DNA of 64,000 nt from Pseudoxanthomonas sp. PXM02 (GTDB lineage: Bacteria > Pseudomonadota > Gammaproteobacteria > Xanthomonadales > Xanthomonadaceae). Each line of letters opens with the position of its first letter. The first letter of the stretch is position 1. The DNA lies in contig NZ_JACVAK010000001.1 of NCBI RefSeq assembly GCF_014851805.1, positions 124,001 through 188,000 on the forward strand. The letters are read 5' to 3'. Below are positions 1 through 64,000 of this stretch, in pieces. The notes below the pieces were generated by a model that saw nothing but the letters and a program-made list of their open reading frames with translations, did no database searches and was not told the DNA's origin. A program made the translations under genes and the position numbers.

Positions 1-136
1 TCTGCGCAAGGCGAGCGGGATCGACGGGTTGCCAGTCAGCGCCCAGTTCACCGGTCTGCCCGCGTGCGCCCACGGGCATCAACAACAGCGCTAACAAGCC
101 GGTGGCGCACAACAGGCTGCACTTGTTGCCGTCCAT
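1..136 (-). CDS. Exported protein of the C39 cluster, partial (cut by window edge)
   Basis: The ATG at 134-136 opens a frame that runs off the left edge, so only about 45 residues are visible. It begins with a short polar stretch and a hydrophobic core (LLCATGLLALLLMPVGA), a Sec-type signal peptide ending near ARGQ. The mature start reads TGELGADWQPVDPARLAQ. The start lies 1 bp after the stop of the upstream C39-like peptidase gene, so the two are almost certainly cotranscribed. The DPARLAQ stretch resembles the TDRLSTMRGG segment of the small protein encoded at 839-1258, which suggests a related motif just beyond the edge. The function is unknown. Confidence 0.7.
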   Translation of the reverse strand, partial: MDGNKCSLLCATGLLALLLMPVGARGQTGELGADWQPVDPARLAQ

Positions 137-137
137 G

Positions 138-842
138 TCAGATGTCTCCCGGACCGCGCCGTGGCACGGTGATGTTGCGCAGGCCGTCGCGCTGGATTCC
201 CATGTCGAGCGGCGCCGGAGGTGCGGTCTGCCAGTCGCGGGCCTGGTTGAAGCGGGCGCGTTCGCGCCGGTTGTGCACGACGAACATCACCCGGTTGTCC
301 CACAGCGCCTCGAATCGCGAACGCGGCATCGCGCGGGTGCCGCGCGCCGGATCGCCGAGCAGTACGCGTCCGTTGCGCAGCCCCTTCACCACGACGAAGT
401 GGCGGTAACCACGGTCGTTGAGCAGCACGATGGCCGGCACGTTCTCTTCCTGCAGCTTGTCCAGCGGCAGTTCGAAGCCGTCGGCCTCATAGCCTTTCGT
501 GCGCAGGTAACGCCGCATGTCGAGCAGCGAGAAGCCCTCCTTGCGGATCCGTGCCTGGTCGCCGTTGTTGTACATCTGCACGAACACGTCCACCTCGCTG
601 ACGGGATGGCCGTACTGGTGCGTCAGCAGCGTCGCCGTCGCGGCCGAGCCGCAGCTGAAGTCGTACTGCTGCGGCAGCGTGGTCTTGAACCTGGCCTCCT
701 TCAGGCTGGTCAGACGCACGTTGTAGGCACCACCCGGCACGCGCAGGTCACTGGTGGCCGCCGATGCGCCGCCCAGCCCGGCAGACGCACACGCCAGTGC
801 GACGTAGACAGGCCAGCGCCAGGCGCGCAGGCGGCGTTTCAT
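138..842 (-). CDS. Exported C39-family (bacteriocin-processing-like) cysteine peptidase
   Basis: 234 aa. A signal peptide occupies roughly residues 1-29 (VYVALACASAGLGGASA). The body has the layout of a papain-like C39 peptidase: QQYDFSCGSAATATLL gives the oxyanion Gln and catalytic Cys, GYRHFVVVKGL the catalytic His, and LLGDPARG the Asp. C39 peptidases usually cleave leader peptides after a double glycine. Here the enzyme stands alone and is exported, as in FapD of Pseudomonas functional-amyloid operons. Its ATG overlaps the stop of the upstream 139-aa gene by 4 bp and its own stop is 1 bp from the next start, a tight operon. A substrate among its neighbours is inferred, not shown. Confidence 0.85.
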   Translation of the reverse strand: MKRRLRAWRWPVYVALACASAGLGGASAATSDLRVPGGAYNVRLTSLKEARFKTTLPQQYDFSCGSAATATLLTHQYGHPVSEVDVFVQMYNNGDQARIRKEGFSLLDMRRYLRTKGYEADGFELPLDKLQEENVPAIVLLNDRGYRHFVVVKGLRNGRVLLGDPARGTRAMPRSRFEALWDNRVMFVVHNRRERARFNQARDWQTAPPAPLDMGIQRDGLRNITVPRRGPGDI

Positions 843-1258
843 TGCGGGCCGCCGGTGAAGTCGACGGTCACGATCATGGCGTTCTGGATCAGCACGTTGC
901 TGCCGGTGTTCTGGATGACCGTGTTGATCCCGCTGGCGTTGTTGAACGCGCCGTCGGCGATGCTGTTGGAACCGCTGGTGATGTGGTGCGCCGTGTTGTC
1001 GTCCACCGAACCATCGATATCGATCAGGTTCTCGGTCTGGCTGGCGTCACCACCGCGCATGGTGGACAACCGGTCCGTCGCGATCGCGCGCCCCAGCTCG
1101 CTGATCGCCGCGATGGGCACGTCTGGCGTGCGTGTGTCGGCGAGGATCGCCGGCGGCACGTCGAGTATCGGGCCGACGTTCTGCGCTTCTGCGCCGAATG
1201 CGACGGCGTGAAGCCCGCAGGCTGCAAGCAGCAGCCCGGTCTGTTGGAGCGTAAGCAT
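839..1258 (-). CDS. Small exported protein with MRGG motif, candidate C39 substrate
   Basis: 139 aa from the ATG at 1258, chosen because AAGGAG lies 7 bases upstream; longer starts at 1276 and 1321 are possible. A signal peptide (LLLAACGLHAVAFGAEA) is followed by a Pro-rich stretch, then ELGRAIATDRLSTMRGGDAS. The MRGG resembles the end of a double-glycine leader. The C-terminal third is Asn/Ser/Gly-rich (NSIADGAFNNASGINTVIQ) and ends QNTGSNVLIQNAMIVTVDF, like FapA/FapB-type matrix proteins. It lies between the Gly-rich exported protein and the C39 peptidase and overlaps the latter by 4 bp. Function unknown; a matrix or amyloid role is an inference. Confidence 0.75.
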   Translation of the reverse strand: MLTLQQTGLLLAACGLHAVAFGAEAQNVGPILDVPPAILADTRTPDVPIAAISELGRAIATDRLSTMRGGDASQTENLIDIDGSVDDNTAHHITSGSNSIADGAFNNASGINTVIQNTGSNVLIQNAMIVTVDFTGGPQ

Positions 1259-1374
1259 GGTCGGTCTCCTTGCCATGCGTCCGCCGCGCAGCCGTGCGGT
1301 GCCCCGCGTCCTGCGGGACACCGGCGCCCACGCGGGATATCCCGGCCACGAAGGCCGGGATATCGGCGGAGCGC

Positions 1375-2901
1375 TTACGGGCCTACGGTCAGGTTGGCCT
1401 GGACAGTGATGCCCTGCTGGATCAGCGAGGCCATGCCACTGTTCTGCGCGGCCACCATGATGCCGGCCGCGGACTGACCAACGCTGGTCATGTTGTTCGA
1501 CATGTCGAACGTACCCGCATCGACGGCCAGCGAACCGCCGGCACCGCCGGCGCCACCGGTCGCGCCGTTGCCGACGCCGCCATTGCCATCGCCGCCCATG
1601 CCGTCGCCGCCGTTGCCGACGCCGCCATCGCCACCGGTCGCACCGACCGCGCCCGCGGCGCCATTGCCTGCCGTCGCGTCACCGTTGCTGGCGCTCGAGG
1701 AGGCGCTGCCATTGGTCGCGTCGCCATTGTTGGCATCGCCACCATTGCCGCCGGTGCCGCCGGTGGCGGTCACGCTGCCGCCCGCGCCGCCCCAGCCATT
1801 GCCAGCGCCACCGGTGGCGGTCGCGTCGCCGCCCGTGCCGGAGCCTGCACCACCGGTGCCCGTCCCTGCACCTCCGGTTCCCGTGGCGTCACCCGAGGTG
1901 CCGTTGCCTGCGGTTGCCGTGCTGGTGCTCCCGGTTGCGGTTGCATCACCCGACGTACCTGCGCCGCCCGTGGCCGTGCCGGAGCCGCTGGTGCCGTCAC
2001 CCGCACCACGCTCGCGCACATCGCCGCTGCCTGCACCCGCATCGCCGCCACTGGCGCCGGCCATCGAGCCCGTATCGCCGCTCGCACTGCCGGCATCGCC
2101 GCCGGACGCGCCCGTGGCGCCACCGCCGTCACCACCCCAGCCGCCCGCGTCGCCGCCACGGCCGCGACCGTTGCCCGCTGTGGCATTGCCGTCCGCGCCC
2201 CAGCCGCTGCCGTTGCCGCCGTTGGCGCCGCCGGTGTCGTTGGCGTTGCCGCCTCGACCACCGTTGCCCGCCGTGGCATCGCCCACCGACGCGCCGCCAT
2301 TGGAGGCATCACCGGCCGTCGCGCTTCCGTTGTTGGCGCTTCCTCCGCTGCCGCCATCACCACCTGCGCCACCGTCGCCACCAGCACCGCCATTGCCCGT
2401 ACCGCCTGCGGCGGCGCCACCTTGGCCGTTGCCACCGTAACCAGCGCCGCCTTCGCCACCGTTGCCACCATTGGCATTGCCCCAGTTCCCGGCGACGTTG
2501 CCGATGTCATGCACGGTCACGCCCGAGACCGAACCGATCAGTTTGGTCTCGGCTACAGCCTTGCTGTGGTTGAACGAGTTGGAGAACGTCGAGGTGGCAG
2601 TGCTGCCGTTGTTGGCGGCGGTCGAGCCATAACCTTCGGCGTTGGCGCGGCCACGGTTGTCGCGGTTGTCGCCGTCGTGCGTGCTGTTGTCGCTGTGATC
2701 CGAGTTGTCGCTGTTGTTGGAGTTGTCGCTATGGTTCGAATTGTCGGTGTTGGTGCTGTTGTTGCTCAGGTCCGCGTCGAGATTGACCAGGATGTCGTCA
2801 CCATCCCCGTTCTCGGTGTTGGTCTGTTGGGCGAACGCCTGTCCCGTCATGCCGAGCGCCAGCAGTACCGCCGAAGCGATCAGAGTCTTGCGTGTGCACA
2901 T
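1375..2901 (-). CDS. Very Gly/Ala/Asp-rich exported repeat protein
   Basis: 508 aa, with AAGGAG upstream of the ATG. The signal peptide is residues 1-24 (ASAVLLALGMTGQAFA). Residues about 40-82 are an Asn/Ser/Asp/His tract (DNSNHSDNSNNSDNS). Residues about 105-140 are non-repetitive. Residues about 140-445 are low-complexity Gly-rich sequence with a recurring GDAT/GNAT-GNG unit and blocks such as GGAGGDGG. The last 60 residues are ordinary sequence ending QNSGMASLIQQGITVQANL, which parallels the C-terminus of the 139-aa neighbour. It resembles no catalytic family. A secreted adhesin, matrix or amyloid-like fibre protein processed with the adjoining C39 peptidase is likely but inferred. RTX (GGxGxD) repeats were looked for and are not the pattern. 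Confidence 0.8.
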   Translation of the reverse strand: MCTRKTLIASAVLLALGMTGQAFAQQTNTENGDGDDILVNLDADLSNNSTNTDNSNHSDNSNNSDNSDHSDNSTHDGDNRDNRGRANAEGYGSTAANNGSTATSTFSNSFNHSKAVAETKLIGSVSGVTVHDIGNVAGNWGNANGGNGGEGGAGYGGNGQGGAAAGGTGNGGAGGDGGAGGDGGSGGSANNGSATAGDASNGGASVGDATAGNGGRGGNANDTGGANGGNGSGWGADGNATAGNGRGRGGDAGGWGGDGGGATGASGGDAGSASGDTGSMAGASGGDAGAGSGDVRERGAGDGTSGSGTATGGAGTSGDATATGSTSTATAGNGTSGDATGTGGAGTGTGGAGSGTGGDATATGGAGNGWGGAGGSVTATGGTGGNGGDANNGDATNGSASSSASNGDATAGNGAAGAVGATGGDGGVGNGGDGMGGDGNGGVGNGATGGAGGAGGSLAVDAGTFDMSNNMTSVGQSAAGIMVAAQNSGMASLIQQGITVQANLTVGP

Positions 2902-3108
2902 GTTGCTTCTCCTTGTGGCCGCTCCGGAGCCCAGGGGAAGCCCCTAAAAAGCGACGCGGGTCACACTTGCACACGATTCGTTAGCGCTTTCCGGCACGAA
3001 GGTTAAAACTTCGTTATCGATACGACCGTCTGTCCGCGAGTCAAGACAGGCTGTAACAAAGGGACACGGCATGTCCGTCACCGCCACGGGCCTGCGTTGC
3101 AGGCTGCC

Positions 3109-3522
3109 TCACCACGCAGGAGGTCGGATGGCGCCAGCGACGCGCGCGCCCAGCCACACCAGCAACAGTCCCAGCACCAGGGTGACCGCGAGATAGCCGA
3201 GGGCGGCGCCCTGCCGTTCGCTGCGCGCGAACAACAGGCACTCGAGCATCAGCGCCGAATAGGTGGTCAGCGCTCCCAGCACGCCGACGATGAGGAAGGC
3301 GCGCCAGTAGAGCGACGACGGCCCACGACCGTCCAGCCAGATCGCGAGGAAGCCTGCCGTGAACGAACCGACCATGTTCACCGCGAACGTGCCCCACGGG
3401 AATCCGTTGCCGAACTGGCGCAGTAGCAGGCCCCCCAGCCAGAACCTCGCCGCAGCGCCCAGCGCGCCACCAGCCATCACCAGCATCAGTTGCTGCCACC
3501 ACACCCAGGCCTGTACCGGCAT
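3109..3522 (-). CDS. crcB: Fluoride ion channel CrcB/Fluc
   Basis: 137 aa, the usual length. A four-helix membrane protein that exports fluoride as an antiparallel dimer in the inner membrane. Family motifs are visible: [13 protein letters not shown] at the N-terminus, [13 protein letters not shown] in the second helix with the conserved Asn, and [12 protein letters not shown] around the helix-3 break that binds the central sodium. It follows rarA on the same strand with 22 bp between them, a common gammaproteobacterial arrangement. A shifted frame reading out from 3529 overlaps it and is a shadow. Confidence 0.93.
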
Positions 3523-3544
3523 GCGTCAAGTCTCGTCGTCGGAC

Positions 3545-4912
3545 TCAGTCACCGCGACCAGCGCGTTGGCGCGCCTGCCGGCGTGCCTCCCGCAGTCGAT
3601 CGAGTTTTTCCTTCAGCTTGATCTCCAGCCCGCGCTCGACGGGCTGGTAATAAGTGCGTTCGCCCATCGCATCCGGGAACGCGGTCTGGTCCAGCGCAAT
3701 GCCGCCTTCCGCATCGTGGTCGTACTGGTAACCGGTGCCGTAGCCGAGCGACTTCATCAGTTTGGTCGGCGCATTGCGCAGGTGCATCGGCACATCCTGC
3801 GTGCCGTGCTCGCGCACGTCGGCCTTGGCGGCGTTGAACGCCATGTAGCCGGCATTCGACTTCGCGGTACTGGCCAGGTAGATCACCAGTTGCGCCAGCG
3901 CCAGGTCGCCTTCCGGACTGCCCAGACGTTCGTAGGTGTCCCAGGCATCGATTGCCATCTGCAGGGCGCGCGGATCGGCCAGGCCGATGTCTTCCACCGC
4001 CATCCGCGTCATGCGCCGCGCCAGGTAGGCCGGATCACAGCCTCCATCCAGCATGCGCGCCAGCCAGTACACCGCACCGTCAGGGTTGGAACTGCGCACG
4101 GACTTGTGCAGCGCTGAAATCTGGTCGTAGAACTGCTCGCCGCCCTTGTCGAAGCGGCGTGTGCGGTCGGCCAGCACCTGTGCCAGCGTCTGCGGGGTGA
4201 TGCGGCCGCCCTCGTCGGCGGCCAGCTCGGCGGCGATCTCAAGCAAGGTGAGGCCGCGCCGCACGTCGCCGTCGGCCGCGGTGGCGATCTCCAGCAGCGC
4301 CTCGTCGTCGACCTCGATCCCCAGGTCGGCCAGTCCGCGCTCGGAATCGGACAGCGCGAAACGCAGCGCATGCCGGATGTCGTCCGGCGACACCGCTTCC
4401 ATCACATGCACCCGACAGCGCGACAGCAACGCGGAGTTGAGTTCGAAGGACGGATTCTCTGTTGTGGCGCCGACAAACAGGATGGTGCCGCGTTCGATAT
4501 GGGGCAGGAACGCATCCTGCTGCGCCTTGTTGAAGCGGTGCACCTCGTCAACGAACAGTACCGTTCGACGACCGCCCGCGAAACGTTGCGCGGCCTCGGC
4601 CAGCACCTGGCGCACCTCCGGCAGGCCGGACAGCACCGCCGAGATCGCCTTGAACTCGGCATCCGCGTAACGCGCCAGCAGCAACGACAAGGTGGTCTTG
4701 CCGCAACCCGGCGGGCCCCACAGGATCATCGAGTGGACGTGACCGGACTCCACCGCGCGACGCAATGCGCTGCCCGGGGCCAGCAAACGCCGCTGGCCCA
4801 CCATTTCATCCAGCGTACGCGGACGCATGCGCTCGGCCAGGGGCCTAAGCGCATCCGTGTCGGTGCTCAGCAGGTCGGCCTGCGGTTCAAGAGGGGTACG
4901 AGTCCTGGCCAC
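3545..4912 (-). CDS. rarA: Replication-associated recombination protein A (AAA ATPase)
   Basis: 455 aa. A clamp-loader-like AAA+ ATPase (RarA/MgsA, related to WRNIP1) that acts at stalled replication forks. Walker A is LWGPPGCGKTTLSLLL (about residue 65), Walker B is TVLFVDEVHRF, and the sensor region is GATTENPSFELNSALLSRC. The C-terminal half carries the MgsA oligomerisation domain (DAWDTYERLGSPEGDLALAQ). The start is GTG at 4912. A -10-like TACAAT ends 5 bases before it and no Shine-Dalgarno sequence is present, suggesting a leaderless message. Downstream of ftsK and lolA, upstream of crcB. Confidence 0.95.
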   Translation of the reverse strand: MARTRTPLEPQADLLSTDTDALRPLAERMRPRTLDEMVGQRRLLAPGSALRRAVESGHVHSMILWGPPGCGKTTLSLLLARYADAEFKAISAVLSGLPEVRQVLAEAAQRFAGGRRTVLFVDEVHRFNKAQQDAFLPHIERGTILFVGATTENPSFELNSALLSRCRVHVMEAVSPDDIRHALRFALSDSERGLADLGIEVDDEALLEIATAADGDVRRGLTLLEIAAELAADEGGRITPQTLAQVLADRTRRFDKGGEQFYDQISALHKSVRSSNPDGAVYWLARMLDGGCDPAYLARRMTRMAVEDIGLADPRALQMAIDAWDTYERLGSPEGDLALAQLVIYLASTAKSNAGYMAFNAAKADVREHGTQDVPMHLRNAPTKLMKSLGYGTGYQYDHDAEGGIALDQTAFPDAMGERTYYQPVERGLEIKLKEKLDRLREARRQARQRAGRGD

Positions 4913-4963
4913 GCGTGATTGTAGCGTCGCACGTGCGGTAACCCGTACCCTGGTCGGCTATCG

Positions 4964-5587
4964 TCAGGGACCGCCGACGACATCCACGCCCTTGGCCGGG
5001 GCGTACTTGAAGGTGCCTGCGGCGAAGGACGGATTGCGTTTCCAGCCCGAGAAACTGATCTCGGTGCGCTGGCCCACGGCGTCCTTGACTTCCATCTTCA
5101 CCAGCGTGCCGCCGTTGAAGGCGAGCCGCGCGATCTGGAAGCTCGCATCACCTTCCTGCTTCGGCGTCAGGGTCAGCCATTGCACGCCACCCTGCCCCGC
5201 GGCCTCGGCGACGTTGAACTGCTGGTCCAGCTTGCCTGGATCGATCAGTGCGGCCAGCGGGCTGTTCTCTTCCTCGATGCCCTGCTCGCGCACCGCGGCC
5301 TGCTGCAGATCCGGATCGTAGACCCACACCTGCTTGCCGTCGGCGACGATCAACTGCTCGTATGGCTTGTTGTATTCCCAGCGGAACAGGCGCGGTGCCG
5401 ACAGCGCGACGCGACCGTTGGACGTCTCTTTCAACTTGCCGCCGCCGTCATAGACCTTCTGGGTGAACTGACCGTCCAACCCCTTCAGGCCGGTGGTGAA
5501 GGTCTTCAACTCGTCGCGCGCACCGGCGAAGGCGCTGGTGGCGAGCAAGGCGGTGGCGAGGACAGCGTAGCGGGCGGTGTGGAGCAT
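4964..5587 (-). CDS. lolA: Outer-membrane lipoprotein carrier LolA
   Basis: 207 aa with a signal peptide (YAVLATALLATSAFAGA) and the LolA fold signature: an early FTQKVYDGGGKLKETSNGRVALSAPRLF-type half-barrel (residues about 40-70), FRWEYNKPYEQLIVADGKQV and VWVYDPDLQQ. LolA is a periplasmic chaperone that takes mature lipoproteins from LolCDE to LolB. The order ftsK-lolA-rarA on the minus strand is widely conserved. 50 bp separate its stop from the rarA start. Confidence 0.94.
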   Translation of the reverse strand: MLHTARYAVLATALLATSAFAGARDELKTFTTGLKGLDGQFTQKVYDGGGKLKETSNGRVALSAPRLFRWEYNKPYEQLIVADGKQVWVYDPDLQQAAVREQGIEEENSPLAALIDPGKLDQQFNVAEAAGQGGVQWLTLTPKQEGDASFQIARLAFNGGTLVKMEVKDAVGQRTEISFSGWKRNPSFAAGTFKYAPAKGVDVVGGP

Positions 5588-5679
5588 GGTGCGTTCCGGA
5601 TGAAGGACGTTGGGCGGAGTGTGCCGGGGCGAAACTGAACAGGCCGCAGACCAGAGCCAGTGGCCGTAAAAGCGTTCAG

Positions 5680-8043
5680 TCAGCGCGGCGGCGGCGGTGC
5701 CAGTACCTGGCGGTCGCCATTGTGTTCGGGCGGGGTGACCACGCCTGCCGCTTCCATGGCCTCGATCAGGCGGGCGGCGCGGTTGTAGCCGATCTTCAGG
5801 CGGCGCTGCACGCCGGAGATCGAAGCACGGCGGCTCTCGGTGACGATCTTCACCGCCTCGTCGTATAGCGGATCGGACTCGTCGCCACCACCGCCGCCCG
5901 ACTCAGGCAGGCCGGTCGGACCGACGACGATGCCGTCGCCCATGGTCTGGATCTCTTCCAGCACGCCTTCGATGTAGTCGGCGCTGCCGCTGGCCTTGAG
6001 GTGCTCGACCACGCGGTGGACTTCCTCGTCGCTGACGAAGGCGCCATGGATACGTTCCGGCATCGCGGTGCCCGGCGGCAGGTACAGCATGTCGCCGTGG
6101 CCGAGCAGCGTCTCCGCACCCGACTGGTCGAGGATGGTGCGCGAGTCGATCTTCGAACTGACCTGGAAGGCGATGCGCGTGGGGATGTTCGCCTTGATCA
6201 GGCCGGTGATGACGTCCACCGACGGGCGCTGGGTGGCCAGGATCAGGTGGATGCCGGCTGCGCGTGCCTTCTGCGCCAGGCGGGCGATCAGCTCTTCGAC
6301 CTTCTTGCCGACGATCATCATCATGTCGGCGAATTCGTCGATGAAGATGACGATGAAGGGCATCGGCTCCAGCGGACGCGGGGCCTCGGCCAAGTCCGGA
6401 TTCGGCTTGAACAGCGGGTCCATCAACGGCTGGCCGGCGTCCTGGGCATCCTTCACTTTCTTGTTGAAGCCGGCCAGGTTGCGCACGCCCACCGCGCTCA
6501 TCAGCTTGTAGCGGCGCTCCATCTCCGCCACGCACCAGCGCAGGCCGTTGGCGGCCTCCTTCATGTCGGTGACCACCGGCGCCAGCAGGTGCGGGATGCC
6601 CTGGTAGACGCTGAGCTCCAGCATCTTCGGGTCGATCATCAGCATGCGCAGGTCTTTCGGCGACGCTTTGTACAGCAGGCTCAGCACCATCGCATTGACC
6701 GCCACCGACTTGCCCGAACCGGTAGTACCGGCGACCAGCAGGTGCGGCATGCGCGCCAGATCGGCCACGGTCGGTCGGCCGGCGATGTCCTTGCCCAGCG
6801 CCAGCGTCAGCACGCTACCGGACTTGTCGTATTCCTTGGAGCGCAACAGCTCGGAGAGGAAGATCATCTCGCGGCTGGTGTTGGGGATTTCCAAGCCGAT
6901 CACCGACTTGCCGGGGATCACGTCGACCACACGCACCGACTTCACCGACAGGCCGCGGGCGATGTCCTTGTCCAGCGAGCTGATCTGGCTGACCTTCACG
7001 CCCGGCGCGGGCTCCATCTCGAAGCGCGTGATCACCGGCCCCGGATAGGCACCGACCACCTGCGCATCGATACGGAAGTCCTTGAGTTTGAACTCGATCT
7101 GCCGCGACAGCGTTTCGAGCGTTTCCTCCGAATAGCCCTTGGCCTGCGGCTTGGGGTCATCGAGCAAGGACAGCGGCGGCAGGCCGGACTCGTCGCCGCC
7201 GGTGCCGTGGAACAAGGGAATCTGTTGTTCGCGCTTGGCGCGCTCGCTCTTCTCGACCACCGCCGGCGCAGGCGGTTCGATCTTGACGGGCTCGCGCTTG
7301 GCACGGGCCACTGCGTCGATCTTGCGTACGATCTCGCGCTCTTCGCGCATCGCCCGCGTCTGCTGCCATTCGTTGGCCTGCTGGCTGCTGCGCCGGAACA
7401 GATCGGGCAGCATCAGCACGTACTTGCCGATGCGTTCCATCACCGCGAACCAGGACAGTCCGGTCGCCAGCGTCACCGAGGTCAGGAACAGGACCAGCAG
7501 GAACAGGTTACCGCCCAGCCCGCCGAACAGCTTCAGCAGCGACTTGCCGACCAGCGTGCCGAGGATGCCGCCGGCGCCAGCGGAAAAATGCTCGGCCGGC
7601 ACGCCGCGCAAATGCAGTAGTCCGGTCGCCGAGATCAGGAAGCCGACCATGCCGATGAGGCGCAGCGCCGGCCCCAAATCGGCTTCACCATCGCCGTCGG
7701 TGTCCATGCCGAACAGCGCAATCCAGGCGACGGCACCGAGAATCAACGGCAGCAGGAACGCCACGTAGCCGAACAGCCACAGCAGCATGTCGGCCAGATA
7801 CGCGCCCGCCAGTCCGCCCATGTTGTGGACCGGTGCGGTCAGGCTTCCCGACTGCGACCAACTGGGATCGTTCGGGGAAAACGTAAAGAGGCTGGCCAGC
7901 AGATACAGCAGCAACGGCGCGATCGCGATCAGCGCCAGATCGCGCCACAGGCGCTGCCTCCGGGGATTCGGCGGCGACGACTGTTTGCGGGCGGCCGCAT
8001 TGCCGCCCTTGGATTTGCCATTGTCCGGGAGCTGTTTCGCCAC
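5680..8043 (-). CDS. ftsK: DNA translocase FtsK
   Basis: 787 aa with a GTG start. The N-terminus has four or five membrane segments (from about residue 35 to 200) that anchor it at the septum. A short linker (residues about 215-300, rich in Arg/Glu/Lys) follows. The motor holds Walker [15 protein letters not shown] at about 436 and Walker [15 protein letters not shown] at about 562. The last about 70 residues form the winged-helix gamma domain that reads KOPS sites ([18 protein letters not shown]). It coordinates chromosome dimer resolution with division. The short linker makes it smaller than E. coli FtsK, as in many relatives. Confidence 0.96.
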
Positions 8044-8155
8044 CTTGGGACCAGACCTTAGGAAATTTCCGTTAGTGATTGATAGTAAACGAATCGTGGC
8101 CGCCGCAACAGCCAGTCATGCGCATCATCGAAGGCGGTGGACGAAAGCCGGATAA

Positions 8156-9286
<1,131 letters not shown>

Positions 9287-9310
9287 GCCAACGCCGGGCG
9301 TTTTCCAGGG

Positions 9311-10198
9311 ATGGACAAGTTGCTGATCAAGCAATGCTTGTTCTACGGGAGCTGGCTGGCCTGGCCGATGATCGTCTGGCTGGTGTGGCGGCTGCGGGAG
9401 CGCCGTGGCCGCTGGCTGATCGTGCTGTTGCTGGCGGGCTGCCTGCTGTTCGCCTGGGCGCGTTTCGTCGAGCCACAACGCATCCGCGTGCAGGAAACGG
9501 TGTTGTCCGGCACCGGTGCCGAGGCCAGGCTGGCGCTGATCAGCGACATCCACCTGGGCGTCTACAAGGACCGCGCCTACCTGCAGCGACTGGTGGACAG
9601 GATCAACTCGCTGCCCGTCGACGCCTTGGTGATCGCGGGCGACTTCACCTACGAACCCGGCAGGCGATCGCTCCGTGAGCTGTTCTCGCCGCTGGCGGAA
9701 CTCCGGCGGCCGGTCTACGCCGTGCTCGGCAACCATGACCAGCAGGCGCCCGGGCCCGACATCGACAAGGAACTGAGGGCAGCGCTGGCGGCACTCGATG
9801 TCGATGTGATCGAAGGCGGCACCGTTACCGTCCGCGGATTCCGGCTGGCCGGTCTCGGTGACCGCTGGGCGGGCAAGGATGACCCGGCGTTCCTCGCCAC
9901 GGAATCCTCGCCAACGCCCACCCTCGTGCTCACCCACAATCCCGACAGCGCGATCGACCTCGGCCCGGACACGGCGACCCTGGTGCTCGCCGGTCATACG
10001 CACGGCGGTCAGATCCGGATTCCGTGGCTCTACCGTCACGTGATTCCCAGCCGGTATGGTTTCGACCGTGGTGAACAGTTCCTGCAAACACCGCAAGGAC
10101 GCGTTCGCGTCTACACCACGGTCGGCACCGGCGAGATCGGCCTGCCGATGCGGTTGTTCAATCCGCCCACCATCGACGTGCTGGACCTGCGCCCGTAG
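9311..10198 (+). CDS. Membrane-anchored metallophosphoesterase
   Basis: 295 aa. Two N-terminal hydrophobic segments (residues about 11-28 and 34-50) are followed by a calcineurin-like phosphoesterase domain. Metal-binding motifs are complete: D79-I-H81, GD at 110-111, GNHD at 140-143, LTHNPD near 207-212 and GHTHGGQ at 228-234. This is the YkuE/YaeI-type subfamily; substrates proposed for relatives include UDP-2,3-diacylglucosamine and other phosphodiesters, but the substrate here cannot be read from sequence. It lies 24 bp downstream of trxB and 11 bp before the next gene, likely one transcript. Confidence 0.88.
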   Translation: MDKLLIKQCLFYGSWLAWPMIVWLVWRLRERRGRWLIVLLLAGCLLFAWARFVEPQRIRVQETVLSGTGAEARLALISDIHLGVYKDRAYLQRLVDRINSLPVDALVIAGDFTYEPGRRSLRELFSPLAELRRPVYAVLGNHDQQAPGPDIDKELRAALAALDVDVIEGGTVTVRGFRLAGLGDRWAGKDDPAFLATESSPTPTLVLTHNPDSAIDLGPDTATLVLAGHTHGGQIRIPWLYRHVIPSRYGFDRGEQFLQTPQGRVRVYTTVGTGEIGLPMRLFNPPTIDVLDLRP

Positions 10199-10209
10199 CA
10201 TCGTCGCCA

Positions 10210-11337
10210 ATGGCCGATGTCCGTTTCCTCCACTCGCTCGCCGACGTGCCAGCGTCCGCATGGGATGCATTGCACGACGGGAACAATCCGTTCGTATCGC
10301 ACGCGTTCCTGCATGGCCTCGAAGCCCACGGCTGCCTGCGCGAGGACTGGGGCTGGACGCCTCATCACGCGACAGTGTGGGAAGAGGATCACCTGGTAGC
10401 CGCCGCGCCCGGGTACCTGAAGGACAACTCGCACGGCGAATTCGTATTCGACCACGCCTGGGCGCACGCGTACGCGCAGCACGGACTCGACTACTACCCG
10501 AAATGGCTCGGAGCCGTGCCCTACTCGCCCGTCACCGGTCCACGCCTGCTGGCCAACGAGAACGCCCACCGCGCCGCACTGCTGGAGGCGATCCGCACGG
10601 AAGCGCGTGACCGGAATCTGTCGTCAGCCCACGTGAACTTCCCCACGGCCCGCGAGGATGCCGCATTCCCCGACGCATGGCTGCCGCGCATCGATGTGCA
10701 GTACCACTGGCGGAACCCCGGACACTGGCAGGACTTCGACGGATTCCTGGCCGACTTCGATCACAAGCACCGCAAGAACATCCGGCAGGAGCGCGCCAAG
10801 GTGCAGCGCACCGGCGTGACCTTCCGCGTCGTGCACGGTGGCGACGCCACCGACGCCGATCTGCAGGCCATGTACGGCTTCTACCTGCAGACGTTCAATG
10901 ACTACGGCAACTCACCCGCGTTGACACTAGCGTTCCTGCAACATCTGGCTGGCGCCATGCCGCGCAAGCTGGTGATGTTCCTGGCGGAACACGAGGGGCG
11001 TACCGTGGCGGGCGCGCTGTGCCTGCGCGGCGGCGACACGTTGTACGGACGCTACTGGGGCGCCCAGACCAGCCTTCCTGGGCTGCATTTCGAGACCTGC
11101 TACTACCAGGGCATCGACTACTGCCTGCGCGAACGGCTGACCGCGTTCGAGCCCGGCGCACAGGGAGAGCACAAGATCGCACGCGGTTTCCTGCCGACCT
11201 TCGTCCATTCGCGGCATTGGGTGGCGCATCCGGACTTCTCGGCGGCCCTGGCCCGTTGGTGCGACGAAGAAGCGCTGGCCGTGCGTCGCTACGCCCTCAC
11301 CCTGCAGGCTCATACGCCCTTCAAGCATCGCGAATGA
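10210..11337 (+). CDS. GNAT-like N-acyltransferase, COG3146 (DUF482/FemAB-like)
   Basis: 375 aa. Family hallmarks are NNPFVSHAFLHGLEAHGCL near the N-terminus, KWLGAVPYSPVTGPRLL, HKHRKNIRQERAKV and the C-terminal ARGFLPTFVHSRHW. Members of this family are annotated as peptidoglycan-biosynthesis-like or GNAT family proteins; they resemble FemAB but have no firmly assigned reaction. The gene is the third of the trxB-led run and is followed closely by aat, which also uses a GNAT fold, a common neighbourhood in Xanthomonadaceae. Confidence 0.82.
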   Translation: MADVRFLHSLADVPASAWDALHDGNNPFVSHAFLHGLEAHGCLREDWGWTPHHATVWEEDHLVAAAPGYLKDNSHGEFVFDHAWAHAYAQHGLDYYPKWLGAVPYSPVTGPRLLANENAHRAALLEAIRTEARDRNLSSAHVNFPTAREDAAFPDAWLPRIDVQYHWRNPGHWQDFDGFLADFDHKHRKNIRQERAKVQRTGVTFRVVHGGDATDADLQAMYGFYLQTFNDYGNSPALTLAFLQHLAGAMPRKLVMFLAEHEGRTVAGALCLRGGDTLYGRYWGAQTSLPGLHFETCYYQGIDYCLRERLTAFEPGAQGEHKIARGFLPTFVHSRHWVAHPDFSAALARWCDEEALAVRRYALTLQAHTPFKHRE

Positions 11338-11368
11338 GGACAACGGGATGGCCGCTTACAATCGCGAC

Positions 11369-12115
11369 ATGCGCCAACGGCCGTTCGTCCTGTCCTCCGA
11401 CCCCCACGCACCGTTCCCGCCCGCCGGCAGCGCCATGCGTGATCCGGACGGCCTGCTGGCGATCGGCGGCGACCTGTCATTGCCGCGCCTACTCAACGCC
11501 TACCGGCACGGGATCTTCCCGTGGTTCTCGCCCGGTCAGCCGCCACTGTGGTGGTCACCGGATCCGCGCATGGTCTTCCGCACCGACGCTGTGCGCCTGT
11601 CCTCGCGATTCCGCCGCGAGTTGAAGAAGAACGTCTGGCAGGTCCGCGCGGACACCTGCTTCGAGCAGGTGATCACCGCGTGCGCGCAGGCCTCACGACC
11701 CGGTCAGTCCGGCACCTGGATCACCTCCGGGATGCGACAGGCCTACATCGACCTGCACCGGAGCGGGCATGCCCACTCGGTAGAGGTTTTCGACGGCGAC
11801 CGACTCGTGGGCGGTATCTATGGGGTGGCGATCGGCCGCATGTTCTTCGGGGAAAGCATGTTCAGCGGCTGTCCTGGCGGCTCGAAGATCGCGCTGGCAG
11901 CGTTAGCGGCACGACTGCATGACTGGGGGTGGCCGCTGATCGATGCCCAGGTGGAGAACCCCCATCTCCACTCCCTGGGCGGATGCCTGATGGCACGCGC
12001 CACCTTCCTGGAGCAGGTCGCTGGCCTGGTGGACGAGCCCTCGCTGGATGGCGCCTGGACGGCACGCTTCGGCCTGTTCCCGGCCGCGGCCCTGTCGCAA
12101 GCCCCGGTCCCATAA
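11369..12115 (+). CDS. aat: Leucyl/phenylalanyl-tRNA-protein transferase
   Basis: 248 aa from the ATG at 11369. It adds Leu or Phe to proteins with N-terminal Arg or Lys, making them ClpS/ClpAP substrates (clpS and clpA lie 1 kb away). Signature stretches are [38 protein letters not shown] and [20 protein letters not shown] start at 11348 with AGGA upstream is also possible, but 11369 fits family N-termini (MRQRPF) and has TACAAT ending 6 bases before it, as in other apparently leaderless genes here. Confidence 0.93.
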
Positions 12116-12123
12116 CGGAATTT

Positions 12124-12152
12124 TTGCACCGCGGGCTTAGCTGGCGTACAAT
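12124..12152 (+). promoter_or_regulatory. Sigma70-type promoter of infA
   Basis: TTGCAC (12124-12129) and TACAAT (12147-12152) are separated by exactly 17 bp, 9 bp after the aat stop. Transcription from here would give infA a leader of about 43 nt. It lets infA be expressed independently of the upstream genes. Confidence 0.7.
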
Positions 12153-12201
12153 GCGCGGCTTCATGGCATCCGCCATCTCCTCGCGGCACATACAGGCTTA
12201 C

Positions 12202-12420
12202 ATGTCGAAAGACGATTCCATTGAATTCGAAGGCACCGTTGCCGAGACGCTGCCCAACACCATGTTCCGGGTCAAGCTGGAGAACGGGCACGAAATCATC
12301 GCCCACATCTCCGGCCGCATGCGCAAGAACTACATCCGCATCCTGACCGGCGACAAGGTAAAGGTCGAAATGACCCCTTATGACCTCACCAAGGGTCGTA
12401 TTACCTACCGCATGAAGTAA
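12202..12420 (+). CDS. infA: Translation initiation factor IF-1
   Basis: 72 aa, exact family length. An S1/OB-fold protein that occupies the ribosomal A site during initiation. Seen: [59 protein letters not shown] and TKGRITYR. It is linked to aat in many proteobacteria. A strong terminator follows the stop by about 20 bp. Confidence 0.98.
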
Positions 12421-12440
12421 TCTTCATGACGCGGTGACTG

Positions 12441-12466
12441 AAAAGCGGCCTCCGGCCGCTTTTCTC
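12441..12466 (+). terminator. Intrinsic terminator after infA
   Basis: AAGCGGCC-TCC-GGCCGCTT followed by TTCTCG, preceded by AAAA. A perfect 8-bp stem with a 3-base loop and a short T-run. Confidence 0.85.
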
Positions 12467-12605
12467 GTTATTGGCCTCCATTGGTCTTCATGACGAAAGG
12501 CACCTGGCCGGTCGTCACGCGGACTTCAAGCAGATTCAGGCCGGCAGCGGCGATACGAGTATGGCGATGCGTCCAATCCCGACGCAGACCCAGAAGAGAG
12601 CCGCC

Positions 12606-12974
12606 ATGAACTCCCGTCGCCATACCCCCGTTCTGCTTGCACTGACGCTGGCCATGCTCGCTCCAGCAACAGCCATGGCGGGAGAACCCATCACCGACTG
12701 CGTGGATTTGGGGAATGACCAAGAGATCTTGAGGGATAGTGGGCAGCAGTTTTCGCTCCGCAATGGCGGCGACCACTACAGAGTCCACTTCCAGCGTCGC
12801 TGCGACTCGATCCTGATCGCATCGCGCGTCGACATCCTCTCCCAGGACAAGACCAGTCGCCTGTGTGCGACCGATACGCGCGTGAAAACCGGCCGCGAGA
12901 CCTGCCATGTCGCATCCGTAGAGACAATGACCGCGGAGGAGTTCGCCAGGCAGAAGAGGCGTGCCTCGCGATAA
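12606..12974 (+). CDS. Small secreted protein, DUF6491-like
   Basis: 122 aa from the ATG at 12606. A clear signal peptide (PVLLALTLAMLAPATAMA) precedes a mature domain of about 95 residues with four cysteines in the spacing CVDLGN ... HFQRRCDSI ... SRLCATDTRV ... ETCHVAS, suggesting two disulfides. The layout (CVDxG..., a central RRC segment, RLC and C-V near the end) resembles the DUF6491 lipoprotein-like family common in this bacterial family; that match is from memory. An earlier ATG at 12471 would bury the signal peptide. No function known. Confidence 0.7.
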   Translation: MNSRRHTPVLLALTLAMLAPATAMAGEPITDCVDLGNDQEILRDSGQQFSLRNGGDHYRVHFQRRCDSILIASRVDILSQDKTSRLCATDTRVKTGRETCHVASVETMTAEEFARQKRRASR

Positions 12975-12976
12975 TC

Positions 12977-13008
12977 AAAAAAGGCGGCCCTATGGCCGCT
13001 TTTTTTCT
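12977..13008 (+). terminator. Bidirectional terminator between secreted protein and clpA
   Basis: AAAAAAGGCGGCC-CTAT-GGCCGCTTTTTTT: A-run, GC stem and T-run, so it works in both directions for the convergent genes on either side (a near-perfect stem with one bulge). Confidence 0.85.
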
Positions 13009-13021
13009 CACCTGACGGTGA

Positions 13022-15304
13022 TCACGACACCGTTGCCGGCAGCAGTCTTTCCGGTTCGGCCTGCGTATCGACCACCAGTTCGCCGTCACGCGCATCGATG
13101 CTGACGCGGCCACCGTTGACCAGCTTGCCGAACAGCAGTTCGTCGGCCAGCGGGCGCTTGACCTTGTCCTGGATCAGGCGGGCCATCGGGCGGGCGCCCA
13201 TCAACGGATCGAAGCCATGCTGCGCCAGCCAGTCGCGCGCGGCAGGCGTGGCCGACAGGCTGACATGCTTCTCCTGCAGCAGCATTTCCAGTTCGATGAC
13301 GAACTTGTCCACCACCCGCAGGATGTGGTCGAAGCCCAGGCCCTGGAACTGCACGATCGCGTCCAGGCGGTTGCGGAACTCCGGCGTGAAACTGCGGCGG
13401 ATCACTTCCATCGCATCCGTCGAGTGGTCCTGCTGCATGAAACCGATCGTACGGCGCGATGCCTGGGCGGCACCGGCGTTCGTGGTCATCACCAGGATGA
13501 CGTTCTTGAAGTTGGCTTCGCGGCCGTTCGTGTCGGTCAGTACGCCACGGTCCATGACCTGCAACAGGATGTTGAAGATATCCGGGTGCGCCTTCTCCAC
13601 TTCGTCGAGCAGCAGCACGCAGTGCGGCGTCTTGACGATCTTCTCGGTCAGCAGGCCGCCCTGATCAAAACCGACATAGCCCGGAGGCGCGCCGATCAGG
13701 CGGCTGACCGAATGCGGCTCCATGTACTCGGACATGTCGAAACGCACCAGCTCGATGCCCAACTGCAGCGCCAACTGCTTGGTCACTTCGGTCTTGCCGA
13801 CGCCGGTAGGGCCAGCGAACAGGAAGTTGCCGATCGGCTTCTCGGGATTGGCCAGCCCGCTGCGCGCCAGCTTGATCGACGACGCGAGCGTCTCGATCGC
13901 GGGATCCTGCCCGAAGATGACCATCTTCAGGTTGCGCTCCAGGTGCTGCAGCACGTCCTTGTCGGACGAGGACACCTGCTTGGCCGGGATGCGCGCCATC
14001 TTGGCGACGATGGTCTCGATCTCTTCGACGTCGATCAGTTCCTTGCGCGTGCCTTCCGGCAACAGGCGCTGGCGGGCACCCGCCTCGTCGATGACGTCGA
14101 TGGCCTTGTCCGGCAGCAGACGGTCGCCGATATGCTTGACCGACAGATCCACCGCTGCCTGCAGCGCGTCATCGGCGTAGGTCACGCCATGGTGCGACTC
14201 GTACTTCGGCTTCAGACCCTGCAGGATCTCGTAGGTCTCGCCCACCGTGGGCTCGACGATATCGATCTTCTGGAAGCGGCGCGCGAGCGCCCGATCCTTC
14301 TCGAAGATGCCGCGGTACTCTTGGAACGTGGTCGAACCGATGCAGCGCAGTTCGCCCGACGCCAGCGCCGGCTTGATCAGGTTGGACGCATCCATCGTGC
14401 CGCCGCTGGCCGAGCCCGCACCGATGATGGTGTGGATCTCGTCGACGAACAGGATGGCGCCGGGGATCTTCTTGATCGCCGCCAGCACGCCCTTCAGACG
14501 CTTCTCGAAGTCGCCGCGGTACTTCGTACCGGCCACCAGCGCGCCGAGGTCCAGCGAATAGATGACCGCGTCCAGCAGGACGTCGGGCACCTCGCCTTCC
14601 ACGATGCGCTTGGCCAGGCCCTCGGCCAGCGCCGTCTTGCCGACGCCGGCTTCACCGACATAAAGCGGATTGTTCTTGCGGCGACGGCAGAGGACCTGGA
14701 TGGTCCGTTCGATCTCGTCGCCCCGTCCCACCAGCGGATCGATCCGGCCCTGGCGGGCCATGTCGTTCAGGTTGCTGGCGAACTCGGTCAGGGCATCGCC
14801 CTTGCCCTCGCCTTCCGGCCCCTCGGCCTTGCCCTCGCCTTCCGGCTGCCCACCGGCCTCGTTCTCCTCGCCCTGCTTGGCGATGCCATGGGACAGGTAG
14901 TTGACGATGTCGAGGCGGGTGACGTCCTGCTGGTTGAGGAAATACACCGCATGCGAGTCCTTCTCGCCGAAGATCGCGACCAGCACGTTGGCGCCGGTCA
15001 CTTCCTTCTTGCCCGAGGACTGCACGTGGTAGACGGCGCGCTGCAGCACGCGCTGGAAACCGAGCGTGGGCTGGGTATCGCGGCCGTCGTCTTCCGCCAG
15101 GCGCGACACCGACGCTTCGATCGCCTGCTCAAGGTCGGCGCGCAGACGACCCGCGTCCGCGCCGGTCGCTTTCAGGACGGCCTGCGCCGACGGGTTCTCG
15201 AGGAGTGCGAGCAGCAAGTGCTCGACGGTCATGAATTCGTGCCGAGCTTCACGGGCGCGCTTGTAGCACTGGCCGATGGTCTGCTCGAGGTCTTTGCTGA
15301 ACAT
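13022..15304 (-). CDS. clpA: ATP-dependent Clp protease ATP-binding subunit ClpA
   Basis: 760 aa. The N-domain repeats (residues 1-140) are followed by an unusually Glu/Gly-rich linker (about 145-170, EGEGKAEGPEGEGKGD). Two AAA+ modules follow: Walker A GEAGVGKT at 217-224 with FVDEIHTIIG, and Walker A GPTGVGKTEV near residue 500 with LLLDEVEKAHPD. An IGF-type loop for ClpP docking (RTIGFMQQD) marks it as ClpA rather than ClpB. It unfolds substrates for ClpP, including N-end-rule proteins delivered by ClpS, encoded just upstream. Confidence 0.96.
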   Translation of the reverse strand: MFSKDLEQTIGQCYKRAREARHEFMTVEHLLLALLENPSAQAVLKATGADAGRLRADLEQAIEASVSRLAEDDGRDTQPTLGFQRVLQRAVYHVQSSGKKEVTGANVLVAIFGEKDSHAVYFLNQQDVTRLDIVNYLSHGIAKQGEENEAGGQPEGEGKAEGPEGEGKGDALTEFASNLNDMARQGRIDPLVGRGDEIERTIQVLCRRRKNNPLYVGEAGVGKTALAEGLAKRIVEGEVPDVLLDAVIYSLDLGALVAGTKYRGDFEKRLKGVLAAIKKIPGAILFVDEIHTIIGAGSASGGTMDASNLIKPALASGELRCIGSTTFQEYRGIFEKDRALARRFQKIDIVEPTVGETYEILQGLKPKYESHHGVTYADDALQAAVDLSVKHIGDRLLPDKAIDVIDEAGARQRLLPEGTRKELIDVEEIETIVAKMARIPAKQVSSSDKDVLQHLERNLKMVIFGQDPAIETLASSIKLARSGLANPEKPIGNFLFAGPTGVGKTEVTKQLALQLGIELVRFDMSEYMEPHSVSRLIGAPPGYVGFDQGGLLTEKIVKTPHCVLLLDEVEKAHPDIFNILLQVMDRGVLTDTNGREANFKNVILVMTTNAGAAQASRRTIGFMQQDHSTDAMEVIRRSFTPEFRNRLDAIVQFQGLGFDHILRVVDKFVIELEMLLQEKHVSLSATPAARDWLAQHGFDPLMGARPMARLIQDKVKRPLADELLFGKLVNGGRVSIDARDGELVVDTQAEPERLLPATVS

Positions 15305-15457
15305 GGTTGCCTCCGGGGCCTATGCCGACAATATGCGGCTTGGCGGGCGGTTTTCCATCACCCTACCGGATTTCAGTGTTCAGGGATCGTTGCCTTGTCC
15401 CACAGCGGCGGTGCCCCCACACCGTATCCGGCCCTGCGTACCCGCGCCGGTCCCCCG

Positions 15458-15778
15458 TCAGGACTTCTCCATCGTGCACAACAGGGGATGCTGGTTCATA
15501 CGGGAAAACTCGTTGACCTGGGCCACCTTGGACTCGGCTACCTCGCGGGTGTAGACGCCACAGACACCGCGGCCGCGGGTATGTACGTGCAGCATCACCT
15601 GGGTGGCCTTCTCCAGATCCATGACGAAGAACTGCTGCAGGACCGTGACCACGAAATCCATCGGGGTGTAGTCGTCGTTGAGCAGCAGGACCTGATACAG
15701 GGGCGGCGGCGCGACCTCGGGACGGCCGGTTTCCACCATCAGGCCATGGTCGCGTTCGTTTTCATTCTTGCGGGGCAT
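15458..15778 (-). CDS. clpS: ClpA adaptor ClpS
   Basis: 106 aa, exact family size. Recognises destabilising N-terminal residues and hands substrates to ClpA. The binding pocket sequence [20 protein letters not shown] is present, as is [18 protein letters not shown]. The start [10 protein letters not shown] is preceded by TATAAT ending 6 bases upstream, with no Shine-Dalgarno sequence, so the message may be leaderless. clpA follows after 153 bp on the same strand. Confidence 0.96.
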
Positions 15779-15869
15779 GCGGCAATTATAGGCGCGAGCC
15801 ACCACCTGCCGCATGGACGCCATGCGTGACCCCGGCCACAATGCGCCATCCCCATCCAACGAGCCGCCC

Positions 15870-16352
15870 ATGAAGCCGACGCTGTCCCGCCTGCCTGCCG
15901 CCCTCCTGCTGTGCGCCGCCACGCTCGCCACGCCTGCCCTGGCCGAGGATGCGTCGGTGGACGCCCGCCTGAAGGCGCGCGGCATCCAGTTCGAGGTGGA
16001 TGGGGACGGCGACTACAAGGTGACCTACTCCTACAAGCAGGAGAACCGCACGCAGCTGGTTTTCGTGTCCGGTCGTACGGAGCAGGTGAACGGCATCAGC
16101 GTGCGCGAGATTTTCTCGCCGGCCGGTCGGGTTGCGGCAGACGGCATCGACGGCGCCAAGGCGCTGGCCCTGCTTGCGGACAGCCGCAGCAAGAAGATCG
16201 GCGCCTGGGAGATCTCGGGGGATGTTCTGTACTTCGTCATCAAGCTGCCGGACAGCGTCGATGGCGCGGGACTGGAAGCGGCCATGGACATCGCCTCGGA
16301 AACGGCCGACAACCAGGAGATCGAACTCTCCGGCGACAAGGACGAACTGTAA
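15870..16352 (+). CDS. Secreted hypothetical protein
   Basis: 160 aa. A signal peptide ([20 protein letters not shown]) is followed by a mature domain of about 135 residues with no cysteine: [20 protein letters not shown] and [20 protein letters not shown] are followed by an alpha/beta C-terminus ([20 protein letters not shown]). The ATG at 15870 was preferred to one at 15813, which would put 19 residues before the signal peptide. The stop abuts the GTG of the Nudix gene, so it leads the nudix-mnmA-hflD transcript. Not recognised. Confidence 0.72.
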
Positions 16353-16814
16353 GTGAGCTACCGCGAGGGCCGCTTCTGGCAGCCGGACGTCACCGTGGCC
16401 ACGGTGGTGGTGCGCGACGGCAGGCTGCTGATGGTGGAAGAGCGCGCCCAGGGGCGGCTGGTGTTCAACCAGCCCGCCGGCCACCTGGAACCCGACGAAA
16501 GCCTGCTGGAAGCCGCCCGTCGCGAAACGCTGGAGGAAACCGGCTGGGAAGTCGCGCCGACCGCCTTCATCGGCGCCTACCAGTGGAAGGCCGAAACTGG
16601 CCGCCACTATCTGCGCTTCGCCTTCGCCGCCGATCCGGTGCGGCACCTGCCCGAGCGGCCGCTCGATGACGGCATCGTGCAGGCCGTGTGGCTGACGCCG
16701 GCCGAACTGCAGGCGCAATCCGACCGCCATCGCAGCCCGCTGGTCTGGCAGGTCGTGCAGGACTACCTGTCGGGCCGCCGTTCGCCGCTGTCCACGCTGC
16801 AGCAGATCACATGA
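16353..16814 (+). CDS. nudJ: Nudix hydrolase, NudJ/phosphatase-type
   Basis: 153 aa with a GTG start directly after the preceding stop. The Nudix box is complete: [20 protein letters not shown] followed by TGW (residues about 44-66), including the REtxEE catalytic core. NudJ-type enzymes hydrolyse nucleoside di- and triphosphates and thiamine diphosphate precursors. It overlaps mnmA by 4 bp (ATGA), the arrangement nudJ-mnmA-hflD known from many gammaproteobacteria, which supports the symbol. Confidence 0.88.
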
Positions 16815-17929
16815 GCGGGCCGCGGGTCATCGTCGGCGTCTCCGGCGGCGTGGATTCGTCCGTCGCCGCCCTGCAGCTGGTGCAGCAGGGCGAACCCGTC
16901 GCGGGCCTGTTCATGCAGAACTGGGCCGACGATGGCAGCGGTGATTGCCGGGCCGAGGACGATCGCCGCGACGCCGTGGCGGTCTGTGGTCGCCTGGGCA
17001 TTCCCTTCCATTTCCGCGACTTCTCCGGCGAGTACTGGCAAGGCGTGTTCGAGCACTTCCTGGCCGAGTACGCCGCGGGGCGCACGCCCAATCCGGACGT
17101 GCTGTGCAACCGCGAAGTGAAGTTCAAGCATTTCCTCGATGCGGCCCGCGACCTGGGCGCCGAGAAGATCGCGACGGGCCACTACGCGCGCGTGGACCAG
17201 CACGAGGGCCGATGGCGTTTGCTGCGCGGCGTCGACCGTGGCAAGGACCAGAGCTACTTCCTGCATCAGCTGGGCCAGGCGCAGCTGTCGGCGACGCTGT
17301 TCCCGATCGGCGAACTGCAGAAGACCGACCTGCGCCGCATCGCGCGCGAGGCCGGCCTGCAGACGCACGACAAGAAGGATTCCACCGGCATCTGCTTCAT
17401 CGGTGAGCGCGATTTCCGCGAGTTCCTCGGGCGCTACCTGCCCGCGCGGAAGGGCGAGATGCGTGACCCGTCCGGCCAGGTGATCGGCGAGCATCCCGGC
17501 GTGTTCTATTTCACCCTCGGCCAGCGCGAGGGCCTGCAGATCGGCGGCGTGCGTGGCCGTCCGCAGGCGCCGTGGTACGTGGTCGGCAAGGACGTCGGCA
17601 GCAACGTGCTCTACGTTGACCAGGACACGCAGAGCCCCTATTTGATGTCCACGCGTCTCTGGACGGAAGCGGCCCACTGGGTGGCCGGCCGTCCACCGGC
17701 GGGACGCTTCACCTGCACCGCACAGACACGCTATCGCCAGCCCGACGAGGACTGCGAGGTGGAGGTGCTTGATGACGGCAACGTGGCAGTGCGGTTCCTG
17801 CGCCCGCAGCGTGCCGTCACACCCGGACAGTCGCTGGTCCTCTACGCTGGCGATGAATGCCTGGGAGGCGCCGTGATCGCACGCACGGATGCCCCCCTCG
17901 AAACGAAACTCGCGGAGCAAGCAGCTTGA
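16811..17929 (+). CDS. mnmA: tRNA-specific 2-thiouridylase MnmA
   Basis: 372 aa. Makes 2-thiouridine at wobble position 34 of tRNA-Lys, -Glu and -Gln using sulfur relayed by TusE. The PP-loop [10 protein letters not shown] is at 11-20. The catalytic pair is Cys99 ([12 protein letters not shown]) and Cys195 ([11 protein letters not shown]). The ATG overlaps the end of nudJ, and the stop overlaps the start of hflD. Confidence 0.97.
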
Positions 17930-18537
17930 GCAATCGATATTCCGACCGTGTGCTGGCCCTTGCCGGGCTGGCACAGGCCCTCCACCAGGTCCGCCGCATC
18001 GCCGAAACCGGCCAGTCCGAAGGCGCTGCCGTGCAGTCCGCGCTGGACAGCGTGTTCCGCATCGATGCGGCGACGCCGCTGGCTGTGTACGGCCGCGTGG
18101 GCGACGTCACCCCGGGCCTGCGCGTGTTGCGCGGCTACCTGGCCAAGGAAGCGCAGGACGACGGGCTTTCCCGCCTTGCGATGGCCGTGCTGCAGCTCGA
18201 GCGCCGGTTCGTGCGCGAAGAAGACACGGTGCATGCCGTCACCCGCGGCCTGGGCGACATCGCGCAGCGCGCCGAACAACAGGGCAGCACGCATCCGGAC
18301 GTGCTGTCCGCGCTGGGCGGCCTGTACGCCGACACCATCAGCCATCTGCGTCCGCGCGTGATGGTCCAGGGCAATCCGCACTATCTCGGCCAGCCCGGCG
18401 TGGTGGCGGAAATCCGCGCGATCCTGCTCGCCGCCGTGCGCTCGGCGGTGCTGTGGCGCCAGCTCGGCGGCACCATGTGGGACTTCGTCTTCAGCCGCCG
18501 GCAGATGCTGGACGCGGTGGACGACTGGTTGCCCTGA
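17926..18537 (+). CDS. hflD: High-frequency lysogenization protein HflD homolog
   Basis: 203 aa with a TTG start at 17926 overlapping the mnmA stop (TTGA). The start is inferred from this overlap and from [19 protein letters not shown], the usual family N-terminus. All-alpha membrane-associated protein; in E. coli it binds lambda CII, and its normal role is unclear. [24 protein letters not shown] and [13 protein letters not shown] are family segments. Confidence 0.92.
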
Positions 18538-18557
18538 CGGGCCCCGGGCTTCCAAAG

Positions 18558-18586
18558 AAAAAGGCCCGGCATTGCCGGGCCTTTTC
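18558..18586. terminator. Bidirectional terminator between hflD and acnB
   Basis: AAAAAGGCCCGGC-ATTG-CCGGGCCTTTTC: a 10-bp stem with A-run and T-run serving the convergent hflD (plus) and acnB (minus). Confidence 0.9.
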
Positions 18587-18601
18587 GTTGCCGTTGTGCG
18601 A

Positions 18602-21193
18602 TCAGGCCGCGACGGTCTTCGCCACGTCCTGGTACTCCTCGATCTGGTCGAAGTTCATGTAGCGGTAGATCTCGGTGCCCTTCTCGTTGATCACGCCGAT
18701 GTCGGCCATGTACTCGGCCTTGGACGGGATCTTGCCCAGGCGCGAGCAGATGGCGGCCAGCTCGGCCGAGCCCAGGAACACGTTGGAGTTGCGGCCCAAA
18801 CGGTTCGGGAAGTTGCGGGTCGAGGTCGAGAACACCGTCGCACCTTCACGTACCTGCGCCTGGTTGCCCATGCACAGCGAGCAGCCCGGCATTTCCATGC
18901 GCGCACCGGCGGTGCCGAACGTGCCGTAGTGGCCTTCCTTGGTCAGCTCGGACGCGTCCATCTTGGTCGGCGGCGCGACCCACAGGCGGGTCGGGATGTC
19001 GCGCTTGCCTTCCAGCAGCTTGGCAGCCGCGCGGAAGTGGCCGATGTTGGTCATGCACGAACCGATGAAGACTTCATCGATCTTGGTGCCGGCCACGTCC
19101 GACAGCGTCTTCACGTCGTCCGGGTCGTTCGGGCACGCGAGCAGCGGCTCGTGCACCTCGGCCAGGTCGATGTCGATGACGGCCGCGTACTCGACGTCCG
19201 CATCCGGCTCGAGCAGCTCCGGATTGGCCAGCCACTCTTCCATCTTCTTGATGCGACGGGCCAGCGAACGGGCGTCAGCGTAGCCTTCGGCGATCATCCA
19301 CTTCAGCAGCGTGATGTTGCTGGTCAGGTACTCGATGATCGGCTCCTTGTTCAGGCGCACCGTGCAACCGGCAGCAGAACGCTCGGCCGACGCGTCGGAC
19401 AACTCGAACGCCTGCTCCACCTTCAGGTCCGGCAGACCTTCGATCTCGAGGATGCGGCCGGAGAAGATGTTCTTCTTGCCCTGCTTGGCGACGGTCAGCA
19501 GACCGGCCTTGATGGCGTAGTACGGAATGGCATTGACCAGGTCACGCAGGGTGACGCCGGGCTGCATTTCGCCCTTGAAGCGCACCAGCACCGATTCCGG
19601 CATGTCCAGCGGCATCACGCCGGTGGCCGCGGCGAATGCGACCAGGCCCGAGCCGGCCGGGAACGAGATGCCCACCGGGAAACGCGTGTGCGAGTCGCCA
19701 CCGGTACCGACGGTGTCGGGCATCAGCATGCGGTTGAGCCAGCTGTGGATAACGCCGTCACCGGGGCGCAGCGAAATGCCGCCGCGGGTGGAGATGAATT
19801 CCGGCAACGTGTGGTGCGTCTTGACGTCGACCGGCTTCGGGTACGCCGCGGTGTGGCAGAACGACTGCATCACCAGATCAGCGGAGAAGCCCAGGCACGC
19901 GAGATCCTTCAGCTCGTCGCGGGTCATCGGGCCGGTGGTGTCCTGCGAGCCCACCGAGGTCATCTTCGGTTCGCAGTACGCGCCCGGGCGCACGCCCTGG
20001 CCTTCCGGCAAACCGCAGGCGCGGCCAACCATCTTCTGCGCCAGCGAGAAGCCCTTGCCGCTGTCGACCGGCTGCTGCGGCTGGCGGAACAGGTCCGTCG
20101 CCGGCAGCTTCAGCGCTTCGCGCGCCTTCGCGGTCAGGCCGCGACCGATGATCAGCGGAATGCGGCCACCGGCGCGCACTTCGTCGAACAGCACGTCGGA
20201 CTTCACCTGGAACTCGGCGATCACTTCGCCGTTCTTGAGCGCCTTGCCGTCGTACGGACGCAGTTCCACCACGTCGCCGTGGTTCATCTGCGACACGTCG
20301 AGTTCGATCGGCAGCGCGCCGGCGTCTTCCATGGTGTTGTAGAAGATCGGGGCGATCTTGCTGCCCAAGCAGACGCCGCCGAAGCGCTTGTTCGGGATGA
20401 ACGGGATGTCCTCGCCGGTGAACCACAGCACGCTGTTGGTCGCCGACTTGCGCGAGGAACCGGTACCGACCACGTCACCGACGTAGGCGACCAGATGGCC
20501 CTTGTCCTTCAGCGACAGGATTTCCTGGATCGGGCCGCGCTTGCCGTCTTCCTCCGGCACGAACGGCGCGTCGGGACGCTTGTTCTTCAGCATCGCCAGC
20601 GCGTGCATCGGGATATCCGGGCGCGTGGTGGCGTCGGGTGCCGGCGACAGGTCGTCGGTGTTGGTCTCGCCCGGCACCTTGAACACGGTGACCGTCAGGC
20701 TCTGCGGCACTTCCGGCTTGCTGGTGAACCACTCGGCGTCGGCCCAGCTCTTCAGCACGGCCTGTGCGTGGGCGTTGCCGGCTTCCGCCTTCTCCTGCAC
20801 GTCATGGAAGCTGTCGAACATCAGCAGCGTGTGCTTGAGTCCTTCGGCCGCGGTGGCGCCGAGCTCCGCGTTGTCCAGCAGCTCGATCAGCGGGTGGATG
20901 TTGTAGCCGCCCAGCATGGTGCCCAGCAGTTCGGTAGCGCGCTGCGCGGTGATCAGCGGCGTCTTCTCGGTGCCGAACGCGACGGCGGCCAGGTAGGACG
21001 CCTTGACCTTGGCGGCATCATCCACGCCGGCCGGCACGCGGTGCGTGATCAGATCGACCAGGAACGCTTCCTCACCCGCGGGCGGGTTCTTCAGCAGCTC
21101 GATGACCTCGGCCGTCTGCTGGGCGGTCAGCGGCAGCGGCGGGATGCCCAGCGCGGCGCGCTCGGCTACGTGGTGGCGGTAGGCTTCCAACAT
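18602..21193 (-). CDS. acnB: Aconitate hydratase B
   Basis: 863 aa, the AcnB length. TCA-cycle enzyme converting citrate to isocitrate through cis-aconitate, with a [4Fe-4S] cluster. The N-terminal HEAT-like domain (first 160 residues, [20 protein letters not shown]) is the AcnB-specific part. Cluster ligands lie in [13 protein letters not shown] and in [14 protein letters not shown]. Located next to acnA, with a vapBC-like pair between them on the acnB strand. Confidence 0.96.
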
Positions 21194-21244
21194 GGGTGAC
21201 TCCGGTCGTTCGATGGTGCGGTGGAAAGGGAAAACGGAAACGGC

Positions 21245-21646
21245 TTATTCGGTTGCAGGCACGATCAACTTCAAACCCTTGAAGTAATCGCGATGGAAAG
21301 CGGTATCGAAGGTGATCAGGCCGTCGCATTGCAGCAGCGCATGCGCGCCGACCAGGAAATCGACGATCGGCCGCGCTTCACCCGAGCGCTGGCGGTGGCG
21401 GCGCTGCATCTCGCCGGCCCGTAGCGCGGACTTGGCTTCGACCGGGTTGAAGTGGACGCCCATCTCTTCGATCGCAGCCAACGCATCCGCGCCGTTGTGC
21501 AGCGAAGCACACAGCTGGGCCAGCGCGGCATCGCAGACCACCACGCGCCCACTGCCGAGGCTCTGGCGCAGACCGGCTTCGACCGCATCGGCGCGCGCGC
21601 CATCGGTCAGCAGTTCGATCAGGACGGGCGCATCGACGGCGATCAT
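21245..21646 (-). CDS. PIN-domain ribonuclease toxin, VapC-like
   Basis: 133 aa. PIN-fold layout: an N-terminal acidic residue in MIAVDAPVLIELLTDG, a conserved acid in the middle (NPVEAKSALRAGEM), and the C-terminal acidic pair in PIVDFLVGAHALLQCDGLITFDTAF. VapC toxins cleave RNA, often initiator tRNA or rRNA loops. The start overlaps the antitoxin stop by 4 bp, the standard vapBC arrangement. The second member of a two-gene module sitting between acnB and acnA. Confidence 0.85.
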   Translation of the reverse strand: MIAVDAPVLIELLTDGARADAVEAGLRQSLGSGRVVVCDAALAQLCASLHNGADALAAIEEMGVHFNPVEAKSALRAGEMQRRHRQRSGEARPIVDFLVGAHALLQCDGLITFDTAFHRDYFKGLKLIVPATE

Positions 21647-21849
21647 TCGCTGGCAGCGCCTTGGGCAGTATCCGCATCCAGCGCGAACTTACCGCGCACG
21701 CGCGAAATCGCGTCGTCGACGCTCTTCCGCAACACGATGCGGCTACCTTCCAGTTCGACCTTCAGCACGCTGCCCTTGGTCAGGCCCAGGGCGTCGCGCA
21801 CTGCCTTCGGCAGAGTGATCTGGCCGCGTTCTGCAACAGTGGCTTCCAT
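21643..21849 (-). CDS. AbrB/MazE-family antitoxin, VapB-like
   Basis: 68 aa. The swapped-hairpin AbrB DNA-binding fold is visible in ATVAERGQITLPKAVRDALG followed by LTKGSVLKVELEG. The C-terminal half (KSVDDAISRVRGKFALDADT) would wrap the toxin. GAGGG lies upstream of the ATG. Such antitoxins repress their own promoter; a -10 TATAAT and short inverted repeats lie just upstream. Confidence 0.86.
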   Translation of the reverse strand: MEATVAERGQITLPKAVRDALGLTKGSVLKVELEGSRIVLRKSVDDAISRVRGKFALDADTAQGAASE

Positions 21850-21865
21850 CAGCGGGCCCTCTTGA

Positions 21866-21900
21866 GTATGGAGAAATTATACATACTTTGTCTGACATAC
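21866..21900 (-). promoter_or_regulatory. Promoter and candidate operator of the vapBC-like module
   Basis: On the minus strand TATAAT lies at 21881-21876. It is flanked by GTATG (21866-21870) and CATAC (21882-21886), an inverted repeat, with a second CATAC at 21896-21900. This fits an autorepressed toxin-antitoxin promoter. No convincing -35 hexamer is visible. Confidence 0.5.
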
Positions 21901-22073
21901 CCCAGCCCAGAGCCCCGCCATCTGTCATCTCCGCCTGCTGCCACGTTCATCCTTGGTCGGGTCTCCGCCGTCTCAGTCTTGGCGGATAATCCGGGCAAGC
22001 ATCGACAAGACGCCCGGGATCCGCGGCTTAAGCTGCTCCCGTACCCCTTCCCCCAGCTACAGGAGCCTCCGCG

Positions 22074-24842
<2,769 letters not shown>

Positions 24843-24954
24843 TCCCCGCCTCCGGATGCCCGCAGGTACGGCGAGCATCCGGGGGTGGCGCCATGATTGC
24901 CGGTTCTCGCGACGATCCTCGTTGGCCCTTTCATGTCGCCCGCGGAGATGTCGA

Positions 24955-25404
24955 ATGAAGGCCGCCTACCTGCTCCCGCTAGCCCTTCTCTTTGCCGCTC
25001 CCGCCTCGTGGGCTGCCGGTCCCGATGCCGAACAGGCCAAGCGCATCGGCGAGCAGTTCGTCGCCGGCAAGCAGGCCGGTCATATGGAAAGCTACGAAGC
25101 CACCGACGTGACCACCGCCGACCTCAACGGCGATGGCCAGGATGAAGTCATCGTCCTGTGGACGATGTACGGCCCCACCTATTGGAACCATGGCGTGGCC
25201 GTGCTTTCGAAACAGGGCGCGCGCTACGCTTTGGCAGGTGAGACAGAGGATGCGCTGGGCATGGTGGAAGGCATGACGGTGGCCGACCGCACCATCCAGC
25301 TCAAGACGAAGTGGCCCGGCCCCAACGATCCGCGCTGCTGCCCGAGCGTCGCCAAGACGCTGCGCTATCGCTGGACACCGGGAACGCTCACGCCGGTGAA
25401 GTGA
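24955..25404 (+). CDS. Small secreted protein with a calcium-loop-like repeat
   Basis: 149 aa. Signal peptide AYLLPLALLFAAPASWAAG. The mature part contains TTADLNGDGQDEVIVLWTMY, an FG-GAP/VCBS-like DxNxDGxxE calcium-binding loop, and two adjacent cysteines (DPRCCPSV). GGAG precedes the ATG at 24955. Convergent with the lipoprotein gene that starts at the very next base. Function unknown. Confidence 0.75.
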   Translation: MKAAYLLPLALLFAAPASWAAGPDAEQAKRIGEQFVAGKQAGHMESYEATDVTTADLNGDGQDEVIVLWTMYGPTYWNHGVAVLSKQGARYALAGETEDALGMVEGMTVADRTIQLKTKWPGPNDPRCCPSVAKTLRYRWTPGTLTPVK

Positions 25405-25845
25405 TCACTGCCCGGGTTCCCAGCGGGCGTGGTAGACGCGCCAATCCCCGTCCTCACGTCGCCATGCGGTCGTGACGCGATACGTACCGGCCTGACTCGG
25501 CAAGAAGCGTCCGCTGCTGGAGGTCAGCAGGATGTTGAATGCCACCTCCGCGTTCTCGCCGTCCACCTTGACGTCGAGCGGGCCCGTGGTGGCGCCGATG
25601 CGTGCATTCATCAGCGTCTGCGCACGAACCATGTTGTGCAACGCAGCACGATCGATCCCTTCTTCGCCGGTGAAATCCGCGCTGACGCCCTCGATGAAAT
25701 CGCCGGGCTTGCCCGCCTCCACCGCCGCCTGCATCGCGTCGAACTGCTGCCGCAACTGCGCTTCAGGCGTATCGCCGGAGCAGCTGGCCAGCATCATCGC
25801 CACCGCCAGCCAGCAGGCATGCGCACTGAATCCGGTCTTCCTCAT
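25405..25845 (-). CDS. Predicted lipoprotein
   Basis: 146 aa from the ATG at 25845 with AAGG upstream (an ATG at 25866 is also possible). The N-terminus ends in the lipobox MLAS-C22. The mature part looks like an NTF2-like or YchJ-type small domain: QLRQQFDAMQAAVEAGKPGDF, then a central region, and VTTAWRREDGDWRVYHARW at the end, typical of nuclear-transport-factor-2-like folds. Lies antisense-oriented to and immediately upstream of fadD/rpfB. Function unknown. Confidence 0.72.
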   Translation of the reverse strand: MRKTGFSAHACWLAVAMMLASCSGDTPEAQLRQQFDAMQAAVEAGKPGDFIEGVSADFTGEEGIDRAALHNMVRAQTLMNARIGATTGPLDVKVDGENAEVAFNILLTSSSGRFLPSQAGTYRVTTAWRREDGDWRVYHARWEPGQ

Positions 25846-25959
25846 CGAAACCTTCGCCTTTTCCATCCGGAACGGTATGCTCCCAGCAGGCGCCATGTCC
25901 GGCGTTTGCCCATTGAACGCCGCGAGGCGACCCGAAGACCCTGGGGAGGGAGTGGAACG

Positions 25960-27639
25960 ATGAGTCAGGAACGTCCGTGGTTCAAGAGTTACCCGCAAGG
26001 CGTGCCGCAGCAGGTGGACCTGGAGCAGTACCGCTCCATCGTGTCCGTCTTCGATGAGGCGATCAGCAAGTACCGTGACCGCCCCGCGTTCCGCAACTTC
26101 GGCAAAACCCTGACCTACGGCGAGATCGACAAGCTCAGCCGGCAGTTCGCCGCGTACCTGCTTGGCGAGCTCAAGCTCAAGAAGGGCGACCGCGTCGCCA
26201 TCATGATGCCGAACTGCCTGCAGTACCCCATCGCGATCTTCGGCGTGCTGCGTGCCGGCCTGACGGTTGTCAACGTCAATCCGATGTACACGCCGCGCGA
26301 GCTGAAGCACCAGCTGACCGATTCCGGCGCCAGCGTGCTGCTGGTCGTCGACAACTTCGGCAAGACCGCGCAGGAGGCCCTCGCCGGCACGCAGGTCAAG
26401 CAGGTCGTCACCACCGCGCTGGGTGACCTGGTCGGCTTCCCGAAGGGCGCCATCGTCAACTTCGTGCTGAAGTACGTGAAGAAGATGGTGCCGGACTACG
26501 ACATCCCCGGTGCGGTCCGCTTCAAGGACACGCTGACGCTCGGACAGCTGCACACACTGCCCGAGGTCGACATCGATTCCGGCGACATCGCCTTCCTGCA
26601 GTACACCGGCGGCACCACCGGCGTGGCCAAGGGCGCGATGCTGACGCACCGCAACCTGGTGGCGAACATGCAGCAGGCCGGCGTGTGGGTCGGCACCGGG
26701 CTGGACTACGGCAACGAGGTGATCATCACCGCGCTGCCGCTTTACCACATCTTCGCGTTGACGGCGAACTGCCTGGTCTTCATGAAGCTCGGCGGCCTCA
26801 ATCACCTGATCACCAACCCGCGCGACATGCCGGGCTTCGTGAAAGAGTTGAAGGCGACGCGTTTCACCGCGATCACCGGCGTCAACACGCTGTTCAACGG
26901 TTTGCTCAACACGCCCGGTTTCGACGAAGTGGATTTCTCGAACCTCAAGATGACACTCGGCGGCGGCATGGCCGTGCAGCGTGCCGTCGCGGAGAAATGG
27001 AAAAAGGTCACCGGCGTGACGCTGGTCGAGGCTTACGGCCTGACCGAAACCTCGCCCGCCGCCTGCATCAACCCGATGAACCTGCAGGCATACAACGGCG
27101 CCATCGGCCTGCCCGTTCCGTCCACCGACGCCTGCCTGAAGGACGACGACGGCAATGTCGTGCCGCTGGGTGAAGTCGGCGAGCTGTGCATCAAGGGTCC
27201 GCAGGTCATGAAGGGCTACTGGCAGCGCCCCGAGGAAACCGCCAACGTGATGGACGCCGACGGCTGGCTGCACACCGGCGACATGGCGAAGATGGACGAG
27301 AACGGCTTCTTCTACATCGTCGATCGCAAGAAGGACATGATCCTGGTGTCCGGCTTCAACGTGTATCCGAATGAAGTCGAAGACGTGATCGCCGGCCTGG
27401 ACGGCGTGCTGGAAGTGGCCGCGATCGGCGTGCCGGACGACAAGTCGGGCGAAGCAGTGAAGGTCTTCATCGTCAAAAAGGATCCGTCGCTGACCGCCGA
27501 GCAGGTGAAGGCGTTCTGCCGCGACAACCTGACCGGCTACAAGCAGCCGCGCCACATCGAGTTCCGTACGGAGTTGCCGAAGACCAACGTCGGCAAGATC
27601 CTGCGCAAGGAACTTCGCGAGCCCGCGAAAACCGCCTGA
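25960..27639 (+). CDS. rpfB: Long-chain fatty-acid CoA ligase (RpfB homolog)
   Basis: 559 aa. Acyl-adenylating enzyme: P-loop YTGGTTGVAKGAMLTHRN, VEAYGLTETSPAACINPMN, LHTGDMAKMDENGF and the C-terminal VGKILRKELR lysine. GGAGG lies upstream of the ATG at 25960. In Xanthomonas RpfB activates free fatty acids and takes part in turnover of the DSF signal; FadD is the general name for the same enzyme. It ends in a strong terminator, with rpfF 268 bp downstream on the same strand. Confidence 0.94.
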   Translation: MSQERPWFKSYPQGVPQQVDLEQYRSIVSVFDEAISKYRDRPAFRNFGKTLTYGEIDKLSRQFAAYLLGELKLKKGDRVAIMMPNCLQYPIAIFGVLRAGLTVVNVNPMYTPRELKHQLTDSGASVLLVVDNFGKTAQEALAGTQVKQVVTTALGDLVGFPKGAIVNFVLKYVKKMVPDYDIPGAVRFKDTLTLGQLHTLPEVDIDSGDIAFLQYTGGTTGVAKGAMLTHRNLVANMQQAGVWVGTGLDYGNEVIITALPLYHIFALTANCLVFMKLGGLNHLITNPRDMPGFVKELKATRFTAITGVNTLFNGLLNTPGFDEVDFSNLKMTLGGGMAVQRAVAEKWKKVTGVTLVEAYGLTETSPAACINPMNLQAYNGAIGLPVPSTDACLKDDDGNVVPLGEVGELCIKGPQVMKGYWQRPEETANVMDADGWLHTGDMAKMDENGFFYIVDRKKDMILVSGFNVYPNEVEDVIAGLDGVLEVAAIGVPDDKSGEAVKVFIVKKDPSLTAEQVKAFCRDNLTGYKQPRHIEFRTELPKTNVGKILRKELREPAKTA

Positions 27640-27663
27640 AATCCCTGTTCAGCTTTCTCCCGA

Positions 27664-27688
27664 AGGCCGGCCCTGCGCCGGCCTTTTT
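27664..27688 (+). terminator. Intrinsic terminator after rpfB
   Basis: AAGGCCGGC-CCTGC-GCCGGCCTTTTTC: a 9-bp stem followed by a T-run, separating rpfB from rpfF transcription. Confidence 0.88.
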
Positions 27689-27772
27689 CTTTTGGTTCAG
27701 GACTTTAGGGGTCGATTCTAGACGCCTGTCACAAATATCGAGACTGATGGCGGCCCGGCGGCGGGAACTTCC

Positions 27773-27788
27773 CACAAGCGCGCTTGTG
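27773..27788. promoter_or_regulatory. Perfect 16-bp palindrome upstream of rpfF
   Basis: CACAAGCGCGCTTGTG reads identically on both strands. It lies 120 bp before the rpfF ATG and is followed by an AT-rich stretch (GGATTTTAATTATTCG) that may hold the promoter. A dimeric regulator site is plausible; no known consensus was matched. Confidence 0.4.
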
Positions 27789-27907
27789 CACTGGATTTTA
27801 ATTATTCGTTCAGGTGTAGGATCGGCGCGTGATGCCACCTGCGTCACATTAATCCGTCACCCGCTTCCCCTGCCGCGCGGGCAAGAAACCCCTCCAAGGA
27901 GCTCTCC

Positions 27908-28774
27908 ATGAACAACGTCGAAAAACTGCAGCGCACCCGTTCCTTCCCGACCATCCGCGTCGAATCCGAGCCGAGCGGTGATGCGCACTGGATGTACATG
28001 CATTCGGATGTCGCGCCGGGCGTGCGCCCCTGCTTCCGCAGCCAGATGCTGGACGACGTGTTGAGCTTCATGAACTCGATCACCCTGCGCGAATCCCAGC
28101 GCCAGCCGGGAAAACTGCGCCATCTCGTCGTCGCGTCCGACGCGAACGCCTTCAATCTCGGCGGCGACCTCGAGCTGTTCTCGCAGCTGATCCGCGAGAA
28201 CAACCGCGATCGCCTGCTGAGCTACGCACGCCGCTGCATCGACGGTGTCCACCACCTCAACACCGGCCTGGGTGGCGACGTTCGCACCATCGCGCTGATC
28301 CAGGGCGATGCGCTGGGTGGCGGCCTGGAGATCGCGCTGTCCTGCCACACCATCGTGGCCGAAGAAGGCGTGGACATGGGCCTGCCGGAAGTGCTGTTCG
28401 GCCTGTTCCCGGGCATGGGCGCCTATTCGTTCCTGTGCAAGCGCGTGTCGCCGCAGGTCGCCGAGAAGATCATCCTGGAAGGCAACATCTACACCAGCGA
28501 CGAGCTGTACAAGCTGGGCGTGGTCGATGTGCTGGTGCCGAAGGGCCAGGGCGCCGCCGCCGTGCAGACCATCATCGACAAGCAGCGCCGCTCGCCGCAC
28601 GCGCACCTGGCGCTGAACGCCTGCCGCAACCTGGCGCAGCCGGTCGGTTATGACGAACTGATGGGCATCACCGAAGTGTGGGTCGATACCGCCCTGACGC
28701 TCGGCGACAAGTCGCTGAAGATGATGGAACGCATTGTCCGCGCACAGGAAAAGCGCTCCATCCGCGCGGCCTGA
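27908..28774 (+). CDS. rpfF: DSF synthase RpfF (crotonase family)
   Basis: 288 aa. Makes the diffusible signal factor, a cis-2-unsaturated fatty acid, by dehydrating a 3-hydroxyacyl-ACP and releasing the acyl chain. The crotonase core is GDALGGGLEIALSCHTIVAE and MGLPEVLFGLFPGMGAYSFL; the two catalytic glutamates fall at Glu141 and Glu161, the positions known for the X. campestris enzyme. AAGGAG lies 6 bases before the ATG. It converges with rpfC and has its own intergenic region downstream of rpfB. Confidence 0.97.
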   Translation: MNNVEKLQRTRSFPTIRVESEPSGDAHWMYMHSDVAPGVRPCFRSQMLDDVLSFMNSITLRESQRQPGKLRHLVVASDANAFNLGGDLELFSQLIRENNRDRLLSYARRCIDGVHHLNTGLGGDVRTIALIQGDALGGGLEIALSCHTIVAEEGVDMGLPEVLFGLFPGMGAYSFLCKRVSPQVAEKIILEGNIYTSDELYKLGVVDVLVPKGQGAAAVQTIIDKQRRSPHAHLALNACRNLAQPVGYDELMGITEVWVDTALTLGDKSLKMMERIVRAQEKRSIRAA

Positions 28775-28851
28775 AACACCTGAACTCCTGCTTTCATCGC
28801 AGGCAACGACAGGGGAAATCAGGGGGTTGAAGCGCATCCAGCGTCTTCAAG

Positions 28852-28877
28852 GGCGAGTCCGGGCAACCGTACTCGCC
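28852..28877. terminator. Hairpin between convergent rpfF and rpfC
   Basis: GGCGAGT-C-CGG-GCAA-CCG-T-ACTCGCC folds into a 7+3 bp stem with one mismatch and a GCAA loop. There is no T-run on either side, so it may be a U-less terminator or an end-protecting stem for both messages. Confidence 0.45.
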
Positions 28878-28957
28878 AAGGACCTGCCGCCGGCAATCCC
28901 GATGCGTCACCGTTCCGCTACTGCCTCCCACCGCCTCGCTGGCGGCGGGCAGCTGCA

Positions 28958-31150
28958 TCAGGACGACGTGCCTTCGTTGCCCTTTTCCACCGCACCACGC
29001 ACACGCTGACGTGCATCGAGCGCGGCGCGGCCGTGACTCAGATGCGAATTCAACGCCGCCAGCCGATGCCGCCACTCGCGCGTGATCTGCCAGTCGGCCA
29101 GGCTCATCATCTCGCCCGCCGCTGCGGCGAGCTTCACCAGACCAAGATTGCTCGCCACGCCCTTCAAGGCATGCGCGTGCTCGCGAAGATGTTCGCCATC
29201 GCCCCGCTCCATCGCATGCGCCATTGCGCCAATGCATCCGTCGGCATCGTTGAGGCACTGTTCGATGAATTCGCGCTCGAAGGCCTCACCCATGCCCAGC
29301 GCGGTGAGTTCATCCAGCACGCTGACATCGAGCACGCCGTCGGACACTTCGGCACGCACCGGCGCCGTCGACACAGCGGTCGCGGTGACACGACCCGAGG
29401 TGGCGATGTCCGCGAGGGCATCCAGCAGGCGCGTGGCGACCACCGGCTTGGCCAGGAACGCACGTGCGCCGGCCTGCTCGCAACGCTGGATGGATTCGGG
29501 CGTGACGTCCGCACTCAGGATGAGCACCGGGGTACGACTGCCGCTGCCGGCTTCCATCACGCGCAACTGCTTCAACAGGTCCAGGCCACTCAGGCCGGGC
29601 ATGTGCAGATCGCAGATGACCGCGTCGTAGGAAGCGGACTCCAGCGCGTCGAGGACTTCCTCGCCGCCGTTGACACAGGTGATGCGGTGACCGGCCTTCT
29701 GCAGCAGGCGCTGCACGACCATGCGGTTCGCCTCGTGGTCGTCGGCCACCAGGATCTGCATGCTGCGCACGCGCGCGCGATGGCGCAGGAACGGATCGGA
29801 GAACGCGATGATGTTCTCGGCGCTCGTGGTCTCGGGTTCTTCCTGGAGCCACTCGGCATGGCCGTGTACGGCCGGCACGACGACGCGCTCCGGCACCACG
29901 TCGAACGGCAGTTCCACCCAGAAGCAGCTGCCACGCTGCTCGTGGCTCTCGAAACCGATGGTGCCGCCCATCGCCTCGGTCAGGCCCTTTGCGATGGTCG
30001 TGCCCAGGCCGGTGCCGCCGTAGCGGCGTGAGAGGCTGACGTCGGCCTGTTCGAAGGCCTCGAACAGGCGCTCGCGCAGCGCCAGCGGAACGCCGATGCC
30101 GGTATCGGTGACGGTGAAGCGCAGGCGTACGCGCCCTTCCTCGACGTGCGTCGGCGCGACCACCATGCGCACTTCGCCTTCGTCGGTGAACTTCACCGCA
30201 TTGCCGGCGAGATTCAACAGCACCTGGCGCAGGTGGCCGGCGTCGCCACGCAGCTTGAGCGGAATGGCATCGTCCACCACGCCTTCGTAGCGGACCTGCT
30301 TGCCGCGCGCCTGCGGCATCAGGATCAGGCCGATGCTGTCGACCAGTTCGCGCGGCGAGAACTCCACCACGTTGAGCTTGACCTTGCCGGCTTCGATCGC
30401 GGAAATGTCCAGCACGTCCTCGACCAGACCCAGCAGCGTGCGCGTGGATGCCTGGATGGTGGACAGGCATTCGCGCTGTTCCGCGTCCAGGCGCGTGGTC
30501 GCCAGCAGTTCGGACATGCCCGCCAAGCCGTTGAGCGGCGTGCGGAACTCGTGGCTCATGTTGGCCAGGAAGCGGCTCTTGGCTTCGTTCGCACGGCGCG
30601 CTTCGTCGGTGGCGCGGGTCAGGTCGCGCAACAGGCCGGAAAGGTACATCGGCACCGCGATCAGGCCCAGCACCAGGCCCACGCCCAGCGTCAGGTTGGT
30701 GTTCCAGTAGTCGTTCATCGCGACCACTGCCGCGAACGCGGTGCTGGCCATCGCCACCGCGACCACCAGGTAGCGGTTGCCGTAGCGCAGGCCGTTGCCG
30801 ACGGTGATCCACATCAGCACCACGTAGGCCCACGACAGCGGCTCGCCCATGCCGTTCATCGCGGCAGCGAGCAGGCCGTAGTCGGCGATCATGCCCAGGC
30901 CGCGGCGCACGTGCGACTTGCCCGGCTGCACCAGCAGCCACGCGAAGATGCCCAGGCCGTTGATCAGCCCCGAGCTGATGATGGTGAGGACGATGGTGTA
31001 CTGGTCCGCCGGCAGCGCGGCGCGCGATGACGGCAGCAGCGCGTAGATCAGGATGATCGAGATGACGGCGATGCGGATCACGGCCTGGCCGTGCTCGCTG
31101 TCGCCGCGATGCGCCAGTCGGGACTTCATCCATTCAATGGGATTGGTCAT
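28958..31150 (-). CDS. rpfC: DSF sensor hybrid histidine kinase RpfC
   Basis: 730 aa. Five membrane segments occupy residues about 20-175. The dimerisation box is FLANMSHEFRTPLNG with phospho-acceptor His200. The ATPase has NLAGNAVKFTD (N box) and VTDTGIGVP. A receiver domain starts near 465 (MQILVADDHEANR) with Asp514, and a C-terminal HPt carries His660 in AHALKGVASNLG. This order matches Xanthomonas RpfC, which binds and restrains RpfF at low signal and phosphorylates RpfG at high signal. The start lies 3 bp after the rpfG stop-side boundary, so rpfG and rpfC are cotranscribed, rpfG first. Confidence 0.97.
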   Translation of the reverse strand: MTNPIEWMKSRLAHRGDSEHGQAVIRIAVISIILIYALLPSSRAALPADQYTIVLTIISSGLINGLGIFAWLLVQPGKSHVRRGLGMIADYGLLAAAMNGMGEPLSWAYVVLMWITVGNGLRYGNRYLVVAVAMASTAFAAVVAMNDYWNTNLTLGVGLVLGLIAVPMYLSGLLRDLTRATDEARRANEAKSRFLANMSHEFRTPLNGLAGMSELLATTRLDAEQRECLSTIQASTRTLLGLVEDVLDISAIEAGKVKLNVVEFSPRELVDSIGLILMPQARGKQVRYEGVVDDAIPLKLRGDAGHLRQVLLNLAGNAVKFTDEGEVRMVVAPTHVEEGRVRLRFTVTDTGIGVPLALRERLFEAFEQADVSLSRRYGGTGLGTTIAKGLTEAMGGTIGFESHEQRGSCFWVELPFDVVPERVVVPAVHGHAEWLQEEPETTSAENIIAFSDPFLRHRARVRSMQILVADDHEANRMVVQRLLQKAGHRITCVNGGEEVLDALESASYDAVICDLHMPGLSGLDLLKQLRVMEAGSGSRTPVLILSADVTPESIQRCEQAGARAFLAKPVVATRLLDALADIATSGRVTATAVSTAPVRAEVSDGVLDVSVLDELTALGMGEAFEREFIEQCLNDADGCIGAMAHAMERGDGEHLREHAHALKGVASNLGLVKLAAAAGEMMSLADWQITREWRHRLAALNSHLSHGRAALDARQRVRGAVEKGNEGTSS

Positions 31151-31153
31151 GGC

Positions 31154-32293
31154 TCACTCCATCCCTGGACGGTTCTGCACCGTCGAGTAGCGCTCGCAGA
31201 TGTCGTCCAAGCGCGCCCGCCCACGGATCAGCGCGTCGACACATGCGGGATCGAACAGGCGACCGCGCTGTGCGTACAGGTAGGCCAGCGCGGCATCCTT
31301 GTCCCAGGCCTTCTTGTACGGGCGCGGCGAGATCAGGGCATCGAACACGTCCGCAACCGCCACTATCCTCGCTTCCAACGGGATCTGTTCGCCCACGAGG
31401 CCATCGGGGTAGCCGCTGCCGTCGTAGCGTTCGTGGTGGCGCAACGCGATCAACGCGCCGGTCTGGATGAAACGGTTCTGGCTGCCGGACAGCAACTGGT
31501 GACCGATCTTCGGGTGGCGTCGCATGACGTCGGTTTCTTCCGACGTCAGCGGACCGGCCTTCATCAGCACGGAATCCGGAATGGCGATCTTGCCCATGTC
31601 GTGCAGCGGCGCCGCCATTTCGATGGTGCGCACTTCGTCCTCGGGCAGGCCGAGTTGCTCGGCAATGAGGCCGGCGATATGGGCCATGCGCTCCAGATAG
31701 GCGCTGGTGCCGCTGTCGCGGTACTCGATGGCGCGCGCCAGCCGGGACAGGGTTTCGCGTTCGCGCTCTTCCACCTCGTGCATGCTGGACAGCAGGCGCT
31801 GCTCCAGCGACAGGGCGCGTTGCTTGACGTTTTCGGACTGCTGCCGCAGTTGCAGCAGGTTGCGGCAGCGGGCACGCAGTTCGCGCGGGCGTACCGGCTT
31901 GACCAGGAAATCGATGACACCGGCTTCCAGCGCGGCCTGCCGGATGGGCTCATCGCCGACCACGGTGATCAGGATGATGGCGATGTCGCGGTGCATCGGC
32001 AGCCGGCGGAAACGGCGGGCGAACTCCAGTCCGTCCATGCCCGGCATGCGGTAGTCGAGGAGCAGCAGGTCGGTGCGGTTCTTCTCGCACCATTCCAGGG
32101 CAGCCAGCGGATCGCCGAAATCATGGACGGCCAGCTCGGACGCGATGTCCTCGATGACATGGCGCAGCATCGTGCGCGCAGACGTCTGATCGTCGACGAT
32201 GACGATATTCAAAGCGTTACCCACCCCTTGGGGCCACATCACGTGGCTGTCGGGCAAGGATACTCCGGCGGTGGCGGGGCTCGCATCCAACAT
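31154..32293 (-). CDS. rpfG: Cyclic di-GMP phosphodiesterase RpfG (REC-HD-GYP)
   Basis: 379 aa from the ATG at 32293, which has AGGA upstream and gives the known family length; an in-frame ATG at 32494 would add 67 unrelated residues. The receiver holds Asp80 in LLLLDYRMPGMDG. The HD-GYP domain has His231-Asp232 (PLHDMGKIAIPD) and GYP at 294-296 (RHHERYDGSGYPDGL), both intact. It converts DSF perception into lower cyclic di-GMP. In contrast to X. campestris, no rpfH lies between rpfG and rpfC. Confidence 0.96.
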   Translation of the reverse strand: MLDASPATAGVSLPDSHVMWPQGVGNALNIVIVDDQTSARTMLRHVIEDIASELAVHDFGDPLAALEWCEKNRTDLLLLDYRMPGMDGLEFARRFRRLPMHRDIAIILITVVGDEPIRQAALEAGVIDFLVKPVRPRELRARCRNLLQLRQQSENVKQRALSLEQRLLSSMHEVEERERETLSRLARAIEYRDSGTSAYLERMAHIAGLIAEQLGLPEDEVRTIEMAAPLHDMGKIAIPDSVLMKAGPLTSEETDVMRRHPKIGHQLLSGSQNRFIQTGALIALRHHERYDGSGYPDGLVGEQIPLEARIVAVADVFDALISPRPYKKAWDKDAALAYLYAQRGRLFDPACVDALIRGRARLDDICERYSTVQNRPGME

Positions 32294-32649
32294 GTCGGCA
32301 GTCCTGTTCGGCGGCACGGTCCCGGAGGGGGGCCGCGCTCCACGAAGGGAACCGATACCAATCAAGGAGCCCCCTCCCCTGATCTCTATCGGCGCGGGCG
32401 GCGATAAATTGACCGTCCTGCGCGTGAAACCACGCAGGAAGCGTGCCAGCCGTCGCAATGGCCTGTCAGGACTGAGCAAGTAGACCTCCGTCACGGATTG
32501 ACGGCCTTCCCGCGCCTTCCGTTGCGGGCGGCTTGCCAGGAAGAGGATGCCGCACAGCAGCCTCCCCGCGCCAGTGGACCCGTCGCGTCATCCAGACGGG
32601 TGCGTATGCTGCCCCGGAGCGTCACTCCGGGGTGCTTTTCGTCCTGCCC
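32294..32649. other. 356-bp gap between rpfG and lysS
   Basis: No convincing gene. It should hold the rpfG-rpfC promoter (transcribed leftwards), but no good -35/-10 pair was found. A stem-loop with CCTG...CAGG arms lies near 32419-32440. Close to lysS lies a strong hairpin (32611-32641) whose T-run points right. A plus-strand frame across 32292-32483 is Arg/Pro-rich and unrecognised, and was not accepted as a gene. Confidence 0.6.
32611..32641 (+). terminator. Hairpin with rightward T-run downstream of lysS
   Basis: CCCCGGAG-CGTCA-CTCCGGGG followed by TGCTTTTCG on the plus strand: a perfect 8-bp stem. It sits 18 bp after the lysS stop (lysS reads leftwards), where its other face lacks a T-run. 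It may simply end lysS transcription in a U-independent way, or terminate an unannotated rightward RNA. Confidence 0.55.
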
Positions 32650-34161
32650 TCAGCCCTGGCTTTCGGGACGCATGTAGGGGAACAGCAGCACGTCGCGGAT
32701 CGAGTCTGACCCGGTCAGCAGCATGACCAGCCGGTCGATGCCGATGCCGAGGCCACCGGTCGGCGGCAGGCCAACCTCCAGTGCACGGATGTAGTCGGCG
32801 TCGAAATGCATGGCCTCGTCGTCACCGCCTTCCTTCGCCTGGACCTGGGCCATGAACCGTGCCGCCTGGTCTTCGGGGTCATTCAGTTCGGAGAAGCCGT
32901 TGGCGATCTCCTTGCCGTTGATGAACAACTCGAAGCGGTCCGTGTAACCCGGCTGGTCATCATTGGCGCGCGCCAGCGGCGACACCTCGACCGGGTGGTC
33001 GGTGATGAAGGTCGGCTGCACCAGCGTGTGCTCGACCGTCTTCTCGAAGATCTCCAGCAACAGCTTGCCCCAGCCATACGACGGCTTGACGTGGATCTTC
33101 AGGCGCTCGCAATGGCGCACCAGCGCATCGCGGTCGGTGCAGTCGGCGAGCGTGATCTCCGGGTTGTGGTGGCGCACGGCTTCGTCCATGCGCCAGCGAC
33201 GGAAGGCGGGCTCCAGGTCGATGTCCTGGCCATCCCACGCCACCTGCCCGGTGCCGAGGACCTCATGCGCGACGTCGCGGATCACACCTTCGGTCAGGTC
33301 CATGATCTCGGTGTACGTGGCGTAGGCCTCGTACAGCTCAAGCATGGTGAATTCCGGGTTGTGGCGCGTGCTGACGCCTTCGTTGCGGAAATTGCGGTTG
33401 ATCTCGTAGACGCGCTCCAGGCCGCCGACCACCAAGCGCTTCAGATACAGCTCCGGTGCGACACGCAGGTAGAGGTCCAGGTCCAGCGCATTGTGGTGGG
33501 TGGTGAACGGCTTGGCTGCGGCGCCGCCGGGGATGTAATGCATCATCGGCGTCTCGACCTCGAGGAAGCGCCGCGTATCCAGCCATTCGCGGATCGCACG
33601 GATGATGCGCGAGCGCTTGATGAAGACGGCGCGCGCTTCCGGCGTGACGATCAGGTCGACGTAACGCTGCCGATAGCGCTGCTCCACGTCCGACAGGCCG
33701 TGCCACTTGTCCGGCAGCGGACGCAGCGACTTGGTGAGCAGGCGCAATGCATCCGCCTTCACCGACAGCTCGCCGGTGCGCGTACGGGTCAAGCCACCTT
33801 CCACACCGATGATGTCACCGATGTCCCAGCCCTTGAACGCGTCATAGGTGTCGCCCAGCGTGTTCGACTGCAAGAACAGCTGGATGCGGCCGGACTCGTC
33901 CTGGATCTGCACGAAACTGGCCTTGCCCATCACGCGCTTGGCCATCAGGCGGCCCGCCAGCTTCACCTGCCGGCCACTGCCCTCCAGCGCCTCGCCCGTC
34001 CACAGGTCGGCATCCTCGTACTGCGTCTGCAGGTCGCCGGCGTAATCGCTGCGACGGAAGTCGTTCGGGAACGCGATGCCCTGCCCGCGCAGTGCGGTCA
34101 GTTTGGCGCGGCGCTCGGCGATGAGGCTGTTCTCGTCCTGCGGAGCGGTTTGATCTGTCAT
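32650..34161 (-). CDS. lysS: Lysyl-tRNA synthetase (class II)
   Basis: 503 aa. The OB-fold anticodon-binding domain (residues about 65-150, [20 protein letters not shown]) is followed by the class II core with motif 2 ([20 protein letters not shown]) and motif 3 ([15 protein letters not shown]). Charges tRNA-Lys. prfB lies directly upstream on the same strand, as in the prfB-lysS pair of many proteobacteria; the 102-bp gap between them contains a REP-like palindrome. Confidence 0.97.
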
Positions 34162-34184
34162 GAGGTCTTATCGTGTTCTTGGGC

Positions 34185-34245
34185 GTGGGAGCGACGTGAG
34201 TCGCGAACGAGTGCCGGAAGAGCTCGCGACTCACGTCGCTCCCAC
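34185..34245. repeat. REP-like palindrome, copy 1
   Basis: Left arm GTGGGAGCGACGT-G-AGTCGCGA and right arm TCGCGACT-C-ACGTCGCTCCCAC form a 22-bp perfect stem around a 17-base loop. The same arms occur at 60226-60290 and 62451-62551 with a different, compensated base pair at the 14th position (G-C here). Located between prfB and lysS. Confidence 0.9.
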
Positions 34246-34263
34246 AGGCGAATCGTGGGTAGG

Positions 34264-35389
<1,126 letters not shown>

Positions 35390-35519
35390 GGGTCGTGTCG
35401 CGGGGGGATGGAATCGGTCGGCAAGGATACCAGAGGCGCGCCGCGGGCCGCGCCGGCGCGCCTTCTCTGGAACGGGACTTGCATCGCTGCATGTGCGTCC
35501 TTCCGAGAGCCGTTCGCCG

Positions 35520-37445
35520 ATGCCGACTCCCGTTGCCCTGCCCGCCCCGCTGCTGCCCTGGCTCCTTGGCCTGGCGCTGTTGCTGGGCCTGCCTTCTTCG
35601 CGTGCACAGGGCACGCAACCGGCCATGCAGGATCGCGCCGGCGAGGTGAAGCGCTGCCTGCAGTTGCGCCGCGATGCGCCCCCGGTGGCGGTGGCCCTGG
35701 CGGAAATGCTGTTGCGCGAGCCCGACCTGACGGTCGAGGACGAAGTGAAGATCTTCAGCTGCCTCGGCATCGCGGCCGGACTGGCGGGCGACAGGGCCCG
35801 CGCCATGGAAGCCGGCGCGCAGATGGAGCGACTGGTGAATGAACATCCCCGCCTTCCCGCGGAGTTCCGCGCCCGTGCGTATTCGCAGGCCGGCTCCATC
35901 TTCCACGGCGCCGGCCAGATCCATCGGGCCGAGGCGGCCTACCTGCACGCGCAGGACATCGCCGCACGCCTGCCGGCCGAAGAAGCCGCCCTGTTCCAGG
36001 CCACCACGCTGACCAACATCGGCCTGATCCATGCCGACTATCTGGACTCGCCAGAAGTCGCCGACGGCTACTACCGCAAGGCGCTCGCCGCGGCCGGATC
36101 GGTCGGCCTGGAAGATCCGCTGATCCTGCACAACCACGCCCTGAATCTGGTCCGGCTCGGCAGGACCGACGAGGCGATGGCGGTGATCGACGAAGGCGAA
36201 GCCCTGGCGCGTCGCAAGCAGGCGCAATCCGTCGTTGATCGCCTGCGCGCGGAGCGTGCGGGTCTCTGGATTGCCCAAGGGCGACTGGCACAGGCCCGTC
36301 CGTTGCTGGACGGCGCCATCAAAGCCCAGGAGAACAGCGCCGACAAGCCGGGACTCGCCGGTTCACTGGCGAAACTCTCGGTCCTGCAACGCCTGTCCGG
36401 CGACTACGCCGGTGCGCTGGCAACCGCACGGCGTGCCTGGTCCAACGTGGACGGCACACCGCAGCCGCAGAAGCAGCGCGAAGTGCTGCGCGCGTGGATG
36501 GCCGCGCATGCCGCCCTGGGCCAGGCGGACGACGCCATGGGCGTTGGTGCGCGCCTGCACGCCCTGGAGATGCAGACCCTGAAGGACCAGCGACTGGAAC
36601 TGCTGGCCGACCTGCAGGCGCGCAGCGAGGGCGCCGCCGCGCAGCGGGAACTGGAGACCATGCGCCACCAGGCGCAGATCCGAGTACTGAACGACGAAAA
36701 GTCGACGCTGCTGCGCCGGGCAGGCATCACCGTGCTGGTCGTGCTGGTGCTGGCCGGTGTCGGCTTCGGCCTGCTGCAGCGTCGCAAGAACCGGCAGCTG
36801 CGCAAGGTCAGCGCGACCGACTCGCTGACGGGGCTGCGCAACCGGCGCGCCGCCACCGAGGCCCTGAAGGCGATGTCGGTGCAACGCCCGGACGCCGGCA
36901 CGCGCCACGTGCTGTTCCTGATCGACATCGACCACTTCAAGAAGGTCAACGACGGCTTCGGTCACCACGCCGGCGACCAGGTGCTCATCGCCCTGGCACG
37001 GCGCCTGCGCGACATCGGCCGTGTCGACGACGTCATTGCTCGCTGGGGCGGTGAAGAGTTCCTGATGGCCTGCGCCAACCTCACCGAGGCGCAGGCCTGC
37101 ACCGTCGCCTCGCGCCTGCACGAAGCCCTGTGCGAGGTGCACGAACTGGCACCGCACCAGCGTTGGTCGCTGACGGTATCGCTGGGCTTCGCGCCCTTCC
37201 CGTTCTTCGGCAACGTGGCCAGTGGCTGGGACTATGCCCTGCGCATGGCCGACCGCGCGCTCTATGCGGCCAAGGACCGCCGCAATGCGTGGGCCGGGCT
37301 GTGGGGCCGCTCGTTGCCGCAAACCTCGTCGCTGCAGACGCTGCTGGACGCACCGGAAGAAGCGGTCCGCAGCGGCGTGATCGAACTGGTCGCCAGCTAC
37401 GCGGTCGAGCGCCTGCCGCAGGTGCCGGCGACGCGGGCGGCGTAA
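35520..37445 (+). CDS. TPR-containing membrane diguanylate cyclase
   Basis: 641 aa. Signal sequence or first membrane segment at residues about 9-30 (LLPWLLGLALLLGLPSSRA). A periplasmic TPR-like alpha-helical region follows to about 390. One membrane helix lies near 399-420 (GITVLVVLVLAGVGFGLLQ). A cytoplasmic GGDEF domain has DSLTGLRNRR, FLIDIDHFKKVNDGFGH and an intact GGEEF at about 509-513, so it should make cyclic di-GMP. An Arg-based inhibitory site is not evident. It sits between prfB and rpfD, inside the rpf block. The ATG at 35520 was preferred because upstream codons overlap prfB. Confidence 0.9.
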   Translation: MPTPVALPAPLLPWLLGLALLLGLPSSRAQGTQPAMQDRAGEVKRCLQLRRDAPPVAVALAEMLLREPDLTVEDEVKIFSCLGIAAGLAGDRARAMEAGAQMERLVNEHPRLPAEFRARAYSQAGSIFHGAGQIHRAEAAYLHAQDIAARLPAEEAALFQATTLTNIGLIHADYLDSPEVADGYYRKALAAAGSVGLEDPLILHNHALNLVRLGRTDEAMAVIDEGEALARRKQAQSVVDRLRAERAGLWIAQGRLAQARPLLDGAIKAQENSADKPGLAGSLAKLSVLQRLSGDYAGALATARRAWSNVDGTPQPQKQREVLRAWMAAHAALGQADDAMGVGARLHALEMQTLKDQRLELLADLQARSEGAAAQRELETMRHQAQIRVLNDEKSTLLRRAGITVLVVLVLAGVGFGLLQRRKNRQLRKVSATDSLTGLRNRRAATEALKAMSVQRPDAGTRHVLFLIDIDHFKKVNDGFGHHAGDQVLIALARRLRDIGRVDDVIARWGGEEFLMACANLTEAQACTVASRLHEALCEVHELAPHQRWSLTVSLGFAPFPFFGNVASGWDYALRMADRALYAAKDRRNAWAGLWGRSLPQTSSLQTLLDAPEEAVRSGVIELVASYAVERLPQVPATRAA

Positions 37446-37446
37446 C

Positions 37447-38328
37447 TCAGGTGGCGTCAGCGCCGGTGCGTTGACGCAGGTCCTGCCGATAGCGCCGGCT
37501 GCATGGCAGGGCGCTGCCATCCTTCATGTGCACACGGGCGTCGCCGGTATCCAGCGGTTCGATCGACGCCACCTGGTCCAGGCTGACGATGTAGCTGCGG
37601 TGGATGCGGGCGAAGCGGCGGGCATCCAGTCGTGCCTCGATACCCGCGATCGTGCTGCGCAACGGATAGTCGTGGCCGCGCACGCGCAGGTTGACGTAGT
37701 TGCCGGCGGCCTGCATCCACTCGATGTCGTTGGCGGCCACCAGGAATTCGCGCCCGAGCTTGCGGATGAGGAAGCGTTCCGGCTGGTCCACCGGCTCCAG
37801 CGGCGGCCCCTCGTCGGGCTCCGCGAGTAGGCTCGCTTCCCCCTGCCAGCGCCGCAGCAGGAAGCGATAGCCCTCCACCGCCACCACGATGGTGGCGAAG
37901 CTGCGTGCGTCCTTCAGGTACTCGTAAGCGAGTTCGCGGGGCCAGGGACCGAACTCGTAGGTCATGCCCTGCGTCCGGTAGGCCAGCACGCGCAAGGCGA
38001 CCATGCCGACCACGTGCACCAGGCAGACCAGCAGGCTGGCGATCGCGTACTCGCCCAGTCGCGCGCGCCAGTTCTCCCAGTGCAGGGGACGTACGCGGGT
38101 GTACCAGACGATGGCGGGAATCAGCACCAGCACCCAGACGAGCGCGCTGCTGGTTTCCCAGACCATCGGTTCCCACGCCTGCACGCCCGAGTCGCCGCGC
38201 CGGAGTTCCATCAGCGTGGTCAGGCTGTTGGCGATGCAGTTGGCAGCGGTCACGGCGATCCAGAATCCCGCCTCCACCCAGCGCTTCCATGGCAGGTAGC
38301 GTTCGTAGGTCAGCGTGTCCTGGTTCAT
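37447..38328 (-). CDS. rpfD: LytTR-family regulator RpfD
   Basis: 293 aa. The N-terminal half is membrane-embedded (four hydrophobic segments between residues about 15 and 130: FWIAVTAANCIANSLTTL, ALVWVLVLIPAIVWY, IASLLVCLVHVVGMVALRVL). The C-terminal 100 residues form a LytTR DNA-binding domain (FLIRKLGREFLVAANDIEWM, ARRFARIHRSYIVSLDQV). RpfD in Xanthomonas is a regulator of this type in the same position. TAAAAT ends 6 bases before the ATG, and three direct repeats at 21-bp spacing lie just upstream. Convergent with the cyclase gene, 1 bp apart. Confidence 0.88.
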   Translation of the reverse strand: MNQDTLTYERYLPWKRWVEAGFWIAVTAANCIANSLTTLMELRRGDSGVQAWEPMVWETSSALVWVLVLIPAIVWYTRVRPLHWENWRARLGEYAIASLLVCLVHVVGMVALRVLAYRTQGMTYEFGPWPRELAYEYLKDARSFATIVVAVEGYRFLLRRWQGEASLLAEPDEGPPLEPVDQPERFLIRKLGREFLVAANDIEWMQAAGNYVNLRVRGHDYPLRSTIAGIEARLDARRFARIHRSYIVSLDQVASIEPLDTGDARVHMKDGSALPCSRRYRQDLRQRTGADAT

Positions 38329-38334
38329 GCGCGC

Positions 38335-38340
38335 ATTTTA
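38335..38340 (-). promoter_or_regulatory. -10-like element of rpfD (leaderless start)
   Basis: TAAAAT on the minus strand, 6 bases before the rpfD ATG, with no recognisable -35. A transcript would begin at or next to the start codon. The missing -35 fits a promoter needing an activator. Confidence 0.5.
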
Positions 38341-38365
38341 GCCGCGCCCCTCCACGGCACGCACC

Positions 38366-38419
38366 GCGATTCGTCCCCTGCGCCCCGCGGTTCGGCACTC
38401 GCAGCCTGCGGTTCGTCCC
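38366..38419. promoter_or_regulatory. Three LytTR/AlgR-like boxes at exact 21-bp period
   Basis: GCGATTCGTCCC (38366-38377), GCGGTTCGGCAC (38387-38398) and GCGGTTCGTCCC (38408-38419) begin exactly 21 bp apart. LytTR regulators bind direct repeats on one face of the helix at about this period, and the third copy differs by one base from the AlgR box CCGTTCGTC. They lie 38-91 bp upstream of the rpfD ATG, next to its -10, and 65-118 bp before the acyltransferase start on the other strand. Binding by RpfD itself is inferred. Confidence 0.55.
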
Positions 38420-38483
38420 TTCGCCGTGGTGACAGGCCCGGCCCGCGTCGATTCTGGCAGCCTCACCGAAGATGGAGAACGCC

Positions 38484-39689
38484 ATGCAACGTCGCCACGA
38501 CCTGGACTGGGTCCGGGTCTGCGCCTTCGCGCTGCTGGTCCTGTACCACGTGGGCATGTACTACGTGAGCTGGGACTGGCACGTGAAAAGCCCGGATGCC
38601 AGCGACGCGCTGGAGCCTTTCATGCTGCTCAGTTCGCCGTGGCGGTTGTCGCTGCTGTTCCTCGTGTCGGGGGCGGCGACCGCCTTCCTGCTCGGCAAGT
38701 CGACGCGCACGGCCGACGCGGCCGGGGCGCGCGCACGGTTCCTCGGCAGCCGCTCCTGGCGGCTGCTGGTGCCGCTGGTGTTCGGCATGCTGGTGATCGT
38801 GCCGCCGCAGGCCTACTACGAGGTGGTGGAACAATTGCCGGGCGGCTATCACGAGGGCTACCTGGCGTTCTATGCGCGCTACCTGGGGGCCTACGACGGC
38901 TTCTGCGACGCGGACGGCTGCCTCAGGATCCCGACCTGGAACCATCTGTGGTTCGTCGCCTACCTGTGGGTCTACACCGTCGCGCTGTGGCTGCTCTGGC
39001 GGCTGGCGCCACGCATGCTGGACGCGGCCGGCAGCCTGCTCGCCTCCTGCATGAGCGGTCTGGGCGTGCTGGTGTGGCCGTTCCTGTTCCTGGGCGTCGC
39101 CCGCGTCCTGCTGGTAGGTCGCTTCGAGCAGACGCATGCGCTGGTCGACGACTGGTACAACCACGCGCAGTACTTCGGCGTGTTCCTCTTCGGTTTCCTG
39201 GTCGCCCGCACCGACGGGGTCTGGAAGGCGATGGATCGCCTGCGCTGGCCCGCCGTGCTGCTGTGGCTGACCAGTTGGGCGGGCCTGATCGCCTACTTCG
39301 TCCGCTTCTCGAACATCGATCCGCCGGAATGGCTGCGCATGATAATGCGGATGGGCTGGGCGCTGAACCAGTGGTGCGCCATCGTCGCCGTGCTCGGCTT
39401 CACGTATCACTGGCGTCCCGGCGACAGTCGCGTGCTGCGCTATCTGGTGCCTGCGGTGTTCCCGGTCTACATCCTGCACCAGACCGTGATCGTGGTCGTG
39501 GCGCATCATCTGAAGCCGATGGCGATCCCGCCGCTGATCGAAGGCCCGCTGCTGGTCGCGATCACGTTCGCCGCCTGTTTTGCCGGCTATGAGGTGATCC
39601 GGCGCGTGCGCTGGCTGCGGCCGCTGTTCGGACTGAAGCGCACGGACGCAACGCCTGGCAATCCAGCGCTGGCGACGGAGCCACGCTGA
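38484..39689 (+). CDS. Membrane acyltransferase, acyltransferase-3 family
   Basis: 401 aa from the ATG at 38484, chosen because GGAG lies 6 bases upstream (an ATG at 38472 is in frame). About ten membrane segments. The family N-terminus HDLDWVRVCAFALLVLYHVGMY carries the conserved Arg and His of acyltransferase-3 proteins. Such enzymes (OatA-, NodX- and OpgC-like) acylate sugars or glycans at the cell surface; the acceptor is unknown here. Divergent from rpfD, sharing the box-containing intergenic region. Confidence 0.87.
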   Translation: MQRRHDLDWVRVCAFALLVLYHVGMYYVSWDWHVKSPDASDALEPFMLLSSPWRLSLLFLVSGAATAFLLGKSTRTADAAGARARFLGSRSWRLLVPLVFGMLVIVPPQAYYEVVEQLPGGYHEGYLAFYARYLGAYDGFCDADGCLRIPTWNHLWFVAYLWVYTVALWLLWRLAPRMLDAAGSLLASCMSGLGVLVWPFLFLGVARVLLVGRFEQTHALVDDWYNHAQYFGVFLFGFLVARTDGVWKAMDRLRWPAVLLWLTSWAGLIAYFVRFSNIDPPEWLRMIMRMGWALNQWCAIVAVLGFTYHWRPGDSRVLRYLVPAVFPVYILHQTVIVVVAHHLKPMAIPPLIEGPLLVAITFAACFAGYEVIRRVRWLRPLFGLKRTDATPGNPALATEPR

Positions 39690-39696
39690 CGCAGGA

Positions 39697-41424
39697 TCAG
39701 CCTGCCGCCTGCCAGTGGCGCAGCAACAACTGGATGCCGCGACGGTCGCGCCAGTCGTCGGTGTCCAACTGGTAGGCCGCATGGATGCGCGCCGGAGGCG
39801 GTTGGTCATGCCAGCCGTTGAAGTGGATGGCGCTCAACGGGGTCGTCTGTCCCGCAGCCCGGAGCGAGAACTTCAGGTGTTTCTCGCCCACCACGCGCCA
39901 GTCGAGCACATCGAATACGCCATCGAACAAGGGCTCGGGGAATCCCTGCCCCCAGGGGCCGGCGCTGCGCAATGCATCGGCATGCGCGCGGTCCAGTTCG
40001 CCGGCATGCAGCTCACCGTCGCTCAGTACTTCTTCCTGCAGCAGGTCGTCATCCAGCAGCAGCGTCGCCTGCCGGTGGAACGCCTCGCGGAACGCAGGAA
40101 GCGCGCTTTCGTCCAGCGACAGGCCGGCCGCCATCGCATGGCCACCGAAACGCTGCATCAGACCCGGCTGCGCCGCGTCGATCGCCGCCAGCGCATCGCG
40201 GATGTGGAAGCCCGGGATCGAACGGGCCGAGCCACGGAGCGTGGTACTGCCAGGCTCGGCGGGCGCGAAGGCGATCACCGGCCGGTGCAGGCGCTCCTTG
40301 ATCTTCGAGGCCACCAGCCCGACCACGCCCGGATGCCAGTCCGGATCGAACAGGCACGGCGCCAACGGAATGGCGCCGGCCTCGACCGCATCGAAGCGCG
40401 CCAGCGCAACCTGCGCTTCGTCGACCATCTGCTGCTGCACGCCGCGACGCTCGGCGTTGATGCCGTCCAGCACGCGCGCGATCTCGTCGGCCTGCGATGC
40501 ATCGTCCGTCAGCAGGCAGGCGATCCCGAGCGCCATGTCTTCGAGCCGCCCGGCCGCATTCAACCGGGGCGCGAGCGCGAAGCCGATGTCGGCCGCCGTC
40601 AGCCGCGCCGGATCGCGGCCCGATACACGCATCAATGCCTGCAGCCCCGCACTGCCCTGCCCCGCGCGCAAGCGCCGCAGGCCGGCACCGACGAGGGCAC
40701 GGTTGTTGGCATCCAGTGGCACCAGATCGGCAACCGTGCCGACGGCGACCAGGTCGAGCAGCGTCGCAAGATCCGGTTCGGGAGCGGAGAGCACACCGCG
40801 GTCGCGCAGCACGCGGCGCAACGCCAGCAGCACGTAGAACACCACGCCGACGCCGGCCAGCATCTTGCTGGGAAACGGATCGCCGCGCAGGTTCGGATTG
40901 ACGATGACGTCGGCCGGCGGCAACTGGTCGCCAGGCAGGTGATGGTCGGTGACGAGCACCTGCCAGCCACGCGCTTTCGCCGCCGCGATGCCGGCGTGGC
41001 AAGCGATGCCGTGATCCACCGTCACCAGCAGATCGGGCTGCAATGCCGCCAGTTCGTCCACCAGCGTGGGCGACAGGCCATAGCCGTGGACCATGCGGTT
41101 GGGCACCGCCGGCGTCACATGGTGCGCACCCAGCAGGCACAGCCCGCGCACGCCCACTGCGCAGGCGGTCGCGCCGTCGCAGTCGAAGTCGCCGACGATG
41201 ACGATGTGCTTGCCCTGCGCGATCGCGTCGGCCAGCAGCGCCGCCGCGGCTTCCAGTCCACCCAGCTGATCGGGGGGCAGCAACTGCGCCAGTCGCGGCT
41301 GCGCCTGGTCGACCGACAAGGCACCGCGGGCTTCGTAGATCCGGCGCAGCAGGGGCGGCACGCTGTCCGGCCAGTCTCCCCCCGCGGCGATGGTCCGGCG
41401 GCGGATCTTCGGCGACGGCGTCAT
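39697..41424 (-). CDS. recJ: Single-stranded-DNA exonuclease RecJ
   Basis: 575 aa from the ATG at 41424. DHH-family nuclease for recombination and mismatch repair. Motif I is VIVGDFDCDGATACAVG, the DHH motif is VLVTDHHLPGDQLPP and the DHHA1 segment has GGHAMAAGLSL. An in-frame ATG at 41598 would add 58 residues lying within rpfE, so the 4-bp overlap start (ATGA) was preferred. Downstream partner of rpfE and greA, as in X. campestris. Confidence 0.96.
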   Translation of the reverse strand: MTPSPKIRRRTIAAGGDWPDSVPPLLRRIYEARGALSVDQAQPRLAQLLPPDQLGGLEAAAALLADAIAQGKHIVIVGDFDCDGATACAVGVRGLCLLGAHHVTPAVPNRMVHGYGLSPTLVDELAALQPDLLVTVDHGIACHAGIAAAKARGWQVLVTDHHLPGDQLPPADVIVNPNLRGDPFPSKMLAGVGVVFYVLLALRRVLRDRGVLSAPEPDLATLLDLVAVGTVADLVPLDANNRALVGAGLRRLRAGQGSAGLQALMRVSGRDPARLTAADIGFALAPRLNAAGRLEDMALGIACLLTDDASQADEIARVLDGINAERRGVQQQMVDEAQVALARFDAVEAGAIPLAPCLFDPDWHPGVVGLVASKIKERLHRPVIAFAPAEPGSTTLRGSARSIPGFHIRDALAAIDAAQPGLMQRFGGHAMAAGLSLDESALPAFREAFHRQATLLLDDDLLQEEVLSDGELHAGELDRAHADALRSAGPWGQGFPEPLFDGVFDVLDWRVVGEKHLKFSLRAAGQTTPLSAIHFNGWHDQPPPARIHAAYQLDTDDWRDRRGIQLLLRHWQAAG

Positions 41425-42374
41425 GCCGGAACGTGGTCCGGACGCACCGTATCCAACCGTTGCAGGGGGCCGCGCCACAGGCGCCACCGCTGTTCGCGGC
41501 GCAACGAGAACAGCGCGCCATCTTCGAAGTCGAGGTTCAGGGCATCGAGTTCGCGCTTGCGCAGCGCTTCCAGCAACGGCCGCAACGCCTCGCGGCACAG
41601 CAGATCCAGGTTGCGCAGATGGCGCAGGTCGATCAGCGCGTCCACCCCACCCTCACCGTTGGCGTGCACGGCCTCGACGCCTGCGCGCTGCGCGAGCGCC
41701 TGCAACAGCACATCGTTGCCTTTCACCTGGCGGAACCCGGTGCGCACGGCATCCGGCAGCACGCCGCCGCCCCAGAACCACAGGGAGTTCACCGGCGGCT
41801 TGCCCTGGACGGCACGCTGCGCGTTCCAGGGGTGGTTGTGCAGCAGCACCTGCGCCTCGCTGAGCAAGGCACGCCAGCGCCGGCCAGCATCGCCTTCCGG
41901 CAGGTGCGCGAACAGATCGTCGCCCAGCACATCGCTGGCGGGCGCGAACACGGGCAGCTTCGCGTCGGCAGGCAGGCGCAGGTACCAGCGCGCCGGATGC
42001 GGGGCGTCGAGCAGCATGCCGGCATCGCCGAACAGGGGCTTCAGTGCAGGCAACAGCTGGGCGGTGTCCTCGGCAGTGAGCGCGAGCGCTTCGCCGTAGG
42101 CCAGCATGCGCGCGCCCGTCATGTCCGGCGACACGCGCGCAGGATCCGCACGCAGCCACCGCGCGCCCGCGGCATCGCGTGCATCGTACTCCCGCGTCAG
42201 CGCCGCGACCGGCCAGTGGTCGGGCACCAGTTGGAACTGCCGCCGCAGCTGGGCCGGCTCACCGGACTCGCCTTCGGCCCGGTCGGCGCGCCCCAGTGCT
42301 TTCGCCACGTCGGGCGGCAGCACCTGCCCGACCAGGCGGGTACGCGCGGGCAGCAGCAGGGTGGCCTGGGCCAT
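41421..42374 (-). CDS. rpfE: RpfE, phosphoglycerate-mutase-like regulatory protein
   Basis: 317 aa. Known from the rpf cluster as a regulator of extracellular enzymes and polysaccharide; the family resembles 2,3-bisphosphoglycerate-independent phosphoglycerate mutases but the catalytic role is unproven. Conserved stretches include NSLWFWGGGVLPDAVRTGFR, HNPWNAQRAVQGKPPVNS and LDALNLDFEDGALFSLRREQ. Cotranscribed with recJ (4-bp overlap) and greA (7 bp upstream). Confidence 0.87.
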   Translation of the reverse strand: MAQATLLLPARTRLVGQVLPPDVAKALGRADRAEGESGEPAQLRRQFQLVPDHWPVAALTREYDARDAAGARWLRADPARVSPDMTGARMLAYGEALALTAEDTAQLLPALKPLFGDAGMLLDAPHPARWYLRLPADAKLPVFAPASDVLGDDLFAHLPEGDAGRRWRALLSEAQVLLHNHPWNAQRAVQGKPPVNSLWFWGGGVLPDAVRTGFRQVKGNDVLLQALAQRAGVEAVHANGEGGVDALIDLRHLRNLDLLCREALRPLLEALRKRELDALNLDFEDGALFSLRREQRWRLWRGPLQRLDTVRPDHVPA

Positions 42375-42381
42375 CAGTCCG

Positions 42382-42854
42382 TCAGTCGGCGTAAGAGACG
42401 CTGACGATTTCGTACTCGCGCTGGCCGGCTGGCGCGTCGATGGTGACGCTGTCGCCCTCGTGCTTGCCGATCAGGGCGCGCGCCAGCGGCGAGGAAATCG
42501 CGATCAGGCCCAGCTTGATGTCGGCTTCGAGATCGCCCACGACCTGGTAACGCTTCTCTTCATCCGTATCCACGTCGGCCAGCACCACCTTGGCGCCGAA
42601 CACGATGCGCGAGCCCGCGTTGAGCTTGCTGACGTCGATGATCTCGGAGTGCGACAACTCGCCTTCCAGCTGCTTGATGCGGCCTTCGATGAAACCCTGT
42701 TGTTCGCGGGCGGCGTGGTACTCGGCGTTTTCCTTCAGGTCGCCGTGCGCACGCGCTTCCGCGATGGCGGTGATCACTTCGGGACGCTTGACCGTCTTCA
42801 GAAGGTCCAGTTCCTGGCGCAGGCGCTGTGCGCCCTGCATGGTCAATGGGGCTC

Positions 42855-42858
<4 letters not shown>
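42382..42858 (-). CDS. greA: Transcription elongation factor GreA
   Basis: 158 aa. The N-terminal coiled coil has the tip residues in [20 protein letters not shown], the Asp-Glu pair that stimulates RNA cleavage by backtracked polymerase. The C-terminal FKBP-like domain contains [18 protein letters not shown]. Its start overlaps the carB stop by 4 bp, tying transcription elongation to the pyrimidine/arginine operon. Confidence 0.96.
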
Positions 42859-46100
<3,242 letters not shown>

Positions 46101-46217
46101 GGGGTTCTACTTTCCAGAAGTGGGAGCCGCCGCGGCATGCGCCGCCTGCAGGCTTTCACCGGCGCGTGCCCTCCACGGGCAACGGTGCCGGCAACACGCG
46201 ATGGCGTCGGGACTGCC

Positions 46218-46841
46218 TTACATCAGGGCGGCAGGCGAGACGTCGCACAGCTTGAAACCATGGAACATGACCTTGATCGCGAGCATCTCGCCGGAAGCGC
46301 GGTCATCGTCCTTGTTCTCGCCCAGCGACTCGCCCAGCCCGGTCAGTGCGCGCAGATCACGATGCTTCGGATCGCGCGCCAGGGTGACCATCGCCAGCAT
46401 CTGATCGGGGGTGGCATCGCGCATCAGCGCGGCGGCGTCGGCGTCGGTGCCCTTCTCCTTCGCGTCGATACCCGCCTGTACCAGGCGGGAGAACAACGGC
46501 GCGACCTCTTTCACCATGCGCGTGTCGTCGGCCAACCGCTTGCCGTTCTCACTGGCGTAGCGCGCGACTTCCTCGCGCTTGAAGCGGCGGAAGCCATCCG
46601 CCGAAAGTTCGCGGCGCAGGCAGGCCAGCTGTTCTGCCGACACGGCATCCGCCTTGCCCTGCACCGGCCACGTGGGATCCTCTTCAGCCGCCTTCTGCAT
46701 GACCTCGCCGAGCGGCAGCAGGCCGACGATGGCATCGGTAAGTTCGTCGATCTGGCGATCATTCGGCTCCGCCGCGTGCGCGCCACCGGCGCACAGCGCC
46801 ATTGCGACCGCCAACAGGACCGGCATGCGATGCGGGCGCAT
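46218..46841 (-). CDS. Secreted hypothetical protein between carA and carB
   Basis: 207 aa. Signal peptide PVLLAVAMALCAGGAHAAE. The mature protein is mainly helical with no obvious catalytic motif: IDELTDAIVGLLPLGEVMQK, QLACLRRELSADGFRRFKRE, DDTRMVKEVAPLFSRLVQAG; two cysteines (one near the N-terminus, one in HGFKLCDVSPA) may pair. The start overlaps the carA stop by 1 bp (TGATG); carB begins 117 bp further. A gene of this kind in this place is seen in other Xanthomonadaceae. Function unknown. Confidence 0.8.
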   Translation of the reverse strand: MRPHRMPVLLAVAMALCAGGAHAAEPNDRQIDELTDAIVGLLPLGEVMQKAAEEDPTWPVQGKADAVSAEQLACLRRELSADGFRRFKREEVARYASENGKRLADDTRMVKEVAPLFSRLVQAGIDAKEKGTDADAAALMRDATPDQMLAMVTLARDPKHRDLRALTGLGESLGENKDDDRASGEMLAIKVMFHGFKLCDVSPAALM

Positions 46842-47965
46842 CAGCGGGCTTCCATCGAGGCGACGAAGCGGTCGAACAAGGGGGCCACGTCATGCGGGCC
46901 GGGCGACGCTTCCGGGTGACCCTGGAACGAGAACGCCGGCGCGTCGGTCAGTTCGATGCCCTGGTTGGTGCCGTCGAACAGCGAGCGGTGGATCACGCGC
47001 ACGTTCGCCGGCAGCGAAGCCTCGTCCACGGCGAAGCCATGGTTCTGCGAAGTGATCATCACGCGGCCGCTGTCGATATCCTGCACCGGGTGGTTCGCAC
47101 CGTGGTGGCCGTGGCCCATCTTCATGGTCTGCGCACCGGCGGCGAGCGCCAGCAACTGGTGGCCCAGGCAGATACCGAAGGTCGGGATCTTCTTCGCGAT
47201 GAACTCGCGGATGGCGGTGATGGCGTAGTCGCACGGCGCCGGATCGCCCGGACCGTTGGACAGGAACACCCCGTCCGGCTGCAGCGCCAGCACGTCGGCT
47301 GCGCTGGTCTGCGCGGGCACGACGGTCACGTCGCAGCCGCGCTCGGCGAGCATGCGCAGGATGTTGTGCTTCACGCCAAAGTCGTACGCCACGACCTTGA
47401 ACTTCGCCGGGGCCTGCACGAACGCGTTGCGGTCCAGGTCCAGCTGGCCATCGCGCCATGGGTACGGCTTGTCGGTGGTGACCACCTTGGCCAGGTCCAT
47501 GCCTTTCAGGCCGGGGAACTTGCGGGCGGCTTCCAGCGCCTTCTCGGCGTCAACACCATCACCCGCCATCAGCGCGCCATTCTGGGCGCCGCGCTCGCGC
47601 AGGATGCGGGTCAGCTTGCGGGTATCGATGCCGGCGATGGCCACGATACCGCGCGTGGACAGCCACTCCGGCAGGGCCTGCTGGTTGCGCCAGCTACTGG
47701 GACGGCGCGGCACGTCGCGCACGATCAGGCCGGCACACCAGACCTTGGCGGCTTCGTCGTCCTGGTCGGTGCAACCGGTGTTGCCGATATGGGGATAGGT
47801 CAGGGTGACCAGTTGGCGGGCATAGGACGGGTCGGTCAGGATTTCCTGATAGCCGGTCATCGCGGTGTTGAACACCACTTCGCCGACCGAGAGGCCGTCT
47901 GCGCCTACGGATTCGCCCTCGAATACGGTGCCGTCTTCGAGTACGAGAATTGCGGGTCGTGTCAC
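46841..47965 (-). CDS. carA: Carbamoyl-phosphate synthase small subunit
   Basis: 374 aa from the GTG at 47965 ([20 protein letters not shown]), the family N-terminus; a farther ATG at 48103 would add 46 unrelated residues. The class I glutaminase domain has the nucleophile Cys in [16 protein letters not shown], with His-Glu in [13 protein letters not shown]. Supplies ammonia to CarB through the tunnel. First gene of the car run; dapB lies 224 bp upstream on the same strand. Confidence 0.97.
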
Positions 47966-48189
47966 GGGGTTCGCCTTGGGGTGAAGGAACCCTGCCCCAC
48001 CGACTTGCGGCTGCAAGAAACCGCAGACGCGGCGTTCATCCGGTCCGTGGCGATGGGTAACAGGCGAGGGCGAATTGTACGGAAACGGCCTGTTCAGCGC
48101 CACCGTTATTTTCCCCGCCAGACCATTGGCAGACCGCCGATGGCGAGCGTGTTCAGGTTCCGGCGTGACGCCGTCGACGCGTTACATCC

Positions 48190-48903
48190 TCAATCCAGCA
48201 GATCGCGAACCCGGTAACTGCCTGCCGCCCGGTCGACGAGTTTCTGCGCCACGTGCAGGGCGCCGCGCGCGAATACATCGCGATGCGTCGCCCGGTGGAC
48301 CAGCTCGACGCGCTCGCCCAGGCCGGTGAACTGCACCGTGTGCTCGCCGACGATGTCCCCCGCGCGCAGGCTGGCGTAGTGCACCTGCGCGCCCGCACTG
48401 CCTGCCGCCTGACCGAGGGTGAGCGCGGTGCCGGACGGCGCATCCTTCTTGTGCACGTGGTGCGACTCCACGACATCGACATCCCATCCGGGCAATGCGG
48501 ATGCCGCCCGCTCCACCAGTTCCGCCAGCACGGCGACGCCCAGGCTGAAATTCGTCGCCCACACCAGCGGGATGGAAGTCGAGGCCTGGTTCAGCGCTGT
48601 TGCCTGTTGCCCGGAGATGCCCGTGGTCCCGGACACCAGCGGTGCGCCGCGCTCGACGCACAGCGCAAGGATCGGATCGAAGCCGTCAGGCAGGCTGAAA
48701 TCGATTGCGACGTCGAAAGCCGGCACGCCCGCCAGTTCGCTGGCGGCGAAGTACGGCACGCCATCGACGACGCGGGGAGACGGCGTACGGCGTGTCACGG
48801 CCGCGACGACCTGGTAACGGTCGGATTGTTCGCCGGCGAGCCGGAGCAGCGCCTGGCCCATGCGGCCCGACGCACCATGGATGAGGAGACGGATGGCGTT
48901 CAT
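48190..48903 (-). CDS. dapB: 4-hydroxy-tetrahydrodipicolinate reductase
   Basis: 237 aa. Lysine and diaminopimelate pathway enzyme. The Rossmann motif is IHGASGRMGQALLRL, the substrate-binding signature is VVESHHVHKKDAPSGTAL with the catalytic His-His and Lys, and GTTGISGQQ binds the nicotinamide. The ATG at 48903 was chosen because it precedes the Rossmann strand directly. TACCAT ends 6 bases before it, similar to other apparently leaderless genes here. Confidence 0.96.
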   Translation of the reverse strand: MNAIRLLIHGASGRMGQALLRLAGEQSDRYQVVAAVTRRTPSPRVVDGVPYFAASELAGVPAFDVAIDFSLPDGFDPILALCVERGAPLVSGTTGISGQQATALNQASTSIPLVWATNFSLGVAVLAELVERAASALPGWDVDVVESHHVHKKDAPSGTALTLGQAAGSAGAQVHYASLRAGDIVGEHTVQFTGLGERVELVHRATHRDVFARGALHVAQKLVDRAAGSYRVRDLLD

Positions 48904-48957
48904 CGCCGCATGGTAGCCGTCGGCCACCGGCGGCGCGACCATCGGCCTTCGAGGCCC

Positions 48958-50268
48958 TCAGGGAACCTGCGGATACCCCAGGTGGTAGCCCTGTGCGTAC
49001 GGCACCCCGAGCTGCCGCAAGGTTTCCAGCTGCTCGGGGGTTTCCACGCCCTCGGCGACCAGTTCGGCCTGCGTACCGCGCGCGAAGGTCAGCAGCGCGC
49101 CGATCAGCGCCTGCATACGCGGCCGCTGGTCCACCTCGCGCACCAGCGTGAAATCGAGCTTGATGATGTCCGGCGCCAGGCGCAGCACATGGCGGAGGCT
49201 GGAGAAACCCGCACCCGTGTCATCCACGGCGATGCGCACCCCCAGTGCCTGCAGAGCCGAGAGACATGCGTTGAGCCGGCTGTAGTCTTCGACAGGCGTG
49301 TGCTCGGTGATTTCCAGCACCAGCCGGTGCGGATCGTGATCCTTCAGCATTGTCTTCAACTCGTCGCTGCAGACGGTTTCCGGCGACGCATTGATGGCCA
49401 GGTAGGCATCGGCGGGAATCCGCTTCATGTGCGCGAGCGCGACGCGCGCTGCCGCCAGCTCCAACTGGATGCTCATCCCGTGGCGGGCGGCTTCCTCGAA
49501 CCAGCGCCCCGTCGACATGTCGTACTCCACCGGGAACCGTGCGAGCGCCTCGTAACCGACGACCTTGCCATCCTCCAGGCGCACGATCGGCTGCAGTGCG
49601 GCGGCCAGCTGGTCGTCCTCCAGCACCGCTTCCAGTCGCGCACGCCCTTCCTTCGACTGCTGGCGCTCGCGTTCGCTCTGCCCCTTCCTGAGATCGAGCG
49701 CGGCACGCATCTGTGCGTGTTCGATGGCCTTGTAGAGGCTCGCCGCTACCAGCGTGCTTAGCTGGTCGAGCGTGCGCTGGTCCGTATCGCCATACGCAGC
49801 GGGCTGGGTCGACACCACCTTCAACACGCCCACGGCCTGGCGCCGGAAGTACAGCGGCGCCACCAGCATGGAACGCAGACCGACGCTCCGGCATGCATCA
49901 CGATTGACGCGGGAATCGGTCTCGCTGTCGTCGCAGCGCATGACACGTCCCTCTTCGAGACATCGCCCCGACAGGCTGCCCTTCACCGGCAGCACCATGC
50001 CGACCTGGTTGGCGGCGATGCCGCTCGCCGACCAGTAGCGCATTTGTTCGCCGTCGCGGATTTCCAGCACGGCACCGGCAGAGCGCGTCAGCTCCTGCGC
50101 GCGATACGTGATCGCATCGACCACATCCTGCGGATCAGGCCCCGCGGCCGCGATTTCGCTCTGCGCAGCGACGATCCGCGTCAGCAGCGCGACCGCGTCT
50201 TCCTCGACCATCACCGGGACGGACGGTCGTGCGGAGGAAAGCGAAACCAGTTTGTTGTTGCGAGCCAT
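48958..50268 (-). CDS. GAF-EAL cyclic di-GMP phosphodiesterase
   Basis: 436 aa. A cytoplasmic GAF sensor domain spans residues about 25-175 (GRVMRCDDSETDSRVNRDAC, MLVAPLYFRRQAVGVLKVVS). The EAL domain follows from about 205. Catalytic positions look intact: YEALARF, the Asn in LAINASPETV, the Glu in LEITEHT, the Asp pair in VDDTGAGFSSL, the Lys in DIIKLDF and the Glu in LVAEGVET. It should hydrolyse cyclic di-GMP in response to a small molecule or redox cue sensed by GAF. Its 5' region carries a 16-bp inverted repeat. Confidence 0.93.
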   Translation of the reverse strand: MARNNKLVSLSSARPSVPVMVEEDAVALLTRIVAAQSEIAAAGPDPQDVVDAITYRAQELTRSAGAVLEIRDGEQMRYWSASGIAANQVGMVLPVKGSLSGRCLEEGRVMRCDDSETDSRVNRDACRSVGLRSMLVAPLYFRRQAVGVLKVVSTQPAAYGDTDQRTLDQLSTLVAASLYKAIEHAQMRAALDLRKGQSERERQQSKEGRARLEAVLEDDQLAAALQPIVRLEDGKVVGYEALARFPVEYDMSTGRWFEEAARHGMSIQLELAAARVALAHMKRIPADAYLAINASPETVCSDELKTMLKDHDPHRLVLEITEHTPVEDYSRLNACLSALQALGVRIAVDDTGAGFSSLRHVLRLAPDIIKLDFTLVREVDQRPRMQALIGALLTFARGTQAELVAEGVETPEQLETLRQLGVPYAQGYHLGYPQVP

Positions 50269-50360
50269 CTCCCGTCACTCCTTGCGGATGATGAAAGGGA
50301 TGCGGAACACCCATGCATCCCGATGGCACCGATGCTAGGCCGGTCATCTCACGCTTGTCG

Positions 50361-50376
50361 AGTAAACAGGTTTACT
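50361..50376. promoter_or_regulatory. Inverted repeat upstream of the GAF-EAL gene
   Basis: AGTAAAC-AG-GTTTACT, a perfect 7-bp inverted repeat with a 2-bp spacer, 93 bp upstream of the GAF-EAL start and 24 bp beyond the tyrA stop. It resembles a shortened TyrR-type box (GTAAA...TTTAC) but with spacing 4 rather than 6. A regulator site is possible. Confidence 0.35.
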
Positions 50377-50399
50377 TACGAGCAGGTTGTCCAGTATCG

Positions 50400-51572
50400 C
50401 TAAACACGCGACGTGTGAAGGACGCGACCGAGCGCTTGCCCGACGATGTCATCGATCGCGCCTCGCAATGCGGCAGGATCGGCATCGTCGAATCCGATGC
50501 GGAAATGCACTTCGCCCTCGGGCGTCCGCGAGGAATGGATCGAAGACAGGCTTACCGCATGCTGTTCGAAGACATGCAACAGGGTACGCAGCGCACCGGG
50601 ACGGTCGTCCGGAAGATGCACGCTCACCGACTGTCCCGCAGCGAGATCGGCGAGCAGGTAACCGATCCGCTCGTAGCTGTAGTTGCCATCAGCCAACGCC
50701 GCCTCGCCGATCGCGGCGCGGTTGTCGTGCAGGAATTCGTCCCGGAACGCGGCGCGGGCTGCGTCGCTGCCCTCGCCCACCAGCGTCGCCATGCGATTGA
50801 TCTGCTGTCCCAGCGCACGCAGGACGTCACCCGCGTGCGGATTGCCGAACTGGATGTCCTCGTAGATCGCCGGGTTCAGCGACAGGATGCGGGCGATGAT
50901 GGCCGCGTCCATTTCGAAGGACGCCGAGCGGAACGGCATCACGGCGGCGAGATCTCCGACCTGCGCCGCCTGCCCCTTCAGGACCCCAGCCTGCGCCAGA
51001 TGCGTCGCATGCACCATCGCCTGTACCAGCGCCATGACACGGTCGTGCTGTTCGGGCGAGGCGTGCACGCACTCGGCCTCGAGCGCGAACAGCAGGCGGT
51101 CCAGCCAGGCACGCCAACGGTCCAGGCGCGCATCGCACACCACCATCACCCTGCCCTTCAATGTCGGCGCCTTCGGCGGCGCGGTCATCGGATGCAGGCC
51201 GACCACTTCCGCCTGCGAACGCAGCATCGCGTCCACGGGGACGGACTTGATCGACGTGACGTCCAGCCACAACTTGCCGGCTTCGCTGCCGGCCGCCAAC
51301 GACGTGTAACGCTCGATCAGCGCCCCGGTGTGGCGAATGGGTGCGGAGAACACCAGTACGTCGGCGCGGCGAACCAGCTCGGCTTCACCGACCGACGACG
51401 GATCGGCGGGATCGTGGCCGATGACGTCCAGCCCCATGCTCGCGCGGAAGAACCGCTGCAGCCAGCGGCCATAGGCGCCGGCGCTGCCGACGATGCCCAC
51501 CAGCGGGCGCTGCGATGCGTCCTGCACCGCAGCGCCCGCGCGGGGAAAGGCAGCTTCAGTCGACACGGACAT
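50400..51572 (-). CDS. tyrA: Prephenate dehydrogenase with C-terminal ACT domain
   Basis: 390 aa from the ATG at 51572. NAD-binding start PLVGIVGSAGAYGRWLQRFF (residues about 18-37); the prephenate dehydrogenase body follows (GLHPMTAPPKAPTLKGRVMV, HATHLAQAGVLKGQAAQVGD). The last about 75 residues (VSVHLPDDRPGALRTLLHVF) form an ACT domain, suggesting feedback control by tyrosine. It overlaps the end of the upstream transglutaminase-like gene by 17 bp. The family label is firm; cyclohexadienyl (arogenate) activity cannot be excluded. Confidence 0.87.
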   Translation of the reverse strand: MSVSTEAAFPRAGAAVQDASQRPLVGIVGSAGAYGRWLQRFFRASMGLDVIGHDPADPSSVGEAELVRRADVLVFSAPIRHTGALIERYTSLAAGSEAGKLWLDVTSIKSVPVDAMLRSQAEVVGLHPMTAPPKAPTLKGRVMVVCDARLDRWRAWLDRLLFALEAECVHASPEQHDRVMALVQAMVHATHLAQAGVLKGQAAQVGDLAAVMPFRSASFEMDAAIIARILSLNPAIYEDIQFGNPHAGDVLRALGQQINRMATLVGEGSDAARAAFRDEFLHDNRAAIGEAALADGNYSYERIGYLLADLAAGQSVSVHLPDDRPGALRTLLHVFEQHAVSLSSIHSSRTPEGEVHFRIGFDDADPAALRGAIDDIVGQALGRVLHTSRV

Positions 51573-53457
51573 CCGCTGCCAGATAGACGATCTGCTCACG
51601 CAGGCCGGGAAGGATCTTCTGCATCGTCCGTGCGTAGGCGGTGTTGTACTCCGGCGAGCACACCGGTCCCGGTGTACGGTCATCCAGCCGACGGCTGATG
51701 CGGATGCGGTTGCCTTCGCGCTGATAGGTCGCGCGGAAAGCGACGTTGCCCTCCTCGACGTCCACGTTGCGCGGCAACGAGGCGATGCGCATGCCCGGAG
51801 CCAGGTCGATCGTGTACTCCTCTTCGGAGTAGATGCCGCCGCAGCCGCTCTCGCCTTCCGGCTGATCCACGCTCCCCAGGTTGCGCGCCACGATGCTTGC
51901 GATTGGCGCATAGCTGATGAACCAGGGCTGCGTCTGCAATCCGCCGGAGGTCGGCAGCATCTGCGCGACCTCGAAATCGGCGTCGATGCTGAAGTCGTCC
52001 AGCAACGGACCCGCGTCCGGATAACGCACCGTGCCGTCGGCACGCAGGGCCATGCGTTCGTAGTAACGGCGCACCATCTTCCCCGCTTCGGCCACGGGTA
52101 GCTCGCGGAACTGGTCACGCGCCATCACCGCCAGCCGACCGCTCAGTTCGACCTGCTGGCTACCCTTGACCGAGCCGTCGGCGGCGATGCTCAGCGTCGT
52201 GCGCAACTTCTGGCCATCGCGGCCGGCCTCGCGCAATGGCGTCGATGCGCCTTCGTGGTGACCTTCCACCAGCAGCACCGGTTTGCCTGCCGATCCGTTC
52301 GGCAAAGACCCGAACGGCACGGTGGCCGCCGTGGAATCGGCGTAAAGATCGAGGCTGGGGATGTAGGTAATGACGTGGTTCACCACCGAGGCCACCGGCA
52401 CCTTGGGCAACGTATAGGTGCCGCCAGCGTTGATCAGTGCCTGCGTGCTGGGAATTCCCTTCGCCGAAAGCAGCGCCTGCAGCAAGGTGGCGTGGTCCTT
52501 GCAGTCGCCCATCCGGTTGTCGAGCACGACATCGAGGTCGCGCGGGACCACTGCCCCCAGCCCGATGCAGTTGCCTGCGTAGGTGATGTTGCGCGATACC
52601 CATTCGTACAAGCGCCTGGCGATCTCGCGTGGTTCGCGGGCGTCACCGGCAACCTCGTCAGCCAGTTTGCGGATACGCGGGGTCGGCACCGCCTTGGCGT
52701 TGGCCGGCCCACCGTAGGCCTGCGCAATCTGGGCATAGTCGCGAAAGGTGGAGTAGGCATAACCGGGATAGCGCTCGGGGTTGTACACGCTGTCGCGCAG
52801 GCTCTCGCGCGGTACGGGCGTGCGGTTGCGCCAGCGCCACTCGAGCAGGCGACGACCATCGCGCTCGCGCGTGCTTTCCTGCATCTGCCATGCCTGGTGG
52901 CCGGCCTGCAGTGTCGCTGGCGCATCCAGCGTAATCTTCACGTCGCCGTAGTACTGCGCAGGGTTGAAATTCTCGATCACCGAGAACTGGCCGGGGAACA
53001 TCGGTTGCAGTGCGGTCAGCCGGTAGGCGAACACCGTGGTGTCGCCCACGGCCAGGTCCGGAAACACCACCGTCAGCGTTGTGTTGTCGGAGTACACGGG
53101 CGAGTCGCCCTCGTGCCCGGCCGCGGACTGCACCTGGTAGTTGCCGGGCGGCACCACGACTTTGCGACCATCCGCCTTGAGCGTGTAAGCCGTCACCACC
53201 TCGGCCTTCTGGATACTGGTGCTGTAGCCGACGGATGTGGTCTTGGCGGCTTCCAGCGCAGCCTCCTTCAACACCTTGGTCGCTGTTTCGCGTGTCTCCA
53301 CGTAACGGCCATCGGCCTGGATGACGTAGTCGATGTGCTCATGCTCGACCTGCAAAGGTCGTTCTTCCGCCGCCTGCGCCGATGCGGCGCCAACCGGTGC
53401 CAATGCCGCTGCTGCGACCAGGCAAAGCCCGGCCACCTTCCCGAAGTGGTTGCGCAT
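51556..53457 (-). CDS. Exported DUF3857/transglutaminase-like protein
   Basis: 633 aa. Signal peptide GLCLVAAAALAPVGAASAQA. An N-terminal DUF3857 beta-domain (to about residue 250) is followed by a transglutaminase core with Cys in VLDNRMGDCKDHATLLQALL, His in VVNHVITYIPSL and Asp in LYADSTAA, an intact Cys-His-Asp set. A long beta-rich C-terminal part follows (residues about 420-633). Substrates of bacterial members are mostly unknown; a periplasmic protease or cross-linking role is likely. Overlaps the tyrA start. Confidence 0.88.
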   Translation of the reverse strand: MRNHFGKVAGLCLVAAAALAPVGAASAQAAEERPLQVEHEHIDYVIQADGRYVETRETATKVLKEAALEAAKTTSVGYSTSIQKAEVVTAYTLKADGRKVVVPPGNYQVQSAAGHEGDSPVYSDNTTLTVVFPDLAVGDTTVFAYRLTALQPMFPGQFSVIENFNPAQYYGDVKITLDAPATLQAGHQAWQMQESTRERDGRRLLEWRWRNRTPVPRESLRDSVYNPERYPGYAYSTFRDYAQIAQAYGGPANAKAVPTPRIRKLADEVAGDAREPREIARRLYEWVSRNITYAGNCIGLGAVVPRDLDVVLDNRMGDCKDHATLLQALLSAKGIPSTQALINAGGTYTLPKVPVASVVNHVITYIPSLDLYADSTAATVPFGSLPNGSAGKPVLLVEGHHEGASTPLREAGRDGQKLRTTLSIAADGSVKGSQQVELSGRLAVMARDQFRELPVAEAGKMVRRYYERMALRADGTVRYPDAGPLLDDFSIDADFEVAQMLPTSGGLQTQPWFISYAPIASIVARNLGSVDQPEGESGCGGIYSEEEYTIDLAPGMRIASLPRNVDVEEGNVAFRATYQREGNRIRISRRLDDRTPGPVCSPEYNTAYARTMQKILPGLREQIVYLAADVRVD

Positions 53458-53542
53458 TCCCCACGTCCTCCCTGTCCGTATGCGTAGGCCGCCCGTTGGC
53501 GACGCGCCATCCTAGCAATGGTTCGGCGACTCCAGAACGCAG

Positions 53543-53566
53543 GACGCCCGGCAGGGACCGGGCGTC
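53543..53566. terminator. Hairpin downstream of dnaJ
   Basis: GACGCCCGG-CAGGGA-CCGGGCGTC, a perfect 9-bp stem beginning 29 bp after the dnaJ stop. No T-run on either side; probably ends the dnaK-dnaJ message. Confidence 0.5.
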
Positions 53567-53594
53567 GGTGGGAACACAGGGGGCTGCCAGGACC

Positions 53595-54713
53595 TCAGGA
53601 CGTCATGCGATCCCAGAATCCCTTGACGCCATCGAGGAACGTCGCCGACTTCGGCGAATGCTTGCGTGCTTCATCGCCGACGAAGGTGGCCTCGAACTTC
53701 TCCAGCAACTCGCGCTGCTCGTTGGTCAGGTTGACCGGGGTTTCCACCACCACGCGGCAGTACAGGTCGCCTTCGCTGCGGCTGCGCACCGACTTGACGC
53801 CCTTGCCGCGCAGGCGGAACAGCTTGCCGGTCTGGGTCTCGGCCGGGATACGGATCTCGGCTTCGCCCTTCAGCGTCGGCACGCGCACGGTGTCGCCCAA
53901 GGCCGCCTGCGAGATGCGGATCGGCACCTCGCAATGCAGATCGTCGCCGTCGCGCTGGAAGATGTCGTGCTCGCGCACCCGCACTTCCACGTACAGATCG
54001 CCCGGCGGCGTGCCCGGCGGACCGGCCTCGCCTTCGCCGGTCAGACGGATGCGATCGCCGTTGTCGACGCCGGCGGGAATCTTGACCGACAGGACCTTTT
54101 CTTCTTCCACACGGCCCGCGCCGTGGCACTCGGTGCAGGGATTCTTGATGGTCTGGCCACGACCGCCGCACGTCGGACAGGCCTGCTGCATGGCGAAGAT
54201 GCCACGCTGCATGCGCACGTTGCCGCGCCCGCCGCAGGTCGTGCAGGTCTCGACCTTGCCATCCGCCGAACCCGACCCATTACAAGGTTCGCAGGCGATC
54301 AGCGACGGGATCTCGATGCGCTTCTCGACACCGGCCACGGCCTCTTCGAGATCCAGCTCCATCACATAACCGACATCGGCGCCGCGCCGTGCGGCACGTG
54401 CGCCACCCCCGCCGAAGATGTTGCCGAAGATGTCGCCGAAGATATCGCCCATGTCCGGGCCGCCCGGACCGCCACCGCCCATGCCGTGTTCGAACGCGGC
54501 ATGGCCATGCGCGTCATAGGTTCGACGCTTGGCGCCGTCGGACAGCACCTCGTAGGCTTCCTTGCATTCCTTGAACGCAGCCTCGGCGGCGGCATCCCCG
54601 GGATTGCGGTCCGGGTGATGCTTCATCGCGCAGCGGCGATAGGCCTTCTTCAGGTCTTCGTCGCTGGCGTCGCGGGCCACGCCCAGGACTTCGTAGTAAT
54701 CGCGCTTGCTCAT
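53595..54713 (-). CDS. dnaJ: Chaperone DnaJ
   Basis: 372 aa. J domain with HPD ([16 protein letters not shown]), a Gly/Phe-rich stretch ([19 protein letters not shown]), four zinc-binding CxxCxGxG repeats ([32 protein letters not shown]) and the C-terminal substrate domain. Co-chaperone that stimulates DnaK ATPase. Separated from dnaK by an intrinsic-terminator-like hairpin. Confidence 0.98.
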
Positions 54714-54750
54714 GTGCTGTCAGGCTGGTCTCGCAGGGTCGCCGGATGGC

Positions 54751-54784
54751 AAAACGGGAGGCCGTGGCAGGCCACGTCTCCCGT
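54751..54784 (-). terminator. Internal terminator/attenuator between dnaK and dnaJ
   Basis: On the minus strand ACGGGAG-ACGTGG-CCTG-CCACGG-CCTCCCGT followed by TTTTGCC: a long stem with a small internal mismatch and a T-run, 24 bp after the dnaK stop. Partial read-through would give more DnaK than DnaJ. Confidence 0.7.
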
Positions 54785-54807
54785 CCGCCGCATCCCGTGG
54801 ATCGGGA

Positions 54808-56727
54808 TTACTTCTTGTCGTCCTTCACTTCGGTGAATTCCGCATCGACCACGTCGTCGGCCGGCGCGGACGCGCCACCCGCCGGGCCGCCGGCACCGGA
54901 CTGGTCGGCCGACGCCGCCGCGTACAGCGACTGCCCCGCCTCTTCCAGCGCTTTGGCCTTGGCTTCGATCTGGGCCTTGTCGTCGCCCTTCATCGCGGTA
55001 TCCAGGTCGGCGATCGCCGCTTCCACGCGACCGATCACGTCGCCGCCCACCTTGCTGCCGTGCTCGGCGATGGCGTTGCGGGTGGCGTGCAGCAGGCCAT
55101 CGGCGTGGTTGCGCGCCTGCACCAGTTCCTGGAACTTCTTGTCGTCTTCACGGTGTGCCTCCGCGTCGGCGACCATGCGCGCGATCTCGTCCTCGGACAG
55201 GCCCGAACCGGCCTTGATCTCGACCTTCTGTTCCTTGTTGGTCTTCTTGTCCTTGGCCGACACATGCAGGATGCCGTTGGCGTCGATGTCGAACGACACT
55301 TCCACCTGCGGCATGCCGCGCGGCGCAGCATCGATGCCGGACAGATCGAACTTGGCCAGCGACTTGTTGAAGCGGGCCTGCTCGCGCTCGCCCTGCAGCA
55401 CGTGCACCGTCACCGCGGACTGGTTGTCCTCGGCGGTGGAGAAGGTCTGCGAAGCCTTGGTCGGGATGGTGGTGTTCTTCTCAATGATCTTGGTGAACAC
55501 GCCGCCCAGCGTCTCGATGCCCAGCGACAGCGGGGTCACGTCGAGCAGCAGCACGTCCTTGACGTCGCCGGCCAGCACGCCGCCCTGGATCGCGGCGCCC
55601 AGCGCCACGGCCTCATCGGGGTTGACGTCCTTGCGCGGTTCCTTGCCGAAGAACTCGGCCACCGCCTGCTGCACCTTCGGCATGCGGGTCTGGCCGCCGA
55701 CCAGGATGACCTCGCCGATGTCGCTGGCGCGCAGGCCGGCATCGTTCAGGGCGATGCGGCACGGCTCGATGGTCTTCTTCACCAGGTCTTCGACCAGGGC
55801 TTCCAGCTTGGCGCGGGTCAGCTTGATGTTCAGGTGCTTCGGACCGGAGGCGTCGGCGGTCACGTACGGCAGGTTCACTTCGGTCTGCTGCGAGCTGGAC
55901 AGCTCGATCTTGGCGCGCTCGGCCGCGTCCTTCAGGCGCTGCAGCGCCAGCGGATCCTTGCGCAGGTCGATGCCCTGGTCCTTCTGGAATTCCTCGACGA
56001 GGTAGTCGATGACGCGCTTGTCGAAGTCTTCGCCGCCCAGGAAGGTGTCGCCGTTCGTCGCCAGCACTTCGAACTGCTTCTCGCCGTCGACGTTGGCGAT
56101 CTCGATGATCGAGACGTCGAACGTACCGCCGCCCAGGTCATAGACGACGATCTTGCGGTCGGCGCCACCCTCGCCCTTGTCCAGGCCGTAGGCCAGTGCG
56201 GCGGCGGTGGGCTCGTTGATGATGCGCTTTACGTCCAGGCCGGCGATCTTGCCGGCGTCCTTGGTGGCCTGGCGCTGGCTGTCGTTGAAGTAGGCCGGCA
56301 CGGTGATGACCGCCTCGGTGACGGTCTCGCCGAGGAAGGCTTCGGCCGTCTTCTTCATCTTCTCCAGGATGCGCGCGGAGATTTCCTGTGCCGACAGCTT
56401 CTTGCCATCGTTGGTCTGCACCCAGGCGTCGCCGTTCTCGTGCGCGATGATGTCGTAGGGGACCAGGTCCAGGTCCTTCTTCACTTCCGCATCAGTGAAC
56501 TTGCGGCCGATCAGGCGCTTCACCGCGTAGAAGGTGTTCTTCGGATTGGTCACGGCCTGGCGCTTGGCCGAGGCGCCGACCAGCACTTCGCCGTCCTTCG
56601 TGTAGGCCACGATGGAGGGCGTGGTGCGGTCGCCTTCCGAGTTCTCGATGACGCGGGCCTTGCCGCCGTCCATGATCGCCACGCACGAGTTCGTCGTGCC
56701 CAGGTCGATGCCGATGATCTTGCCCAT
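54808..56727 (-). CDS. dnaK: Chaperone DnaK (Hsp70)
   Basis: 639 aa. Nucleotide-binding domain with [17 protein letters not shown] and [16 protein letters not shown], then the substrate-binding domain ([20 protein letters not shown]) and a C-terminal lid ending [11 protein letters not shown]. The preceding 110 bp hold a heat-shock-type promoter. Works with DnaJ and GrpE, all encoded here. Confidence 0.98.
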
Positions 56728-56792
56728 GATGGATGTCGCTCCCTAGCGAATGCTGATGTTGGACCCGGTGATCGACCGGGTGGATGGTCCCG

Positions 56793-56820
56793 ATATAGGG
56801 GTGCGATGACGCGGTTCAAG
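56793..56820 (-). promoter_or_regulatory. Sigma32 heat-shock promoter of dnaK
   Basis: On the minus strand CTTGAAC, 12 bases, then CCCCTATAT: a close match to the sigma32 consensus (CTTGAAA and CCCCATnT). It lies about 65 bp upstream of the dnaK start and inside the grpE-dnaK gap, so dnaK-dnaJ can be induced separately from hrcA-grpE. Confidence 0.8.
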
Positions 56821-56837
56821 CGCCATCGCGAAGGCGT

Positions 56838-57356
56838 TCAGTCGTGTCTGGCCACGACTACCAGCGCGGGGCGCAGCAGGCGGCCGTTGAGCACGTAGCC
56901 CTTCTGGAATACCTGCACCACGCTGCCGGGCGCGGCACCGGGGGCGTCGGCCTGGCTGATGGCCTGGTGGTGTTCGGGATTGAAGGCTTCGCCGGTGGGA
57001 TCGAGCAGGGTCAGGCCGTTGTCGCCGGCCACCTTCAGCAACTGCTTGAAGGTCAGGTCCAGGCCGTCCTTCAGCGGGCTGGGCTCGGTGCCTGCGGCGG
57101 CGAGGCCGGCATCGAGGCTGTCGAACACCGGCAGCAGGTCGCCCAGCAGGCGCTCGTTGGCGAACTTGCGGGCCTGCTCGATGTCGCGGGCCACGCGCTT
57201 GCGCTGGTTTTCCAGATCGGCGCGCTCCAGCAGCGTGGCGGCGCGCAGCTGGTCCAGCTCGTTGCGCAGTGTTTCCAGCTCGGCCAGCAGGGCGGCGTCG
57301 GTATCGGAGGGCTCGGGGGTCTGGCCCTGGGCGTCGTAGTCGTGCTGTTCGTTCAT
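56838..57356 (-). CDS. grpE: Nucleotide exchange factor GrpE
   Basis: 172 aa from the ATG at 57356. A long N-terminal coiled coil ([40 protein letters not shown]) and a C-terminal beta domain ([40 protein letters not shown]). Releases ADP from DnaK. Lies 41 bp after hrcA. Confidence 0.96.
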
Positions 57357-57397
57357 TTCGGTTCCCTGGCGGCCGGTCCAGCCGCCCAACCGGGAAC

Positions 57398-58447
57398 CTA
57401 TGGGGTCTGGGATTCCGGATTCAAGGCTGCGCCCAGGACATCGGCCGCCGCCTGCACCACCGGAATCACCCGGTCGTAGGCCATGCGGGTGGGCCCGATC
57501 ACCCCCAGCACGCCCAGCACCTGCCCGCCCGCCATGTATGGCGCCGTCACCACCGACACCCCGTCATGCGGTGCCAGCCCGGTGTCTTCGCCGATGAAAA
57601 TACGCACGCCCGGTGCGCGGATCGTGCGTTCCAGCAACTGCAGGATCTCGCGCTTGCGGGCGAAGGCTTCGAACAGGTCACGCAGCCGTTCCAGGTCCGA
57701 CAACTCCTGCACGCCCATCAGCCGCGTCTGCCCGGCCAGCACCACATCGTCGCCCGGGGGCGTCAGGGCCTGCTCGGCCAGCTCGATGGATTCGGCCAGC
57801 AGCCCCTCCATTTCCGTCTGCGCCCGGCGCAGGTCGCGCAGCAGGTTGGCGCGGATCTCGGACAGCGGCCGGCCGGCGAACTGGGTGTTCAGGTAGTTCG
57901 CGATCCGCTCCAGCTCCGACCGCTCGTAGGAGCGCCGCGTCTCGATGACCCGGTTCTGCACGTCGTTGTCGGCGAACACCAGGATCGCCATCACCCGCTG
58001 ACCGTCCAGCGGCACGAAATCGATGTAGCGGAACGCGAACTGCTCGCGCCGCGGCACGCTGACCACGCCAACGAAGTGGGTCATTGCCGACAGCAGCTCG
58101 GAGGCGTTGCCCAGCAGCGCCTGCGTTCCCGCCCCGGCAGACAATTCGGCCCGCAGCCGCGCCACCTCGCCGTCCCCGAGCGACTTCACCTGTACCAGGC
58201 TGTCGACGAACACCCGGTAGCCCTGGGCGGTCGGGATGCGGCCGGCGGAGGTATGCGGCGAGCTGAGCAGGCCGACCTCTTCCAGTTCGGACAGGATGTT
58301 GCGGATGGTGGCCGGACTGACTTCCAGCCCCGCGTGCCGGGCCAGCGTCTGCGACCCCACCGGTTCGCCATCGCGGATGTAGCGCGAGATCAGCGTGCGC
58401 AGCAGCTGTCGGGCGCGCGGATCCAGCGGGGGCGATGACGTGTTCAT
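57398..58447 (-). CDS. hrcA: Heat-inducible transcription repressor HrcA
   Basis: 349 aa from the ATG at 58447. N-terminal winged helix ([58 protein letters not shown]) and the GAF-like dimerisation domain. It represses groESL-type operons at CIRCE sites. No CIRCE inverted repeat was found next to hrcA itself. A promoter with TATCTA ending 6 bases before the ATG suggests a leaderless message. Confidence 0.96.
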
Positions 58448-58453
58448 GGCAGC

Positions 58454-58482
58454 TAGATAACGTCGCGCCCTCACCTTTGCAA
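58454..58482 (-). promoter_or_regulatory. Promoter of hrcA
   Basis: On the minus strand TTGCAA (58482-58477), exactly 17 bp, then TATCTA (58459-58454). The -10 ends 6 bases before the hrcA ATG, so transcription would start at or next to the start codon. Confidence 0.65.
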
Positions 58483-58536
58483 GCCGCCGCGCCCGGTGTC
58501 TCAGTCTATGAGCCGGGTCCGCTTACAATCCGCCGC

Positions 58537-60204
58537 ATGCTCAGACATCTCGCGCTCAAGGATTTCGCCGTCGTCCGTGCCGCCGAACTGGAGTTCGGCG
58601 ATGGCATGACCGTCATTTCCGGCGAAACCGGCGCCGGCAAGTCGCTGCTGGTCGACGCACTCGGCTTCCTGTCCGGCCTGCGCGCCGACAGTGGCGTGGT
58701 CCGTCACGGTGCGGAACGGGCCGAACTGTCCGCCGAGTTCGCCGCCGCTGTCGGTTCGCCCGCGCAAGCGTGGCTGGCCGACAACGAGCTGGACGACGAC
58801 GGCCAGTGCCAGCTGCGCCGGGTGATCCGCGCCGATGGCGGCTCGCGCGCCTGGATCAATGGCCGCAGCGTGACCCTGTCGCAACTGACCGAACTGGCGG
58901 GGCGCCTCGTCGAGATCCATGGCCAGCACGAGCACCAGGCCCTGCTCGCCCGCAACAGCCAGCTGGACCTGCTGGATGCCTTCGCCCGCAGCGACGCCGA
59001 GCGCGCCGCCGTGCGCGAGGCGGCCCGGCACTGGACGGTGCTGCTGCGGGAACGCGAGCAGCTGTCAGGCCAAGGGGATGTCTCCGACCGGATCAACTAC
59101 CTCGAACACCAGCTGGCGGAACTGCAGCGCGAGGACCTTGCTCCCGCCGCGCTGGAGGCGCTGGTGACCAGCCACCGCCGGCAGGCGCACGCCACCGGGT
59201 TGATCCAGGCCTGCGACGCTGCGCTGAGTCAGTTGGCCGGCGACGACACACCCTCGCTGGCGAGGCAGCTGCAGCAGGTGCGGGCCGATCTCGCCCGGCA
59301 GGCAGAGCACGAACCCCGCCTGCGCGACGTGGATGCACTGCTCGAAGGCGCCGGCATCCAGATCGAGGAAGCCCTCTCCCTGCTGGGCCAGGTGCGCGAC
59401 GATCTCGATGGCGAACCCCTGCAGTTCGATGCCCTGGAACGCAAGCTGGCCCGCGTACATGACCTGGCGCGCAAGCACCGAGTGTCGCTGGACGGGCTGC
59501 AGGAACAACACGACCGCCTGGCCGCCGAACTGGACTCGCTGCGCGGCGCCGGCGAGCGCCTGATCCTGCTCAATGGCGAGATCGACGTGGCCAAGGGGAC
59601 ATGGCGCGATGCCGCCGCCGCACTGACGCACACACGCCAGCGTGCCGCGAAAGCCCTGGGGGCCACCACCACCACGCTGATTGCCGAATTGGGCATGGGC
59701 GGGGGCCGCTTCGAGATCGCGCTGGAACCACAGGACAGCGAGCGTCCGGACCCCACGGGTGCCGAACGCGTCGAATTCCTTGTCTCGGCCAATGCGGGAC
59801 AGCCGCCACGCGCGCTGCGCAAGGTGGCATCGGGTGGCGAACTGGCGCGCATCTCACTCGCCATCGAAGTCGCCGCGCTGGGCCTGGACGCCGTCCCGAC
59901 CATGATCTTCGACGAGGTGGACACCGGCATCGGCGGCGCCGTGGCCGAGATCGTCGGCCAGAAACTGCGCGCACTCGGCGCGGAGCGGCAGGTGCTGTGC
60001 GTGACCCACCTGCCGCAAGTCGCCGCGCAGGGCCACGCGCACTACCGCGTCAGCAAGGCGCCGGTGGACGGCATGACACAGAGTGCGGTCGAGAAGCTGG
60101 GCGCGAAGCAGCGCGAAGAGGAACTCGCCCGCATGCTGGGGGGCGTGGAAGTCAGCAAGGAGGCCCACGCCGCGGCCAAGCGACTGCTGGCCAACGCGGT
60201 CTGA
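58537..60204 (+). CDS. recN: DNA repair protein RecN
   Basis: 555 aa. SMC-like ATPase: Walker A GETGAGKS at 29-36, coiled-coil middle (residues about 155-370), signature VASGGELARISLAIE near 429 and Walker B MIFDEVDTGIGG near 455. Acts early in double-strand-break repair. TACAAT ends 7 bases before the ATG at 58537, again a probably leaderless start; no LexA box was recognised. Divergent from hrcA. Confidence 0.96.
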   Translation: MLRHLALKDFAVVRAAELEFGDGMTVISGETGAGKSLLVDALGFLSGLRADSGVVRHGAERAELSAEFAAAVGSPAQAWLADNELDDDGQCQLRRVIRADGGSRAWINGRSVTLSQLTELAGRLVEIHGQHEHQALLARNSQLDLLDAFARSDAERAAVREAARHWTVLLREREQLSGQGDVSDRINYLEHQLAELQREDLAPAALEALVTSHRRQAHATGLIQACDAALSQLAGDDTPSLARQLQQVRADLARQAEHEPRLRDVDALLEGAGIQIEEALSLLGQVRDDLDGEPLQFDALERKLARVHDLARKHRVSLDGLQEQHDRLAAELDSLRGAGERLILLNGEIDVAKGTWRDAAAALTHTRQRAAKALGATTTTLIAELGMGGGRFEIALEPQDSERPDPTGAERVEFLVSANAGQPPRALRKVASGGELARISLAIEVAALGLDAVPTMIFDEVDTGIGGAVAEIVGQKLRALGAERQVLCVTHLPQVAAQGHAHYRVSKAPVDGMTQSAVEKLGAKQREEELARMLGGVEVSKEAHAAAKRLLANAV

Positions 60205-60225
60205 TCCGCGCTATCGCGGGGTCTT

Positions 60226-60290
60226 GTGGGAGCGACGTAAGTCGCGATGAGGCATCACCGACGCAGCCTCGCGACTTACGTCGCTCCCAC
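60226..60290. repeat. REP-like palindrome, copy 2
   Basis: GTGGGAGCGACGT-A-AGTCGCGA and TCGCGACT-T-ACGTCGCTCCCAC, a 22-bp perfect stem with a 21-base loop. Identical to copies 1 and 3 except for the compensated A-T pair at the 14th position. It lies between the convergent recN and fur genes and may also end their transcription. Confidence 0.9.
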
Positions 60291-60310
60291 AGCCCTACAT
60301 CAGAGGGATT

Positions 60311-60715
60311 TCAGCGCTTCTTGCGCACGTAGAGCACCAGCGAATGCTCTTCCAGCTCGTAGCCGTGCTTGGCGGCGATCTCGCGCTGCAGCTTCTCGAT
60401 CTCGGCGCTTTCGAACTCGATGATCTTGCCGGTGTCGACGTCGACCATGTGGTCGTGGTGGCCGCCGCGGTCGAGCTCGTAGACGGCTTGGCCGCCCTCG
60501 AAGTTGTGCTTCAGCACCAGGCCGGCGGCCTCGAACTGGGTCAGCACGCGATACACGGTGGCGAGGCCGATTTCGTCGCCGTGATCCAGCAGCTGCCGGT
60601 AGATGTCTTCCGCGCTCAGGTGATGCTGGGCGTTCTTCTGCTCCAGCAACTCCAGGATGCGCATGCGCGGGTGGGTGACCTTGAGGCCGACTTTGCGAAG
60701 GTCCTGCGATTCCAT
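60311..60715 (-). CDS. fur: Ferric uptake regulator Fur
   Basis: 134 aa from the ATG at 60715 with GGAG upstream. Winged helix (HLSAEDIYRQLLDHGDEIGL, ATVYRVLTQFEAAGLV) and metal-binding dimer domain (GGHHDHMVDVDTGKIIEFES). The cysteines that bind structural zinc in E. coli Fur are replaced (HMVDVDTGK), as in Pseudomonas aeruginosa Fur. Represses iron-uptake genes with Fe(II). Divergent from bamE, the common fur/bamE (omlA) arrangement. Confidence 0.96.
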   Translation of the reverse strand: MESQDLRKVGLKVTHPRMRILELLEQKNAQHHLSAEDIYRQLLDHGDEIGLATVYRVLTQFEAAGLVLKHNFEGGQAVYELDRGGHHDHMVDVDTGKIIEFESAEIEKLQREIAAKHGYELEEHSLVLYVRKKR

Positions 60716-60818
60716 GGCGTCTCCGTTCACTCTCGGTTTAGCGCCAGCTGCCTGAAGCGCGGTTGCGGCGGTCCGTGGGAGTGTATCATCGGCCCGGTTT
60801 CCCACCGTACCCGTCCCA

Positions 60819-61211
60819 ATGCGCAAATTCCTGCTGGTTGCCGTCCTCGCTTCCGCCACTGCCGGCTGCGGCATCCTCTACAAGCAGCCGATCTACCAGG
60901 GCAACCTGATCGAGAAGACGGCCGTCGAGCAGTTGCAGGTGGGACAGAGCAAGCAGCAGGTGCAGTCGTTGCTGGGCAGCCCCTCGATCGCCGACCCGTT
61001 CCATGCCGATCGCTGGGACTACACCGCCAGCAACCGCACCAACCGCCGCGGGACCACCGAGATCAAGAACCTGACCCTGGTCTTCAACGGTGGCACGCTG
61101 GCGAGTTGGGAAGGCGAGTACTTCCCCGAAGCCGACCTGCAGCTTTCGCAAGACGTGCGCAAGTTCGGTCCGAACCTCGCGAAAGAAAAGAAGAAGGGCG
61201 GCCGCCGCTGA
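60819..61211 (+). CDS. bamE: Outer-membrane assembly lipoprotein BamE
   Basis: 130 aa. Lipobox ASATAG-C17. SmpA/OmlA fold: IYQGNLIEKTAVEQLQVGQS, KQQVQSLLGSPSIADPFHAD, RWDYTASNRTNRRGTTEIKN. Small subunit of the BAM complex inserting beta-barrel proteins. The C-terminal tail is unusually Lys-rich (LAKEKKKGGRR). Confidence 0.95.
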   Translation: MRKFLLVAVLASATAGCGILYKQPIYQGNLIEKTAVEQLQVGQSKQQVQSLLGSPSIADPFHADRWDYTASNRTNRRGTTEIKNLTLVFNGGTLASWEGEYFPEADLQLSQDVRKFGPNLAKEKKKGGRR

Positions 61212-61223
61212 CGGTGGGCCCGC

Positions 61224-61472
61224 TCAACCGCGCGCCCGACGGCGGCGCGCGTCCTTGGGATCGATAAGCAGCGGCCGCAGCACTTCCACGCGGTCGTCCG
61301 CGCGTAGCGCCGTCTCAGCCGTAGCATTCACGCCATGGATCGCGATCGCCGCATGGGCCGCATCCGCAAAGCCGCTGGCCGCCAGCGCATCCGCCACGAC
61401 GGCACCGTCGGGCAGGTCCAACACCACCGACTCGAACCGATGCGGCCAGGCACGGATCACTTCCACCCTCAC
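61224..61472 (-). CDS. rnfH: RnfH-family ubiquitin-like protein (RatB)
   Basis: 82 aa with a GTG start at 61472. Ubiquitin-like beta-grasp: VEVIRAWPHRFESVVLDLPD, ALAASGFADAAHAAIAIHGV, DDRVEVLRPLLIDPKDARRR, the family C-terminus. Lies 1 bp after the ratA stop; the ratA-rnfH pair opposite smpB is conserved in many gammaproteobacteria. Molecular role poorly defined. Confidence 0.9.
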   Translation of the reverse strand: MRVEVIRAWPHRFESVVLDLPDGAVVADALAASGFADAAHAAIAIHGVNATAETALRADDRVEVLRPLLIDPKDARRRRARG

Positions 61473-61473
61473 G

Positions 61474-61902
61474 TCATTCCCCGCGGTCGGCGGCGCGCAC
61501 GAAATCGTCCACCATGCGGTCAGCCAAGCCTTGGAAGCCCAGCGCCATCGCGGGCGCCAGCAACCGGCTGGACGGCTCGAACTCCAGCGTCAGCGTGACC
61601 TTGCAGGCGGATTCGTCCAGCGCATGGAAGTCCCAGCGCCCGTGCAGCTTGCGGAACGGGCCGTCGACCAGGTTCATGTCGATGCGGTGCGGACGGTCCA
61701 GCGCGTTCTCGGTGGTGAACCACGTACGCAGCGAGCCCAGCCCGAGGTCCAGCCGGGCGACCAGCCTCGCCTCGCCCTGCTCGATCAGCTCGGCCGCGCT
61801 GCACCAGTCGAACCGCCGCGGGTAGGCCGCCACGTCGTTGACCAGGTCGAACATCCGGGTGGCCGAGTGTTCGACCAGGGCGCTGCGGCGGATCGTATGC
61901 AT
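61474..61902 (-). CDS. ratA: RatA / COQ10-like START-domain protein
   Basis: 142 aa from the ATG at 61902. START-fold signatures: [40 protein letters not shown] and [20 protein letters not shown]. Annotated as a translation-inhibiting toxin (RatA) in E. coli and as a ubiquinone-binding protein in mitochondria; the second role is more likely physiological. Divergent from smpB. Confidence 0.92.
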
Positions 61903-61943
61903 GTGGCTCGCGTAGGGTTCCGCCTTCGGCGACAATAGGACGG

Positions 61944-62432
61944 ATGGCAAAGAAACCGGACAAGAATAAAGCAACGGGCACGATTGCGCTGAACAAGCGC
62001 GCCCGTCACGAGTACCACTTCGAGGAGCGCTACGAAGCGGGCCTCGCCCTGCAGGGCTGGGAGCTGAAGGCGATCCGCGCCGGCCGCGCGAACATCACCG
62101 AGGCCTACGCGATCGTCCGCCACGGCGAGATCTTCCTGTTCGGTGCGCAGATCACGCCGCTGATCCAGGCCTCCAGCCATGTGGTGGCCGATGACCGTCG
62201 CACCCGCAAGCTGCTGCTGCACCGGAACGAGATCGACAGCCTGATTGGCAAGGTCGAACGCGACGGTTACACGCTGGTGCCGACCTCGCTGTACTGGAAG
62301 GGCAACAAGGTGAAGGCCGAGATTGCCCTGGCCAAGGGCAAGCAGACCCACGACAAGCGGGCCAGCGAGAAGGATCGCGACTGGGCACGCGAAAAATCCC
62401 GCGTGATGCGCCAGCATAATAAGGACGCATGA
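61944..62432 (+). CDS. smpB: SsrA-binding protein SmpB
   Basis: 162 aa. [40 protein letters not shown] and [20 protein letters not shown] are family blocks; the basic C-terminal tail ([20 protein letters not shown]) enters the mRNA channel. Binds tmRNA (ssrA), encoded 240 bp downstream, for ribosome rescue. GACAAT ends 7 bases before the ATG. Confidence 0.97.
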
Positions 62433-62450
62433 GGCATCGAGGTGCCGAAT

Positions 62451-62551
62451 GTGGGAGCGACGTCAGTCGCGATCGCTCTTCCCGGTAACCCTCTCAGCGC
62501 GATTGCGCACTGCGCTACCGAACAGGAGCTCGCGACTGACGTCGCTCCCAC
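62451..62551. repeat. REP-like palindrome, copy 3 (long loop)
   Basis: GTGGGAGCGACGT-C-AGTCGCGA and TCGCGACT-G-ACGTCGCTCCCAC, the same 22-bp arms with a compensated C-G pair at the 14th position. The 57-base loop contains a second, smaller inverted repeat (AGCGCGATTGCGCACTGCGCT). Located between smpB and ssrA. Confidence 0.9.
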
Positions 62552-62614
62552 ATCGGATGTTCCTGTGTGAATATCCCCAAGTGAAGCCCGGTTGACCCTG
62601 ATACGCCCCGAACC

Positions 62615-62643
62615 TTGTCACCTGCCTATCCCACCCCTACACT
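62615..62643 (+). promoter_or_regulatory. Promoter of ssrA
   Basis: TTGTCA (62615-62620), 17 bp, TACACT (62638-62643). Transcription would begin about 20 nt before the mature tmRNA 5' end, consistent with a processed precursor. Confidence 0.65.
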
Positions 62644-62671
62644 TCCCTTCGTCAGGACGTTTCTGACTCCC

Positions 62672-63025
62672 GGGGGTGCACTGGCTTCGACGGGGGTTGC
62701 GAAGTTGCCTGGTGCATGCCGAGGGGGCAGCTTTCCTCGTAAATCCAGCGGCAAAACTCTAGTTGCCAACGACGACAACTACGCTCTGGCCGCTTAAGGC
62801 CTAAGCCCTGAAACTGCTTGTGTCCGTGCTCGCAGCGTAAGGTCATCATCACGGAATCGCCGGGAGTGGCTGCCTGTCAGCATCCGGTTAACCTAAAACA
62901 GGCTGGTCCTGCGGTGCGCTTTGCCCACCGTGCTGTCGCAGGACGAGATCCAACGGCGGGATAAGCATGTAGTACCGGGGATGGAGTGCCTTCGGACGGC
63001 GGTTCAATTCCGCCCACCTCCACCA
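62672..63025 (+). ncRNA. ssrA: Transfer-messenger RNA (tmRNA)
   Basis: 354 nt. The 5' GGGGGTG pairs with CACCTCC before the 3' ACCA, giving the tRNA-Ala-like acceptor; the T-arm GGCGG-TTCAATT-CCGCC is intact. GGCTTCGACGGGGGTTGCG is the conserved 5' region. The tag reading frame starts at GCC (62765) and encodes ANDDNYALAA before TAA at 62795-62797. It frees stalled ribosomes and marks products for ClpXP and ClpAP. A strong terminator follows. Confidence 0.97.
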
Positions 63026-63030
63026 TTCAG

Positions 63031-63063
63031 AAAGCCGGAACCTCACGGTTCCGGCTTTTTCTT
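63031..63063 (+). terminator. Intrinsic terminator of ssrA
   Basis: AAAGCCGGAAC-CTCAC-GGTTCCGGCTTTTTCTTT: an 11-bp stem with a T-run starting 6 nt after the tmRNA 3' end. Confidence 0.92.
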
Positions 63064-63155
63064 TGCCCACCGGCTGCGCTCGCCTCAGATTGAACCTGAA
63101 TCCGGCAGCCGGCTTGGTGCTTCCTGTAAAATCGCCGTCTTTTTTGAGCGTCAGC

Positions 63156-63821
63156 GTGGCTTTACCGCAGCACCGGACGGCCGTTTCGGCCCCCGCCTTC
63201 GTCCAGCGACTCTCCCGGTTGGGTGGCCTCGACGCCCCCGTCGCCGGCCCTGCCCTGTCCGAGCGACTGGGCCAGTGGATCGACTGGAATCGGGCTGTCG
63301 CGTTGTCGCGCGCCCTGGATGCCTCGCCGGCACCGGGTGTGGCAACGGCAGCCGGCGACGAAGAAGCGGCCTGCGCACGCGTGAAGGCGTCCCTGCGCAC
63401 CGCCATCACGCGCACCGACAAGCTTGAGACATTCGCCAGCGATGCGTTCGCGCCCTTCCAGCGCCACATCCTGGATCTGCAACGCGCCATGCAGGCGGGC
63501 ACCGGCCAACTGCGCGGGCGATTGCGCGATGCCCTGGCGGCGGGTTCACCCGATCAGGTTCGCTTGGCGGAGATCGACGGGGTCATGGAGATGACGTTGA
63601 GCCCGCGCGAACAAACGCTGCTGACCGCGACACCTACCCTGCTCGTCCAGCACTTCGAACGACTGAAGCAGGCGCATGCCGATACCAGCGACGACGCCTG
63701 GCTCGCCCGCTTCCGCCACGACCTCCAGGACATCCTGCTCGCCGAGCTGGACCTCCGCTTCCATCCCCTCGACGCGCTACTCGCCGCGCTTCGTACCTCG
63801 CACGACTCTGGAACACCATGA
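63156..63821 (+). CDS. DUF3348-family protein
   Basis: 221 aa from a GTG at 63156, chosen because upstream codons run into the ssrA terminator; TGTAAAAT at 63123-63130 may be the -10. The protein is mostly helical: APAFVQRLSRLGGLDAPVAG, DEEAACARVKASLRTAITRT, FAPFQRHILDLQRAMQAGTG, DAWLARFRHDLQDILLAELD and FHPLDALLAALRTSH. This fits the DUF3348 family, which accompanies DUF802 and OmpA-like genes in some beta- and gammaproteobacteria (from memory). Its stop overlaps the next start (ATGA). Confidence 0.72.
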   Translation: MALPQHRTAVSAPAFVQRLSRLGGLDAPVAGPALSERLGQWIDWNRAVALSRALDASPAPGVATAAGDEEAACARVKASLRTAITRTDKLETFASDAFAPFQRHILDLQRAMQAGTGQLRGRLRDALAAGSPDQVRLAEIDGVMEMTLSPREQTLLTATPTLLVQHFERLKQAHADTSDDAWLARFRHDLQDILLAELDLRFHPLDALLAALRTSHDSGTP

Positions 63822-64000
63822 CCCGACACGCCCTCCTGACCGCCCTGTTCCTGCTGGGCCTCGCCATCGTCACCTGGATCGGGGTCGGCTACGTCGGTAC
63901 GCATGCGCTGGGCGTGGTGGTCACCCTGATCATCGGTCTCTGCTATGTGGCCGGCGCGGTGGAACTGCATCGCTATCGCCAAGCCACCGATTCGTTGCTG
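63818..64000 (+). CDS. Membrane protein, DUF802-like, partial (runs off window)
   Basis: 61 codons visible. Two hydrophobic segments (LLTALFLLGLAIVTWIGVGY and ALGVVVTLIIGLCYVAGAVE, within residues about 6-50) then HRYRQATDSLL. The start overlaps the DUF3348 stop by 4 bp. Position and membrane pattern fit the DUF802 protein of a DUF3348-DUF802-OmpA-like operon; the rest lies beyond the edge, so the assignment is tentative. Confidence 0.55.
   Translation, partial: MTRHALLTALFLLGLAIVTWIGVGYVGTHALGVVVTLIIGLCYVAGAVELHRYRQATDSLL

Follow-up and report, generated by a model that had tools for sequence, protein, structure and literature searches.

Several LytTR proteins have been described together with their binding sites. 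CoxC of Afipia carboxidovorans (MHYT plus LytTR) is a membrane-embedded one-component regulator, and its target promoter carries three direct repeats at a two-helical-turn spacing of 18 to 21 bp (PMC11347149). In HigX of Caulobacter, which binds the promoters of envelope-associated genes, the LytTR domain comes after four transmembrane helices (PMC13384398), and YpdB of Escherichia coli, also a LytTR protein, binds cooperatively to the direct-repeat pair GGCATTTCAT in its target promoter (PMC4847170). In the LRS operons (HdrRM, BrsRM), 9-bp repeats, mostly with 12-bp spacers, stand just upstream of the operons' own promoters, strongly favoring a position 10 bp upstream of the -35 element (PMC6193735). 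AlgR of Pseudomonas aeruginosa recognizes the box CCGTTCGTC, and these sites need not take the form of direct repeats with a 12-bp spacing (PMC4064291). All three elements, LytTR repeats, membrane-bound LytTR proteins and triple repeats, are of kinds already known.

rpfD is a member of the rpf signaling cluster. One paper describes it simply as a transcriptional regulator (PMC3542200), and the open-access literature on rpfD and LytTR that we searched yielded no description of an RpfD target, which is not proof of absence. Here we describe a row of phased repeats beside rpfD in the window, a stretch of 64,000 nucleotides from Pseudoxanthomonas sp. PXM02, and ask which gene it serves and which protein binds it.

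Results

Three phased repeats lie between rpfD and a divergent acyltransferase gene

rpfD (37447..38328, minus strand) encodes a predicted four-helix membrane domain fused to a C-terminal LytTR domain. The LytTR identity, asserted in the initial annotation, was borne out by Pfam (PF04397, residues 195-287, E 1.7e-23, 83.1 bits against a cutoff of 22.6). Pfam returned no match for the membrane domain and no Response_reg domain, which places RpfD outside the AlgR-type two-component class; with its predicted N-terminal helices and no receiver, it belongs with the membrane-embedded one-component LytTR regulators. It also falls outside the LRS class, because its membrane part is fused and its divergent neighbor is an acyltransferase gene, not a separate membrane inhibitor. 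An AlphaFold2 model of middling confidence (mean pLDDT, 63.5) placed helices at about residues 12-44, 52-79, 87-119 and 129-169, with pLDDT values of 81-94 for residues 51-150, 49-65 for the first helix and about 45-59 for the LytTR part; the hydrophobic helices point to a membrane location. The best Foldseek matches of the model were the LytTR structure 3d6w, ComE and AgrA-DNA (3bs1), all at E > 0.001. A profile search matched the LytTR part of 3d6w alone (E 2.2e-4), and the RpfD sequence by itself found no match in the PDB at E 0.001. The closest named relative found, in a Pseudoxanthomonas metagenome assembly, is 92% identical.

The gene row around rpfD fits the rpf cluster. By Pfam, its neighbors include a hybrid histidine kinase (RpfC type), a receiver-HD regulator (RpfG type), a lysS-type synthetase, recJ, a release factor and GreA; the two open reading frames that we tried as rpfB and rpfF (25405-27555 and 27857-28837, both on the minus strand) had no Pfam match.

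The divergent gene (38484..39689, plus strand) encodes a membrane acyltransferase (Acyl_transf_3; PF01757, E 8.7e-26). The assignment reaches the wider Acyl_transf_3 family only, as the OpgC/MdoC succinyltransferase model NF003014 gave 89.6 bits against an equivalog cutoff of 338, and the enzyme would be expected to modify an envelope glycan or lipid. Its start is most likely 38484 rather than the in-frame 38472, because GGAGAA (38474..38479, plus strand), a likely ribosome-binding site, precedes that ATG by 4 nt.

Between these two genes, in the position that had been claimed for them and that the open reading frames and Pfam confirmed, three 12-bp direct repeats start on the plus strand at exactly 38366, 38387 and 38408, with start-to-start spacings of 21 and 21 bp as initially annotated. 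Box 1 is GCGATTCGTCCC (38366..38377); box 2, GCGGTTCGGCAC (38387..38398), is supported by its sequence and by motif fit; and box 3, GCGGTTCGTCCC (38408..38419), by its sequence, third boxes having been scored in relatives too. The phase is that of known LytTR operators, which are imperfect direct repeats at about 21 bp, composed of a 9-bp repeat and a 12-bp spacer. By our own count, boxes 1, 2 and 3 are identical to the AlgR 9-mer at 7, 7 and 8 of 9 positions, the degree of likeness that had been reported.

Single boxes with up to two mismatches are not unusual in the window (75, compared with 83.3 expected). The genome search for 21-bp pairs that the initial annotation had called for was made with patterns rather than with a weight matrix. 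It placed GCGRTTCGKC-N11-GCGRTTCGKC without mismatch at this locus only, in these two places of the 4.3-Mb genome; with up to three mismatches, the pair had 59 genome matches against 50 for the reversed control, which is background.

Box 1 starts 25 nt upstream of TAAAAT (38335..38340, minus strand), the -10-like element of rpfD, which stands 6 nt before the ATG; the site is thus directly upstream of that element, as had been stated. The claim that the rpfD promoter lacks a -35 also stood, since a search of both strands between 38250 and 38550 turned up no sigma-70-like promoter with a -35. On the other side, we propose GATTCT (38450..38455, plus strand), of the form xAnnnT and 30 nt after box 3, as a weak -10 of the acyltransferase gene.

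The boxes and the divergent gene are conserved across the Xanthomonadaceae

Of 198 Xanthomonadaceae genomes, 117 gave an RpfD match at E <= 1e-30. Upstream stretches of 110 of the 117 were entered (30 + 80); left out of the counts were G017 (a full-length match), G077, G100, G112, G126, G192 and G197 (partial, split or weak matches) and the second RpfD matches in G033, G122 and G126. The 110 genome loci and 13 further loci made 123, some genomes being doubled; 122 were entered, giving 120 distinct regions, and L147, one of the 110, gave no tblastn match. A divergent acyltransferase lies 100 to 400 bp from rpfD at 109 of the 122 loci with a readable rpfD start and has no match at 12. L070 belongs to neither group.

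In an unconstrained motif fit over the 120 distinct regions, the two best matches were separated by 21 bp in 53 cases and by 20 bp in 44, compared with a mean of 1.26 and a maximum of 4 at 21 bp in 50 shuffles; the weight matrix was trained on these same regions, which are related by descent, and refits on 10 shuffled sets, the control for this, reached a maximum of 2. Autocorrelation over 109 regions peaked at lag 21 (z 3.5), with 20 and 42 next. A pair above 14 bits is present at all 109 loci with a divergent acyltransferase, our own genome and two duplicates counted in. Within a fixed 290-bp stretch, such a pair was scored at 98 of 109 loci of the 198-genome set and in 32 of the 32 genera read; L151, with an enlarged gap, scored below 14 bits in its first 230 bp and 18 bits over the whole gap. 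Conservation upstream of rpfD in relatives was one of the two conditions with which the initial annotation let its proposal stand or fall, and the repeats passed that check. The third box is more variable, exceeding 4 bits in only 52 of the 120 regions. Among 73 regions selected from 106 distinct ones for a best pair 20-27 nt from the rpfD -10, a GTCAC-type end of box 3 was in register in 59 (at 21 bp in 54 and 20 bp in 5).

A hexamer equivalent to the rpfD -10 was found in 103 of the 120 regions, the other 17 having no listed -10-like hexamer. The nearest CAT was 6 nt away in 75 of the 103 and 7 nt away in 20. With the hexamer this close to the start codon in 95 of the 103, the rpfD mRNA is probably leaderless in much of the family.

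rpfD and the acyltransferase also occur together. Across the 198 genomes, 107 had both, 10 rpfD only, 3 the acyltransferase only and 78 neither (cutoffs, E <= 1e-30 for rpfD and E <= 1e-25 for the acyltransferase; Fisher p 1e-39 without correction for shared ancestry; G134, whose 35% homolog lies elsewhere, is tallied under both). G197, outside the counts, has rpfD, the acyltransferase and the boxes. L246 has the boxes and the acyltransferase and no rpfD match in a 5-kb stretch of a genome that is 77% complete; At L245, a 3.5-kb stretch holds the acyltransferase but no rpfD and no boxes, which agrees with the reading favored here. Truncated acyltransferases were seen beside rpfD or an rpfD fragment at L070 (G113) and L247 (G136), the former 5'-truncated and without boxes, which suggests deletions across the divergent promoter region.

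Similar pairs stand upstream of LytS/LytTR operons

The genome has six LytTR genes, rpfD and five others, all five with receiver domains. A perfect ACGATTCGTCAC pair at 21 bp lies upstream of one of these, in a LytS/LytTR operon on contig C6; the 6-kb loci of the other four LytTR operons held no pair above threshold. A blind pattern search of 99 genomes returned 54 matches, compared with 23 for the reversed pattern. We chose and examined 20 of the 54, one of which was an rpfD locus (L199), and 12 of the other 19 sites lie upstream of LytS/LytTR operons. Because nearly the same pair was found blind at these operons, we conclude that the repeats at rpfD, a real and widely conserved site, are very probably a LytTR operator.

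At all 12 of these operons and at the C6 operon, the boxes point away from the LytS/LytTR genes, just as those at rpfD point away from rpfD, and 12 of the 13 loci have an open reading frame in the direction in which they point. By reading, most of these frames have signal-peptide-like starts; the four that were scanned gave one with PD40 repeats, one with DUF5916/CBM9 and two without a match. A bidirectional layout, with the pair between the operon and a divergent open reading frame, is common to L028 2268-2300, L196-L198, L200 and L204-L211. An A...T occurs 30-32 nt away on the far side in 8 of the 13 loci and 34-36 nt away on the operon side in 8 of 13.

The remaining 7 of the 19 sites comprise four upstream of PQQ dehydrogenases, two beside P450 genes (L195 2191-3330, pointing at the gene, and L201 689-1843, pointing away) and one beside a GFA-family gene. 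The four PQQ-dependent dehydrogenases (L193 3-2033, L194 2001-4001, L202 1998-4001 and L203 2-2033) come from four genomes in three genera and were identified by Pfam at L193, L202 and L203 and by 97% identity at L194. At each, the pair stands upstream and points at the gene. A scripted test for a -10 downstream of two boxes was negative at three of these sites and fitted L203 only; only by eye could a third box be made out at L193 and L202, together with an xAnnnT -10 in the register of the acyltransferase. The PQQ dehydrogenase is likely a further member of a LytTR regulon.

The operator most likely serves the acyltransferase gene

The initial annotation had joined two roles, autoregulation of rpfD and co-control of the acyltransferase. 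The link to the acyltransferase held, both in the 109 of 109 loci and in the register of its -10; autoregulation as the main role was not supported. Read like the AlgR box, the boxes face the acyltransferase gene and away from rpfD. Beyond box 3, the A...T of an xAnnnT -10 falls at 31 nt in 50 of the 73 selected regions (expected, 1.6) and within 30-32 nt in 68; these regions are related by descent, so that a binomial chance for this register should not be taken as a true probability. At L151, which has an enlarged gap, the boxes and the -10 register stay near the acyltransferase (79 bp from its start, compared with 221 bp to the rpfD start). L051 departs from this simple arrangement: 169 bp separate its strongest pair from the start of rpfD and 172 bp from that of the acyltransferase, and no -10 is in register.

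The 12 rpfD loci without an acyltransferase match provide a natural experiment on which of the two divergent promoters the operator serves. Three have another divergent open reading frame (two of FAD/BBE type, one of them scanned, and one of 326 amino acids), and these keep the boxes, with pair scores of 28.3, 28.3 and 25.2 bits. One such replacement, at L199 2120-3934 (G025), is a 604-amino-acid FAD_binding_4/BBE protein with a twin-arginine-like start. At the other nine, the next long open reading frame lies on the rpfD strand, 46-555 bp upstream of the rpfD start, and no divergent gene was found except overlapping shadow frames. All nine have lost the boxes (-5.6 to 3.9 bits) and retain rpfD. 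They fall in three genera (two in g1, six in g7 and one in g29), and other members of each genus retain the boxes and the acyltransferase alike. One deletion taking the gene and the boxes together could be the simple cause of each loss. Because rpfD survives without boxes in three genera, the boxes are dispensable for its retention, and rpfD autoregulation is evidently dispensable for its persistence.

The acyltransferase was not found in eight of the nine boxless genomes, and the ninth, G134, has a homolog of 35% identity elsewhere. A search for a relocated acyltransferase with boxes covered 13 genomes (the nine boxless ones, the three with another divergent open reading frame, and G186 as the positive) and found none; homologs at E <= 1e-15 were present in three of the 13, near rpfD in G186 and G047 and elsewhere in G134. 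In the last genome (L215 1501-4100), a LytS-type kinase, a LytTR response regulator and the acyltransferase follow one another in one gene row with no detectable boxes. Judged by its gene order, this row is a second, different LytTR-acyltransferase pairing.

Because the boxes point at it, a -10 stands at a rigid distance beyond box 3 and the boxes are gone where no divergent gene remains, the acyltransferase, rather than rpfD, is most likely the operator's target. We consider it quite improbable that the operator serves chiefly for positive or negative autoregulation of rpfD, as in the LRS model, where the repeats precede the regulator's own promoter. In 81 of 103 regions, the first box does lie upstream of the rpfD -10 at a distance of 23-25 nt, which makes a secondary autoregulatory role possible; against a chief role, the boxes read away from rpfD, they are missing from all nine loci that keep rpfD without a divergent gene, and those of L151 have stayed with the acyltransferase start. 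That the repeats have no regulatory role, arising by slippage of GC-rich repeats or as a structural element, seems to us barely credible. Single boxes do occur at background frequency in the window, where GC-rich composition yields many near matches, but sequence and phase are conserved over 32 genera, the distance to both -10 elements is fixed, and the boxes recur at other LytTR loci.

RpfD is the most parsimonious candidate binder

The motif is common to response-regulator LytTR proteins, so the DNA alone does not name the binder. We nevertheless favor RpfD as the most parsimonious candidate. The 53 genomes with rpfD held 41 pair sites against 9 in the control; 28 remain when the 13 that, by our own count, belong to rpfD itself are set aside. 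The 32 sampled genomes that lack rpfD and have at least two LytTR matches gave, summed, 11 pairs against 12 in the control, and several of these sites nevertheless lie at LytS/LytTR operons. G085, with two LytTR matches, has an rpfD locus without boxes or acyltransferase, and its boxes stand before a PQQ dehydrogenase, a possible reason for its retention of rpfD.

The main binder could instead be the AlgR homolog (encoded next to a hemC-type gene) or a LytS/LytTR response regulator, with RpfD as a passenger or a target, although we regard this as unlikely. The perfect pair upstream of the C6 operon and the 7 to 8 of 9 positions shared with the AlgR box speak for such a protein, and candidates are at hand: in this genome, the gene for a receiver-LytTR protein precedes one for porphobilinogen deaminase, and close AlgR homologs (62-80% identity) were present in 14 of 14 genomes checked. 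However, the 14 genomes with one LytTR match and no rpfD match show no excess of pairs (2 against 2 in the control), the single match having been confirmed as an AlgR homolog in three of them, G009, G027 and G050. The suggested resemblance to the AlgR box is real in sequence, but AlgR sites need not be 12-bp-spaced repeats (PMC4064291). Nor would such a binder explain why rpfD and the acyltransferase co-occur and lie side by side at 109 of 122 loci. Finally, several box-bearing genomes, among them G053, G060 and G025, have two LytTR matches only, one of which is RpfD, and a close AlgR homolog.

Discussion

We propose, with a probability of roughly two in three, that RpfD binds the triple LytTR operator and activates the divergent acyltransferase gene. 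RpfD would be held in the inner membrane by its four helices, and its LytTR domains would occupy the three boxes between regulator gene and target, one per two helical turns. Bound RpfD would then aid RNA polymerase at the acyltransferase promoter, with its weak -10 and no recognizable -35, and a signal sensed by the membrane domain would alter the LytTR domain on the operator. Binding beside the rpfD -35 region may also tune rpfD. The orientation of the boxes, the weak -10 and the absence of a recognizable -35 lead us to infer activation; repression may be the alternative, by analogy with CoxC, which represses from three repeats overlapping a -35 (PMC11347149).

More speculatively, and with rather more doubt than confidence, we suggest that RpfD and the LytS/LytTR regulators of the Xanthomonadaceae share one operator code and that RpfD regulates a small envelope regulon. 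If so, the code would be a 21-bp-phased row of RTTCGTCMC with a weak -10 about 30 nt later, located where a regulator gene diverges from a gene for a secreted or envelope protein, and the regulon would comprise the acyltransferase and, where it has been lost, the PQQ dehydrogenase. RpfD, although encoded in the rpf cluster, would then be an envelope sensor rather than a part of DSF signaling. We found neither the RpfD-acyltransferase module nor the shared operator code in the open-access literature searched. Through its conserved operator and the linked acyltransferase, a little-studied gene of the rpf cluster acquires a concrete target that can be tested, and the consensus and layout can be used to list the LytTR regulons of the Xanthomonadaceae.

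Compared with the systems described above, the locus combines familiar elements in its own way. Its boxes resemble the AlgR box, but AlgR is a response regulator and RpfD has no receiver (PMC4064291). YpdB is likewise a two-component response regulator, with two repeats and another motif (PMC4847170). HigX shares the predicted four-helix architecture of RpfD; it is alphaproteobacterial, is encoded beside higBA, and the motif reported for it from ChIP consists of an inverted repeat rather than direct repeats at 21 bp (PMC13384398). In the LRS, about 33 nt separate the repeat from the -10 (assuming a 17-bp spacer), which by our own sum is close to the 32-33 nt from the 9-mer core in the acyltransferase layout. 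There, however, the membrane inhibitor is a separate protein and the repeats drive the regulator's own operon (PMC6193735), whereas RpfD has its membrane part fused and its repeats face a divergent gene. CoxC is the nearest described analogue, with the same one-component membrane architecture and three repeats in two-turn phase. It is a repressor whose repeats overlap the target -35, and it senses CO through MHYT (PMC11347149), whereas the boxes described here fit the layout of an activator beside the divergent acyltransferase gene.
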